64,000 nucleotides of DNA from Leptodontidium sp. MPI-SDFR-AT-0119. Taxonomy: Eukaryota; Ascomycota; Leotiomycetes; Helotiales; Leptodontidiaceae. The stretch lies in NCBI GenBank assembly GCA_020726505.1, contig JAHLEZ010000002.1, positions 620,001 to 684,000 on the forward strand, read 5' to 3'. The notes beneath the pieces were generated by a model, which saw only the letters and a program-made list of their open reading frames with translations, did no database searches and was not told the origin of the DNA. Position numbers and translations under genes: made by a program. Below are positions 1-64,000 of the stretch, in pieces. How positions within the stretch are numbered: position 1 is the stretch's first letter; every line of letters begins with the position of its first letter.

Positions 1-135
1 ACATGGCTTAAATATTCGAACGGTCTATGAATAAGAACTAATTTGTATGCAAGCTGAGCCCAAAGGCTCTGCAGAAGCTGAGATGTCTCTGGCAAAATTA
101 GGTATGCTTCATGACGCTCGTAGCAAATAGGCTAC

Positions 136-3100
136 TGACGCTTATCAGTAAACAAGGAACCGCTGAACAGTCAACATGATACATTGCACAAGACTAGAAC
201 CAATACTTTACAATACTTCAAGCATCAAGCTCTCGGGCGTGTTGATGAAGGCGATCAGGGTGCCACAGTCATTGACGAGAGGGAGCTTGGATCCAGCGGT
301 CATTCCTAAGATGTACCATCACGATTGCTACCAACTCCGCTCAATTCTCAATTCGATCATTCCAATTCCAAAAGTAGCGAATTGTCAGATCTTTCTGACA
401 TGTCTGGAATGGAATATGCAGGCCGTTCTCGAGCAGAAGGAACACAGCCACGCAAGCCTTCGCTGGGCCTGCCAATGCTCCCTTCTCGTGGGAATCGAGG
501 CACTAGTTATATTTCTGACCTCTCCGATATATCCAGTCTTTCAGATTTTGGAGAAGACGATGAGGCTGCCATCTTAATGGATGCTAGAAAGGCAGAAGCC
601 GTCCGGATCAATGACCACCAGGTAGATGCCAAGCGAGCTTGGATTTCTTCCTCCTCCGAAGCCAAGCCGGGCCTACATTATCCGCAGAGCATCAAACCAA
701 ATTCTAAGCAAGAAGGGTTTACTCCTCCATTACCGCCATCTACAGAGAAGGTTGCCGTTCAAGATTTGCAGGAGAAATGTAATCAGAGCAATGTTCGAAA
801 GCCGAGCTGCGAGCCACTGGCGTCTTGCTTGCCCCTGGAAGGCAAAAGCTTCATTGAGTTCGAGTTATCGGATTTCTCAATATATCTTCCCAACAATAAG
901 TACCACCCCTTTGCAATGAGAGGATTGCAACATTTGGGAGTGAAATCAGGTAGCACCAAATACTTGTTCGATGGTGTACTAAGTGTTGGGGACAGATGCC
1001 ATTATGTTCGAGACGTACCATTCAAATTACGATCAATTGGCAATTATGGAGAGGATCTCCACAAAGTAGGATCTCAGATTTGGATTGAGTCTGAATTAAA
1101 CTTTGGGGCAAATATATTCTATCGATTGGAAAGCCTTCAGCTGAATATGCACGGTACCATGCCGAATTTCTCTGGCTGGCGGATTTCGCGAAACATTTTG
1201 TCGATTATTGTGAGGCTTCCGGACACCCCATAACTTTGCACAGATTTCGGAGAGATTTCTACCAGTGGCTGAAGAAAACACACCAAACATCATCGACATT
1301 TAGAACTTGGTTCAAGAAGTACAATAGTCAGGATTTTCGTTCTGCCGTCTCGGCCAATATCGGTTTCCTCTTCTTGGAGAGTATGGGAATCGATCAGGAT
1401 CTCAACTCACTCCCCGTTTGGAGCGAGGTCATGTTGCGAGATATCGTGCCCATCCAGAGGATCGAAGAAGAGAAAACAATCGTCACTCAGTATGTTTACG
1501 ATTGCTTCAAGGACATCAGATTTGGTCACCACTTGAAGGTTATCCCGTCATCGTTCGATCAAGCATATCAAGGATATCCGGCAATGAAGCCGGCTGCTTC
1601 CATCGGCATAGACTCGCAACAAACGACTCTAGAAAATGTTCAGCCCGGAGGAATACCAACGGAAAGTCGATTCAAGGAAGGAGCAGCTGCTACGACTAGT
1701 CCTGTCAATTCATCAGTCGGTCGAAGTACTTTGATAAAAGATATCAAGGTAGGCGATGTGCTTTCAGTCACAAAAGATGGTTGTCAATCGGTCTGGAAAG
1801 ACGAGATCAGTAAATGGAAAGTCGCGGACGATTGCTGGTACGTCTATGTCCAAAAAGTCCACCGAATTGACGACGGCGAATCAACCTATGATGCGATATG
1901 GCTCTACAAGCCATCTGATACTTCATGCGCGAAAATGAAATACCCATACCCCAATGAGCTTTTCCTCTCTGACAACTGCACTTGTTCGAAACCTAGAATC
2001 GCAGCCAATGAAGTATTGGGCGTTGTGGATGTAAGATGGCACGGACAGCCATCAGAAATAGATTCAAGTCACTTCATCCGTCAGACGTATCTTCAGAACG
2101 AAACATTTGTTACATTTGAGGAATGCCATAAGATCTGCGAGCACCTCCGGGCTCAGCAAGAAACCGTCCTCAGCGGGCCACCATCTAAGCACCCCATCGG
2201 AACTACTGTTCTTGTTCCACCACGCTACAAGTCTAAGCATGGATTGGAGCCATACGAGATTGTGAATTATATAACCAAGGGTCTGAAGCAGTCCGCTGTA
2301 TTGAGACGTCTTCTCAGGAGACTCGATATCGATAATACTGGTGAAAAGAATGAGCTAATCTACTCTGACCAGATGGAAATGGTGGCGGTGCACAAAATAC
2401 AACGAACTTGTCTCGTTCGGTTTTACAACACGTTCGACGTTGCGCAAAAGATAATACCTACGCCATACAACCGGAACGGGAACGGGAATGCTTTCTATAT
2501 CACCACTCGTCTTGTTGAGACCAGCGGGAAGCAGTCCTTGAATCCGATAGGTGCAGACATCCCAAAATCCTTGATCCAAGGATTCGATCCCTTAGAGCCT
2601 CCAGCTCGAAGAGTACTCAATGGACTAGACCTGTTCTGCGGAGGTGGCAACTTTGGACGAGGTCTCGAAGAAGGCGGTGCTGTACGCAATAGATGGGCCA
2701 TTGATATCGACAAAAATGCAATCCACACTTACAATGCCAACGTTGACGAATCCGATCCCACCAAATTATTTTACGGATCGGTGAATGACATGCTAGCCCA
2801 AGCAATGAAAGGCAACCCCAAGAGTTCAGACCTTATCCCTCTTCCTGGAGATGTGGATTTCATTTCAGCTGGCAGTCCATGTCAAGGATTTAGCTCTTTG
2901 AACCCAGACCCTAACAACGAAAAAGGACTGAGGAATCAGTCCCTGGTTGCCTCTGTTGCTGCTTATGTCGACTTTTACCGTCCGAAATATGGCATCTTGG
3001 AGAATGTCCTCAGCATGGCTCAGAGAGGGCGCGGTCGTGACGAAGATGTTATGTCTCAATTAATTTGTGCTATCGTGGGACTTGGATACCAAGTACGACT

Positions 3101-3819
3101 ATGCGTGCTCGACGCCTGGAGCTGTGGCAGTCCACAGTCTCGTGGTCGTCTGTTCTTGACGTTCGCCGCGCCAGGCCTGACACCCGCAGAACATCCAGAC
3201 TTATCGCATTCTCATCCTCCTAATGCCATGTCTCGCGGCCTTGGTAAGCTTGCAAATGGACAGGCTTTCGGCGCTAGGAGAATGGGCCCAACGCCTTTCG
3301 AATGGGTTAATATAGAGGAAACCATAGCAGATCTTCCTGCTATCGGCGATGGTGCTACCTATCAATGTATTCCATACCCTGACCATGTCATGGCAGGGTC
3401 ACTCACTGAACAGTTGAGAGCAAGAATCGAATCGATCCCTACTCATCCTCGCGGGATGAATCTTTATAAGGCTTGGAATGATGGTCGAGGCCCGATGACA
3501 CCCGAGGAGAGAGCTCGCTTCGGTCCTGTGTATAAGAAGGACGGAACTATGAGAGGTGAGTTGTAGAAGCCCCCTTTAGCTTCCACAGTACTATCCAAGC
3601 CCTGCCTTGCTGCATATTCCTCAAAATTCTATTTGAATTATACTGATATCCGCCAACTCAACAGCAATGCACAAGCCGTTCTCGATGGCCTACGCCAGAG
3701 CTCAACCGAGATCAGTTTTTCCATGCATGACATTGGCAATGTCCCCTGGTGATCTTTACATGGGCGCGGGAATCCACTGGGACGATAACAGCCATACTCA
3801 CATGGAAATGTTCTCATGA
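136..3819 (+). pseudogene. DIM-2: DIM-2-like cytosine-5 DNA methyltransferase, 5' part of a split gene
   Basis: This is the N-terminal and catalytic part of a fungal DNMT1-class methyltransferase. The first frame (about 136-1130) reads the DIM-2 N-terminal region, including FDGVLSVGDRCHYV and QIWIESELN. A BAH domain follows (about 1735-2050, KVGDVLSV through YPNELFLSDNC). The catalytic motifs are LDLFCGGGNFGRGLEEGG (SAM site), GSPCQGFSSLN with the catalytic Cys, and ENVLSMAQ. DIM-2 is favoured over RID because of the long N-terminus and an intact ENV motif. An intron at 3556-3664 (GTGAGT...ACAG) joins the exon that ends near 3819, shortly after HWDDN. Breaks: an in-frame TAA at 307, and a missing base near 1128-1131, where YRLE must shift frame to reach KPSAEYARYHAEF. 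Motifs IX-X resume only after 11.33 kb. The true N-terminus is not settled. In such fungi the enzyme methylates repeats and can act with RIP, which is family knowledge and not shown here. Confidence 0.85.
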
Positions 3820-3842
3820 CACTTTCCATTTCCGTCTCTGGA

Positions 3843-3942
3843 CCTGAGCTGCTGCTTCTTTAGCCTAAGCTATGGGTGAGCAAGCTTAAGCCGAGGGTGA
3901 GCATTCCTGAGCACCGCCTAAGCACACGCTAAGTAAGCCTGA
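3843..3942 (+). repeat. Left cluster of CCTGAGC/GCCTAAGC motifs
   Basis: Short variants of CCTGAGC, GCCTAAGC, GCTTAAGC and GGTGAGCA are packed in about 100 bases. The 12-mer GCCTAAGCACAC at 3916-3927 occurs again in the same orientation at 11235-11246, near the other edge of the insert. Confidence 0.6.
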
Positions 3943-5549
3943 GTATGCATTAAAGAGCCGTTTAGTATCCGCAGGGGCTCGTTCTGGCTCCCTTGATGCT
4001 CGGTTACACTTTCCTCATCTTGTCTCTAGGCACGGATCTTATTTTGGCTCCCTTACGACCGAGATTCCCCCGGAGCCATTTCTAGATCTATATTCGCTTA
4101 TATACACTTGATAAGTAAGTTAGTCTTATCATTCTATAATATCTTATTAATATCTATAATATCTTATTAATATCTATAATATCTTATTAATATCTATAGG
4201 GGTGATTTTATATAATAAGAATTTTAGTAGCATTCAATTTGATCGTCTTGCTTTTTGGATATTTTAATAGTATAGTTTCCTCGCGTGTCTCTTTTCTCTT
4301 TCTCTTTCTCCTAGGTTTTGTTCTGACCGGGCTGGAGTACATGACTTACAGACTCTGGGGTTTAAAAATCTCGTTTCAAGAACTTTGTTCTCAAAATCCA
4401 AGAAGCTATTATAGACTTTCACAAGTTACCAGAGCAAATCATAGTCCTTCGCACAAGCAATGGCGATAGTCGTGAAGAATCCTCATCAAGATACCTATGG
4501 AGCTTTCCCTCTTACGAAGGAGAAAGTCATCTCATCTCAAAGCACGGAGAGTTATCGCGCGAATAAGACCTATTCCAACTATCTAGGAGCTTGTTCTCAA
4601 GTCTCAGAAAACAATTAGAACGAGAACAAGCATGGAATTGGCGACAACAGCAGTCGCAAAGAATTTGCACTAAAAAGGTATGTAAGGTATTTGACTACTT
4701 GACACAGCTGTTGAACTGTTGGCAGAGCTGCTTATCATAGAAGGTACAGTACTCTCTCTCTCTCGTCTGCCGATTTCAAGCGTCATTATGTCGTCCTGTG
4801 TCGCGAAGTTCCCGTATGGGCTGGAAGGTCACCTTCGAATATTTAGAATTTGGAGAGCTGGAGTAATATTTTACTTACTCAACATCTCCAAGATCAGATG
4901 ATAGCCACTCCAACTCGTTGGATCCTGAAATCAGCATCGTATGCTGCCCAAAGCTGAGGAAATAAGCATCTCCCCGGTTGGTGTATTGACAATAACACTT
5001 AACGTTGTCTTCGAACGGCCAATCATTCCTTGAGTATGTGAATGCAATTTCAAACCCCGAATACTAAAGAACTAATAGGTCTTTCTACTTTAGGCTATGA
5101 AGACCACGTTAGCACGAACTAAACTAGTCCTGAGTTTGTCGTCTAAATTCATCTCAATGCTCTGGATTCGCTCTGAAGAACGGCCAATGGATAATTTAAA
5201 GTACACAAGAAGGTCAAGTCTTTCGAAAATCAAGACTACCTATCGGCCTAAGCCCAGACCGGCGTTGTCTGGTGGTATGCATTCGGCTCGGAAATGCTTG
5301 TCACCGTTTGCGAACATCCGCCTCCCACCTCACTTCGATCGAGTTGAGAGCCAAAGCGATATTTGAGCCTCAAGCTTGCCAGCTTTCCACGAAACCTTGG
5401 TTGTGAATATTGGAGCAATTTACGGTACCGAAAAGTTCGTGTCGGTATGAACCATCTTATCAACGGGCACGAATATCACTTATAGTGGTACGTATGCGGT
5501 GTTGATCTTGTTGATAGTTGATTGTTGCTATAGCTTCTAAAGTTGAGGC
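3943..5549. other. No gene seen; decayed insert DNA
   Basis: The only open frames are short and look random. The segment holds the 20-bp tandem repeat at 4141-4198. No homology could be recognised. Confidence 0.6.
4141..4198 (+). repeat. 20-bp AT-rich tandem repeat, about 3 copies
   Basis: The unit atcttattaatatctataat is repeated at 4141-4160, 4161-4180 and (incomplete by two bases) 4181-4198, with no mismatch seen. It lies in the non-genic left arm of the insert in DIM-2. Confidence 0.9.
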
Positions 5550-5683
5550 TATCCCTTCGTCCGCTGAGACATTGCCAGGCGCTAGCAGGGGGAAGCGAGC
5601 GCGGCATGCAGGAGGGGCAATGCATTATTTTATGTACCTTTGCATACAAATTCCTTAGTAAGGTACTTTATGCTGATGAAATC
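5550..5683 (+). repeat. Left terminal inverted repeat, 134 bp
   Basis: Every base of this block matches the reverse complement of 7507-7640. Identity stops at 5684/7506. The outer half is GC-rich, with GCGCTAGC and GCGAGCGCGGCATGC, and the inner half is AT-rich. Confidence 0.95.
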
Positions 5684-5759
5684 TACTCCAACATTCCCCC
5701 TCTTTACAAAGAGATACTATACAAAAAATGCAGCCTCCTTGCGACCTCTTTGGAGGTTT

Positions 5760-7442
5760 TTATGTTGAATTTCCTAGCACCTTTTGACGTTTCCCTTTAT
5801 ATAAGCACTCTATACAAATACTACGTTTAGGTAGTTTCTTCCAAAAGTGTATATGCTGTAAGTCGGCATTAAAAAGCCGCTTCCCCCCTAATTCAGCATA
5901 TAATTGAGCCAACTGCACCTTCTTAGAATATGCTAAGAGCGTACAATACAACTTAATTCTGAATTGTAAGTGGCTTAATGGGCGCTCAATATTAGTGTGC
6001 AGAATATATAACCTGTATGCGTTGATACAAGCTATATCAATCAACTAATAAAAGAGAGGCCACCAATTCCGTTGTGTACTCCGGTGAGTCTCATAGGCCT
6101 CTCTGTATTGGTTTGCTAGGTCGACTCCTCCCATATGGTGATTATAATCATCAATAAAGCGCGGAATCCGCAGCTCTTTTGTATGGTCCTCCCCAAAGAT
6201 TAGTCTGGCAATACGACTATTTGTTGATGTCTTTGCAGGGCGCCTCCGAAGTTTGGCTATGAAGTCGTCTGCTTGGTGAACCGTACGTATGTTGCTGAGA
6301 GTTAGAATAATATTATTGTCCTGCTAGGCTAAACAAAGGGTATCCTCCACTACTTTGGTAATCAAGCTGTTCTATGGTAAAGCGTTTGCATACTGCTTTT
6401 TGAGGATTGTAAACTCCTTTGGGAGTTCAGAATGCGGCCGCGTTGTACTAACAGCACTATAACCACACTTCCGAAGCTCTTTAAAAAGAGGTATAGAGGT
6501 AAAGTAGTTATTAAGGTAAACAGCGAGTCCTTGGCGTGGTAGAGAGAGTACAAGAAACCGTACTAAAGAGCCGGTAGGCGTAAGTTGTGGATGCTTCGGA
6601 AGAGACTGTAGTTTATGGGATTTGGAGCTCCAAATCCAATTATATATATATCCATGATCTGCGACTCCGTATATCTTGTACCCTTGCTTAATCGGTTTGC
6701 TCGGCATTTTGTAGGTATGAGAAGATCTAATATAAATTATTAATAGCGGAGTAGACAGGTCAGAAATAGTTCTTACCGGCTAAAACAGCGAACCATAAGC
6801 TCATTAATACTGACTTCGGATGATGGAGAGTAATATCGTTGACAAGAAGCTTGGATTTCCGAGGCTAAAGGCTCTACTTTATACTACCAAATCGTATTTG
6901 TTGGCAAGTGACGACTAAGGTGTTGATTATCCTCAGAACTAGAGATATGACAATACCTCTTAATATCTTCATAACGATTAAGTGTGATATAGGCGTAAAT
7001 TGTATGTATTAGACCCTTCGTTATGTCCTGATTCCAGTATATATCAATGCGAGGCTCCTCATGGACTCCTATATAAACTAACGCTCTAATAAAGACAAAA
7101 AGCTCCTCCACCATCAAATCCCGCTATTCCCTTGCTCTTTCTTGTTTGACTCGCAGACGTTGTAGGTTCGCATACTGATTTGTATTAGAGGTAATAATCT
7201 GTAAAAGGGCAGGTGTAAAGAATAAAGTAAAGTAATCATATGGTTCTGCAGTAGGAGGGAAATCAGGAGGAAGTGTTGCTTTGGCAAGGCCGTGGAGGCT
7301 CGCATTTGAAAGGCTCAAATGCGACGTCTTTGATTGGTCCAAATTCGTTGAGAATAGCTTCAAGAGCTTCCAATTTCGTCTTCTTTAAAGGAGGGGGAGC
7401 CTCAGAATCACTAGAATTGGCGTTGTCGAGTGGGTGCTTCAT
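5760..7442 (-). pseudogene. piggyBac-like transposase relic
   Basis: Fragments in order on the minus strand: an N-terminus from MKHPLDNANSS (7442); VYIGVHEEPRIDIYWNQD with the piggyBac N-domain pattern; MPSKPIKQGYKIYGVADHG (first acidic residue, as in CDSG of the family); VYLNNYFTSIPLF; IDDYNHHMGGVDLANQ; WPLFY; DIACINAYRLY; and a Cys-containing tail (CIECLYKGKRQ). Amber codons stand where tryptophan is expected at 7126-7124, 6886-6884, 6326-6324 and 6047-6045. The family's DNxFTS aspartate is Asn here (codon 6512-6510). There is also a frameshift near 7300, and a likely real intron begins at the gtaagaac after CFSR. Each amber equals CCA-to-CTA on the plus strand, the CpA-to-TpA signature of RIP. 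It cannot encode an active enzyme. Confidence 0.9.
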
Positions 7443-7506
7443 GTTGGTGGGCCAGCGCGTATTCAGTCGCGTCTTAAAGTGGGTAAAAAAAATGAGGGTA
7501 AAGCGC

Positions 7507-7640
7507 GATTTCATCAGCATAAAGTACCTTACTAAGGAATTTGTATGCAAAGGTACATAAAATAATGCATTGCCCCTCCTGCATGCCGCGCTCGCTTCCC
7601 CCTGCTAGCGCCTGGCAATGTCTCAGCGGACGAAGGGATA
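7507..7640 (-). repeat. Right terminal inverted repeat, 134 bp
   Basis: This is the exact reverse complement of 5550-5683. It keeps several CpA/TpG sites unmutated, in contrast to the transposase interior. Confidence 0.95.
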
Positions 7641-7936
7641 AGTGTTGTTGTTCCCAATGCGGCCTAGTGCCTGATCGGGTGACTTAAGGTCACCTGGTCG
7701 TAATTATTCCAACAGTTCGTTTGAGGAGATGACAGCCCTACCAACTAAATTTCACTAGTGCCTTGCTTCTAGAAAAGCTTCGTCACTCCTCATAAATGAT
7801 TTGTTCTATATTTCATACATCGTCACACGTGTCCAACCTCTCGAACAGAAAAATCACTTCCAACTGTGCACTCACATCGCATCCACCCCCGCAGCTCTCC
7901 TCACACAGCTTACTTCTATCATTCCCAATACTAAAA

Positions 7937-8128
7937 ATGCGCGCGTCCTTCACGCGCTGGGGGCGATCACTCTTCCGTCGCCCCGACGGCTATCCATTCA
8001 GACCAATCACGATTATATTGATCTATCCAACGATACATTTGGGAAACTGGGCTTTAGAGAAATATTTCACTCTGAGGAACAAGCGAAGTGAAGCCGCAGT
8101 TTTGGGTGAAAACGAGAATGCGAAGTAG
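7937..8128 (+). CDS. Possible 64-aa hypothetical protein inside the insert
   Basis: The ORF starts at an ATG in a favourable AAAAATG context after a pyrimidine-rich leader. The protein begins MRASFTRWGRSLFRR and has one moderately hydrophobic stretch (RPITIILIYPTIHLGNW) followed by a charged tail. An Arg-rich start with a single membrane-like segment would suit a small mitochondrial membrane protein, but no family is recognised. Its length is close to what chance can give, so it may be noncoding. Confidence 0.25.
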   Translation: MRASFTRWGRSLFRRPDGYPFRPITIILIYPTIHLGNWALEKYFTLRNKRSEAAVLGENENAK

Positions 8129-8860
8129 AGTCGAGCGAACGACAATCGTTGAACCCGGGGGTGCTGAGTTTGGAAAATTCACCAACGCACATTGGTACCT
8201 GCCTACATTGATGACGGTTTCAGTCGGGACATATCATTGTTGCTGGGTGAGGGAGGAATAGTTGGAGTGGACGACCGCAGCGAGCTCTGCACCTTTGTGG
8301 CTCGAGCAGCGCTTTGAGAAGGAAACGTCGTAGAAAAATTTCGAATACTTCCACACGAAGTGCGATGAAGGAGAAAGTACGGTGGGGTGGCGAAAGAGCA
8401 GCAGCTACTTCCTCGAATCCAGCAATCAAGTGCAAGTACAGTCCTCACAGGCAACCATCACGTATGGACTTTTATTCTTGAATCAAGTCGTGTACAACTT
8501 CTCTAGGACCTATACGTCATCCTTGCATCCCTCGTAGATGGTAAGTGTATGCTATGTGTCGTGGGATTTTTTGAATTTGATTACATTGCTTTAACCAGTA
8601 TTTCAAACTGCTTCCAGGATGTGCTGGGAGTCGGGATGCACTGCGCCAGTTCCGCTTGCCCAATGTCTGTAGAGCAGGATAGCAGGAGATCCTGGCGTAT
8701 CTTCAACGATGGCAGGAGCGATGAGCCATGTAAACAACATATTAGCTTGGTTTCCCTCTTGACTCTTCTTCTCTCTTCCTCGATCTCGCCCTTCAGAATC
8801 TTTTGGATAACAGCAAGCGTAAATATACTTATCATCATCCGAAAATTCTCCCGAGAGACA

Positions 8861-9097
8861 ATGAGTTTCATCCTTCACTTCCTTCGCCCTCGCGCCGCAT
8901 TTCGCGCTCTTACACCTGAAGCTAGGAACAGCTTTGTTGCGACCACCATCGGACTTGGTATGGCATCGTTCGAATTCGGCCACACCATGGGAAGGCAGTA
9001 CCAGCTCCCTTCGCCGAAGCCAAATCCAAGTCCCAAGCAGCAAAGCGATCCAGTTCAGGAGACTGAGCAATCGGTTCGTCGAGTGGGAAAGAAGTGA
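8861..9097 (+). CDS. Possible 78-aa hypothetical protein inside the insert
   Basis: The ORF begins MSFILHFLRPRAAFRAL, which is amphipathic and basic. A glycine-rich hydrophobic stretch follows (FVATTIGLGMASFEFG), then a Pro/Gln/Glu-rich end. The shape resembles the preceding small ORF (basic start, one hydrophobic segment, charged tail), but the two are not clearly homologous. The frame stays open upstream to 8549, so an upstream exon is possible. No family is recognised. Confidence 0.25.
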   Translation: MSFILHFLRPRAAFRALTPEARNSFVATTIGLGMASFEFGHTMGRQYQLPSPKPNPSPKQQSDPVQETEQSVRRVGKK

Positions 9098-11232
9098 AGG
9101 ATGAACAAGAGCATCCGGGCATGGCAGTAAGTACCCTCGAGGTCACCTTCGTGCTGATCATCGCTAAATTTTGTTGACAGGCGGCCCGACGGCGCTGACC
9201 TGTAAGACCCATCAACCGACAAGCCATTGTCGTCGAGTACACCGTACTCCGACACCGCGGTGGCGGTTACATTATCATGCGGTTTCTTGTTCTCGTCGGT
9301 CCATTTGCTTCTCTAAGCACGATGTTTCACAAGTCCGGTCGATGAAAATCACAACGAGGCGACAGACCCTCTCAACGGCGGCTCACATGGTCATGCTGGA
9401 TCATAGAGAGCTTCTTCGTCGGTCATATTCCTCTCACACTTCGAGTTCGGTCAACCAGAATCATAATGATGCAACGAAAAGTCCAAAGCTGGTTTGAATT
9501 CCCAGGCCGACTCTCGGATGTTTTTCTCGTCGGTCAACTTGCTCTCTGCGGTAGTACACACACAAAAGTTCAGTCCAAGAAGACTCGCGATGAACTCAGA
9601 CTCCCGCAGCCACACATCAACCGTTAGCAGTTCTTATCATCATACTAGCTGCAGTCCGCCCTGCTCGTGACCGCATTGTACTGTCGGACTTTCACACTGC
9701 AAACCGCCCGCAAGCCTGATTATTTGATGGTGATCGAGAACATCCACTATGAATCCAGGGCCATTCTTTTCTTTGGAAACAACTCGGGATGCCCTATTAC
9801 CGTTGGCACATAATTCGGTATGTCAACGCCAGCCGGAAGAGATACGCATACACAAAGGAGGGTCAGCTGTGGACTGGCTGGCCGACCCTCTTCTCAAACA
9901 CTTTCGCATATGCTTGACGTCCCGAAGCAACTGGAGTGGTGATTCCTGCCATGGTGGTTTGAAACCGCCGGTGCGATTACAACAGTAGCTGAACAGCAGC
10001 CTCCACTTGACCGAAGTAATCAACCCACGCAACTCGGTTTGTACAAATACGATACAAAACGATTACCTACTGTTTTCAGAACGCTGTCAAGCTCGAGACC
10101 ACACTGTCCAAAGACTTGTAAAGAATCTCCTCATCATGTCGACTGATTATCGACACCACTGCGTTGAAGGCATGCAGGAGGGATATCAAAAACACCCAGG
10201 ACAGAACCCACAAGCGAGCTCCATCGTCTGGCAGCCAAGTCATCCACTGCGCATCTTTCACCGGAGTGCGCCGTGCCAGGCAAACTGGGAGAAGGTCTAG
10301 GGGGTCATTGAATTGAGGAAAGGTTGCAGGAAGTTGTGTCATCTGTGGACTTAGTGGCCGGAGACTGGAGGACTTTGAGGCTTGCCTGAATGAAAATCTG
10401 GACCCCGGACTGGAAGTTGGCGGAGAAAGTAGACGAAAGGCTCTTCTTTAGAAGGTTGATGGGCATATAGGAGAGAATGGTGTTTGACAGTGGCTGTAAT
10501 GTGACAGACGAAAGTGTTTGGGGAGTGGAAGTTATGCAAAAAGCTGGATTTTAGACTGCTCGACGAGGCGGGGATGTTAGAACATGCCTATGGCGGTTAG
10601 AATGTGGAGGAAGCAATAAAGCGATGGAGTGAGGAATTTTGCCATGTTGTATTACATACGTCAGACATATACACTAGGAGACAATACAATCTACTGAAAG
10701 TATATGTTTCCGTTATGTCTAATTCTTGCGCAAATAAAGCTCGAGGGAGGGTTTTGGAGTTTCAATAAGATCAGCTGGTGACCCTGCCTTTGCCAAAGGC
10801 TGACTACCAGGTACGTTATTGTAACGCCTTCGGTAGATAATCGAGGAGCCGGTCCAATTCTACAAAAGAACAGCTCTATTGGACTGCAGGTGAAAGAACT
10901 TGGTAGAAAGATTCCCGAAGGGCAGTCCCGGAACACGATCGTACCGGGGTTGCCTATTATGTGCTTGACTATTTTGAAAGACAATTAAACTTACATGAGG
11001 CCTCGGACTGGCACATTTGATTTCTTGAGCGACTGATTGACAGGCTTGTCCGGTTCGCAAGACCGTGCTCTTGAGAGGGACATTGATGAGTGGACTGAAC
11101 AGCAACAGCTGCGTCGGCAAATGGCCCGAGGGGAAGGAGGAGGTGAGAGGAGGACCGTACCCACGCTAGGATTCCGAGGAAATAAGAGATATGATTTGTT
11201 GAATCAGCACGTGTGTGGATCAGGAGGTAAAC
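9098..11232. other. No convincing gene; right arm of the insert
   Basis: There are only scattered short frames. The ORF at 11037-11240, with DIDEWTEQQQLRRQMARGEG, has protein-like composition and follows an intron-acceptor-like gattgacag, so it may be the last exon of a decayed gene. No terminal repeat or transposase motif was found. Confidence 0.45.
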
Positions 11233-11297
11233 AGGCCTAAGCACACTTGAGCACACCTGAGCCGAAGCTGAGCTGGGCCTGAGCTGAGCCTGAGCAA
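11233..11297 (+). repeat. Right cluster of CCTGAGC/GCCTAAGC motifs
   Basis: GCCTAAGCACAC (11235-11246) is followed by tightly packed CCTGAGC, GCTGAGC and TTGAGCAC variants, in the same orientation as the cluster at 3843-3942. It ends about 40 bases before the DIM-2 frame resumes. Confidence 0.6.
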
Positions 11298-11334
11298 GGC
11301 GGCGCTGCTCACGTGAGACATATGGATGGGAATT

Positions 11335-12856
11335 GGAAACATTTCCGTGGTATAACCGAATGTTTACAGCCATGGAAGGCTGCCGAATCCAAGGCGTGCC
11401 GGACCACGAGGTCTTCTTAGGCACTCCAAGTGAGATATGGAGGATATTAGGAAACAGCGTCAATCGCAATGTGTCTTTGGCGTTGGGTCTGTCACTGCGT
11501 GACGCATGGCTCGCAAATGATCCTGGGATTCACCGTACACCCATCAGTGCTAAAGCTACCACTGCATTGCAGGCACCCGCCAAGAGCGGGAATATCAGTA
11601 TGGTGAGCAAACCTAGGACGATATCTAAGTCGCGCACGGTTAGAAGATTAACAGGATATGGAGAATTTGCTAGATCCCCTGCTCTAGCACCACCCCCCTC
11701 TGGAGATTCCTCTGATGATGAAAGTGGTCTAATAGAATGGACGTATAACTACATGATGTCGCTTGATCCAATGTCCTATGCGCAGTCTGATCAAATTCAA
11801 GATACCACAAGAAATAGTACGGATATTACAAGGAATTCCGAGAAAGACAAAGTGTCTCTGAAACGCCCACATGTTGCTTTCCAAGAAACGTCAATGTCAC
11901 AGAAGGAGAAGAGTAGCAAGTTGGCACGAGCTTCTTCTAGTTCATTGCCAACATGCCAAACCACCAGAAATGCAATCAGAGACGAGTTCTCGCCGCAGGG
12001 ATCCGGAAATGTACCAACTTTAGCTATCAAGCTAAAGAAAGTCGCGAGGGACAGTCTTCGGCAAATTAACCTAGGATACATTCCCGACGAAGACGAAAGT
12101 GATAAAGGTAGAGCTGACTCAGGCGAAGACAGTGAGCTAGAAATTATATCTGCTTCTGTGACACCAAAATCAACTTCCCGCCGTCCTCGAAAACGATTTG
12201 GTGGTCGATGGGGAAAAATTTCGAGTTCAATACGCCAGATTCCAGTTGTCATCAACCTTCTATCCGATGACGAGGATGAAGATGTCGTTTCTCAACATAA
12301 ACGCCCAGTTCCAGGGATTTGCAATAAAACGTCCCGTAGAAGCAAGGCATGTGCGCCGATGAGTGCATCCCTCGAGAACCATCAGGGAGAAGGCGTTGGT
12401 ACAAGTATTCAGCGCCATCACTTGCCAATTTCTAGGCCATCGTACCCTCAAGATCCCCATGACACACAGCACACATCACATCCACATATAACAGAGCGCC
12501 CCCAACGCCCATATTCCTACCTAAACAACACCTCCTGTCTGTCTGGACATTGTAACAGACCCCAGCCGACAAATATTTCAGCCCTACCAAACCACGCAGC
12601 AGAACACGAAGAACAACAAAACGCCCTAGGAGCAACCCGACCGAAAGAAGACCTTCGGAAAGAAGTCGAAATGCGAGAGAGGGTAAATAGGGAAGCTGAG
12701 AAGCAAGATGCGGAAGGGAGGGAAGGGGAGACGAGACAGAGACAGAGAGATATTCCGGTGCCGCTGCAGAAATATATGCCTGTTGATAATGGGGATTTCA
12801 TGGCGTACTTCCAGACTAATCAGTATATGGGTGCGAGGAGCGGGAGATTGAGATAG
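11335..12856 (+). pseudogene. DIM-2: DIM-2-like DNA methyltransferase, 3' part with acidic tail
   Basis: The frame reads PWYNRMFTAMEGCRIQG, VPDHEVFLGTPSEIW and ILGNSVNRNVSLALGLSLRDAW. These are the target-recognition end and motifs IX-X of a C5 methyltransferase and continue the protein interrupted at about 3.8 kb. About 430 further residues are low-complexity and charged, including SGDSSDDESG and a SUMO-interaction-like core VVINLLSDDEDED near 12243-12281, and end in a Glu/Arg-rich helix-like stretch. The frame is open for 507 codons with no stop, so this half has decayed little. Separated from its promoter and start, it is probably not translated as a methyltransferase. An ATG at 11333 and others downstream exist, so a tail-only product cannot be excluded. 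Confidence 0.82.
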
Positions 12857-14241
12857 ATAGATGGATTGGAGAGACGAGGGAATGGGTTAGAATCAACTGT
12901 GCAGCTTTGGTATTTGGAACCTTTGAGTTTTGATTTATAAATACAGACACATTTATGGTGCGGAAATATGTTGTATGTGAGGAGGATTTTGTCCACTAGC
13001 TAGCTGCCTTATTGGCTAGAATGAGGTGACTTTGAGCCACATGTGTACTTGCTTGCACGCTGCTGACTTAGATGTGCTCTAGGTTCTGAAACCTGTCTTG
13101 GAAAGCGATGTGTTCTTGGAAACCTCACCTCGTGCTGCGTGATGAGCTGAAATGACAAAGTAGTTAGTACCTTTATACGTCCTCGTACCGCACCGTACCG
13201 CTTGTGAGACATCGACACTCCCCGAAAACGAGATGCATTAAACGCTTTCCATGTTTGCACAACAGTAAGTAGGCTTAACATTGGCGGTCTACTCAGTTGA
13301 ACTGAGCTGAGCTCCACGGAAAGGGACGGGACTTCCATCGCGCCTTTACATGTGTGTAGTCTCACGCACAAAATATATTTTAATTAGAGAGAGGGAATGA
13401 TAGGGAGGTCGGTTCCATGCTTCATCCTCGTGCGAAGGCATGCAGAGAAAAGAATCATTATAGTTGTACAAACGACTGAAACTTGTACTTTGAGATCAGT
13501 CCATCCTGGTGCCTAGCGACAGATCGAGATAGAAATGCGAAGAGGAGAGTTGCAGGTGAGACATGAAGAGCCGTTCGTTACATGCGTACCTAGGTAAAAC
13601 GCTGTGGGGTGCCGAGATAGGCGAATGTTGTGTCTGTTTGTGTTATGAGGGGTGATTTTGGATCAGGTTGGCCAGTCGTCAGGAAACGGATGTTACGGGA
13701 TTTCATATTGAACGGAAGTACAGAGAAAGTACTTGAGTACAACTCAATTCATAATCACCTAAGCTATGAGGGAATTCTCGCTTCGAGAGGAGAGTTTGAA
13801 ATGCAAGCTTGAGATTGGTAAACACCACGTGATGTATCCATCAGCTAGATTTCCCCTGCCTAGGTGGCGCACTTACCTTCAAGGCTAGTTTAGAGAGCTC
13901 AAGGTAAAATCCGATGAGTATAAATAAACTCTGTTTTGTGCTTTGTTGAAATATCTGTATCTGAGACTCTGTCGATCCGTGATCTGTGGAACGCTGGATT
14001 CGCAAATTGGTTGATGAATCGACACCCTCATTATTCATCACGAAAAATCACAACCATGACATGACAGTGTTAGAATGAATATAAAGATCCATAGCCTTCC
14101 CCGTGGGTCTTCTCTTTCAGCAATCAAGAGCTCCTGATCAGACGGCGCAAAATCTCAATTCTCAAACAGTGAAGAATAATAAATTCCATACTTCCTTCTT
14201 TACTTACTTATCCGACCCCCCCTCATCTCAGTTTATCAAAA
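12857..14241. other. Gene-free stretch with 3' end of DIM-2 and upstream region of the secreted-peptide gene
   Basis: No ORF with protein-like composition, RNA gene or repeat was recognised. The last 170 bases form the likely promoter and leader of the gene at 14242. Confidence 0.6.
14079..14086 (+). promoter_or_regulatory. TATA-like box upstream of the secreted cysteine-rich peptide
   Basis: ATATAAAG lies about 155 bases before the ATG at 14242, with a pyrimidine-rich leader between (cttccttctttacttactt). Spacing and sequence fit a TATA promoter, but this is a motif match only. Confidence 0.35.
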
Positions 14242-14801
14242 ATGCAACTCCTCCCCGTCATCCTCGCTATCAATGGCTTTCTGTCACTCACTTCAGCAAT
14301 CCCGCACCCCGCCAACTCCAACACTCTCGTCATAGACATCCACCTCCCAGAAAGCGTTGATGCCGCAGTAGATCACAAGCAGAATTCAAACCACCGTCAA
14401 TCTCTAATATCCCGAATGATATGTATGATAGACACTGACATCTAGCAGATTCTTTCGACAAACAAACCTCCTCCCGATCAGCGTTGTATCATTGTAAGTC
14501 CGGTTTTACTTACCCTGCCTTGCCTTGCCTTGCCTTGCCTTGCCTAACCAAGACCAAGACCAAGTACCAGGTACTGGGAATGGAAACTGTGTTTTTATTA
14601 CTCTGCTGACTTATTGGTGTGAATAAAGACTTCAATGCCGATGTTTTGAATCCGTGCAAACCAGATAATCAGCGTAAGTCGAGTTGATTGGTTTGATTGT
14701 GATTTGGGAAAGGTTTGGGTGGTGGCTCACGCGAAATAGCTTGTACCAATGATGCTGTGTGTTGCAGTGAGGATTGTTACTTCGGGATGTGCACTTCTTG
14801 A
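14242..14801 (+). CDS. Small secreted cysteine-rich (knottin-like) protein, 101 aa, four exons
   Basis: Exons are 14242-14395, 14449-14493, 14629-14673 and 14740-14801, with donors gtcaat, gtaagt, gtaagt and acceptors agcag, aaag, atag. The phases join without a stop to give 101 residues. Residues 1-19 (MQLLPVILAINGFLSLTSA) are a clear signal peptide. A propeptide-like, cysteine-free middle follows. The last 26 residues hold six cysteines at 76, 83, 89, 90, 94 and 99, with spacing C-x6-C-x5-CC-x3-C-x4-C. That is inhibitor-cystine-knot spacing, found in fungal effector-like and peptide-inhibitor proteins. The first donor is weak (GTCAAT) and the first intron is only 53 nt, so exon 1/2 is the least certain junction. 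Function is unknown; an extracellular or host-interaction role is only an inference. Confidence 0.7.
14516..14545 (+). repeat. (TGCCT)6 microsatellite in intron 2
   Basis: Six perfect TGCCT units lie in the second intron (14494-14628) of the cysteine-rich peptide gene, which makes this intron longer than its neighbours. Confidence 0.9.
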
Positions 14802-16928
14802 AGCGTAGTCTGCATTCTGCCAGCTAGATTTGTTTGGTTTTTGGGTGTCGAGATGGTGATGTTTGGCTTGTGTGGAACAGGATTAGGGAGGGGCAGTTGT
14901 GTGCGCAATGTGGCATGTTTCCTCGAAGTGGAATTAGAAGAAGGCACTTGCGGGTTTTTGGGTTTTCAGATTTGGAATGTGACTGATGCGACTATACTTG
15001 ACTCCCCCCTCCCCCCCTTCTTTCTCTTGAACTTCACTTGAAGATCTGCGGTTTTGAATGGAAAATTTTCACTGTCTCGTGACCATCAAATTTATTTTCC
15101 AGCCAATGATTCGTCAATGATACCCCTTCAAAGCCCAGAAGTTTGAAAAGGGAGAAAAAAAAAATTGAAGTGTTTTCTGCACAAATTCATCTCAGGTACG
15201 TGGGGGCGATAACCAACGACTCATCAAAAATATAAAAGATGCGTAAATAGAGCGAGTACACAAGCAATTCCCAAATTCAACAACATGCTCTCCTACTAAC
15301 AAAACACGGCGTGCTTTGACAACTTCTTCACTCCCACCCCGGGGGCCGACCACAACCTCCATGGAAAACCGACCTTAGCAACACCCTCAAGTCCAATCCT
15401 CCAGAGTGATAGATCGGAACGCGGGAAGCTGCAGCTGCATCTGAGACATGAAACTGTGCGGCCGTTAAAAACTGCGATATCCCGAGATAAGCGATGTATT
15501 TGTGTTCTTGGTGCGAGGGAGTCGAGGGTCTGTTAAACCCGGGTATATTTCTGTAAGATACGGTATTTATTTTCCTCAACTCGGTTTTTGGGGAACGTGG
15601 CTGACCGAGAATAGGGGGGAGGGGATGTTTGCTGATGGGACTTTGTGTAGTTTGTTGGAGTTTTAGATGGGAAATATGTATGCATGTTTGTTTGGGAAGC
15701 AGATAAACAAGGAGAGTTGCCAACGGAGAACCCAGCCCGAACTTTTCAGACGGGGAAAACTTAAAAGAAGGAAAGGTGCAGCAAGTGACAGTGACAGTGA
15801 CAGCCGTTAGACTCGTTGTACTCGCACAGTACCGATGCCGATGAAGCCGAGACATCCCTGCATGCTTCCTTCCGTGGTGTTCTATCGTTTCGACGAGGCT
15901 TTACTTGGAGCGTCTTATTGGATGCTGGATGTGATGAGGGGTTTCTGCGTTCTGTGGAGGCTGGGTGAGGTATCAAACCATGAACATTTGCGCCCATGTA
16001 AGTAAGTCTTTATGGAAGCTGTCACTTTCCGTCGAGGGTTTGGTTGATCGTGACGAACTTGAGATTGCTAAAGAATATCTTTTGCTATGGTCCAATGGAA
16101 CTAGCAGTCGAGGAGCTTTCTTTCAAGGCTGGATCATTCCCCAATCCAGTCCAGTTTCTGTAGAAGAAAGTGCTCGAAACTGGGGAATAAAGCAGCAAGT
16201 AATCAACGCCCGGTGACGTGCCATAAGCAGAAAACGAAGAATAGACGAATAAAACACGCCCTGACGAAGAAGAAGTTACACTAAACCCCGCTCCAGTTCT
16301 GACTTCCAGCTTATCACCATCCCTGCCTAACCTCACGCGATCCAACGATCTGCATAGCTGCCGCCCCCCACAAAGCTTGTATTCCTTTAGTGCTTGGCAG
16401 GGGTTGTCAAGTCGTCGTCAATCCACTTCCACTCTCCCTCCACACGATTGCACATCCCTGGCGATTTACCTACTAGGTGGGTTGTGTGAAACATAAGCCA
16501 CTGATAAGGCGAGCTCGAGGCATTGGACCCGTTGAATTGCGAGGGGTGACAAGGTCAAGGTCAAGCATCTTGTGTGGCGCGATCGGCAGCACAAGCACAC
16601 AGCAGAACCGACTAGGTAGGTAAACGAGCGACTTTTGCGTGCACGGCATGGGGTTGAAGGTCAGGAGATGGCGGGGGAGGACGAATCGCGTCGTGTAAGG
16701 TTATCTGGGCCCCAGGTTAAGAGGAGACGGTTTCGCCCTCCGCGACTGTAACTGATAGATGTATCTGCGCCAAGCCATATCTCTGCCTCTCCCCTTCTCC
16801 TCGCATTTCCTGGCTCCTCGAATCGTGGGTCGTACACCTATCTCTCCCCCGCGTCCTGACTGCCGGCTTGCATATACCATTGGAGTTCACCACGCCACTC
16901 ACGCACGCCGCTCGGTCGTTCGTTCGCA
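14802..16928. other. Gene-free stretch of about 2.1 kb
   Basis: Frames here, including a 175-residue minus-strand one at 15328-15855, lack protein-like composition or recognisable motifs. A TATAAAAG occurs near 15230 with no convincing gene after it. A short (GTGACA)n run lies near 15785. The last few hundred bases are the leader of the gene at 16929. Confidence 0.55.
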
Positions 16929-17577
16929 ATGGTCGCCCTCTCTCTGACTATATCTATTAGCAGAGGCTCTGACCGGGACCATGTGTCTGCTCCGCCAAGT
17001 CTGAACTATCAAGCAAGTATCCACAGCACACACTCGCGCTCGCATTCATATTCTCAACAAGCTCCTGCATACGGATACAGATTCAGTCGGAACAACAGTC
17101 TGGAACAACTTGTTCCGAAGCAGAGTTCTCAGGTGGTCGATAACCAAGAGCGGTACAGAGCGAGGAATCTGAAAGCAAAAGCTAGGATGGCGAGTACTGA
17201 GACGGGTGCTATGAATATTGAGAGGAAGAAGAGCTTTGGTATTGGAGGGGCGGGGAATATTCGTGAGTAGAAAGAAATAACTACTTTTGTTTCTGGGATG
17301 TCCCAGGTTTAGGTTCTGTTACTGACAGTGGATGATAGGGAGGCCTTCGGATATTATTTACCCACCTAGAGTCAATGCCGATGGGACAAGACGCTCGAGT
17401 GTGTGGTCTACCATGTCGGTGTCGGTGTCGCCAGGCACTAGCCCTGAAGGAAGACGTTCGTCTATCATGGGTCTGTTCAGAAGAAGCAGTGTGCATGCGG
17501 AGGATGGCATTTCAGAGCGTGCTGATGAGGACAAGGTCGAATTCAAAGAAGTGAACATGGGAGGAGGAAGGACCTAG
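16929..17577 (+). CDS. GGAGNI-motif (DUF3602 / Par32-like) protein, 190 aa
   Basis: Exons are 16929-17262 and 17339-17577 (gtgagt...gatag), joining in frame as NIRRPSDIIYPP. The product is polar, Ser/Arg-rich and probably disordered, and has one FGIGGAGNIR motif at about residues 103-112. GGAGNI is the hallmark repeat of DUF3602, the family of yeast Par32, a phosphoprotein tied to TORC1 and ammonium-transporter control. Family members often have several copies; only one is seen here. Several RRSS and RSS sites could be kinase targets. The assignment rests on one short motif. Confidence 0.65.
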
Positions 17578-17738
17578 GAGCTAGCGGGATATACCTCAGG
17601 GGGACGGAAATTGTGTTGAAGGCGCGAGAAGGCCGAACTGGAAGTTTTGAGCAGGATGGACCTGTGATTTGGGAATGATACCACGTTGTGCGTGATTTCT
17701 GATATAGTACAAAAGCGTAATGTTACAAGGCGTGCTGC

Positions 17739-19463
17739 CTATTGTGGCCGTTGAAATTGAAGATGGTCCCTAGCCTTGTCCTCCCTCTCCATGATAGACT
17801 TGACAATCTTATCCCTCCACGTTCTGAAACCATTCGGTGCAAATTCGGGCATGGCCCATAAAGCCTGCATCGCCCTGCCTTTCTCGCCCCAATAGATTCT
17901 CAGTTGAAGGTTCGCGACATCACGCACGATCGAAAGTGTGTCTTCATCAAACTCCAGAGCGGCACGCTCCATATCTCCGAGAAGTTCAATCATACCGCGG
18001 AAGTCATCATATCTGTATCGGTAAATACGAAGAAGCTCGTTATACAACTGAGTACTTCCTCCAAGGATGTGAGAGATGTATCCCAATGACTTGATCTTTG
18101 GCAGTATTGATAGAGAAAGAGGAGATGGTTTGGCGAATGAACGGTCCAGGAGTCGGAGACCAAGCAATAGGAATGACGGATAGAGAGGACCGTAGAGCGC
18201 GAGAGGTGAAACTCCATCATCTGGTGACTCGCCGTTGGCGGCCTCTAATTCAGACGGCGTTACCATCCCATTTTTCTGTGCTTTCAATGCCTTCTTCAAA
18301 TCTTTCCTTTTCTTGCTCTTGAGCGCTGATATTGCCTTTGGATCCGCACTATTTCGAAAACCACCATCGAGTCCCAGCTTTGAGATTAAAGAAAATACCT
18401 CTTTCTCCATAATCTCCATCAACTCAAAATCGGTACTGGCTGCCTTCATGAGACCTTCCACGCGGATTCGCTCCGGCTCTCTCAGAGCTTCCAATTCCTT
18501 CATGTCCAACAAGCCGCTTCGATCGGGCCGAGTCTTCTCGACCTCCATTTCATCTTCTATGTATCCCATAGCCGTCGCTGCAGCCGCCCGGAGGGGAGGT
18601 GGGTATTTTTCCAGGGCTGCTTCCATATCTTTGCGACTTCGAGGCTGTCTCTGCATTGCCGTAGCCAGAATATTGCTCAGGTTTCGTTTTGCGTTTTGCA
18701 CATCTCGGGGCACATCTTCCATCTCAAATGGATCGTTGGCAAGGGCATCTGATGCCAGGGAACTGGAATCTAAGCTCGTGCTCGAACGGTTTGACCTCTT
18801 AAAGATGTCCGAGAAGATCTTTTGAAATGCGGCTCTTTCCTGATCCGTGATTGTTGATTCGCGAGCCCCGTGCTTTCTCGTCAGGTCCTGAATTTCTTCT
18901 GGCTGAATACTTGATGAAAATGGATCCACCTCCTGGATCTCGTCGTCGAATCCCATTTCATCAGAAAATCCCATTCCATCATCCAACCTGAAGTCACTTG
19001 CCCCGGCATTTAAGGATTTGTTGATAGGCTCCAGTTCCGACTCGTCCGCATCTATACCGCTTGATGTTCCCGACTTAAAAGACCAATTGGCTGCCGGTGC
19101 AGCTGTACCCCAGGATTTGCTACTGTTTCCAAACTGGGATCCCGCCAATTCTGAACCATTTGCGCTTTTAGGATTGAAGGTCCAGCTCCCGGCTGAGGGA
19201 GGCTCTCGACCTGACATGTGCGTCGTCCGATTAACGGTCAGTTTGGATTTCGGTGGAGGTGCCGCGACTCTGCTGATGCGGAAGTCGCTATAGTTTCTGC
19301 GAAGTATGGCATTGCAGCATCGAGGCCGATGAGCCATATTTGCCCCAGTCAAAGTCCAATTCGACAGCGTCTTCGTCTGGTAGAGGAATGGCATAGGTGT
19401 TGACATGCTGGATATGGATATCGCAGCTGGGCCTGCCTCTGCGGCAGCTCTAGGACCGAGCAT
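17739..19463 (-). CDS. Mtf2-like mitochondrial protein, 574 aa
   Basis: This single-exon frame has an Arg-rich, acid-poor N-terminus (CCNAILRRNYSDFRISR) that looks like a mitochondrial targeting sequence. The middle is acidic and disordered. The conserved C-terminal half has YGPLYPSFLLLGLRLLDRSF, ILPKIKSLGYISHILG, LYNELLRIYRYRYDDFRG and ALEFDEDTLSIVRDV, in the pattern of the Mtf2-like C-terminal domain. In yeast Mtf2/Nam1 acts in mitochondrial transcript processing and translation, and that role is inferred here. The start could also be a later Met (residues 20, 24 or 43). It shares a 327-bp divergent promoter with CMR1. Confidence 0.75.
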   Translation of the reverse strand: MLGPRAAAEAGPAAISISSMSTPMPFLYQTKTLSNWTLTGANMAHRPRCCNAILRRNYSDFRISRVAAPPPKSKLTVNRTTHMSGREPPSAGSWTFNPKSANGSELAGSQFGNSSKSWGTAAPAANWSFKSGTSSGIDADESELEPINKSLNAGASDFRLDDGMGFSDEMGFDDEIQEVDPFSSSIQPEEIQDLTRKHGARESTITDQERAAFQKIFSDIFKRSNRSSTSLDSSSLASDALANDPFEMEDVPRDVQNAKRNLSNILATAMQRQPRSRKDMEAALEKYPPPLRAAAATAMGYIEDEMEVEKTRPDRSGLLDMKELEALREPERIRVEGLMKAASTDFELMEIMEKEVFSLISKLGLDGGFRNSADPKAISALKSKKRKDLKKALKAQKNGMVTPSELEAANGESPDDGVSPLALYGPLYPSFLLLGLRLLDRSFAKPSPLSLSILPKIKSLGYISHILGGSTQLYNELLRIYRYRYDDFRGMIELLGDMERAALEFDEDTLSIVRDVANLQLRIYWGEKGRAMQALWAMPEFAPNGFRTWRDKIVKSIMEREDKARDHLQFQRPQ

Positions 19464-19790
19464 GGCTCGTAATGTGGTAGATGTGTTACCGTAACATTGG
19501 ATGGAATTCTCTCCCTCAGGTGGTGCAGGATGTCGTCGATTGTCGTCGTTGTGTTGTTGAAAGTCCTGGTTGAATTTGACAGTGAGCTTTGGGCAAGCAA
19601 AATAATAGCAGGGTTAATCAGCTTCTAGTCTGTAACAGGAATAGGCTCGTCGCGTGCACCAGTGCCTTCGCGCTTTCTCTCGACGCGCCCTTTCGTGTAG
19701 ATTGAAATGACCTCAACGGTATTCCGTCCACAATCGATCCCTTCCACAACCATCAACAACACCTCGAGCCTTTTCTAATACTCTGAAAAT
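19464..19790. other. Divergent promoter of the Mtf2-like gene and CMR1
   Basis: These 327 bases separate two head-to-head genes. The CMR1 side has a CT/AC-rich leader (acaaccatcaacaacacctc). No TATA box or known operator was recognised. Confidence 0.5.
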
Positions 19791-21403
19791 ATGGCGCCAG
19801 TTAAGAAGGAGAAAGAGGAAATGAGCGCTTTCGAACGAAGTCGACTTGCGAACATTGCTACAAATCAAGCAATTGTCAAGGATCTCTCCTCAGCAGCAGC
19901 GAAGATCGCGCCCAAACCCGTGGGCGGACCAAAAACCACAGCTACACGAAAGAAAGCAGCGCCTGTGAAAAGAGAAGAGCCTCGACCTACGCGAACAAGT
20001 TCCCGACTCGCTGGCATTGAGGCAGACAGTGAGACGCAGAAACGGAAAGCCGAGGTTGAATATGAGTTCGCATTGGAGCAGGCAAAGGCCAAGAAGCTGC
20101 GAGTTTCTGGCGATCTCAACTTTAGTGACATTGTTGTTGATGGGAAGAAATGGAACAAGGATGATGGATTCTTGTCAGGCATTATGAGGGGCGCACAGCC
20201 CAATGTCAGGACCTTTACCGAAGACGATGTAAAGGAGACGACAGACGAGGGCTTGAAGGCATTGAGGGAGAGAATGAGTGGACTTGAATTATATGAAGGA
20301 TATGAGCCCAATCGTTGGTTACCCATTGTTCAAAATTTATCGATTGACGTTGACTAACTCTCATAGAAATTAAAATCACTCCTGAACGAGTCTACTCCCT
20401 TGGATTCCATCCTTCACCCGATAAAGCTCTCATATTTGCTGGAGACAAGATGGGAAATATGGGTATTTTCGATGCCTCCCAGACAGGAGAAGATGTCAAG
20501 GCCGAACAAGACGATGATGACGAAGAGCCCGACGTTCCAGAGCCAGCAATCACTGCTCTCAAACTTCATTCAAGGACTATCACCTCCTTCGTCTTCCCCG
20601 CCGACGGTAATCATTTGTTTTCCGCTTCGTATGACTCCTCAATCCGGAAGTTTGATCTTCAAAAAGGAGTCGCTGTCGAAATCTTTGCTCCTGCGTCGGT
20701 AAATGAGGATTTGCCGATTTCCTGCATATCCATTCCATCCTCTGATCAAAACATTCTCTACTTTTCGACATTAGAAGGATCCTTTGGCAGACATGATATG
20801 CGTACCAAGGCTGCCGATGCCGAGATATGGCAGCTTACTGACAAGAAGATTGGCGGCTTTGCAAATCACCCATTACATCCCCACTTGATAGCAACAGCTT
20901 CTCTGGATCGAATGCTGAAGATCTGGGATCTACGGAATATCAAAGGAAAAGGAGAATCTCAAGTCCCAGCTCTCATGGGCGAGCATACATCCCGATTGTC
21001 AGTATCACACGCTTCATGGTCTGCTGGTGGCCATATTGCGACGAGCTCATACGATGATACGATCAAAATCCATTCCTTCCCTAACGCAGGCAACTTCAAG
21101 CCTGGTCAGGATCTCGACGAAAAAGCCATGCAGCCTACTGCTGTTATCAAACACAACAACCAGACGGGACGTTGGGTAACAATATTGAAACCGCAATGGC
21201 AAGAACGTCCCGAAGACGGTATTCAAAAGTTCGCCATCGGAAACATGAATCGCTTCGTTGATGTCTACAGCTCAGGCGGAGAACAGTTGGCGCAGTTGAG
21301 CGGGGAGGGAATCACAGCTGTTCCAGCAGTTGCGCACTTCCATCCAACAAAAGACTGGGTTGCAGGTGGCACAGCCAGCGGAAAGCTTTGTCTCTGGATG
21401 TGA
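19791..21403 (+). CDS. CMR1: DNA damage-binding WD40 protein CMR1, 519 aa
   Basis: Exons are 19791-20313 and 20367-21403. The join gives YEPNQIKITPERVYSLGFHP, and the total is 1,560 coding bases. The N-terminal third is basic and helical (FERSRLANIATNQAIVKDL) with a TRTSSRLAG element. The rest is a WD40 propeller, including ALKLHSRTITSFVF, LFSASYDSSIRKFDLQ, LIATASLDRMLKIWDLR and DWVAGGTASGKLCLWM, the last at the C-terminus. This is the Cmr1/WDR76 family, a nuclear chromatin factor that joins intranuclear quality-control foci after replication stress. Length and architecture are normal. Confidence 0.92.
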
Positions 21404-22301
21404 ATAATCCCGTGGTGTTCTTGTTTGATTAATGCTTTGTTTGGATAGGTAGGGGGTTTATGATGGAGGCGCTGACCGGAACGGTAACACGGCGTCTCCG
21501 GGGTATTGGATGAAAACGGGTATTGGCTGGTGGAAATGTTATCACTGCATCTGATTATTCCACTGCAACTCGGTGTCCAAGCTAGCTTGGGTGATTCTGC
21601 TGGCAGTGCATTCTGGTACATTAACATCAAACAAAGTCCGGGTTCCTGAGCCACTCGTTTGAAAATGCTTCTTGCCCCTTGGATGCCTTGCGTCTTGAGT
21701 CAGACGGGAGCCTATGTGACGGATATGCTATCTCTTTTCAGTCACTTACAACACAAACAAATCTGCCTCCTCTGACAGGCTGACAGCTACTCCGTTCATG
21801 CACCTAGAAGATGCGGAAACCGGAGGGTCTAAACCTTAACAGCGACTGAATTGTCAGACCAATTGCATTCGTCCTGGATTAGTATGTTTACCATAGGTAG
21901 GCCTTTGCTTGAATCGTGTGTTATTATTTTGGCTTTGAACTAGTCCCGATCTCAACGTGCTCACCCATTGTGCAATGTGACTCTCCCAACATTACCTTCT
22001 CACTGCCGGCCTTCACCTTCTGATCAGTCCATACCGTGACCACCTCACCTCACCTCAATGCCAATGTACTGCACCGCAGTCCCATACAACGACAGCATGT
22101 GATTGTTCGGCCTCCAGTACCACTTTAGCTCATCGTCCCAAATTTGGCTGGGCTGGCAGCTCACCACAAGCTTATCGATAACGACTCCAGTTTACAGTCC
22201 AGTACGCCTCACGCCAAGGCGAGGGAACCTGGCTGACTTTCCAACCTGCAACTCGCCGACTAGGTTGACCTTTGCTACCTGGGGCAGCTCCGACATTCAA
22301 G
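21404..22301. other. Intergenic, CMR1 3' end and ATG26 promoter
   Basis: No gene is seen. The stretch contains the CMR1 terminator region and a CT-rich leader with repeated CACCTCACCT before the ATG26 start. Confidence 0.55.
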
Positions 22302-25300
22302 ATGGCGCCGGAGGAGGATTTAAAGAAACGCGTGGCGCGTAAGTTGACGAAGAAGAGAAAGGAGGGACGCCAGGTTACAATGGACATCCCCGAGCGCTTT
22401 CGAGACGGCGACGACGCCGACGAGGACTGTACTGCTCTCCAGGGCCGGAACGCCTACATGAACCAGTCAGTCTTTGGCATGATAGCGGCAGCTGGATCCC
22501 AGGTCGACTTCAATGCCAGGTTCGATGGCCCGTCCAGCGACGAGGAGGAGGATTTGGGGGAGCCACCAGCCTCACTTACTACAGAGCTGAAGGTTGACAA
22601 GACGCGGAAGGGGAAGCTACCTGCCAAACCAGAGAAGAACCACAGACGGAAGTTCTCAGAAAGCAAACTGCTGCGGTCGTTGTCAGGTCTGGGAAGGCAG
22701 AAGTCGAAGCTATCTCCAAGCGACTCTGGATCCCCTTCGCCCAGTCCATCCTCCGAAGCTGTTACGCCCGAGGCACAAGCTACTCGCACAACCTCAAGAG
22801 ATGCTCCGGTCATGAGCAGGATGTTGGAAGCAAGAGCGGAGTTATCTCTCAGACCTAGCTTCGATATACCACGACCGGGACAAGTTAAAGAAGGGGCTTT
22901 GGCAGAAGAACAATCATCGAGCAGTTTGGCGAAGCAACTTATGGACATATTTGAGTTCGAGACCGCGGAGGACGTAATAGAAGGTAGGTTTATCTGCATA
23001 CTGGGTGGATTTCCAATGCTCCATGTTGGCAGCGGACATTGAGTGTCCCAACAGATCCCCTGCAGAAAGTAAACAGTGCAAACGCTAACTGTCGTAGAAT
23101 ATCCTTGCTGGTTACTAAAGAGCGTCTTGCTCCAGGGGTACATGTATATAACGACAAAGCACATATGCTTCTATGCCTACTTGCCCAAGAAATCCGTAAG
23201 ATCCTTCATGTTGCTGTTATGGAATACTTCTAATAGCTCGTAGAATGAAGTCGTCAAGTCCGGATATCTCTCCAAGTCCGGCCGAAGGAATCCAAAATAC
23301 AATCGATACTGGTTCAGACTGAAAGACGATGTCCTTGCGTACTACTCAGACCCCTCCGATTTGTACTTCCCAAGCGGAAATATCGACCTGCGTTATGGCA
23401 TATCCGCGAATGTAGCAGATAAAGAGAAGGGGAAGGATGCTACACACTTCACTGTTGTAACGCATCAGCGGAAGTACAACTTCAAGGCTGACAGTGTACC
23501 GAGCGCCAAAGAATGGGTCAAGTCGTTGCAGAAGATCATTTTTCGCTCTCACAATGAGGGAGACAGCGTCAAGATTTCTTTGCCCATCGAGAATATCATC
23601 GACATTGAGGACAGTCAGATCATTGACTTTGCAGACACCTGCAAGATTCGGGTCATTGATAATGATGAGACTTACGCAATCGACGAGGTGGGTTCACTTC
23701 TTCATTATTTTGGATCAATTTCTGACTTGGATTTTAGTACTTTTTCTCATTCTTTAGCTTTGGTAAGGAGGCGCTGAACGTTCTCCGAATCTTGGTTGAG
23801 GATACTACTGCTCAGCAAATTCCCGAGGACGTCTTACTTTCACCCGCTCACCTTGACGGAAATCAAAGCCCTAGGTCACGGAGTATTGGCCCTTCAAAGC
23901 GTACCTCCTCTCAAACACCTAGAGAAAGACGGTCAAACCAACAACCACCTCCCCCAATCCGAACCACCACACCTGTCCTAGAACACAGTGTCAAGGCTAC
24001 ACTGTCGCCAATTGGTGCCGCTGCAAGCCCTCGGGCTAGCACCGAACTCAGTCGTGCAAGCTCTGATGCATTTCGGAGAAGTATGGATCTCAAGAATTTT
24101 GGGAGGCGGAGTGTTGACCTTAGCCGATTAACCATGGATGGTGCGGCAGGACGTCGGAGCATTAGTGCGAGTAGGCGAAGTCTGAGTAGAAACCGTCTTC
24201 CCGAAAGACGAGCATCTGAGAAGCAAGGCTCTTCCGATTCTTTTGTTCACTCGCTAGAGGAACCAGGCTCATCTGGCGCGCTACCATCCGCAAGCGACGA
24301 CACGCAGGCTTCAGCCAGTCAAATATTAAGAGGCTCCGACGTGTTTCTGTCGCCAACTATTCAGCGATCCGCTTCAGCTTCTCGTCGACGAGATCCAAAT
24401 TCCAATCACGACGATTCCCGATCCGATTCCCCTTCGCGAATCACACCTAATACTGGAACAATGAGACCGAAACCGCGTCATCCTGCCACAACTGGCTCTG
24501 TTGACTCGAATGCGGGTCAAGCCGAACCATCAGTATCCGCACCCACACTACAAAGCCTTGTCAAAGCTGGAGCATATCCCTTGCAACGCGCAGCAGGCTT
24601 CGCTGGATATCTCAACAGACATTCGAAACGCATGAGCACGTTACTCGCAACTGAATCCATGGGCTATGTGGAGAAAGTATCAGGGATGTGGAAGGGAGGT
24701 AAGAAGCACTATGATGAGCCGCAAGGATTAGCACCAGACGATGAGATGTACGACGACGACGAAGACCAGACCGCCGCATACGGAGACCGCTTCCGAGAAC
24801 ACTTTGCCCTTCCTACGACGGAGAAATTACAAGCTTCGTATTTTGGCTTCCTTCACCGCGTGCTACCTCTCTATGGCAAAATTTACATCAGTGACCGGTC
24901 GTTCTGCTTCCGCAGTCTCCTTCCTGGCACACGCACCAAGCTTATTCTACCTTTGAAGGATATCGAGAACGTGGATAAGGAGAAGGGATTCCGTTTCGGA
25001 TATTCTGGCTTGGTTGTGGTCATCAGAGGACATGAAGAGCTCTTCTTTGAGTTCCCTCAAGCTGACACCCGAGATGACTGTACAGTCATGCTACTTCAGA
25101 ATCTAGAGACGATGCGATACCTGAAGGAATCGGGACTATTGAGTGCGGAGGAGAAGGAAAGTGCAGAAAACGCCAGCGCTGAGCATAAGTCTCTCCAGCA
25201 GGCTCGAATGGATGGATATGCTGAGCACGAGATCAAGATGCCGAAGACTGCCGAGGAAGCCAAAGTTGAAGGCCCGCCAATATTATTCGATGATCCAAGG

Positions 25301-26911
25301 GCATCGATTCTCAACTTCAAGCCCACAGAATCGCTCCGAGTCACTTGCTTGACAATCGGTTCACGCGGTGATGTCCAACCATACATTGCTCTTTGCAAGG
25401 GTTTGATGGCCGAAGGACACCGAACGAGAATTGCCACCCATCGCGAGTTCCAAGCTTGGGTTGAGAGCCACGGAATTGAGTTCCGCCCTGTGGAAGGAGA
25501 TCCTGCGGAGCTGATGAGAATCTGCGTCGAGAATGGCATGTTCACGTATTCCTTCCTGAAGGAAGCTTCCACAAAGTTTCGTGGATGGATCGATGAGTTG
25601 CTCTCTTCTGGCTGGGCTGCTTGTCAGGACTCCGATCTTCTGATTGAAAGTCCTAGTGCCATGGGTGGCATCCATATCGCCGAGGCACTTGGTATTCCAT
25701 ACTTCCGAGCCTTTTCGATGCCGTGGACCAGGACTCGCGCATACCCACATGCGTTCGCTGTTCCAGATCACAAGATGGGTGGTGCATACAACTACATCAC
25801 ATACGTTATGTTTGACAACGTCTTCTGGAAGGCCATATCTTCGCAAGTCAACCGATGGAGACGAAAAGAGTTGGGTCTTCAAGCCACGAATCTCGAGAGA
25901 ATGCAGCCAAACAAGGTCCCCTTCCTCTACAACTTCAGTCCATCTGTAGTTGTCCCACCTCTGGATTACAGTGATTGGATTCGTGTGACTGGGTACTGGT
26001 TCCTTGACGAGGGAGGCGATGACTGGACACCACCTAAAGAGCTGACCGATTTCATCAAGAAGGCTAGAGATGACGGCAAGAAGATTGTCTACGTTGGCTT
26101 TGGCTCGATTGTCGTGCAAGACTCAGCAGCCATGACCGAGACGATTGTACAATCAGTTCTCAAAGCCGATGTTCGCTGTATCCTATCGAAAGGATGGTCA
26201 GATAGGCTTGACAGAAAAGATGCTGCAGTTGTCGAAGAGCCTCTACCCTCAGAGATTCTCCTGATCAAGTCTGCTCCTCACGACTGGCTATTCAAGCAAA
26301 TCGACGCCGCAGCTCACCACGGTGGATCCGGAACAACTGGTGCCAGTCTGAGAGCTGGTCTTCCAACAATCATCAAGCCATTCTTCGGAGACCAATACTT
26401 CTATGGCTCTCGCGTACAAGATCTTGGAGTTGGAATTTGTTTGAAGAAGTTAAACGTTAGTACCTTCTCACGCGCCATGTGGGAAGCCTGCAATAGCCAA
26501 AGAATGATCGTCAAAGCCAGAGTCCTCGGCGAGACTATCAGACAGGTAAAGTCCCGTCCCTCCCATCAACCGTAGTTAGACGAAGAAAAAATGCAAAAGC
26601 TAACAACCAAACAGGAAAACGGTGTAGACACAGCAATCCAGTCCATCTACCGCGATCTCGAATACGCCAAATCGCTAATCAAGCGCCGAGACGGCAAGTC
26701 CACAGACGACGCCGCCGAAGACCCAGAAGAGAGCTGGACCTTCATCGGTGATGAGAACGACCCCGTCCTCGTGAAGCGCATCCATGACTGGGATGCCCTA
26801 GCGCAGAGCGGCATCCTGGCGCAGAATATGGGGGGCGGTAGGGCCTCGGAGAGCTCGGATGGGAAGGCGTTTGGGGGGAGTGAGAATTTTGCTAGGGATA
26901 TGGCTGCATGA
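22302..26911 (+). CDS. ATG26: Sterol 3-beta-glucosyltransferase ATG26 (UGT51), 1442 aa
   Basis: Exons are 22302-22983, 23098-23195, 23244-23687, 23738-26545 and 26615-26911, together exactly 1,443 codons. Domains in order: an acidic Ser-rich N-terminus; a GRAM domain opening [19 protein letters not shown]; a nested PH domain ([20 protein letters not shown]); a long Ser/Arg-rich linker; a second GRAM (about 770-840); and a GT28/UGT-type catalytic domain from [19 protein letters not shown] (about 940), with the sugar-nucleotide signature [19 protein letters not shown]. It transfers glucose from UDP-glucose to ergosterol. In some yeasts and plant pathogens it is needed for pexophagy and infection. 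The ATG at 22302 is chosen because the frame upstream has no earlier ATG. Confidence 0.96.
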
Positions 26912-26931
26912 TGAGATGAGATGAGATGAGA
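26910..26931 (+). repeat. (GATGA)n run at the ATG26 stop codon
   Basis: About four ATGAG units begin directly at the stop codon of ATG26 and are followed by (TTGC)n. This is a simple-sequence tract at the start of the 3' UTR. Confidence 0.8.
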
Positions 26932-28017
26932 TCCTTTTTTGCTTGCTTGCTTGCTCGGTTTGTTTTTTAGAGAGCGTTCGTTAGTTAGCCCTTATTGACT
27001 TGGGGTTTGGCGGGTTGGGCTGGGCTTGGTTGGGTTGACTTAGGCCGGGCTGGGTTGGGTATGGTAATGGCATAGCGAGAGATATGGGATCGTTCTTCCT
27101 TCTACTTCTTCTTTGACATTCTTCTCTGCTTGCTTTCTTGTCGTGTTTGTTATTTCCCTTCTTGTTCTGCTCTGCGCTGCTGGGACTGGATTGGGGTTTG
27201 GGAGCGGGAGTGGGAGGATCTCTACTTCTTTCTTGATCTTAATCTCCAGTCGCAACTTCAATTGCTCTCTTGTGATTGGTGCTTAATTAGTTGCTTAGCT
27301 GGCTGATTTTGACGGCTGGCTATGGGCGAGCTGGTTTGGGGGTTGTGGGTTGGGTTGGGTGTGCATACAAGCGTTGAGGTGTTAAGATATGATACGACGT
27401 GAAGTAATAGCGGAGAGTCTTGTTCGCGGTAGATAATTTGTATTGTGAGACCTAGCAAGAATGCACGGCGAGAATCTTGGGGGTCGCTAATGGCTGGTTA
27501 GTGATGGTTTAGCGTGGGGAGGGGGAGGGAGTGGCTAAGATATAGACTTGAGATGCATGAGTGGGCGATGAATAGATGAATATACCTAGTTGGTTTGATT
27601 GGTTTAGTTGTATTAGTTGTGCTAGTATTGAGGTTGAGGTGTTTCCCATGTTTCTTTTGCAGTATGAGCTGCCAGTGGAGAAGTGAGTAGTTGCATAGGG
27701 TTAACCCAATTTTTAATGAGCTCTTTTAAGAGCTCGGCCTAGACTCATGAGCATTGCAAGACAAAGATCTTTATTCAAGACTTGCTCTACTCTGCCCTGC
27801 TCTGCATTGCTTCTCATATCCATCCTCTCTTTCGCTTTTTGGGTATTCGCGCGGGGAAAACAAAGAAACAAACAAAAACTCCAAGAAAAATGACGCGCCG
27901 AGGAAGAAAAATCTAGTAGTACAGGATTCTGGTACGGGTATCGTAAGGGAAGACACGCAAATTCTCTAGGTGAGAAAGAATGATGCGCGGGGCTCGAGTG
28001 TCATCGGGATCATCATC
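26932..28017. other. Gene-free stretch, ATG26 3' region
   Basis: G/T-rich low-complexity sequence (repeated ggttgggt, ggctggg) fills about 27000-27600. No coding frame or RNA gene was recognised. It lies between two convergent genes. Confidence 0.55.
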
Positions 28018-29569
28018 TTACTCTTCCTCCGATTCCTCCGATTCCTGCCCCGATTCCTGCCCCGATCCCTCCTCCAGTGCCTTCTCCAGCTCCTTCTCCA
28101 GCTCCTCCAGTTCCTCGTCTAATGTATTCTCCCGATCCGTTTGTCCCTCAAACTCTTCGTCTGCATCGTACATACTATCCAGACCATCCCCGCTCTCAGT
28201 ATCTTTCTTGGTAGCCGTGTGCTTCTGGTTCGCCTTATCCTCCTCAACTTCCTCGGGGTCCACAGGTACCTCACACTTCGGCTGTTGCCCAGGGAATTCA
28301 ATCTCGAGGTCGTCTTCAACGGTGCCATAGAAGTAGAGTGGCTGTTCCTCTTCCCCCTCAAATCCCTCTAACTCCATGTCTCTAGGATAATGGCCAAAAC
28401 GATAGTGGTTGATCTTGGAAAAGTACTGGCAACAAGGTCTGAGAGTGAAGAATTCCTTGACCTGCTTGTTTACATGTGCCATGCACTTGATCAAGTTCGT
28501 CTCACCCTCTTCCGAGCACTGAAAGATGGCATGAAGCGCCGAGTTGTCTGCCATAAGGAGTAGGGCACCGAATTCTTCAAAGTGCTTCTTGTAGTGGTGG
28601 AGCATTCCTAGGCTGAAGCAAGCGTCAGAGCTTTCATATGCGAGCTCCATGATCATCAAGTTTTCGGCGCGAAGCTTGTCTCCGATGGTTCCGTTGGGAA
28701 TGCTGAATGGCTGGATCTCGTCGTTGGTCTCTGGATCCTTTGTCAGCGCGTTGACAAGATCCTCAGACAGCCCTCCGAGATCTAGAAGACGTTGGCGCTT
28801 GGCAGCGGTTGTCTTGATCTCCTCCTCCTCGCCGGACTCGTGGTTTGGCTTCGCACGCTTGTTGCTGCTCTCGATGATGACGCCGATGTCTCCAGTCTCA
28901 ACTAGGCGTCCGTTGTCTGGGTTGTTCTCTGTATCGTCCTCCGGAGCTGAGTCGAACAGGGGATCGAAGTCTGACTGCACGTTCTCTGCGCCGTCTTCCG
29001 GACCTTCCTCGAAAAGAGAGATAGTCCGGCTGATCTTCTTCTGCAGAATCAGGTGCGAGACTGTAAATGTGGTATTAGCTTATGTTTTATTGTGGAATCA
29101 GAGTAGGGTAGCAGTTTACTCACCCGTTGGCTTGCGCAGTAGCCCTGGCCAGCTGCTCAGCTTTGACCTTCTCGGCGTTGGCGTTCAACGAGTTCTCCCA
29201 GTAGAGAGAAAGACTCTTCATTTTCTTCTCAAGCATCTCCTCTGCTTTTTCTTGTGCCTCCTTGTATATTTGGGATTGATGTCTGTTGAAATCTGCCAGA
29301 GACTGTAGCTCAAGGCCAACGAAGTGCTCCTCGACTCTGCGGCTCTGTAGCATCGAGGCGGTGCGTTTGGTTCCTTCTGGATCGTTGACAGCATCGAAAC
29401 TCTCCAACTCTCGCCTTCTTCTGTCCTTCTGCAGGTGGTCGCGCGCAAGGATCTCAATCAATTTGTGATTGAAAGCATCCTTGGGTACTTCCAGGCCTCT
29501 CGACTTGCAATGAAAGCTTAGGGCGTGGTGGTTCATCGTGTCGTAACTTGGTAAGGTTGCGCCAGCCAT
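28018..29569 (-). CDS. Acidic nuclear-type protein with SAP-like N-terminus, unknown function
   Basis: Two exons: the first runs 29569 to 29124 and ends at a strong GTGAGT donor; the second runs to 28018. The acceptor that keeps frame is about 29030 (gatcag), giving RTISLFEEGPEDG at the join; others nearby break the frame. Residues near the start (MNHHALSFHCKSRGLEVP followed by KLIEILARDHLQKD) have the helix-loop-helix look of a SAP domain. A Glu/Lys coiled-coil follows. The C-terminal half has a conserved-looking core (FTLRPCCQYFSKINHYRFG) and ends in an extremely acidic tail (GSGQESGQESEESEEE). A chromatin role is a guess from composition; no family is firmly recognised. Confidence 0.72.
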
Positions 29570-30129
29570 AGTTGCTGATGTGGAATAGTTGACCGCGCTG
29601 CTGCGAATTAGTTGAGGTGATTGTAGTGGAGGAAAAAAACTTCGAAGTCAAGCATGAGATTTCGTGGAGGTTGATGTCGCGAAGGCGGGCTGTCGCGAGA
29701 GAATGAAGCTAGCCCTGACGCTAGTCCGTAAATGCTAGGTGAGCCAGAGCAATAGCATTGATCAAGTTTAAAAACCAAGTGAATCTCAATGTCGAAGATT
29801 CAATGATGACAATGGAGCGGCTGGAAAGTAAGTTGCTGTGCTAATACACTTGAACCAAAGATCATGTTGACTTCGCTTAACCGAGTACTCGCTTACGGCA
29901 ACTGGTATATGAATCAAAATAGCAACTTTCAGACATCGCGCCGCTCATACTTTCGGGCACAAGCAACGCCAAACAGCAAAATTAAATTTTCGCCTCCACT
30001 TAATGGTATGTTTCCACCCACTCCCTTTCTGTTATGACATTTGCTAACATCCTTTCACACGCACCTCCACATCATGATTTGCAATGTCATTATTGCACCG
30101 TGAATCGTCTGCGGCCTGGGTGATCCTGT
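29570..30129. other. Upstream region of the SAP-like gene
   Basis: No gene or repeat was recognised in these 560 bases. Confidence 0.5.
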
Positions 30130-30410
30130 CATGGGGTGGCCAAGCCAAAACCCAGTCATGTAACAGAGTACCGCTGTAGTAGCCCGAGGGACGGACGTCC
30201 ATCGTATTAGCTGCGCAGGGACGCTGATTGCGTGTGTACCCTGAGGGACGGACGTCTATCGTTGTACACACGGTTGGCTGGGCTCCTCCTTATATGGGTT
30301 TCCAAACCCGGGTGAGGTTGGGGAAGCGGAGTACGGGGACCCAACTAATATATCTTCTATCTAACCTCCTCACCCAGCTCAGCAGAGTGAAAGGCTTATT
30401 TTTTTGGCCT
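30130..30410 (+). repeat. Noncoding repeat family, copy 1
   Basis: The unit runs from GGCCAAGCC...GTCATGTAACAG through two GAGGGACGGACGTCYATCGT motifs (30186-30205 and 30243-30262), then GTTGG...AAACCCGGGTGAGG, and ends CCTCCTCACCCAGCTCAGCAGA. The same order recurs at about 31100-31330. No coding frame spans it. Confidence 0.65.
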
Positions 30411-30659
30411 TTTTTTCTTTTATCACGCGAAGCTACTCGGCTCAACGAATCTCGCGTCTTGAATTCGCTTTTTCATCGGCTCGCTTCCAAGCATATAATG
30501 AAATGGTCACATTTCGGCATTATCCTCTAAATAACAATAATATCAACCTCGAGAAGTCATCACAAACTACGAGCATTCGCACTCGCGATCGTAAACGGCC
30601 AGGGGACTCCTTTCCTCGAGAGTCGCTTCTGGCACACCCATAAGTGCGGTGGCACCTCA

Positions 30660-30910
30660 TCTCTCAAGGGAAGGACGTCTATTGACAATGCTAGGCCACA
30701 CACACTTGACAGGGCAATTCCGAGGAGCATGATTGGTAACCAGGGGACGGAGGTCTATTGTACTTATCAATCAACCTCACGCTTTTCCTGGGATCCACCG
30801 GCGGCCATCCAGGGTGTCGCTAAGGAAGTGGTTATGGACCTTCGAGAACTTCCACACTCGCTTTCTTTTATCTTCCTCGCCCATCAGATGGCGGAAAGTA
30901 CTTAATTCTT
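30660..30910 (+). repeat. Noncoding repeat family, copy 2 (diverged)
   Basis: It carries GGACGTCTATTG at 30672-30684 and a variant GGGACGGAGGTCTATTGT at 30744-30761. It ends CTTCCTCGCCCATCAGATGGCGG, matching the end of the copy at 31.3 kb. Confidence 0.5.
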
Positions 30911-31099
30911 GTGGTATCTGTCTGTTGTCCTTTTCCTCGCTTCGGAAACATTTGGCCTGCCTCTTCTTTCTCGTTCATGCATGCCAATGTATTACTTGAA
31001 GTGGACTGGAAAACACTCACAGTACATTTTCTACAGCTAATAAGCAGCAGTAAGCCACCAAATGGCCTAGCCAAGTCTAAGGTGGTTCTTTAACAGAGT

Positions 31100-31330
31100 C
31101 GGTATGGCCAACCCCCCGTCATGTCACAGCATTCCAACGAACAGACGTCCATCGTTAAGATACACATAGTTGGATAGGTTTCTTTCGTGGTTACTAAACC
31201 TGTGTAAGGCTGGGAAGTCAGCCAGGGGTTCAGATAATTATTCTGCCAACTTCCTCACCCAGCTCCATTACTTCCTCGCTCAGCAGATTGCGGGAGGTTG
31301 AACGGGACCATGGCATTTTCCCCTTTTTTT
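31100..31330 (+). repeat. Noncoding repeat family, copy 3
   Basis: It has GGCCAACC...GTCATGTCACAG, then CAGACGTCCATCGT (31142-31155), TACACATAGTTGG, AAACCTGTGTAAGG, and an ending ACTTCCTCACCCAGCTCC plus CTTCCTCGCTCAGCAGATTGCGGG. A long pyrimidine tract follows (31319-31370). Confidence 0.65.
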
Positions 31331-33011
31331 CTTTTTCTTTTTCTTTTTCTTTCTTTCTTTTTCCCTCCGAGCCCTAGTGCTCGGCAATTCTTCTCTTTGT
31401 TCGCTGTTTTTCTTTTCGTCCCGAACTTTTCGCGGGGTGGTGCCGGGGGGGGAGTTCTCGCTTAATTTCTCAATGAAAACATTGGGCGGCTGAATTTCGG
31501 CCTGCCACGAGGTCTCGCTGCCCTTTTTTAGTTGATATTGTTACCTAGATAGTAAAGTACGGCTGGAATAGAGAGATGGATCGTTTTGCTTGAGAGTCAT
31601 CTTCAGTTCTGTTCGGTGGGTAGAGGATTCGGGGTACAGTCTGGCCATGCTCTTGTCGAGTCATGAGGTGTCATTAGGCGGCTTCCTCTTTGTTGACAAA
31701 CTTGTTTCATACGTTGAGCATTTGAGTCACCGCAACTCCTCGAGTGGAAGTGTAGATGAGCTGGAGATGCGGTGGACTTTACTCGGAAGCGCATAGCTTT
31801 AAGACTGGAGTCAAAGTCTCTGGCCATCATCGGACGTTGAATCTCGCTTCAGCCTAAATGGGGGATGCATTCCTCACGAACGTACTGCATGCCTAGCTTC
31901 CTGCATAGGTATTTCTCAAGAATCTGCAATGACACCCAAATACCAACATTTATTTACCTATCCTCCTGATCCCAAGCCCGGAATGTCATTACTTCCCTGC
32001 AATTGCATGTCCGAGTACAGTAGTAAAACTTGCAATTTGGCCGCAAACATCGCAGTCATCGGTAATTGGCGAGGCTGTGACTGACGAAAACGTGACCCTA
32101 TGCATTCCGCTGGTGCACACCCCTGCAAGGATGCGGGCGCTGGTCTAACCAGATCGACATCTCTCCACTTCTCCCTTCACGGCGGACTTAAAAGGGTCTG
32201 ATTCCCCTGCGAAAGAACGGCCAGCCCGGCCTGAAGCCTGCCTGCCTGCCACACACACTCACCGACCGACCGATCATCACCGCACCGAGCCCCAAGCGGA
32301 CCTTTCGACTTCCCAGAATTATATCTCCAGACAGACTACCAACACCACATACATCACCAAGTCACCCAAACACTTGCAGTCAATCAATCAATCAATTCTC
32401 CGATTTCTTTTCCCCTTGGACAAAATCGCGCGTTGCTTGTCTAAAGTCGCCCCGCCCTACCCAACAGCACGCCGTCCACGCCACTCCGCTCCGAATCTAC
32501 AAGTACCACAGCTCCAAAGTCAACACCGCGTCAACCCCTACAACCAACCAACACCACGCGCACCTTGCTTTCCGCCAGCCAGCAACTGCAGCAACATCTA
32601 CAGCAACACGAAGAAGAGATTTGAGGAAGATAGAAAAGGTGATTACTTGAGTGTTGGGATTGGAAGGAGCATTGGCGCAGATGCATCGGTTATTACCCTA
32701 CGCTTCAGTTGTACCCCACGCGACATCTATGAGAGCTTCTCCAAAGCTCTAGTCGAGATCGTAGGTCTTCCGACAGCTTGTAGATACCGTATCGTATGTG
32801 CCTGGAGCTTGCGCAAACTGTTTCGAGGCTGCTTGTTTGTTCGCTCGCCCCCTGGCCTCGATCTCTCGGGTTCAGTTCGCGCACCGCCTTTCCACGCTCT
32901 GTTTCCATGTTTGTTTGTAAAACATTCACTAATTCGAGATGTACCGCAGATCAAGCAAGGCGAGAACCGCATGATCACAAAGAACTGCGATACCCTGAAG
33001 GAGGAAACAAG
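31331..33011. other. Polypyrimidine tract and long FCP1 leader
   Basis: TTTTTC-rich simple sequence at 31319-31370 is followed by about 1.6 kb without a supported gene. From about 32200 the CA-rich sequence (ccaacaccacatacatcaccaa type) looks like FCP1 promoter and 5' UTR. Open frames from 32374 and 32796 run into or beside the FCP1 start but have no protein-like content. An unspliced or spliced leader with upstream ATGs is possible. Confidence 0.5.
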
Positions 33012-35766
33012 ATGGGCAAGCTATTGAGCTTAGGGGCGAAGCTGAAGTATCCTCTCACAATTGTGAAGGTGCTCAAGCAACCCGGCGACAGTATTACAAA
33101 ACTCGAACCGATCTTACAATACAAGTGGTCATGGACCCTGATGGTTGGCGATCCTAGTGACCCAAAAGGACAATGGCCCGAGGAACAGATCGCCATCGCA
33201 GATTGGGAGAGTCCTGTTGAAGGGACCTTGAAGTCATGGAAGGTCAAGGAGGGTATGGTCATCGACAAAGATATGCGCTTCGTCGATGTCGAGGAAACGT
33301 GTCCGCATTCCATCCAATTCCAGGGACTGTGTGGCATATGCGGCAAGGACATGACTGAGATTAACTGGACCAGCACCTCGGACGACACGGAGCGAGCTAA
33401 GATCAACATGATTCATGATCAAACGTCGTTAAAGGTCAGCCAAGATGAGGCATCAAAGGCGGAGGGCGAGTTACAGAAACGATTGCTGGCTCATAGGAAG
33501 CTGTCCTTGGTGGTAGATTTGGACCAGACTATCATCCACGCCTGTATCGAACCCACAGTCGGAGAATGGCAGCGAGACAAGACTTCACCAAACTACGAGG
33601 CAGTCAAGGATGTCCGGTCATTTCAATTGAACGATGATGGACCTCGAGGTCTGGCCTCTGGATGCTGGTACTATATCAAGATGCGCCCCGGACTAAAGGA
33701 ATTCTTAGCGAAGATCTCGGAAATGTACGAGCTGCATGTATATACAATGGGTACTCGAGCATACGCCATCAACATTGCCAAGATCGTCGACCCAGACAAG
33801 AAGCTATTCGGAGACCGCATCATCAGCAGAGATGAGAATGGCAATGTTACAGCAAAGAGTCTTGCGCGGCTCTTTCCTGTGGATACCAAGATGGTTGTTA
33901 TTATAGATGATCGGGCAGATGTATGGCCCAACAATCGACCTAATCTCATCAAAGTCGTTCCGTATGATTTCTTCCTCGGCATTGGAGACATCAACTCGAG
34001 TTTCTTACCTAAGAGAGAGGAATTACCGCCAATCCCACCACCACTCAAGAAGAAGAGTTCTAAATCCGAACTCAAGGATGGCGAATCAAAAGAAGCTGCC
34101 GAGGGTTCGGAGGACAAGAAGCCCGAATCAGAAGAAGTCAAGCCTGCTGAGACGGACAAACCGGAAGCGGGGGAGGGAGCAAAGGTCAGTGCTTTGGAAG
34201 AGCTGGTCCGGATGGGCAGTGGTGACGATCAGGCGCTGCGACTGGAACAAGCTGCAGAGCAAGAGAAGTTCCTGGAGAAGCAGTTGACGGATCGGCCACT
34301 GCTACATATGCAAGAAAAACTCGACAAGGAGGATAGTGAAGCCCCTGTTGATGAAGTAGCAAATGGTGGTACGACACAGGAACCTCAGCACAGACATAAC
34401 TTGCTTGTCGACAACGATGTTGAACTAAAATACCTGGAACAGCATCTCACTCAACTACACAAAGCCTTCTACGATGAGTACGAAGGTCGGGTCATCAATG
34501 CTTCCGGAGGTCGGGTCGCACAGCTAAAGCCAGGGCTTAACAAAAAGATACCTCTCAATGGCGCTGATCGCAAAGTGGTGCCTGATATCGGAGATGTCAT
34601 GCCACGATTGAAGTATGTGGTCCCAGATTATATCCCCAAATTTACTTACTGACTCCGACTAGGGCTAAGACATTGGCGGGTTGCACAATTGTAATGTCTG
34701 GGCTGGTGCCACTACAAGCAGACATAATGAGGTATTTAGAATCCGATTTATGTTCATATTTTCAACACGACGATATCTTGTGGAAATGTCTTGGTTTTTG
34801 TACAAAACGCTTACACTTGGAACGTAGGACCGAGATTGGACTTCAAGCTGCCAGTTTTGGTGCGGATATTCAATCAAAGTATGTATACGAACTCCTGCGC
34901 TTTGGAATGTTGGGCTTACTCGTCGCAGGGTCAACAGAAAGGTTACCCATCTGGTTGCCTCGACAAGCAGAACTCGCACTCACAAAGTTCGACAAGCTGC
35001 GAAATACCCGAATATTAAAATCGTCAATCAGCTTTGGCTTTTGAATTCTATGAGCAAGTGGCAGAAGGAGGATGAGACACCATACCTTGTATGTGAGAGG
35101 ACACCTGACCAAGGACCATAAGCTAATTCGTTTCAGGTCGCAATCCACGAAGCCGACCGGGTACGAGACGACGCTTTCAACTCTGATGCGCCTTCCTCAA
35201 TAAACGATTCCGATGAGAGCTCCGAGGAGTCAGCGAGCGAAGACGACGACCATGAGAGCGTGCCTGCCAGCAGCCAAGACGAAACAGCAGATGATGAAGA
35301 TGGTGTGATGCCAGATGAGATGGAAGGAGGCACATCACCAATCGACAACCTCAAAGGATTTGACTGGGGAGGGGTCGACGATGAACTTGATGAATTCATG
35401 GCTTCGGATTCCGAAGCAGACGGGTCCGGCAATGAAAGCGATGCCAGCAGACAAAGTACATCAAGTAAGCAAAGCAAGGCAGCGGGCAGAGGTCGAAAGA
35501 GAAACCACGATACCGCTACGGAGGATGAAGAGAGTGACGAGGAGAGCACTCTGGCTAAGAAGCAACGCATCGCGAACTCAAGATCAACAGGTCTCAAGAC
35601 TGTGAAGACCCCGAATAGCACTTTATCGGATATCACCAATCTTCCTACACCTGGTAAAGAAGACGATGTCAGTGACAACGGCTTCGGAGATGACTTAGAA
35701 GCTGATCTCGAGGCGGCTTTCGCGAGTGAGGAATTAGAGGCCCTAGGTGGTGATGGGTCCGACTAG
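33012..35766 (+). CDS. FCP1: RNA polymerase II CTD phosphatase FCP1, 836 aa
   Basis: Exons are 33012-34612, 34663-34731, 34828-34878, 34929-35088 and 35137-35766 (837 codons). The start MGKLLSLGAKLKYPLTIVK is the usual FCP1 opening and lies inside a longer open frame. An N-terminal biotinyl-like part with a small Cys pair (CGICGKD) precedes the FCP1 homology domain, whose DLDQT at residues 169-173 carries the two catalytic aspartates of the DxDxT phosphatases. The second acidic pair is IIDDRADVW. A BRCT domain (SGLVPLQADI through NQLWLLNSMSKW) spans four small exons, and the acidic C-terminus ends DLEADLEAAFASEELEAL. It dephosphorylates the Pol II C-terminal repeats to recycle polymerase. Confidence 0.95.
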
Positions 35767-36516
35767 TATTCCTATACGCGAGACAGGAGATTGCATTCTT
35801 GTTCATTTTTTTCCACGAACACATTTCTTGCGACAAGAAGAACAGCGGACAGAGAGGCGAAACCTGAGACGATCTTTGCATATCCCATTTCTAGACGGCT
35901 AGATTGGGGCTCGGTGTTCCGGAGGTTGAATATTTGACTAACTAACTCGCTTTACTATGGAAAGGAGCGAATACGGCGTATCTTTCTTTCCTTCTCTCTC
36001 TCTCTTTTACATAGTAGCGAGGTTGGGATATTGGTCTGGGTTGGATGGGATGGGATGGTATAGGATGGATTGGTTGGGTGGATGGATGGTTTGGGGCATA
36101 GCAAAGGCGTTTCTTGTTTGTTTGTTTTTAGGAGCGATTATACGAGAAGGAAGCAGTGCGACGATGCTGCATTGAATGAAAGATCCTTCTTCTACCCTAT
36201 ATATCTCCCAAGCAACACATTTAATTGTCTTTCTATAATAATCGTGAAATAACATAATATCTTTTCTCCTTGATGAGAGGGAAGGAAGTGATTATTATCA
36301 AATCCCCCTCCCTTTGGTTCCCTCCCGCCTCACCGCCTGGCAGAATTCACAGCTCAGACATAAGAGGTTTAGCGCCATCTCAAGCTCGCGATCAACGACG
36401 GACCTCAATTGACCTACCGTACCACGAGAAGAGCGATTGCGATTGTGAATCGGAAGACGAGACGCCAGCACAGCACAGCACAAACAAGCACGAGCGAGCA
36501 CGTAAGGACAGACATC
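35767..36516. other. Intergenic between FCP1 and NDUFA13
   Basis: G/T-rich low complexity (ggatgggatgg) occurs near 36040-36100. No gene is seen. The last 150 bases form the leader of the NDUFA13 gene. Confidence 0.5.
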
Positions 36517-37460
36517 ATGCCTCAAGATCTGCCACCTACGGGGGGGTATGAACCGGTTCAGTATAAGGTGCGTTTTTGTTGTTTCTTTTGGGGGAGGGAG
36601 ATTGGGAGGGAAGGGATGGGGATGGGATTGGGGGATGGGTGATGGGGCGTGAAGCTGGGGGGAGGGTCTGGAGGGAGATGATGGGAGGGAGGATTAGGAA
36701 GGTAGCAGATGGCAGATGGCCAATTGGACTCTGCTGGGGAATTCGACGTCGGGAGCGAGGGGTGAGGGAGCAGATATGCAAGAGAGAGGATATGGCAGGA
36801 GAAGAGAGGATAGGACATGACAGAAGAGGAGAGGATATGGCAGGACAGACCAGGACAGCAAGCTAACGAACCCTCCTCTAAATAGCGAAATCTGCCCGCG
36901 CGTGGCTTCCGTCCATCCGTCATGCTCTTCGCCATGGCTGGCGTGATGACCTTCGGATTCTGGAAGGTTGGAAAGGGGATTCGAGAGCAGAAGTACGTCG
37001 CCTTACATTCTTCTCCATCTCTCCCTCTTTCTACCTCTATGTGTTGAAACGGAGGAGGATTGGTTAGATGGGGGCTTCTGGGACTGGGCTTGGTTGGACT
37101 GGGGCTAATTGAGATGTGTGTTGTGGTATAGTGAACTCGCGCGCGAGAAGATGTGGTCTAGAATCCATCTCATTCCTCTCCTGACGGCGGAGGAGGATCG
37201 GGATCTGGTTAGGAGGCATTATGCGGATCTGGCGAGGGAGAAGGCGCTTTTGGGGAGTGAGAGTAGTGCTTATAACTCAGATCGGTATGTGGAATTTGTT
37301 TTGTTTTTACTTTGGGTGGAGTTGGGCTGGATGGGGAATGGAGGATGTGGATGTGAAGAAGTTTGGAGAGGGGTTGATGGGCAATTGGCTGATCAGTGGT
37401 GTCTTCTGTAGTTTCGTGAGACCTACTTTCGCTGTTACGCCGAATCAGACGTCGAAGTAG
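36517..37460 (+). CDS. NDUFA13: Complex I subunit NDUFA13/GRIM-19 homologue, 119 aa
   Basis: Four exons (36517-36567, 36886-36992, 37132-37284, 37412-37460) give exactly 120 codons. The first intron is long for this genome (318 nt) and G/A-rich. The protein begins MPQDLPPTGGYEPVQYKRN, has one membrane segment (PSVMLFAMAGVMTFGFWKVG), then a charged helix (AREKMWSRIHLIPLLTAEED), and ends FVRPTFAVTPNQTSK. This is the compact GRIM-19 family layout. The subunit sits in the inner mitochondrial membrane arm of NADH:ubiquinone oxidoreductase. Size and features match the family. Confidence 0.93.
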
Positions 37461-37779
37461 ATGTGTGGTTTGAGGAGAGTTCAGCTGAGCTTGATGGATT
37501 GGGAGGGGTGTGGTGAGGGCGATATCTGGGATTCGTGGTAGAGGAAAGGATGGAACACGAAGGAGTGGCGTTGTACATATTGTATGAAGGAAAGAAAGTC
37601 AACAAACAGAATCAAGGAACACTGCAAACCAAAACCAAAACCTAAAACTCGTGCTCAATTCAGAGCCCATCAAGAGCCGGAGCAAGACAGCTTGTTGTCT
37701 CAATTTCCAACCCTACCTAAGTGCTTCACACAGAAACACAGAATATAAATACAACTACGCCCGATCCCAAACTCACACC
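37461..37779. other. Convergent 3' regions
   Basis: This is a short A/C-rich spacer between tail-to-tail genes; nothing else is seen. Confidence 0.5.
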
Positions 37780-39039
37780 CTACTTATTAACATCAGGAAA
37801 CCACTCCTCAACATCCCCAACCCCAATCCTAACCCCATCCCTCACCATACCCCTCAACCTCTCATGATTCCCACACTGCACGCCCGCCTCCCTCGCCCGC
37901 TTGATAAAATACCCATTGATATACTCGATCTCCGTCGCCCTCCCGGCCTGCACATCCTGTAGCATCGAACTCGTGTTCGCGGCTGTCTTTTGCGCTACTG
38001 CTGCTACTAGGCTTTCGAGTCTGGTGGGGGAGAATCGCTCTTCTAAAGTGAGAGTTAGATCATCCCCCTCTGTTGGAGATGAAGGCGTTTGAAGTTCCGG
38101 GAGAGAGAGGAGGATCTGACTACACTCCTCGACGAGGATACGGGTTAGTTTCCGGACTGGGGCGTGGTTTAGTATTTCTCCATTCTTGATGTGTAGGATC
38201 GCGGTTAGAGGGTTGAGGATGGAGTTCATGGTGAGTTTTTCCAGTTGGAGGTATTTGAGGGAGGGGGCCGAGACGGATGTCGCTGAGAGGAGGGGGGCGG
38301 ATGTTAGGGCGTTGAGGAGATATGTTGGTTGTGTTTGTGTTTGGGCTGAATCTGGATTTATATCTTTTTCTGCTTTTTCACTCCCTAGTGTAGAGTGTGA
38401 TGAAGATGAAGATGTAGATTGAGATGCAGGTGTAGGTCCAAGTTGAAGATACACAGGCCCAACAGTCACATTCGCCAACCCGGCATGCACCGACCTAAAC
38501 GGTCCGGTGGAATATACCCCATGTGAAGTTATCGCGGCTAGGTATTTCGGTCTGGTGGAGGGGTTTGAGAAGAGTGTCGCGGTGACTTCTTCTACGGTTC
38601 CCATTCCATTTTGAGCGAATAGGATGATGGAGTTCCTGTTCAAGCGGTGCGCGAGAGGTGTGAGTGCTCGTACTGTGTGCAGGGTTTTGGTTGTTATGAT
38701 GAGGTTCTCTATCAAGTCTCCGTCTGGGTCTGATTTCTGTTCTTTTTCTTGGGTGTTTTCATCTTGGACTAAGTTGTGGTTTGAAGTGCTCGTGTTGGTG
38801 CTGTTGTTGATATTCGGATCTACCACTTCAACAGAGTAGTTTGATGATGAGGATGAGGATGTCAGATCTTTCGAGGTGATTTCTATACGTCGACCTGCGT
38901 TCTCCCAGTCTTCTTGGAGGCTGGAGCGGTGGAAGAAAAGGGTTATTGGGGGTGGGTGGGGTGACGTAGCGAGGGCGTGAGCGAATAGACGACCTAGGTT
39001 TCCGAGGCCGAGGATGTGGATTTTGAGTGTGGGGGGCAT
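37780..39039 (-). CDS. Ketopantoate reductase (2-dehydropantoate 2-reductase) family, 419 aa
   Basis: The chosen start, MPPTLKIHILGLGNLGRLF, puts the GxGxxG NAD(P)H-binding loop at residues 11-16, as expected. The frame stays open to 39231, so 64 extra residues with a basic, Ser-rich character could form a mitochondrial presequence. Other family signatures are LFAQNGMG, the catalytic lysine block EKLTMNSILNPLTAIL, and TEIEYINGYFIKRA near the C-terminus. The reaction in the family is NADPH-dependent reduction of ketopantoate to pantoate for CoA synthesis. Fungi carry several paralogues, so the true substrate may differ. Ser/Thr-rich insertions (about residues 60-95 and 200-225) are unusual for the core fold. 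Confidence 0.88.
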   Translation of the reverse strand: MPPTLKIHILGLGNLGRLFAHALATSPHPPPITLFFHRSSLQEDWENAGRRIEITSKDLTSSSSSSNYSVEVVDPNINNSTNTSTSNHNLVQDENTQEKEQKSDPDGDLIENLIITTKTLHTVRALTPLAHRLNRNSIILFAQNGMGTVEEVTATLFSNPSTRPKYLAAITSHGVYSTGPFRSVHAGLANVTVGPVYLQLGPTPASQSTSSSSSHSTLGSEKAEKDINPDSAQTQTQPTYLLNALTSAPLLSATSVSAPSLKYLQLEKLTMNSILNPLTAILHIKNGEILNHAPVRKLTRILVEECSQILLSLPELQTPSSPTEGDDLTLTLEERFSPTRLESLVAAVAQKTAANTSSMLQDVQAGRATEIEYINGYFIKRAREAGVQCGNHERLRGMVRDGVRIGVGDVEEWFPDVNK

Positions 39040-39834
39040 TGTGATGTGGTGTTTTGTGAGAATGATGCGGGGAAGTTTCAGGTTGTGAATGTCTTCCCCT
39101 GGTGGTGTACAGTTGGGTGATTGGAGGATGGGAAAGTTAGAGAAGTACGTTGTGTTGTTTCTGGTTGTTTTGGATGTTGAGGGGAAGCGAGAGATGGAGT
39201 TGAAACTAGAAACTTGGTACAGTTCCGGCAACGTCTAAGCACTTACCTCCTTGTACTATCACTTGATATTCAGTTCCTTCCATTTTACAAGATCGTTATT
39301 TTATCATTATTTTCTTTCCAGAGCTTTTCATGTTCCTTCCTTGTTTCTTTTCTTCTCGAATACAACCCCGAAATATGATATCTGAACTTAGCAGCACGTG
39401 TTTCCTAGCTCTTATCAGATTTAAGCTCAGTCTTCCCCTGCAATCAACTTCACCCACCTTCCCGAACCAAGCAAGCTTCAATGCAGAGCTGACATCTACA
39501 ACCAATCCAACTGCTTGCCCACCATCCACCGCCAGCATGATTTGTAGTTCGATAGTGGGGTCGTGCTTAAGGTCGAGTTATCCCAGCCAATTCCCAGCGG
39601 TATTTCCGTGGCTGCCTACGCCGCATTTCTCAAAGTCTACGTACTTCCAACTTAGGCTTCAATCCCTCCGTGCTTACCACTCCACTTGTCCATCTTTTTC
39701 TTGCGACTCTGACGTGCTGCAACAGCTGGTGTTGTCTATTGTGACCTCAAACATCGTGGATTCCTCAAGGCATCTACTTTTGTACTGCCTTTCCACCTTC
39801 CACAAACCCCCTAATTTCCAAGGCAGCAGCATAA
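39040..39834. other. Divergent promoter between the reductase and the SGSI-repeat membrane protein
   Basis: This contains the possible 64-codon N-terminal extension of the reductase (to 39231). No other gene is seen. T/C-rich leader sequence precedes 39835. Confidence 0.5.
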
Positions 39835-42102
39835 ATGTCGCACCCGTCCGATAATCTGTACTCCGCAAACGACGACGAGGACGACGACCAGCAAGACCGA
39901 CAGTCGTTCAGTGACGAGCTAAGTCCGAGCGATGGATACTTCAATCGCGGAAGCGGGATACCGTCCAATACAATGGTGTCGGATCCATCAATTGACAGGA
40001 AAGAACGGGTTGAGGACAAGACCTTGATACCCACCCCAAACGTACTGCAACGCGCAGGAGGAAGCTCGAGGACACCAGCCCACCCTCTACTATCACGATC
40101 ACCCCCTTCACAGAGTTACGCGTCTCAACATACTAGCTCCCAATCTCCTCCTTCTTCAACCATATATACTCCTACCTCGCCTGTATCACCTCGTCGAAAC
40201 GAAGAGATGTTCTCAGAGAACAGTGCTTTGTTGAACGGTCCTCCTCCTGCATATACACCTAGTCCAATATCACCTACCGCGACCAACGATCCCGTTGATA
40301 GGTCCTATAGCACATTCCCAGATCATCGTTTAGAAGCAGCCATTCCTCCCACCCGCGAGCCGGAAAGTATGGGAGTGCCGCCTTTTGAGCCGTCGGAGAG
40401 AACGCCATTGGCATCTGTACCGAAATTGACACCTACAAGGAAGCGTTGGCTCAAGCATTTTGGAATTGCTGTTCTAGTTCTGATCATATTCACTATGTTT
40501 ACGACATCTACCTTCCGGCACGATAAATCTGTAAGTCCAATTCTCTACTCGTGGTAGCATTCAAGGCTCGGACATTCAGAAGCTAAATGTACTTCTAGGC
40601 CGACAAACCAAGTTTACCCGGTGATGGCAATGACCAGCCTTCTAAAGACACCCCCGATCCAGAAGAGCCGGGGAACGGCAGGCCTGTCGACTCATCCACC
40701 CCATACTGTACAGCAGCCAAGCACAAGGAGGAAGTTGTGACCTATGAGTTTCCCGTCGGGTCAGACCTCACCGTAATTCAGTCACAGCGGGGGTAGCGAT
40801 AGCTCGATCGACCAGGCAAGGGTGAGCACCGTTGGAGAGATCCGGCTCAGGCGAATTCCAAAGACTTCCAAGCATGGAAACCGTGCTTATTTCACGGTGG
40901 ATGTCCAAGTAAGCGACCCGAGTTTGGAAGTCGAGAAAACTTGGGATGTGGATTCTCGGGTTCTAAAAATCGTCACCCCGATCTCGGCACAACTCAATCC
41001 CCGAGAGTATCACTGTATTTCGCTCGAGATCACGGCCTGGATTCCTGAGGATGCACAGTTCAGCAACCTCTTGATTGAGGCTATCACGCTCACATTGAGG
41101 GTCTTGGATGATATCAAAGTCAATGTCAGTGGACGGTCGAAGTTTACAACAATTTCTGGTGGAGTTAGGTTTCCAGCGATCAACGCATCGGATGTCAAAA
41201 GCTTGGGGAAGGAATCTACTAGCATTCAAGCAACTCCAGGTTGGCGATCGTCAGACGAATTCCCTTTCTCTTCGCGCAAAATCTTTATCGAAACAATGTC
41301 GGGCAGCATTCGAGGCAACTATCCTCTTTATGACTTTTTGGGCTTACATTCGCAGTCAGGAAGCATACATACAGACGTATTCCCTCAGCCAGTTCTTCCT
41401 TCAGCCCCCTCCGCAGCTGATTTAGAAGTCCAAACGATATCGGGCTCGATTCGGATCAATTGCCCCGTTGGTGGTATCGCGGACCCGAATTACACACCTC
41501 CACCACGGAACTATATAACCTCAGTCCACTCCACATCGGCGAGCATTAGTGGTTCCTATTACCTCGGCTCTATCAACAGTTTCAAGAGCAGTTCTGGAAC
41601 TATCAACATCACTGGACTCCCAATCCTTCGAGGTGGGGACTCGCCGATGAACACTTTCGAAACACACACTATCAGCGGAACTACAAATGTCGAAGTCCTC
41701 GACCCGATCTTCATCTCCCTCTTATCCAATTCCTTGGAAGAACAAAAGCCTACTGGTGACGACGAACCGTACCTCGTTATCCCCCCAGGCAACATCGCAA
41801 CTCAAGCGTTGTTTGAAGTCGACTCCCGCGCCATGGCCGAGGATGTCAAACTTCGCACTTTGAGCTCTACGCACTCCTCCAATTCCGCCTCTATCAAACT
41901 GCAGTATCCTTCGATCTGGGAGGGTACTGTACATGGCAAGACGGTGTCTGGGAATATCTGGGCTAGGGGACCGGGGATACATGTCATCCTGCAACGAAGG
42001 GGGGAACTCATAGCGAGGAAGGGCGTTGAGAATAAAGGGGAGGGGTCGCAGGTTGAGATGAAGGGTATCTCAGGGAGTTTGAACTTCACTGTAAGGGACT
42101 AA
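39835..42102 (+). CDS. Single-pass membrane protein with SGSI-type beta repeats, about 718 aa
   Basis: Exon 1 is 39835-40530 and exon 2 starts at 40599. The frame then must change between 40773 and 40815. A 43-nt intron (gtaatt...gaccag) would do this and give 719 codons; a one-base insertion is the alternative. The N-terminal 210 residues are disordered and Pro/Ser-rich. A membrane segment (FGIAVLVLIIFTMFTTSTF) follows. The large C-terminal region has at least eight short repeats built on S-G-(S/T/N)-(I/L): MSGSIRGNY, QSGSIHTDV, ISGSIRINC, SSGTINITG, ISGTTNVEV, VSGNIWARG and ISGSLNFTV among them. That periodicity resembles DUF4097-type beta-helices. A type II orientation with an extracytosolic beta domain is inferred. 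Function is unknown. Confidence 0.75.
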
Positions 42103-42847
42103 GCTCAAATAACGGCTTGGATGGATAATGTTCAAGTGTCATGGATGGATATTTGGCGAGGGATTTTTATGGGATTATACGACGGGGTTGATGAGGAAGG
42201 CGTTTTGGTACATATATACTTATATCTGGGTTCGGCAATCGGTTGGCGTTTTGGTGTTGGATCTGAGCGATTCGGATGGATGGATTACTGGCACTGTCGT
42301 TACGATTAGAAAGATCGGCTAATCATAATCTTTTGGTCTCGCACCGTACATAGCTGTCGAATCTGTAAGTGCAAAGGAGTAGAATTCGGCTGCTGAAATG
42401 CTGAAAGGATCTGCTACCTCTCTTCCCAAACTTTACAAAGCTGTCGGGCAGAGTTGATTTGCTTTGCAGAACCGACACCCTACCAATTACTTTGCTGTTA
42501 CACTGCATCTCCGATCCTCGCTTGTATTGTCTCAGGCTCCGGGCGACTTCGTGGCGTGCAGAAACAACCATCCAAACGAGGCTCCAGTTGACTCTCACTG
42601 GAGGATGTTTCGCTCCTAGCCTCTTTCTCGGTATATTTGGCCCCCCACCATCACGAACAGAGGACACAATTGGCTTGAACATGCTGTCTTTTTGAGATAA
42701 GAACGCCCATGGCTCTTTCTGGCCACGATCAGCAGCAGCACACCCCGCAGTCTTGTATTTGATAAGCTGTCCGGTTCCCACAATTCTGTCATGCTTGATT
42801 CATGGCGCAGAGAAATTGCACCCAGGCTTGCTCCAGGTTTCGTCACA
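42103..42847. other. Intergenic between the SGSI-repeat gene and the surface glycoprotein
   Basis: No gene is supported; a 152-residue minus-strand frame (42323-42781) is compositionally random. The upstream part of the surface-protein gene may lie in the last 150 bases. Confidence 0.45.
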
Positions 42848-43816
42848 ATGTATGTCGCTGCTCTCTTTCGACGTGTATTGCGACTCAGAGACGACACGGT
42901 TGTACCTGCAGTCTGCTACGCAACATGCAGTGAGCCAGCCGTATGATATGAAATCCTAACAGATTACGATTGCTGACTTGCTTTTTCTAATGGCAGATAA
43001 CGCTTACATCGAAGCACAGTCTGAAGGATTAAGCCCTGCACTCTGTGCTGCCGATTCCCTTTTCATTTCAGCCTACGAAGCCTGCTCCAGCTGCGTCAAT
43101 GCCAACAGTGATGGCTCCGCAGTGCCCAAGGGTTATGTCCAACTTCAGTTTGCTCCATTCGTCGATTTCTGCGCCGCGCAAACTCCCGTTCCAGGGAATG
43201 CGACAGCTCCTGCCCCTAACGCGACAGAGGTGGCGATATTTTCTTCCCAGCTCTCTGTGCTGTCGTATATCGCGAGTGTTGCCTCGGCGGCTTCGTCGCT
43301 GGGACTTTTGAATGCGACAGCAACAGCTACTGTCATTATCACTGTGACGCCATCTGTAACGTCGAGCTCGGGGACAGGGACTATCGGATTGGCTGGGCAA
43401 GTTACAAGTGGTGGTAAGACTTGAATCAACCAATGAACCGAAAGGCTCTTAGCTAGTCAACACACACAAGGGAGCTTACACTTACGACTTCAGGTCCAAC
43501 ACAAACGCCTCTGCCGAAAGAAACGCTAACGCCCAAACCAGCGAGTAAAACTTGGATAGCGGGGGCAATTGCAGGTCCTATCTTGTTCTTCCTACTGATT
43601 GCTGGTATATGGTTCGTCGTAAGGAGACGGAGGCGTGGGCTGGCTCCAGGACCATATGTCACAGAGAAAGCACAGCTGCATGCTGACAGCGTGGTAAAGC
43701 CCACGTATGAACTAGAAGGAGAGGGCGAAGTCCAGCGGATCTCTGAGCTGCCCGCTAAAGAGCCTGTTGGGAATGAAATGGATGTTAGACGTGGTGGTGA
43801 GAGGGATGATGGGTAG
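42848..43816 (+). CDS. Fungal cell-surface glycoprotein with one membrane anchor, about 273 aa
   Basis: Exons are 42848-42929, 42997-43413 and 43494-43816 (274 codons). The outer domain has six cysteines (C23, C27, then ALCAADS, EACSSC and DFC), followed by a Ser/Thr/Ala-rich stalk with N-glycosylation sites (GNATAP, PNATEV, LNATAT). One membrane segment (AGAIAGPILFFLLIAGIWF) is followed by VVRRRRR and a polar cytosolic tail. The family is widespread in filamentous fungi as an uncharacterised surface protein or sensor-like type I membrane protein. The ATG at 42848 gives no good signal peptide (MYVAALFRRVLRLRDD), so the true first exon may lie further upstream. Confidence 0.72.
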
Positions 43817-44414
43817 AAGCTTATTGTTCAGCGAGCAATATAAGATCACTTTGGGATTACTTTACTGCCCCCAAATATGTGGCCTACCACCTACTTGCAA
43901 TCAGTACCAGTACCATATCATATATCCACTTTCACTTAACACTTACTAGGACAAAGTATGAGTGTTTGGAAACCACGCCAAGCTTGCAGCTGGGAATAAG
44001 CGAGTTTTAGTAAACAACGGATCTTTAAAACCGAGACGTATCTATCGAATTTGGATTCTGCACATAACAGGCACAATCCAATTTTTACACATGGCATTGC
44101 CTATTTCTAAGAAGGAGAAGGACAGAAAGGGAGAAAGGTGGCAGTTGAAATAGAGGCGGTCAGCCAACATCTACAGATTCAATTTGAGCTTCTAGAAACG
44201 TGCGTCCTTACACCAGTCAGTCAATGCTCATGTCTCTCTTTATATCTATAAATGCAAAGAGGTTGTAATGTATGTTAATCAGACATCCCCACGGCATATC
44301 TAGCTCTCAGCACGTTTTTTCTCATCTAACAAAATTCTCCATCACGAATTTACACAACCCGATAGATCAAACGACGACTTCTTCTTCGACCCTCTCCCTC
44401 CCCTTTCCCTTGCC
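43817..44414. other. Intergenic, convergent genes
   Basis: These 600 bases have no supported gene, RNA or repeat. Confidence 0.5.
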
Positions 44415-46346
44415 TCAAAGCGAATTCGACCGCCAAGTCACAGTCTTCCCTAACCATCCATGTAAATTTCCTCCCAAGGTAGACCTCGCATCACCTGTAA
44501 TCGGGCACTCATCCTCGTCGCTATAATCGAGATTCTCAATCCACTCATGCTTCCTGATATCCCTCTCCGCAAGTGGAAAGCCGTCTTCATCCCTCAACCA
44601 GGTGAAGATATACCTCGTCACCATCTCCGAACACTCATCATCCTCATAATCGAGATTCTTGTAAGTGACAGCCACTTCACTATTTCCTGATTGTCCGTTC
44701 TTTGCCCGCAAAGGGATTCTGCAAAGAAAAGGTGTAGCTGTCTCCAGGTACATAGGATCCTGACATCGCCATTTTAAACTCTCAAACTCCAAGCCATGCC
44801 ATATCTCACACTTCGCATGTTGACGGACCTCAATATTCGTATCTCCTAAAGCCGACCATCCAAACGGAGCGAATGGGAAGAGAGGTGTAACTGTATAGCT
44901 TTGCTTATGAGACAAATACAACAATCGACATTCATCTGCTCGTGAAATCCTTTCTACCCCAGGCTCAGACTCATACCCAGACCCTAGACATGGTCTGGAA
45001 ACTGGCTCTTGTACGAAAGAAACGAGCGTCCCCGTCCACGCCGCGGCATTGAGGTCGATTTTCCACCAACCTTGCCACACCTCTCGTAACGCCCGTTTCT
45101 GTGCTCCAGTCATGAAAGCTCCAAGCCAGAGAAAAGCTAAGCTTGGATCGCGTTTTACCAACACGCGGAGCAGGGTGTGTTGGCTCTCGTCTTGGAGGGT
45201 ACCCGAGTCGAGGAACTCGAATGTACCTTGTAGCCAAGCGCCACAGATGTTACTTTCTACACCGGGTTCGAAGAATATGCTGTTCAAGAGGGACTTGATG
45301 CCAATGGTGTTGCAGCTTAGAGTGAGGAGACTGTCTACATGCTGGGGATTTCTGCTCCATGCTGGTGGTTTGGTGATAGTGGTCAGATTGGGATTCGGCC
45401 GTCCATTTTGGGGAGTTCGTGGAATGGGGAGCAGGACTCTTCTGTTCTCAAACCCAGCTACAGGGAGGAATAGTGTTGCAGCTAACGCAGCTTCGCTCTG
45501 TTTGGCTACATTGTGATAGTCGATATAGCTAGAGAGGTAGCTCAAGGCCGTGGTGAACGATGCCGGAGAGCAGTGAGTTGGAGGAGGAGGAGAAGAAGAA
45601 GAAGTAGAGCTGCGTGAGAGAATGAATGGTTGTTCGGATATTACTTTAGTATGCCATGGCGAGTGAAGGAGATAGCCATTGTTTGTGGAGATAGTTGCAG
45701 TCCAACCCCCCTCTGGAGCCAGGACAGCTGCCCACCATCGAGCGGCGCCATCATCAACATCACCCAGACCCACGATCGCCTCCCCAGCTGATGTTTCATC
45801 GTTTCTCCATTGCGCTTGGGAAGTGCTGTATTCAATATCATTGACTCCAGGAATGATCTCTGCCCATCTGGCAGAAAGGATATATGTCCAGGCAAGGATG
45901 AGAATAGCAATGTGATCCCCCTCCCCCTCGCACTTCCCCTCTCTCAAGCACCTCAGGAATTCGCAACCAGAAAACCCATTTTGAGTCTCCGAAAGTTCGA
46001 GAATCACAGGACGGTCAGCCGCGATCTGGATGGAGAAATCCTTCTCAAAGGACGGGAGATCTAGACCATGATCGCAAGGCGACTGCTCAGTGGCTGTGGT
46101 CGTGGTCCCCCATGTTGTTTTCCCTCTTGCAAGAATAGTGTTTGAGAATGATCTATTCAGGTGAAGATTTGGCGGGAAGGGAGGATAGGAGAGAAGTGGA
46201 TTCTCGGCTTGGGCTAGAGTGTTCCAGGGAGAAAGAGAGACATCGGTTTCTGCAAGAGTAATCTCGTATAGACTGTACCAAGTGAGGAAACCTCTCTCGT
46301 ACATAGCTTTGAATGCCTGCTTGGTTGGACGGATTGCATCTTCCAT
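44415..46346 (-). CDS. Fungal-specific hypothetical protein, 643 aa
   Basis: This is a single open frame with strongly protein-like composition and many Trp. It opens MEDAIRPTKQAFKAMYERGF, with LTWYSLYEITLAETDVSLSPW and NPLLSYPPFPPNLH following. Later blocks include ILILAWTYILSARWAEIIPG, LLTLSCNTIGIKSLLNSIFF, LWLGAFMTGAQKRALREVW and an acidic C-terminal part (WIENLDYSDEDECPITGD). I believe this opening is shared by a family of large uncharacterised Pezizomycotina proteins, but no catalytic or binding motif is visible and no function can be given. There is no signal peptide or clear membrane helix, so it is probably cytosolic. Confidence 0.85.
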   Translation of the reverse strand: MEDAIRPTKQAFKAMYERGFLTWYSLYEITLAETDVSLSPWNTLAQAENPLLSYPPFPPNLHLNRSFSNTILARGKTTWGTTTTATEQSPCDHGLDLPSFEKDFSIQIAADRPVILELSETQNGFSGCEFLRCLREGKCEGEGDHIAILILAWTYILSARWAEIIPGVNDIEYSTSQAQWRNDETSAGEAIVGLGDVDDGAARWWAAVLAPEGGWTATISTNNGYLLHSPWHTKVISEQPFILSRSSTSSSSPPPPTHCSPASFTTALSYLSSYIDYHNVAKQSEAALAATLFLPVAGFENRRVLLPIPRTPQNGRPNPNLTTITKPPAWSRNPQHVDSLLTLSCNTIGIKSLLNSIFFEPGVESNICGAWLQGTFEFLDSGTLQDESQHTLLRVLVKRDPSLAFLWLGAFMTGAQKRALREVWQGWWKIDLNAAAWTGTLVSFVQEPVSRPCLGSGYESEPGVERISRADECRLLYLSHKQSYTVTPLFPFAPFGWSALGDTNIEVRQHAKCEIWHGLEFESLKWRCQDPMYLETATPFLCRIPLRAKNGQSGNSEVAVTYKNLDYEDDECSEMVTRYIFTWLRDEDGFPLAERDIRKHEWIENLDYSDEDECPITGDARSTLGGNLHGWLGKTVTWRSNSL

Positions 46347-47038
46347 GATTGTAGGAGTGTAGCTGGGAATTCAAAGGTGAGGGTCGTGCCCGTTATTGTG
46401 TTAGAGGGAAGTTAATTGATGTGTTGGGGTATTTTTTGTAAGGTATTGAGATGGATCGACGGCTCGTACTGCAAGCAATACTGCAGGCAAACAGCAAGAC
46501 GCTGTTATATTAGACTAGCGCTGCATGTTTTACATCTAAAAATAAACAGAATTCATGCATACGCACGTTTGTTTTCCACATCAGAATTCAAGAATATGCT
46601 GTGGATGCGGGAGAGGCTGTAATATTTTAGAAGCGGAGGTAAAATAAAAAACGAAATAATAAACAATGAGGTCACGGAAAGACAAATATTGTTCAAGATC
46701 ATTTATGCACTTTATTCCATTCCATTCCATGCTGGCCACAGCCAAGAATGTATGCAAGTATGCACCTTCTACCTTCCAGCTCGAAAAGACCGCTCGAATA
46801 AAGACATACAAATCGGATCGCCGTCTTGAGAACGGCAGCCAGTTCCTTTTTCGCATCTCGTTCTTTCAGTTCCCGCAAAGAAGACCCCAGCCCAAGAACG
46901 CCAGCCATGCAGAGGGAGAGAGATCAGACAGACAGTCAGTCCTATCTTTCCCACATTTATCCCATCCATCCATCATCCCCAACACTCGCAACCCCTGGCT
47001 CATGTATCAAAATCGCATTGAGGCTTGTGGAGAGCAGC
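46347..47038. other. Promoter of the 643-aa gene and eIF3e 3' region
   Basis: No gene is seen. Frames on both strands here are shadows without recognisable content. Confidence 0.5.
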
Positions 47039-48412
47039 TCACTTGGCAACAGCAGCACTCAGGACCTGTGTTCTGAAGAAACCTCCCTTCGTCCGCTCGA
47101 TGACTTGTTGATACACGCTGCTAGGTGGGTGGTTCATGACGACTGTGCCCTCCTTGTAATCGATCTTGGCATCAACCCTCGTGTCTCTGATCAAGTTGAC
47201 GATCCACTTCTCACCCTCATCCTGATTCAAGCCTAATCTCGCACTCAGATCCTTGATGTCGATTCTCTGGTGGATCTTGCAGTAGCTCTCGGAGATCAGA
47301 TGTCTGGCAGCGTCGACGAAGGTATTTGCGGCAGAAACAAGGAAGAAGTCTGAACGGAGAACCTCCTCGGCTTCAGAGAGCTTCTTTTGGGCCTCCTCGA
47401 AATCGAAATCGATATAAAGCGCCTTGATGAAGTCGGTGACGGGGTCTTGGTACTCGTAGTTCTCCTGCTTCACGATACGGATGATATCCTTGAGCTGCTT
47501 CTGGTATTGGCCGGTATTACGTGTGCGGTTACGGTTGGTGATGACAGCCGCTGTGAGGTATCTGAGGATCCAAGGGCAGGCGGTTTGGATGGTGTTGATG
47601 AATGGCGGGGAGAAGAAGAGCTCGCAGATGATATCGCGACCAGCATCGTAGTTGAAGAACGGAAAGAGTGCCCAGTGAATGAGAAATGTTCGGTGGACGA
47701 GTTGGGCGTATGGGTTGCTGAAGAGCTTGGTATCGATCGATTCCTTGACCTTCGTTATCTCCTCCATAGCAGACTCCCAGTTCGTGGTCAGGATCTCGGA
47801 GGCGAGCTTTCCCCACGTAGCGGAGGCAACCTTGTCGTTGTCGGTAGAGAGAATTCGGAATTGGTAGAGGAGTTCGGCGGCTGCTGAGTAGTTTCCGCAG
47901 CTGTATTGGAAGTTGCCAAAATCGTACAGAACATTGATCATTTCGAGGGTAACCTGGTCATCATCGTTAGTAAATAGTCTCCACGTACTTATGCGTATTC
48001 CACTTACATCGTGATCCTTCTTCAAGAACTCCAAGTTAGCAACCTTGTCACTTCTCAGTCCAGTAACAACGTCCTCTCTGCTGAGCAGATCCGTGATCTT
48101 CTCACTCTCTTCCGAGTATTTGTCCAAGCGATCCAGAACCTCCTGTCTCTTGGTCGCAAACTCCTTGGGGGGTTCATCCAGACCCTCCAACTCGCAATAC
48201 AACGACGCGACATAGTCGGTCATGTTCGTCTTCTTTAGTAGCTCATATTTCGTCTTGGTGACCTCCTCGCTGGGCTCCTCCTCATCTTGACCTTCCAGGA
48301 ATTGCAGCAGGGGAAAGATCAAGTGGCGGTCCAGGTGGACGACGAGTTTGGGCAGCAGATCGTACTCCTTTGCGATCTCCTCGGGAGTCTTTGCGGGCGC
48401 GTTCTCTGCCAT
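47039..48412 (-). CDS. eIF3e: Translation initiation factor eIF3 subunit e (INT6), about 439 aa
   Basis: The frame is open for 457 codons, but 47954-48007 is an in-frame 54-nt intron (gtaagt, tactaac branch, accag). Removing it gives [20 protein letters not shown], the usual eIF3e reading, and about 439 residues. The N-terminal domain begins [20 protein letters not shown]. The helical repeat includes [22 protein letters not shown]-terminal PCI domain ends near [20 protein letters not shown]. It is a scaffold subunit of the eIF3 complex on the 40S ribosome. If the intron were retained, 18 extra residues would be added without a stop. Confidence 0.95.
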
Positions 48413-49212
48413 GATTGCGACTGATTTGGAGGTCGAGAGAGGAAGTCGTCGTCGTCTTGGTGGGGTCGCTCGCTCGCTGAATATCAGTTTGTGCGGAACG
48501 CCAAAAATTTAGACACTAACGAGGTTTGGGACTAGCTTCGTGTGAGGAAGGCGAGGTAGGCAGAACGAATGCTCGAATCGAAGGTCTCGTCGATGATGGT
48601 TTTGCTATCGGGTTAAATAACTCGTCCATAATATCTTCCGAGAACTTTTTTTTTGTCTCTTGTTCATTTTTCCTTTGCAGCGTTTACAAGCCGCTTGAAG
48701 GATGTTGCGAGATGCTTTGTGGGGGTAAGTGGTACTGCCTTGGACACCTACCTACGTATCTCGAAAGGATCCATGATTTGCAGTACGGAGAAAGGAATTT
48801 AAACCTCTCTCTAAATCTATACCTTTCTCAAAATACAATTCCTATGAAAACCTTAAACCCAAGAATGTTTGGGGAGCTTATGAATCTTGGTATTATGATG
48901 TTCAAGGAGGCCTGGTCGTTAGAATACAAACTCACGCAGCAGTAAAACTCTTTAAGGATACTGACTCAAGATACATCATACCTTAATATAATTTCCCTCC
49001 AAATTTATTCTCTCTTTTTTCTTCTTCTTCCAAAATCCACCTGAACATGTATCAACAACAGCACATGTTATGTTTACTTGACATCCAGTCCACTAGTCCC
49101 GAACACTACTAGCGCCTATTTCGACTGATTCGAGATCTCGCGACAACTTCAAGTTTACTTCCCGGCCAGGGTGCTTCCACTCAGAACCTCACATTACAAC
49201 ACAACACCCAAA
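48413..49212. other. Divergent promoter of eIF3e and IMG2
   Basis: These 800 bases separate head-to-head genes. There are C/A-rich leaders on the IMG2 side and pyrimidine tracts near 48650 and 49010. No further gene is supported. Confidence 0.5.
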
Positions 49213-49850
49213 ATGGCCTCCCAACTCCCCCTCCAATTCCTCCGCCCAATGTCCCTCCCCCGCGCAGCAACACTACACAAATACCTCGGTGTCACACCCT
49301 CACTCACGGTCTCGCAACTCCGAAATTCCTCAACCTCAACATCCAGCTCTCCCACCACCTCTACCCTCTCTCCCTCTTCCACCGCAGCTCCTACATCAAC
49401 ACCCACTCCCACACCCGCCTCCCCAGCCAGCCCCCTAAAACCGTACCTCCTCCTGCGCACGCCCTCGAACAAGCTCCCCATCTACCACCTCTCCAAGCGC
49501 GGCGGCAACAAGAAACTCACGCGCGTCCGCAAGATAGAGGGGGATGTGAACATGCTACGGCAGGACCTGCAGAAGGAGCTTGGGATGGGGGAGAAGGATG
49601 TTGTGGTTAACCAGTTGACGAGGCAGGTTATTGTTAAGGTACGTTTACTTTTTCTTTCTTGTTTATTATTTTGGAAGGCCGATTTTTAGGTGGCAGGATG
49701 GAGAAGATGGGCAGAAGAAGGGAGGGAAAGCTTTAGGGACTGGGATTGGGACTGGGGTGAGGTAATGTCGAATATGTGCTAATTCGATTCGTGATGTAGG
49801 GACACATGAAACCTCAAATCGAGAAATTCTTCCTCGGTCTTCAACAATAG
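49213..49850 (+). CDS. IMG2: Mitochondrial large ribosomal subunit protein IMG2/mL49, 158 aa
   Basis: Exons are 49213-49638 and 49800-49850 (gtacgt...gtag). The protein starts MASQLPLQFLRPMSLPRAAT, an Arg-containing presequence, followed by a Ser/Thr/Pro-rich linker. The conserved domain is LPIYHLSKRGGNKKLTRVRK, KIEGDVNMLRQDLQKELG, VNQLTRQVIVKGHMKPQIEK, the Img2 family pattern including the short last exon. It is a structural protein of the mitoribosome. The linker (about residues 40-78) is longer and simpler than the core. Confidence 0.93.
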
Positions 49851-50470
49851 ACCTTATCCCAAGGAGAGCTGTCAGAGGGGAAGGGAATGAAAGAGATGTA
49901 TATCACCAGGAGCAAAAAGGGCATGGCTACCGATTCAAGCTATAGAACTACAGGACAGTACGAGAGGTGGATAGGAGGAAAGGCAGATGTCATTAGGAGG
50001 AAAGCTCATGTGCACATACATGTATTATAGAAAGCATAGAAAGCATGGCAATGTACGATTCGGATTCGAAGTCAGGTTATTTTCGCTTCGCAAGCCAGCA
50101 AAGCAATTTTCACTATCATTGTCTCTCTTGCGTTCATAGACAAAGCTATATGTACAACACTTTCATTTCTCCCTTTCTTTCGTTCTCTCAGCCGAGAGAG
50201 AGAGTCCCCAACCCGTACAACTTTACAATGAGCAACCCCGAACAACCCAACCATCAAGTATGAAAATCCAACCAAAGGAAGAGTAAAAGAAAAAGACAAT
50301 AATCAATCGTTAGCCAATGAAGCCATGCTGAATGAACAGTTTCACTATCGTAACGCCGACTCCACACGCTGCTAAAGAGGTCATTGATGGATGCGTCTAT
50401 GGAAAATGTGGTACAAGGTGTGAGAGGTAATAATGGAAACATGTTTGTTCTGGCTGATCTGTTATGTCTT
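49851..50470. other. Convergent 3' regions of IMG2 and SWI1
   Basis: No gene, RNA or notable repeat was recognised in these 620 bases. Confidence 0.5.
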
Positions 50471-53400
50471 TTATGTGCCTAGCCCCGCGTATGCACACAA
50501 TTGTTTCAGAACTCCTTGAAGTCGAGGTTGCACGATCCTCATTGCCCCTAGTAAGCTCTCCTTCGATGGCAAACCGTGCAGGGGTATATTAGAAGTTGAG
50601 TCTTCCGGGTCTTTAGATTTCTCTGCCAAGTGTCGGAGGACTGCGATGCCACCAATTGTGACATGGAGTAAAGCTTCGTCATCGACACCTTTGGGAATTG
50701 CTGGTGCTCGTGAATGTTGAGGCTGGGGGGTTGCCTCGAGACATAACAACACGACCAAACGACAGAGTTTCTGAGCGAAGCCATCATCCGATGTCAGCCA
50801 GGATCTTGCAATCCCAGCTTCGTACCCAGGTGCCAAGTTTGTCAAAATCTCCGCAGCAAGCATTCCTTGCATCAGTGAAGGCTTTCGGGCCTCAACTATT
50901 GATAGCAACGCCCCTCGTTTTGAGTCTGGCTTTTCGTCTGGTATCGTCGAGATTGCGAGACCGAAAGTACGGGTGAGAAGATCGAATGGAGGAAAAGAGG
51001 CAACATCTGAAGCGAAGATTGTCTTGTAGTGTGTCCGATTCGGCTCGTCTCTGGCCAACAATTTCGCAAGAGTGTCAACGGCACACGGAAGGTATTTATG
51101 AATGGCGGGATCGTATGGTGAAAAAGAAACGGTATCGGAGTTCATGGTGTTGGGTGGAGGACAAGGCGCGAAGGCAAGCAGAAAGTGAATCATGCATAGT
51201 GCTTGCTCCCGCCCAGGCAGCTCAATCGACTGGGCCAGATTCGATAGGAAAGTGACGACATCCTTCATGAAGTCCAGGGTGTTCTGATTCGTTCTTAGAA
51301 GCATATTCCGAGTCCCGAGATATCTAATGACAACACACAGAAACTTGATGACAAGTTCGTCGGCTAGTGACGCGTGATTGATTTCCTCGAAAGAAAGATT
51401 TCGCAAGATTGTTGTCAAGCATATCAGCCTTTCCACAGCTCGATCCAACTCGTACTCAGGTGAGCCAAAGGCTGGGATTTCTCTGAGGCTCTGATGGTCG
51501 AACCGGCACCCACGGGCCACATCTTCATAAGAGCTGATAAGCATAACATCGGAGACTTCTGCTGCATTCTCTGCTAGCAGTTCGACTTGAACTTCAGCGC
51601 AGTCAACTATTGTCTCCACAAGATCTTCGCATTGGCGCACATCCAGTCGTACCGCGGATGACATCGTCAGCACAGTCAGAGTGTCCAGAGCCATTCGTAC
51701 TTCAGCGTTAATCCCAGATTGGAGGCTCATAGTCAGGGCATGAATGTCGATCGTTCCCATTTCCCCCACAGGAGGTATGTCGGGCCGGTACATGATTAAC
51801 TTGTCACCGATTGATTTGAGTGATTCGAGTTCAGTTCCACCCCAATTGTCCAGGACCCGTACTTTGGGTACCATCCTCTCGGGAAGATCGTGTATGTATT
51901 TAGCCGTGGCTTCGTCAACACTGACCACAAGTTGTGGCGACGGTATAGTTCCCCTAATTTTACTTGCAGATATTGGAGATGGTATCGGGAAAGCTGATCC
52001 ATTTTGCAGCGGTGTTGCATCGACGCTCCGGGAGAGACTGTTTCTCGAGTGACTTTGCTGAGACATAGCCATCGGATGGGGCCCTTGAGCTTGTTGTGGG
52101 GTCGAAAACCCATTTACAGACGGTTGTTGAGCGTGATGTATTGGGGTCATTTGCTTTACGGGAGTTGTATGAGGATTTTGCTGTTGGAGGTGATGTTGTT
52201 GACCCATGAGCTGCTGTTGCTGAAGGAAGCTTTGCGATTGCTGCATGACCTGAGGGTTCATCGGCGGCTTCGTTGGAGACATCTGAGGCCCTCCAACCAT
52301 ATTGGGATTTTGTTGCATCATAGCCGCTCTCTGTCGTTGTTGATTGAGCTGCCATGCCTCTTCAAACAAGAGCAGATTCCGTTCATAATGCGCTTTCAAT
52401 TGCCCAGGTGCCGCCTGGTTTTGCAATGGGTGGAACTGCATTGCTTGGGCAACTTGATTCCAGCCATTTTGCTGTGTAACTTTCTTGTATCCACCAAACT
52501 TCACAACAGCCATGTATAATGTCATCAGTGAAACTTGACGGTCGCCCACAATCGGATTCATATCAAGAGGAAGATTCTTCTGCTGCATGAATGCGACCAG
52601 ACTTTTCATGAAGCTTTCGGGATTGGGACCACTACGAGAGGGAGCAGGAGGTTGTTGAGGGCGCATCCCAGCGAATTGACCATTCGGTACCTGCATAGGC
52701 CCCTTGGCCATTGGATTGGCCCCGGGCGGAAGATTGCCCTGCCGCGCCGCCATCATGTTTCTCTGCTGAATCTGCTGTTGCAATTGCATCTGCTGATACA
52801 TCATCTTTTGCTGCTCGAGAGCATTTGGGGGTCTTTGCTGTCCGGGTTGTGGCTGTTGTTGGCCTTGTTGATACATCTGAGGCTGTTGCATATGGGGTTG
52901 CTGCATCTGCGGTGTTGCCATGCCGCTCTGAGGAGGTGCTGATGTCCGCTGAGGTGGAGGTGTGAAGTTCTGAGCGAATCCTTGGGCGAAGCCAGGGTTT
53001 TGAGCATAGGGGTTGCCAGGCTGAGGCGTCTCAGTCCGTCCACCTTGTTCTGATTGTGATGGCGATGCTTGAGGAAATTGTTGCGCCGCCGGAGAGAAAG
53101 GGTGTGGAGAGGCGGTAGAGACTCGTTGCGGTACGCCGCCAGGACGTAGCTGGTTGGCCATTATGGGAGATGGGCTGGCATTCGTTGAACCATTCTGCAG
53201 ATGAGCATATGGGGGTTGCTGGGGCGCATGTTGTGGAGTACCGTTGTTTTGAGGAAATCCGGGATATGGAGCTTGTTGGGGAGTTTGGGATCGCGAGTTC
53301 GGTAGCATACCAGGCGCTTGACGCGGTGATGTCCCTAAGCTGTCTTCCCGAGGTCGTGGTCTCTTCGAGGGTACCACAGAGTTGGTCTGATATACGGGAT

Positions 53401-53614
53401 TGTTGAAGGCTGGCGAGCCGGAGCCATTGCGCATGGCGCCATTCTGCATCCTCTGTTGCAGTTGTTGATTCTGGAACTGGGAAGGATCGAAGGAGGAAGG
53501 GTTGTTCATTAAGGTCGAAGGGTCGAGCATGGCTCCATTGGCGTTGGGGTCAAGATGGTTAAAGCCAGCGCCATTGTGGTTTTGGACGGCGGCTTCGTTC
53601 ATCCAGGAGCTCAT
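50471..53614 (-). CDS. SWI1: SWI/SNF chromatin-remodelling subunit SWI1 (ARID protein), about 1047 aa
   Basis: This is one exon. The ATG at 53614 (MSSWMNEAAVQNHNGAGF) is used because the frame upstream has only a TTG. The N-terminal third is rich in Gln, Pro, Asn and Met (PQMQQPHMQQPQMYQQGQ). An ARID DNA-binding domain follows at about residues 328-420 (SFMKSLVAFMQQKNLPLDMN, LYMAVVKFGGYKKVTQQNGW). A second Gln-rich block comes next, then a helical armadillo-like C-terminal half (ILRNLSFEEINHASLADELV, ILTNLAPGYEAGIARSWL) typical of the Swi1/BAF250 C-terminus. It is a core subunit of SWI/SNF and guides remodelling at promoters. An acceptor-like ccgcag just upstream suggests a 5' UTR intron. Confidence 0.93.
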   Translation of the reverse strand: MSSWMNEAAVQNHNGAGFNHLDPNANGAMLDPSTLMNNPSSFDPSQFQNQQLQQRMQNGAMRNGSGSPAFNNPVYQTNSVVPSKRPRPREDSLGTSPRQAPGMLPNSRSQTPQQAPYPGFPQNNGTPQHAPQQPPYAHLQNGSTNASPSPIMANQLRPGGVPQRVSTASPHPFSPAAQQFPQASPSQSEQGGRTETPQPGNPYAQNPGFAQGFAQNFTPPPQRTSAPPQSGMATPQMQQPHMQQPQMYQQGQQQPQPGQQRPPNALEQQKMMYQQMQLQQQIQQRNMMAARQGNLPPGANPMAKGPMQVPNGQFAGMRPQQPPAPSRSGPNPESFMKSLVAFMQQKNLPLDMNPIVGDRQVSLMTLYMAVVKFGGYKKVTQQNGWNQVAQAMQFHPLQNQAAPGQLKAHYERNLLLFEEAWQLNQQRQRAAMMQQNPNMVGGPQMSPTKPPMNPQVMQQSQSFLQQQQLMGQQHHLQQQNPHTTPVKQMTPIHHAQQPSVNGFSTPQQAQGPHPMAMSQQSHSRNSLSRSVDATPLQNGSAFPIPSPISASKIRGTIPSPQLVVSVDEATAKYIHDLPERMVPKVRVLDNWGGTELESLKSIGDKLIMYRPDIPPVGEMGTIDIHALTMSLQSGINAEVRMALDTLTVLTMSSAVRLDVRQCEDLVETIVDCAEVQVELLAENAAEVSDVMLISSYEDVARGCRFDHQSLREIPAFGSPEYELDRAVERLICLTTILRNLSFEEINHASLADELVIKFLCVVIRYLGTRNMLLRTNQNTLDFMKDVVTFLSNLAQSIELPGREQALCMIHFLLAFAPCPPPNTMNSDTVSFSPYDPAIHKYLPCAVDTLAKLLARDEPNRTHYKTIFASDVASFPPFDLLTRTFGLAISTIPDEKPDSKRGALLSIVEARKPSLMQGMLAAEILTNLAPGYEAGIARSWLTSDDGFAQKLCRLVVLLCLEATPQPQHSRAPAIPKGVDDEALLHVTIGGIAVLRHLAEKSKDPEDSTSNIPLHGLPSKESLLGAMRIVQPRLQGVLKQLCAYAGLGT

Positions 53615-54183
53615 TTCTGTCGGCAGGTAGTGAGGCAACCCATCTGCGGGTAGAAGTCAGCGACACTGAATTGAATTGAAACTGGGCCTCCATAGATGGC
53701 CGCGACGGTCGAACTGAGATGACCAAGCGCGAGTCGAGGCTCTCGCGATGGAAGTCGCGACGCGGTCGATGGGGGTGCAAGGCAAAGGAGCAGGCCAATG
53801 CAAAGCATCAGCATCCGCAGACTCGACGACGATGAGCGCCCGCGACAGTGTCTACCAGGCGTCACGAGACATTGAACAGCCACGGAGAAAGGATGGGATA
53901 GGATGTGGAATGAGGTATTACCTAAGTTGTGCTGGCTGGCTGTTGATATTTCGATGGCAGAGGGTTCGCTCTTCTCGACCCGTAAATCTAAAGCGCGCGA
54001 GGCCGAATCGGGTAAGGTGGCAAGGACTGCTATAAATAAGGTGTTGACGATGGATCGCAAATTAAGGCCGTCAAGTCGCTGTACATCGCCAGTCAGTCAG
54101 TAATTGCTCGTGTGCCGTGTGCGCCATTTGATCTGCGCGTCAGAATTGATGGATTGCGCAACAGCGAGGGATAGTCGTCGTGG

Positions 54184-54213
54184 GGTGAGGTGAGGTGAGG
54201 TGAGGTGAGGTGG
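54184..54213 (+). repeat. (GGTGA)n microsatellite
   Basis: About six perfect 5-bp units lie in the SWI1 upstream region. Confidence 0.9.
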
Positions 54214-54635
54214 TGGTCGAGAATGACGATCACGTTATGGTCGCCTGACCAAGTGTCGCCAGATGCACGGGGCGGCGACAGGACAGGAGAGAGAGAGAAG
54301 AGGGAAGCAGAACGCGCACCAGGACGTACATACCTAAGTCGCAATTCGGGCTTGGAACAAGAGCCTCGAGGGAATCTGGCTCTCGCTGGTTACTGGCGAA
54401 TGGTGCCGAGACTGAGCCTGAGCCTGAGCCTGGATGCGTGTCGTGTCGTGTCGTCGGGGTAGAAGGATGGCTATGGGGCAAGCACTGGGAGCGCCGGCTG
54501 GTGGAGATCGCTATCTTTTTCCCCTCAAACGCGGTGACACTCAGTCATGCGGCGTTGGGTTGGTGCGCGGGGGAGGGATGGAGGGATGGGATGGGATGGA
54601 TGATCGAAGGGGTGACGAGGTCTGTCTGTCTGACT

Positions 54636-54662
54636 TGATCTGATCTGATCTGATCTGATCTC
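54636..54662 (+). repeat. (TGATC)n microsatellite
   Basis: Five full TGATC units and a partial one are present. Each unit contains GATC. Confidence 0.9.
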
Positions 54663-55924
54663 TTCTGGCTGGGTCTGATCGAGGCTACTGCTGTCAGGAC
54701 GTTGGTCGATTAGGCCGGAGAACGGGAATCTCCTGAGTTGGCAGTTTGGTGCAGTGCGGTGAGCGTAGGCAGGCAGGTGTGGAAGACAGCTGGAGGAACC
54801 GGTCGGAGGCTGGGAAGGCAGTCAGGAGGCAGTAGGCAGCCTTTAGGCGCAAGCCGAGAAGTAGGCCGAGGAATTAGATGTTATCCAGGGGCATCGGCAG
54901 GGAGGCGAACACTGAATAGGCGCAGAACGAACTGAATGAGGAGAGTGAGCAGGGAGGGGAGCTAAGGTTAGGTTGTGTTGGGTGGTAAAGTCCGAAAGGT
55001 AGGTCGTCGCGTTAATTGGGGACGTTTCCTGCGTGTGTGATGAAAAGCTTTTCCAATCCCTTCAAACTTGGTCCGGCTAGCCAGCGAATCACCAGTAAGC
55101 GGGCAGATCACATCCCTCCAGCCACCGATCCAGCTCCAGCTCCAGCTCCTGCTGCAATTTGAAGCCCCGAGACGAAGACGCTGTGCTGGGCTGCGGACAG
55201 TCTATCGCAAGCATCGTCCGATCGCTGTCCTGTGAATCTATCTTTCTATTAGTTTGTCCCACAGATGTGGTGGTCAGTATTGTATAGCAAAGTGGGAAGT
55301 CAGCCATTCAGCAGCAGCAGCAGCTTTGGGAATCCAATTCTGGATGCGGTGAGGCTGCAGGCTGCTTTAAGCCGGGGTTGATAGTGCTGAAGCCGGCTGT
55401 GATGGTCGAGAAATCCGGCGATGGGTGACACCTGGAGATGATGGTCGTAGAACAATTCAAGGGAGTCGTGATGATCTGGGAGAAGGAGCAGGAGCAGCAG
55501 CTATGCCAGATCAGGTGTGTTGGCGGTGATTGATGCTGCTATGCCGTCCTTTATTCGTCGTTTGAAAGGCTCCAACTCTCGGCTGCTACGGCGGCAGGCT
55601 GGGCTGGCTATCGATTCCGATAATATTGGGAACATCATTTGCGAGAATCCGTGAGCAGGACAGGACATGACATGACATGACAGAATGGGAAGAGAGAAAG
55701 GAACGAGAGGGAGGATGGGAGATTCGGCGGGGGGGGAGGGTCTTATGTGGAAATGCCGAGCGATCAATAGCAATAGTCGTCAGAACTGGACAGGATAGGA
55801 CAGACAGGAGGGCCAGTCTTTTTTTAATCACACACTTCTGGAGGCGTCACGACCAGCAGCAGTAGCAAGGTAAGGTAAGGTCAAGTAAGGTAAATTTACC
55901 TAGGAGAAGCAACAGCCAGGGCTG

Positions 55925-55959
55925 GCAGAGGCAGAGGCAGAGGCAGAGGCAGAGGCAGA
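55925..55959 (+). repeat. (GCAGAG)n microsatellite
   Basis: Nearly six perfect 6-bp units are present. (GGTAA)-like and (CATGA)-like runs lie nearby at about 55866-55895 and 55665-55682. Confidence 0.9.
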
Positions 55960-57162
55960 CACGGATAAGCTTCTGCATGGTTTTGGCGTCATAAAACACT
56001 CCACGCTGGACTATCTATTCTGGCCCATAGATCCAATCCAGCCAGACATTCGTGCTCTTGGGGTCTTGGTTACACTTCAAGCAACACAGACCAATGGTCT
56101 AAATGGCCCTGTTACAGACCGTCATTCTTCGTAGCATGATCCCTATCCCCTTCCCACCGCCTGCGTTCACATGGGTATCGAGAGTTTGGTAGGGTGCTCT
56201 CTCTGATCTGTTCTACGAGTGTTCTTCGGGTGAGATGGAGGGGCAAGTATTGAGGCACATCGGCATCTGGGGGCTATCCCGGTTCACTTGTTTGACCTCA
56301 CTCTATACACCAGCTGGTATTTTCATGGCTCACCGGCGACTACACCCATATTTGGTTCCTGGAATTCTCGAGAGCCATGGCATTGACACATAGCCAACTA
56401 CTTCGTACTCTGCCCAATTCCTATCTTCTCTTCTCAGCTTGTGCGACCGGCTGGTCAGCGAAATATCACATCTGAGACCGCTCACAAATAAGGCTATCGG
56501 TGGCAAAATAGCTTGACTTCCTTGGACCCGGCTGGCTTCCGAAGATGTGAACTTTTAGTTCGAGTTGCCAATTCAACATCCAGGAGTGGAGGCTTTTTAT
56601 CTCCCACACCAGTAATCCGTACACTTGAATGGATGGAATTCGACAGATGAGCACTGCAGGCTTGGACGGGAGGCGTTCTTTTCTTGACCACCTCCTCCTA
56701 AGTTATGAGCAAGGATGCCCAAGGCCCGTCGACGCATGCCAGCTTCCCTGCATGAGACAACGTCCAATCCCGTTACCGCGCATCCCAAGCCCACAGTGCA
56801 TGGATTAGCACGGATCTGACCAAATATGGAGGAGCTGGTGGTGCTGGATAAAAGCAGACGGCCGTGTGGGCTGGCTTGGACAAAATGACATGCTGCAGAA
56901 AGTCGGAACAGGAACAGATTTGGAGCAAAAGCAACACTTCCCAAGAGATTGTCACCCATCCCGAAATGGGCGGGTGCCAAGCCCTTTAGCGATCGTCACG
57001 TGGGGTGGGCTAGCTTTGACATCCGACCCCTGCTCATGTCTTGGGTGGAATCTGGAGAGACCACGAGGGGAAAAGAGGTGGGTAACACGCAACTACAGAA
57101 CGACCGATTTACGCGTCCAGGTATCAGTCACCACTGGGCGTCTCAGGCTAAATACCAACAAT

Positions 57163-58359
57163 ATGCCAAAACGGAAAGCGAAAGATTTGGGGGCTTCGGA
57201 GGAACCTCGAAGGTCCAGTCGTCGGATATCTACCAAATCTGAGGATGTTGCTCCTGAACCATCAGCGAGAGTACCAGCACCGAAGAAGGCCAAGAAGGAG
57301 TCGAAGAAGGAATTGAAGAATGATTCAAAGGCAGCAGAAAAGACTGAAACGGTAGCTAATGGGAAGGAAGAAGAGGGGCTGGACGATGTAGGTTTTTCCG
57401 CTGTGCTTGCTTCCTCACACTGTCGTCGAATGAATCCCACCACCCCAGCCAATCACGTGTAGCAATCAGATTACCCATTCATTCCATCCTAAAGCGCCTG
57501 TTATTTTATCTTCTCTTTCAAACAAATCTAATAACTACCGCAGAAATCTACAAAGCAGGCCGAACCCTCAAAACCCACCACTGCCACTACCACAGCAAAA
57601 GCAAAACCAACCGAAGACAGTCCAACAGGTCGGCAATACTGGCTCTTGAAAGCAGAACCAGAATCGCGAATTGAAAAAGGCAAAGACATCAAATTCTCAA
57701 TCGATGACCTCGCAGCCAAGACCGAGCCAGAACCATGGGATGGTAAGTTTTCTCCCCCCATAACTATTCTAGATGGAGGCTAACTTGGTGACACAGGCAT
57801 CCGGAATTTTGCAGGTATTTCTCCCTCGCACTATACCTATTTAAGGATCGAATCTTTCTGAACGGCACCATTAACACCTCTACTAGCACGCAACAACCTC
57901 CGCGCAATGAAGAAAGGGGATTTAGCATTCTTCTACCATTCCAGCTGCAAAGTTCCCGCCATAGTCGGAACGATGGAGATTGTACAAGAACATACACCTG
58001 ACCGTCAGTCTCCCGCCCCTTTAACATCTAATTCTAGCTCTAAAAAACAGAATAAATAAATGAAACCCCCCAACTCACACTACACAGTAACGGCCCACGA
58101 CCCCTCCGCACCGTACTACGACGCATCATCCAAACCCTCCGATCCAAAGTGGTCCATTGTCCACGTGACATTCAAACAGAAGCTCAACACGCCAATCACG
58201 CTCAAGGAGTTGAAGGAGTGGCAGACTGAGAAGGGCCACCCGTTGGAGAGTATGCAGATGTTGAAGCTGACGAGGATGAGTGTTAGTAAGGTTAGCGAAG
58301 GGGAGTGGCAGTTCCTGGTGGGTGAGATGGAGAAGAGAGGGGACGTTATTGAGCAGTGA
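57163..58359 (+). CDS. EVE-domain (thymocyte nuclear protein 1-like) protein, 276 aa
   Basis: Exons are 57163-57387, 57544-57742, 57797-57814 (18 nt), 57887-58003 and 58088-58359, together 277 codons. The micro-exon supplies IRNFA, and the join reads EPWDGIRNFAARNNLRAMKK, which matches the usual WDG-V/I-RN-ARN-LR-M-K core of the domain. The N-terminal 100 residues are basic, with PKRKAKDLG and PKKAKKESKKELK, and are probably nuclear-targeting and DNA-binding in the manner of AT-hook linkers. The EVE domain begins GRQYWLLKAEPESRI, continues KKGDLAFFYHSSCKVPAIVG, and ends at the C-terminus. EVE domains share the PUA-like/YTH fold and bind modified bases in DNA or RNA; that is family knowledge. 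Confidence 0.9.
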
Positions 58360-59019
58360 GGGATGACGAAGATTCGAGAGAAAAGGATTGAGGTAGGGGG
58401 CTGTATGAATAGTCTTGTAGGTCTACGATAATGAACAGGTCTGAAATCAATGGAAGAACATTGCACGTTGCGTTGGAACAGAATTCTGTAACCCGTTGTC
58501 CTTGTGAGTGTACATACAAGAATGTGGCATGCGCTTAAAGCACTGATTGATATTAGTTAGAAGGGATATGTTGGGTTTTTAATTATATTCATACGTAGCT
58601 TGGTTGGAATGTGCTTACTCGCTGGCATTTACTTGTTTACCCCTCAAGTATGTTATAATGAGAAAGTTCAAGCAATCTGAAAGAGGGCATTAGGGATATA
58701 TCATCTCTACTAGAATTATAAAAGATGCAGCAACAAAACAAGCTGATCAGCCCTTCCGATCCAAATCTCAAGTTTGACTGGGAAGACTTCGGCACTCGCT
58801 AAATCTCCTATTCGGACCGCCGAGGACTGCCTGTCCGGAACCTCCGATTTCGCCGCGCCTTCCCCGTGACAAGATTTAAATTCAGACTTTGACTCCATTC
58901 CACATACAGTACGGCACGGCGCCCTCCAACAACACCATATAACACAATCCAATTACCAACCCAGCCCAACCCAGAACGTCCTGGCATCTAAGGCAGATTT
59001 GAAAACGCTGGACTGAAAC
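58360..59019. other. Intergenic, EVE gene 3' end and homeobox gene promoter
   Basis: No gene is seen. CA-rich sequence (caacaacaccatataacac) near 58930 looks like the leader of the next gene. Confidence 0.5.
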
Positions 59020-60880
59020 ATGGAAGGGGTAAGACCCAATATCTCCGTAAATCCGCACTCTTTCTTCGGGCCGTGCTGATCAAGACTCGCTTGGATTTTC
59101 CCAGACCGCTGGATCACATCCACATCCACATCAACAGCTAGATCTCGATCTCGATCTCGATTTCAGTCATCTCCCTCAAGGAGACTTCATCTTTGATAGT
59201 CAAGATTTGCCATTATGGGATACTTCATTGGATATCCAACCGCTGGAGAATTGGGATGGTGGTCTATCTTTCTCTGGCGACGCAGATCCGTTCTCGCTAC
59301 CCCTTACAGCTGACAATGACGGACACAACAATTACATTGCCGAGAACGACCTGTTGCGTGACTGGCCCACCAACGTCGAGAAAGTCGTTCCCAGCGAACA
59401 GGATTTCCTGCGTTGGGTGAACGGTGCTTATAGACCTCCAGAGCCGTGCACCTATTGTCGGTACCACCGTCTGGAATGCCTCATCATCCGGACGACTTTC
59501 TCTAACCCAAACCCGGTCGCTGCATGCTCTAGCTGCGTTGCCTTGTTCAGGGAATGTAGTCTGGCGATCGGGGAGAAGAGGAAGCCATCGGAGTTTGAAA
59601 CGAATCGGCCGATTATGGGGCATTTGCATGGCGTGAATGAGGAATTTGAGGATGGGCTTCAGTTTGTGGATTGGGGTGATGAGGCGGATATCTCTGCGCC
59701 GAATACGCTACCTGAACCTTCTCTGATGCCGGGAGAGTCGTCGTCGGTGGTATCTCCTACTAAAGGAAAGAGAGCTATTTCGAAGCAGGATATTCGAGTT
59801 CTCAAAGCGTGGCTATCTGATCATCGACATGCACCTTATCCGTCCGAGGAAGAGAAGTTGGAGTTGAGAGCTACGACAGGTCTCACTTTGATGCAAATAT
59901 CAAATTGGTTTGCCAACGCGAGAAGACGACAGCGACATGTGCAAGGAATCCCTATTCCTGGCCGAGGACGAGGATCAAAGCAGAAGCCATCCTCACCAGG
60001 ATCTGGCGATTTGAGTCCCATTTCGCGATGGCAGAACTCACCACCCGAAGACGATGCCGTTGACCCCTCAGCCGTAGCGAGAGCACTTGCAGCTGCTTCA
60101 AGTACCTACGGTCAACACGACGGCAAAGTGACGCTGAGCAGACACTCATCATTCGACAATGTATCCGTATCGAGTATCGACACAAACCGCTCCGATCTAT
60201 CCACCTCATCCTCCAACTCAGGATGGAGCCATAGCTCTTTCGCCTCCCGCCAATCCTTCACGCGACCCAAACGACGTCGCCGCCAAAAACGAGACCACTT
60301 AGAAAACAAATCACCAAATACATTTACCGCCCATTTCCACTGCACATTCTGCCCCGACTCATTCAAGAAAAGACACGACTGGCAACGCCACGAGAAATCC
60401 ATCCACCTACCCCTCCAACACTGGATCTGCTGCTCCGGCAACGGCACACTCACCACGCTCCTAAGCGGCATCCAATGTCTCTTCTGCGGGCACCCGAACC
60501 CCACGCAAGAACACCTCAACAACCACGAGCACAACTCATGTTCCGAACGGCCCGCATCCGAGCGCGCATTCCGCCGGAAAGACCACCTGCGGCAACACCT
60601 CGTCAAGTTCCACCGCTGCACCCAGCCCCTCCCTGCCGTCTACGATCTGTGGAAAGTCGAGTGGGGCGAGCTGAAGAGTCGGTGTGGCTTCTGCGGTGAG
60701 TGGCTCACGAGCTGGGAGGCGAGGACCGAGCATCTAGCTACGCATTTCAAGGACGGGGCGCTCATGAGCGAGTGGACTGGTGATTGGGGCTTTGAGGAGG
60801 ATGTCTTGGCTCTGTTGCAGAATGCTGAGTTGCCTGGCATGGAGAGTTTGGGCGGGGGTGCGGCGGTGGGGATTTTATGA
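59020..60880 (+). CDS. Homeobox (TALE) and C2H2 zinc-finger transcription factor, 594 aa
   Basis: Exon 1 is only 9 nt (ATG GAA GGG), then a 76-nt intron (gtaaga...cccag), then exon 2 at 59105-60880. An acidic N-terminus with an LDLDLDLD repeat precedes a cysteine cluster at residues 118, 121, 128, 144, 147 and 154 (C-x2-C-x6-C-x15-C-x2-C-x6-C). A TALE-type homeodomain spans about 224-282, with HAPYPSEEEK (three-residue loop) and recognition helix ISNWFANARRRQRH. A Ser-rich linker and a basic patch (RPKRRRRQKR) follow, then C2H2-type fingers (FHCTFCPDSFKKRHDWQRHE and three less regular ones). Homeobox-C2H2 combinations are known in Pezizomycotina as developmental regulators. Targets are unknown. 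Confidence 0.9.
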
Positions 60881-61486
60881 GGCTCTCTACGTAGGTACAA
60901 AGAGTTTGTTTAGAATACCTAAGCGGTGCTTAAATCTGGACTTTTGACTGTGAGATGCAGGAGCCTTGCCTCTCAATCACTTAGTGAATAGTTTGTAAAG
61001 CGGGTAGTGAGTGGCTGGACGTAGTAACACCTCCCCTCCTGACCGTTGAACTGCACAAACCCCTCTAGAAATAGATGAACACGGATATGCACATACCCAA
61101 AGCTCGGAGTTCATCTATTGTGTCCATTTATATACTCACAGCCAGTACTGTGTTCACTTCTACTCCAGGCAACGAACCACACATCCTAACTTGCTGCCAC
61201 TGTACAAGACGAAAGGCTCAGGAGCTTGCAGTAGGGCGTTTAGTTATTGGAGCCTTGTGTTTATTAAGCGATAATTTCAGGGGTTGAAAGGTGTACTGAA
61301 GAATAAGGAGGGGGTGGTTCGTTTGCTTCTCTGCTCGCTTGTGGTGTAACAATATGTTATGGGCTGGTAACTCGAATGTGGGTGATCCTCTTTCTAGGCT
61401 GGGAAGAGAAGATATTCCTCATTCCTGGTCTTTTTCTGATTGTTTGGCATTTGCTATTTTTCTGAATCTCCCGTCAATTTACCCAG
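60881..61486. other. Gene-free stretch before the decayed gene
   Basis: No supported gene. An acceptor-like acccag at 61481-61486 precedes the relic, so a lost upstream exon may have been here. Confidence 0.4.
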
Positions 61487-62864
61487 AACATCTCAAAGTT
61501 TGATCCTCAAGTACCGATCATAGATTCAACAAATGAGAGCAATATCGAGCTGAGGAGTCTTTCGGAGGATAATAATGAATCGTCTGTAGTCAGAGGGGAA
61601 CTCGAAGGTTTGGATGGGCCGAGACGGGTGGGTGAGAGTCATGGAAGGGATAGCGAAGGGGAGTCTGTGGAGGATGAGGATGATGAGGACGAAACGGTGC
61701 CTTTGATTGATGGGCAGAGCGTTGGGGGTGAGATTAAGAGTGAAAGTGAAAGTGGGAGTGAGAGCGAGAGTGTTGAGGGTGATGCTGCCATGGAACGGCC
61801 CCATGCTGAACTAGGACCCAATGCTGAAGATAGAGAGGAGATGTATATGAAGGTCTTCACTAATATGGCTAAGAATAAGCTGAGGGGATGATGGGTGGGC
61901 TGCTCGAAGCGATGATTGAGAAGTTGAGGAGTGGGCAGGAAGAGAAAGTGATGGATATCGAAGCGAGCCTAGAGAGGCACAAATGGACCTTAGAAGGGAG
62001 ACCAGCGACTACAATACGGCCAAGAACATTGATACCATCGAAATCTATCAATCTATCTCGGCTAAAGACAAGTATGTTCCACCGGACGAGTCGAAGTTCT
62101 GGCCGTTCAAGGCTACCAAAACCGATGATGAGATTCAGAAAGAGGAGGACGAACGGCGACAGCTTCTCAGAAAGTATGCCCAGCCTCTATATACTCCTTA
62201 GGTATTATGGATCTGGGCTAAAAGTGCATCTAGCCCCGAGCTTGACTCGCTTCCTGATTTATGGAAGAAGATTTGGCCTTCTGACTCGTATCCCGACGAT
62301 CTCAGATCACTCCTTAAAGAGTTAGCCCTGGCTCTCCACTGCCGCGCAGCTGCTCAGGATATTCAGGGAATTCAGCTAGACTTAGGTAGAAAGAGATACA
62401 TATACCCTATACTGACTGTGATTGGAGAGGTCATCCGAAACATTTGTAAGGAAAATTACCAAGGGCAGGACTGGGGGGACATGTTTCAAATGTTCCACTG
62501 AGTGTCCCTTAGTTCGTTTGCTATTTCTGGTGCGAGAGCTGTTATTGAAGCTGTCCTTCTTGCACCATATTTGAGCATAAATAGGCTGCTTCGAGCTTGT
62601 TTTGAGAAAAGGTGTCTGTTCAGACTATTTATGACTGGTTCCGAACCTGACATTGCCGATATCAGTTTAGCATGCCTTGCCTGTTTCACACTAGCCATGA
62701 CAAATACTTCTTCCTTCACCAGTCGGTCGGCGGTCTCAGAAGACTTCTCCCATGACGAAAAACTAGGTAAATTGCCAGCTAGAAAATTTCTGCAACACTA
62801 CAGGAACCTCGACTTCAAAAAGTTTCGGGATCAATATTACCGAAATACAGATTTTATCTACTAA
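61487..62864 (+). pseudogene. Unrecognised decayed protein-coding gene
   Basis: Protein-like sequence continues through three frames. Frame 2 runs from about 61487 (FDPQVPIIDSTNESNIELRS, then an acidic DEDDEDET and SESESGSESES region) to the TGA at 61889. Frame 1 runs from about 61888 (LLEAMIEKLRSGQEEKVMDI) to about 61990. Frame 0 runs from about 61983 (DYNTAKNIDTIEIYQSISAK, SKFWPFKATKTDDEIQKEED) to 62864, with in-frame stops at 62199-62201 (TAG) and 62499-62501 (TGA). The late part is helical (LLKELALALHCRAAAQDIQG). At least two frameshifts and two stops make a pseudogene the simplest reading. The family is not recognised. Small introns could rescue one stop but not the whole set. Confidence 0.6.
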
Positions 62865-63317
62865 ACGGCTCCGACAGAAACCACAACCAAGAGCTTCCGC
62901 ACCTATGACCTTCATGTACACAGTTTGGCAAGTCTTGGAAATCTGAAGATAGAGTGGACATTTGATGAGATCACATCTGCACCTCGACTTTCCATGCTGC
63001 GATAGCAGAGGCCGATTGAAACTCTTCTGGTTCGTAGCTCCACCACGTGTTGAGAAGGGCCGGGAGGAAACCTCGAATGGGGAGATGAGTGATAGGAGTG
63101 GAAAGAACTGAAGGCCAGGGCTATCACATTTAGAGGGAGGGATGCTCTAAATGATTCCTTGTTCTCTTTCAGACCAAAAGCGAGACTGAAGCAATGTTGG
63201 TTTCATTGGTCACTATATTAGGACTATTAGAGTGGACTTCCTATTCCGGCAATATCAATTGAACCTTTCAATGATTGTTCATCGACCTTTCCACCACCTC
63301 TCTGCATTCCGTAATGA
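62865..63317. other. Spacer between the relic and the transporter
   Basis: No gene was recognised; this includes the transporter's 3' region. Confidence 0.45.
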
Positions 63318-64000
63318 TCAACGAATAACATGTCCCTCCTCCGCCTCCGGCTGGCTCTGCTCATCGCTCAATCTCGGATTCCTCAAGCAGAACGCGAACG
63401 CAATCAACGGTACACAGAGACAGATACCAGTGATAGTCAACAAGCGCTGCACGTGTTGATAACTACCAATAACCGCCGTCCTGACATCCGTACCCACGGG
63501 ATATTCCGTGATAAGCATGAAGGGACTCCCGTAAACACTGGCAGCCAAGGTTGTGTTTCCGGTGAAGGAGAGTCGGTTATTGAGTTCAGAGTAGAGAGTT
63601 TGCGTCCAGATAGCGCCTGAGACGCAGTTACCCAGAGCTGAGCCAACATTGTAACTCGCTAGGTAGATACCAGTGATGACGGCGACGTGTTCGTGTTTCG
63701 TAGCGGCTTGGATGGAGGCTTGTGCTGGGTACGGGAATAGACCACCTGCGATACCGAGGAGGACTTGAGCACCAATGACACCTGATTGAGCTGCATTGCC
63801 GTGACCCCCTCGGTAATGAATCAAGAGACCAAATGCAACCAAGAACAGCATCGTCCCAGCCAAAATGAAATACTTGAGCCGTCTGACCTTGAAGATTACA
63901 AGCGAGACCAAAACACCAGTAATGACGGAACAGAAACTGTACAGAGAAGAGACTCTGGTTGCTGACTTGATGCTGAAATCGAAGGCGACGATCAGGACCG
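63318..64000 (-). CDS. Siderophore-iron transporter (ARN/SIT, MFS), C-terminal part, runs off the window
   Basis: The frame is open from the right edge (reading [20 protein letters not shown]) to a stop at 63318. Signatures of the ARN/MirB siderophore branch of the major facilitator superfamily are [40 protein letters not shown] and [20 protein letters not shown]. Several membrane helices are visible, ending in an acidic tail ([16 protein letters not shown]). These proteins import ferric siderophores by proton symport at the plasma membrane. Only about 227 residues of a roughly 600-residue protein are in view; its N-terminus is beyond 64000. Introns in the visible part are not needed. Confidence 0.9.

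Follow-up and report, generated by a model that had tools for sequence, protein, structure and literature searches.

The window analysed here is a stretch of 64,000 nucleotides (contig JAHLEZ010000002.1, positions 620,001 to 684,000) from the genome of Leptodontidium sp. MPI-SDFR-AT-0119 (Helotiales), an assembly of 77 Mb in 69 contigs. All findings concern this one strain and were obtained from sequence. Near the left edge of the window, the forward strand carries a DIM-2-type DNA methyltransferase gene in two halves. The N-terminal coding part (310-1130) lies in a first open frame, 310-1233, which is valid up to about a frameshift described below and inside which the NCBI protein P0001 starts. 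It is followed by the main exon (1126-3555, in the open frame 1095-3566), which covers a BAH-like region and the initial portion of the C5-methyltransferase domain, by a GT-AG intron of 109 bp (3556-3664) that agrees with P0001, and by an exon (3665-3789) whose translation ends with GIHWDDN. Then comes an insert of 7,567 bp (3790-11356). The C-terminal part of the gene (11357-12856), detached from the frame, opens with RMFTAMEGCRIQG, reaches ILGNSVNRNV and then a stop, with 499 codons open; it holds motifs IX and X and the tail of the protein. The break sits just before catalytic motif IX, HWDDN being followed by the insert and then by RMFTAMEGCRIQG, and the insert cuts motifs IX-X off from the frame of the other C5-methyltransferase motifs. 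The orthologue of Cadophora sp. DSE1049 (P0002) reads HWDDQRMFTAMEGRRIQG with nothing between, and no residue has been lost at the break. A preliminary description of this DNA had proposed a DIM-2-type gene split by mobile DNA. This is borne out by the two halves, in the same order and on the same strand, and by the uninterrupted orthologue; the alignment with a related species that it suggested is continuous across the break point. It had also placed motifs IX-X to the right of 11.33 kb. Their order and orientation stand, and their start is moved to 11357, since positions 11294-11356 of that frame belong to the element.

The frame in the window is 99% identical to P0001, for which PF25423, PF00145 and PF01426 are precomputed. 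In a Pfam scan, the main frame matches PF00145 over positions 2-167 of the 324-position profile (E 2.2e-28); its BAH match has E 0.0026 and, at 18.1 bits, stays below the Pfam cut-off of 30.8. The solved chains best matched by the left half are 9baq (E 1.4e-173) and 9bap (E 2.6e-173), named DNA (cytosine-5-)-methyltransferase and presumably Neurospora DIM-2; the right half matches 9bap from residue 1188 (E 1e-8). The product is closest to proteins named Dim-2. Several of these occur among the informatively named entries in the best 120 of 996 protein matches, the first being P0024 (51%), and many nearer ones in the same set have general names. Among the matches listed, the nearest named relative comes from Cadophora sp. 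DSE1049 (75%) and other Leotiomycetes come next. The genome check for a second DIM-2 that the preliminary description recommended returned none. Positions 300-3788, searched as DNA against the genome, gave one match, itself, as did the protein of the right half. The protein of the catalytic part gave five, the four others being distant C5-methyltransferases with 29-46% identity over short stretches. As the PF00145 search did not reveal a second copy either, this possibility was rejected.

The edges of the insert coincide with the ends of a repeat family, and the whole segment has the behaviour of a single mobile element. The genome searches, self included, gave 39 match rows for the left query (3790-5545) and 14 for the right one (7645-11360). 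The recurrent parts are the first 536 bp (3790-4325, forward strand), which collect 37 of the 38 non-self rows, and the last 134 bp (11223-11356, forward strand), which collect 12 of 13. The remaining interior, apart from a nested element, has two short genome matches (48 and 100 bp) and is nearly unique. Twelve right-end loci were inspected; L037 was dropped because it is not an end, and two further match rows have no locus. With edges placed by eye and the window included, 10 of the 11 right ends finish with AAC and one with GAC. The left tip could be aligned, also by eye, in four of twelve loci, the window included (AGCC, AGCC, AGCG and AGGC), and is preceded by AAC in three cases and ATC in one. 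The other eight left-end loci do not have the tip seen in the window, and at least five of them have a different one. The sequence ATAAC stands at both junctions in the window (3785-3789 and 11352-11356). Since 4 of the 11 right ends, that of the window among them, likewise terminate in ATAAC, it need not be a target duplication.

A left and a right end, ordered as in the window, also occur together at two other places, on contigs C45 and C67, where they are separated by about 8.7 and 4.6 kb and the interiors differ. We infer that each pair is one element rather than two insertions. Left flank and right end are TATATC and TATAAC in one pair, GGTAAC and TATGAC in the other; their identity does not extend beyond the last base or two, which leaves both a target duplication and a fixed core unproven. 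The C45 interior has galactose-oxidase-like and carboxylesterase-like frames. A longer pair, C67:811667-822098, was not counted as an element and does not have the left tip of the window type; the frames between its ends were named, by reading the sequence, as HET-, esterase-, reductase- and SDR-like. In the window, a small open frame of 78 amino acids (8861-9097, forward strand) is a possible cargo gene, with one database match (91% over 100% of its length, in JGI contigs); the longer frame 8507-9094 has no Pfam match. The inserted unit comprises its own ends, the nearly unique interior and the nested element, and it would have targeted, or duplicated, a short ATAAC/AAC sequence.

The nested element (2,091 bp, 5550-7640, reverse strand) accounts for the transposon that had been noticed earlier within the inserted segment. 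Its terminal inverted repeats of 134 bp (5550-5683 and 7507-7640) are complementary at 134 of 134 positions, and between them lies a transposase fragment matching DDE_Tnp_1_7 (PF13843; 6372-6779, reverse strand; E 2.8e-14, profile positions 146-249 of 349). Elements of the piggyBac family usually duplicate a TTAA target. The transposase domain, present as a fragment only, and the perfect repeats resemble this family; however, no TTAA duplication is seen at the flanks (GGC/TATCCC and GGGATA/AGT), and the element is thus called piggyBac-type only. Its relatives in the genome are 64-84% identical over matches longer than 700 bp. Six of them were compared with it. In L057, C-to-T type changes at CpA/CpT number 276 versus 25 in the reverse direction, and L053 has the same lean at CpA (79 versus 22), a RIP-like pattern in both; L052, L054, L055 and L056 show no clear C-to-T bias.

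The outer element is left without class assignment. In the three frames scanned with Pfam (6372-6779, 8507-9094 and 11294-12853, the last sharing the final 63 bp of the insert), nothing was recognised as a transposase belonging to the outer element itself. The longest stop-to-stop frame of the interior outside the nested element has 196 amino acids, and introns could hide a gene. Crypton and Starship are fungal tyrosine-recombinase elements. The insert has in common with them a short direct repeat in place of a long duplication, and a large interior that varies between copies. It differs in that no DUF3435 match, and no tyrosine recombinase at one end, is found within it. With 100 of 144 candidates scored, the genome has at least 115 DUF3435 matches, the nearest of these to any listed element end lying, by coordinates, about 26 kb off, on C1, and a Starship captain was rejected on these grounds. 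An autonomous relative carrying the recombinase may exist. A search for a transposase near the other copies of the ends, in which a minority of the listed frames was scanned with Pfam, led to a single DDE_3 frame in L050, which stands between 39-bp inverted repeats and likely belongs to a nested Tc1-type element. As regards a classical TIR transposon, which would have matching terminal inverted repeats and a target duplication, an inward-facing GGAAATG(TT) motif was seen by eye near both element ends. As a tentative proposal, in which we would place limited belief, the insert may represent an undescribed family of large cargo-bearing elements with conserved ends bearing TGAGC/TAAGC subterminal repeats, AAC insertion and variable interiors, moved in trans, one of which broke the only DIM-2.

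The first in-frame stop (3817-3819) lies inside the element. A transcript would end after nine element codons, and its protein would lack motifs IX and X. C5-methyltransferases need these motifs for their fold and cofactor pocket. The NCBI model P0001 (1,080 amino acids) ends at this very stop and does not join the halves. Position of the insert, recurrence of its ends, the in-frame stop and the failure to find a second copy are the bases of our reading. The DIM-2 gene, found in single copy, has very probably been inactivated by a 7.57-kb mobile element that separates the conserved HWDD from motif IX. Splicing across the insert and enzyme activity would then be absent, de novo methylation activity is predicted to be lost, and a repeat seems to have disabled an enzyme of a type whose targets are repeats.

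A second lesion may be present upstream. At 1110-1135 (forward strand), three-frame translation reveals a -1 frameshift in a stretch conserved in orthologues: the conserved IWI.S..N...FYRL resumes in another frame as GKPSAEY near 1.12 kb. In the eight-row alignment A1, this stretch is missing from P0001 and present in the seven other rows, so the NCBI model, which skips it, likely bridged the frameshift with an intron. The earlier reading of this DNA had missed both this frameshift and the recurrent ends of the whole insert. The frameshift may reflect real decay or an error of sequence; in the latter case, the insertion is the only lesion. A sequence error at 1.12 kb would also lend some colour to the view that the split is an assembly artefact, or that the insertion occurred in one nucleus type or subculture only. 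However, the boundaries of the insert are those of a repeat family and the join is found inside a contig of 5.64 Mb, so that this explanation appears improbable.

The inactivation of the gene looks recent. In 4,000 simulations of decay over 4,077 coding bases (1101-3555, 3665-3789 and 11357-12853; the part before the frameshift was left out), the first stop appeared after a median of 18 substitutions, with a 95th percentile of 71, that is 1.74%. No stop is present in these 4,077 bases, and the time of neutral decay was thus probably short. Over 134 bp, the inverted repeats show no difference, which sets an upper limit of about 2.2% for the nested copy, unless the arms have been evened by conversion. 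For the left part of the protein, a Tajima-type comparison was made on 707 ungapped columns, with 13 relatives chosen from the 120 listed. With 11 outgroups, which are not mutually independent, chi-square for this branch did not exceed 1.6 in the comparison with P0002 and 0.7 in that with P0003. At columns that are invariant in all other rows, four changes are unique to the present gene, versus four in P0002 and three in P0003. The amino-acid rate of the left part thus gives no faster branch, a result which also fits a gene still partly in use. RIP was rejected as the cause of inactivation, the two halves of the gene having composite indices of -0.87 and -0.62.

In this context, it might be argued that the locus is not simply dead and that the truncated protein has a non-catalytic role, the left frame being open from 1101 and its rate not being raised. 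Yet recent loss explains an open frame equally well, and the frameshift, if real, already breaks the N-terminal part; such a role has little probability in our view. Removal of the insert by splicing, as a giant intron, leaving DIM-2 functional, would agree with two open halves, an unaccelerated left part and junctions at which no residue is lost, but is very improbable, because the element edges (AGCC... and ...ATAAC, considering edges only) offer no GT on the left and no AG on the right, the other intron seen in the gene has 109 bp, the NCBI model leaves the halves unjoined and the upstream frameshift, if real, would still stand.

Turning back to inactivation by the insert, its consequences for methylation depend on the other enzymes. 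The PF00145 search of the genome gave nine matches at five loci, DIM-2 included. The locus on C2 is DNMT1-like with a BAH domain (E 4.7e-21 to DNMT1 structures), and its match spans three stop codons, which may correspond to introns. The locus at 4.83 Mb on C12 is DNMT5-like, with an SNF2 domain. Those on C6 and C1, which share 47% identity over 158 residues, are presumably RID-like, judging from their motifs; relatives of the C6 protein have general names only. The C12, C6 and C1 matches are spread over several frames. Since these four loci can be recognised as putative genes of the DNMT1-like, DNMT5-like and RID-like kinds, loss of all 5mC does not follow and was rejected as a conclusion. 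The preliminary description expected DIM-2-dependent methylation to be missing if this was the only copy. No other DIM-2 having been found, that expectation probably holds for DIM-2 methylation, and does not extend to total 5mC. Zymoseptoria tritici strains with non-functional dim2 retain low 5mC (PMC8016269), and most methylation in Verticillium depends, under the tested conditions, on Dim2 and not on Dnmt5 or Rid, development and expression being unchanged upon Dim2 loss (PMC8091789). From the Verticillium results, DIM-2 loss should lower 5mC here as well, with no assurance of a visible effect.

Losses of this kind have precedents. In one survey, Dim2 homologues occur in 51% of the species, and 9 of the 29 members of a Leotiomycete clade with expanded genomes lack Dim2; losses of Dim2, Rid1 and Dnmt5 are recurrent in Leotiomycetes, and loss or pseudogenisation is mentioned across Ascomycota (PMC12543289). 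These Leotiomycetes belong to the same class as the present host, and the text available shows no cause at a Dim2 locus; the name Leptodontidium does not occur in the main text. In Z. tritici, an ascomycete keeping its Dnmt5 and Rid genes, the native DIM-2 was likewise lost recently (PMC8016269). There, however, the loss came about through gene amplification and RIP, whereas here the native gene received an insertion and no extra copy was found. In a wheat pathogen, a transposon also acted on a DNA methyltransferase gene, apparently, from what is available of the source, by amplifying it and not by inserting into it (PMC6710886). Among records consisting mostly of titles and the beginnings of abstracts, no published dim-2 broken by a transposon insertion was found; literature naming this strain was not found either. 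Ascomycetes have lost Dim2 repeatedly, and the present case adds to these losses one whose cause is clear. The locus has the look of a clean natural DIM-2 knockout of young age, and DNMT5-like, DNMT1-like and RID-like loci can still be recognised in the same genome. Two strains, one carrying the insert and one free of it, would reveal the effect of DIM-2 alone on repeats, mutation rate and genome size. The same question has been posed for Zymoseptoria and for Leotiomycetes with large genomes.

The public gene model of the DIM-2 gene's left part, BKA61DRAFT_699632, skips the frameshifted stretch and terminates within the inserted transposon. The segments at 3790-4325 and 11223-11356, which bound this insert, are the termini of an unclassified family of elements, in which the interior varies from copy to copy. 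Paired ends are also found at two other places in the genome, with spacings of about 8.7 and 4.6 kb. At locus L049 (1456-2276), a further copy of the left-end repeat lies upstream of a HET-domain frame, and may perhaps form part of its promoter.

Within the insert, an open frame of 78 amino acids is carried by the forward strand (8861-9097). Its sole database match is an unnamed JGI protein, 91% identical, whose contigs are no longer than 3,402 bases. A DNA search of the genome using 7645-11360 did not detect a second copy of 8861-9097.

As to the nested piggyBac-type element, its inverted tips, about 40 bp each, occur in pairs on contigs C4 (1888940-1889105) and C14 (257597-257762) of the genome, where only about 166 bp separate the outer edges. 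These two tip pairs are likely short non-autonomous derivatives of the nested element.

At the genome-wide scale, DUF3435 gave 115 matches (100 of the 144 candidates being scored), many of them with stops; the matches were counted exon-wise, so that the number of genes is lower than 115. They point to a genome history rich in Starship-type recombinases. Finally, the same genome contains two RID-like C5-methyltransferase loci (L009 and L012); two rid genes have likewise been reported in Anisogramma anomala (PMC10998396).
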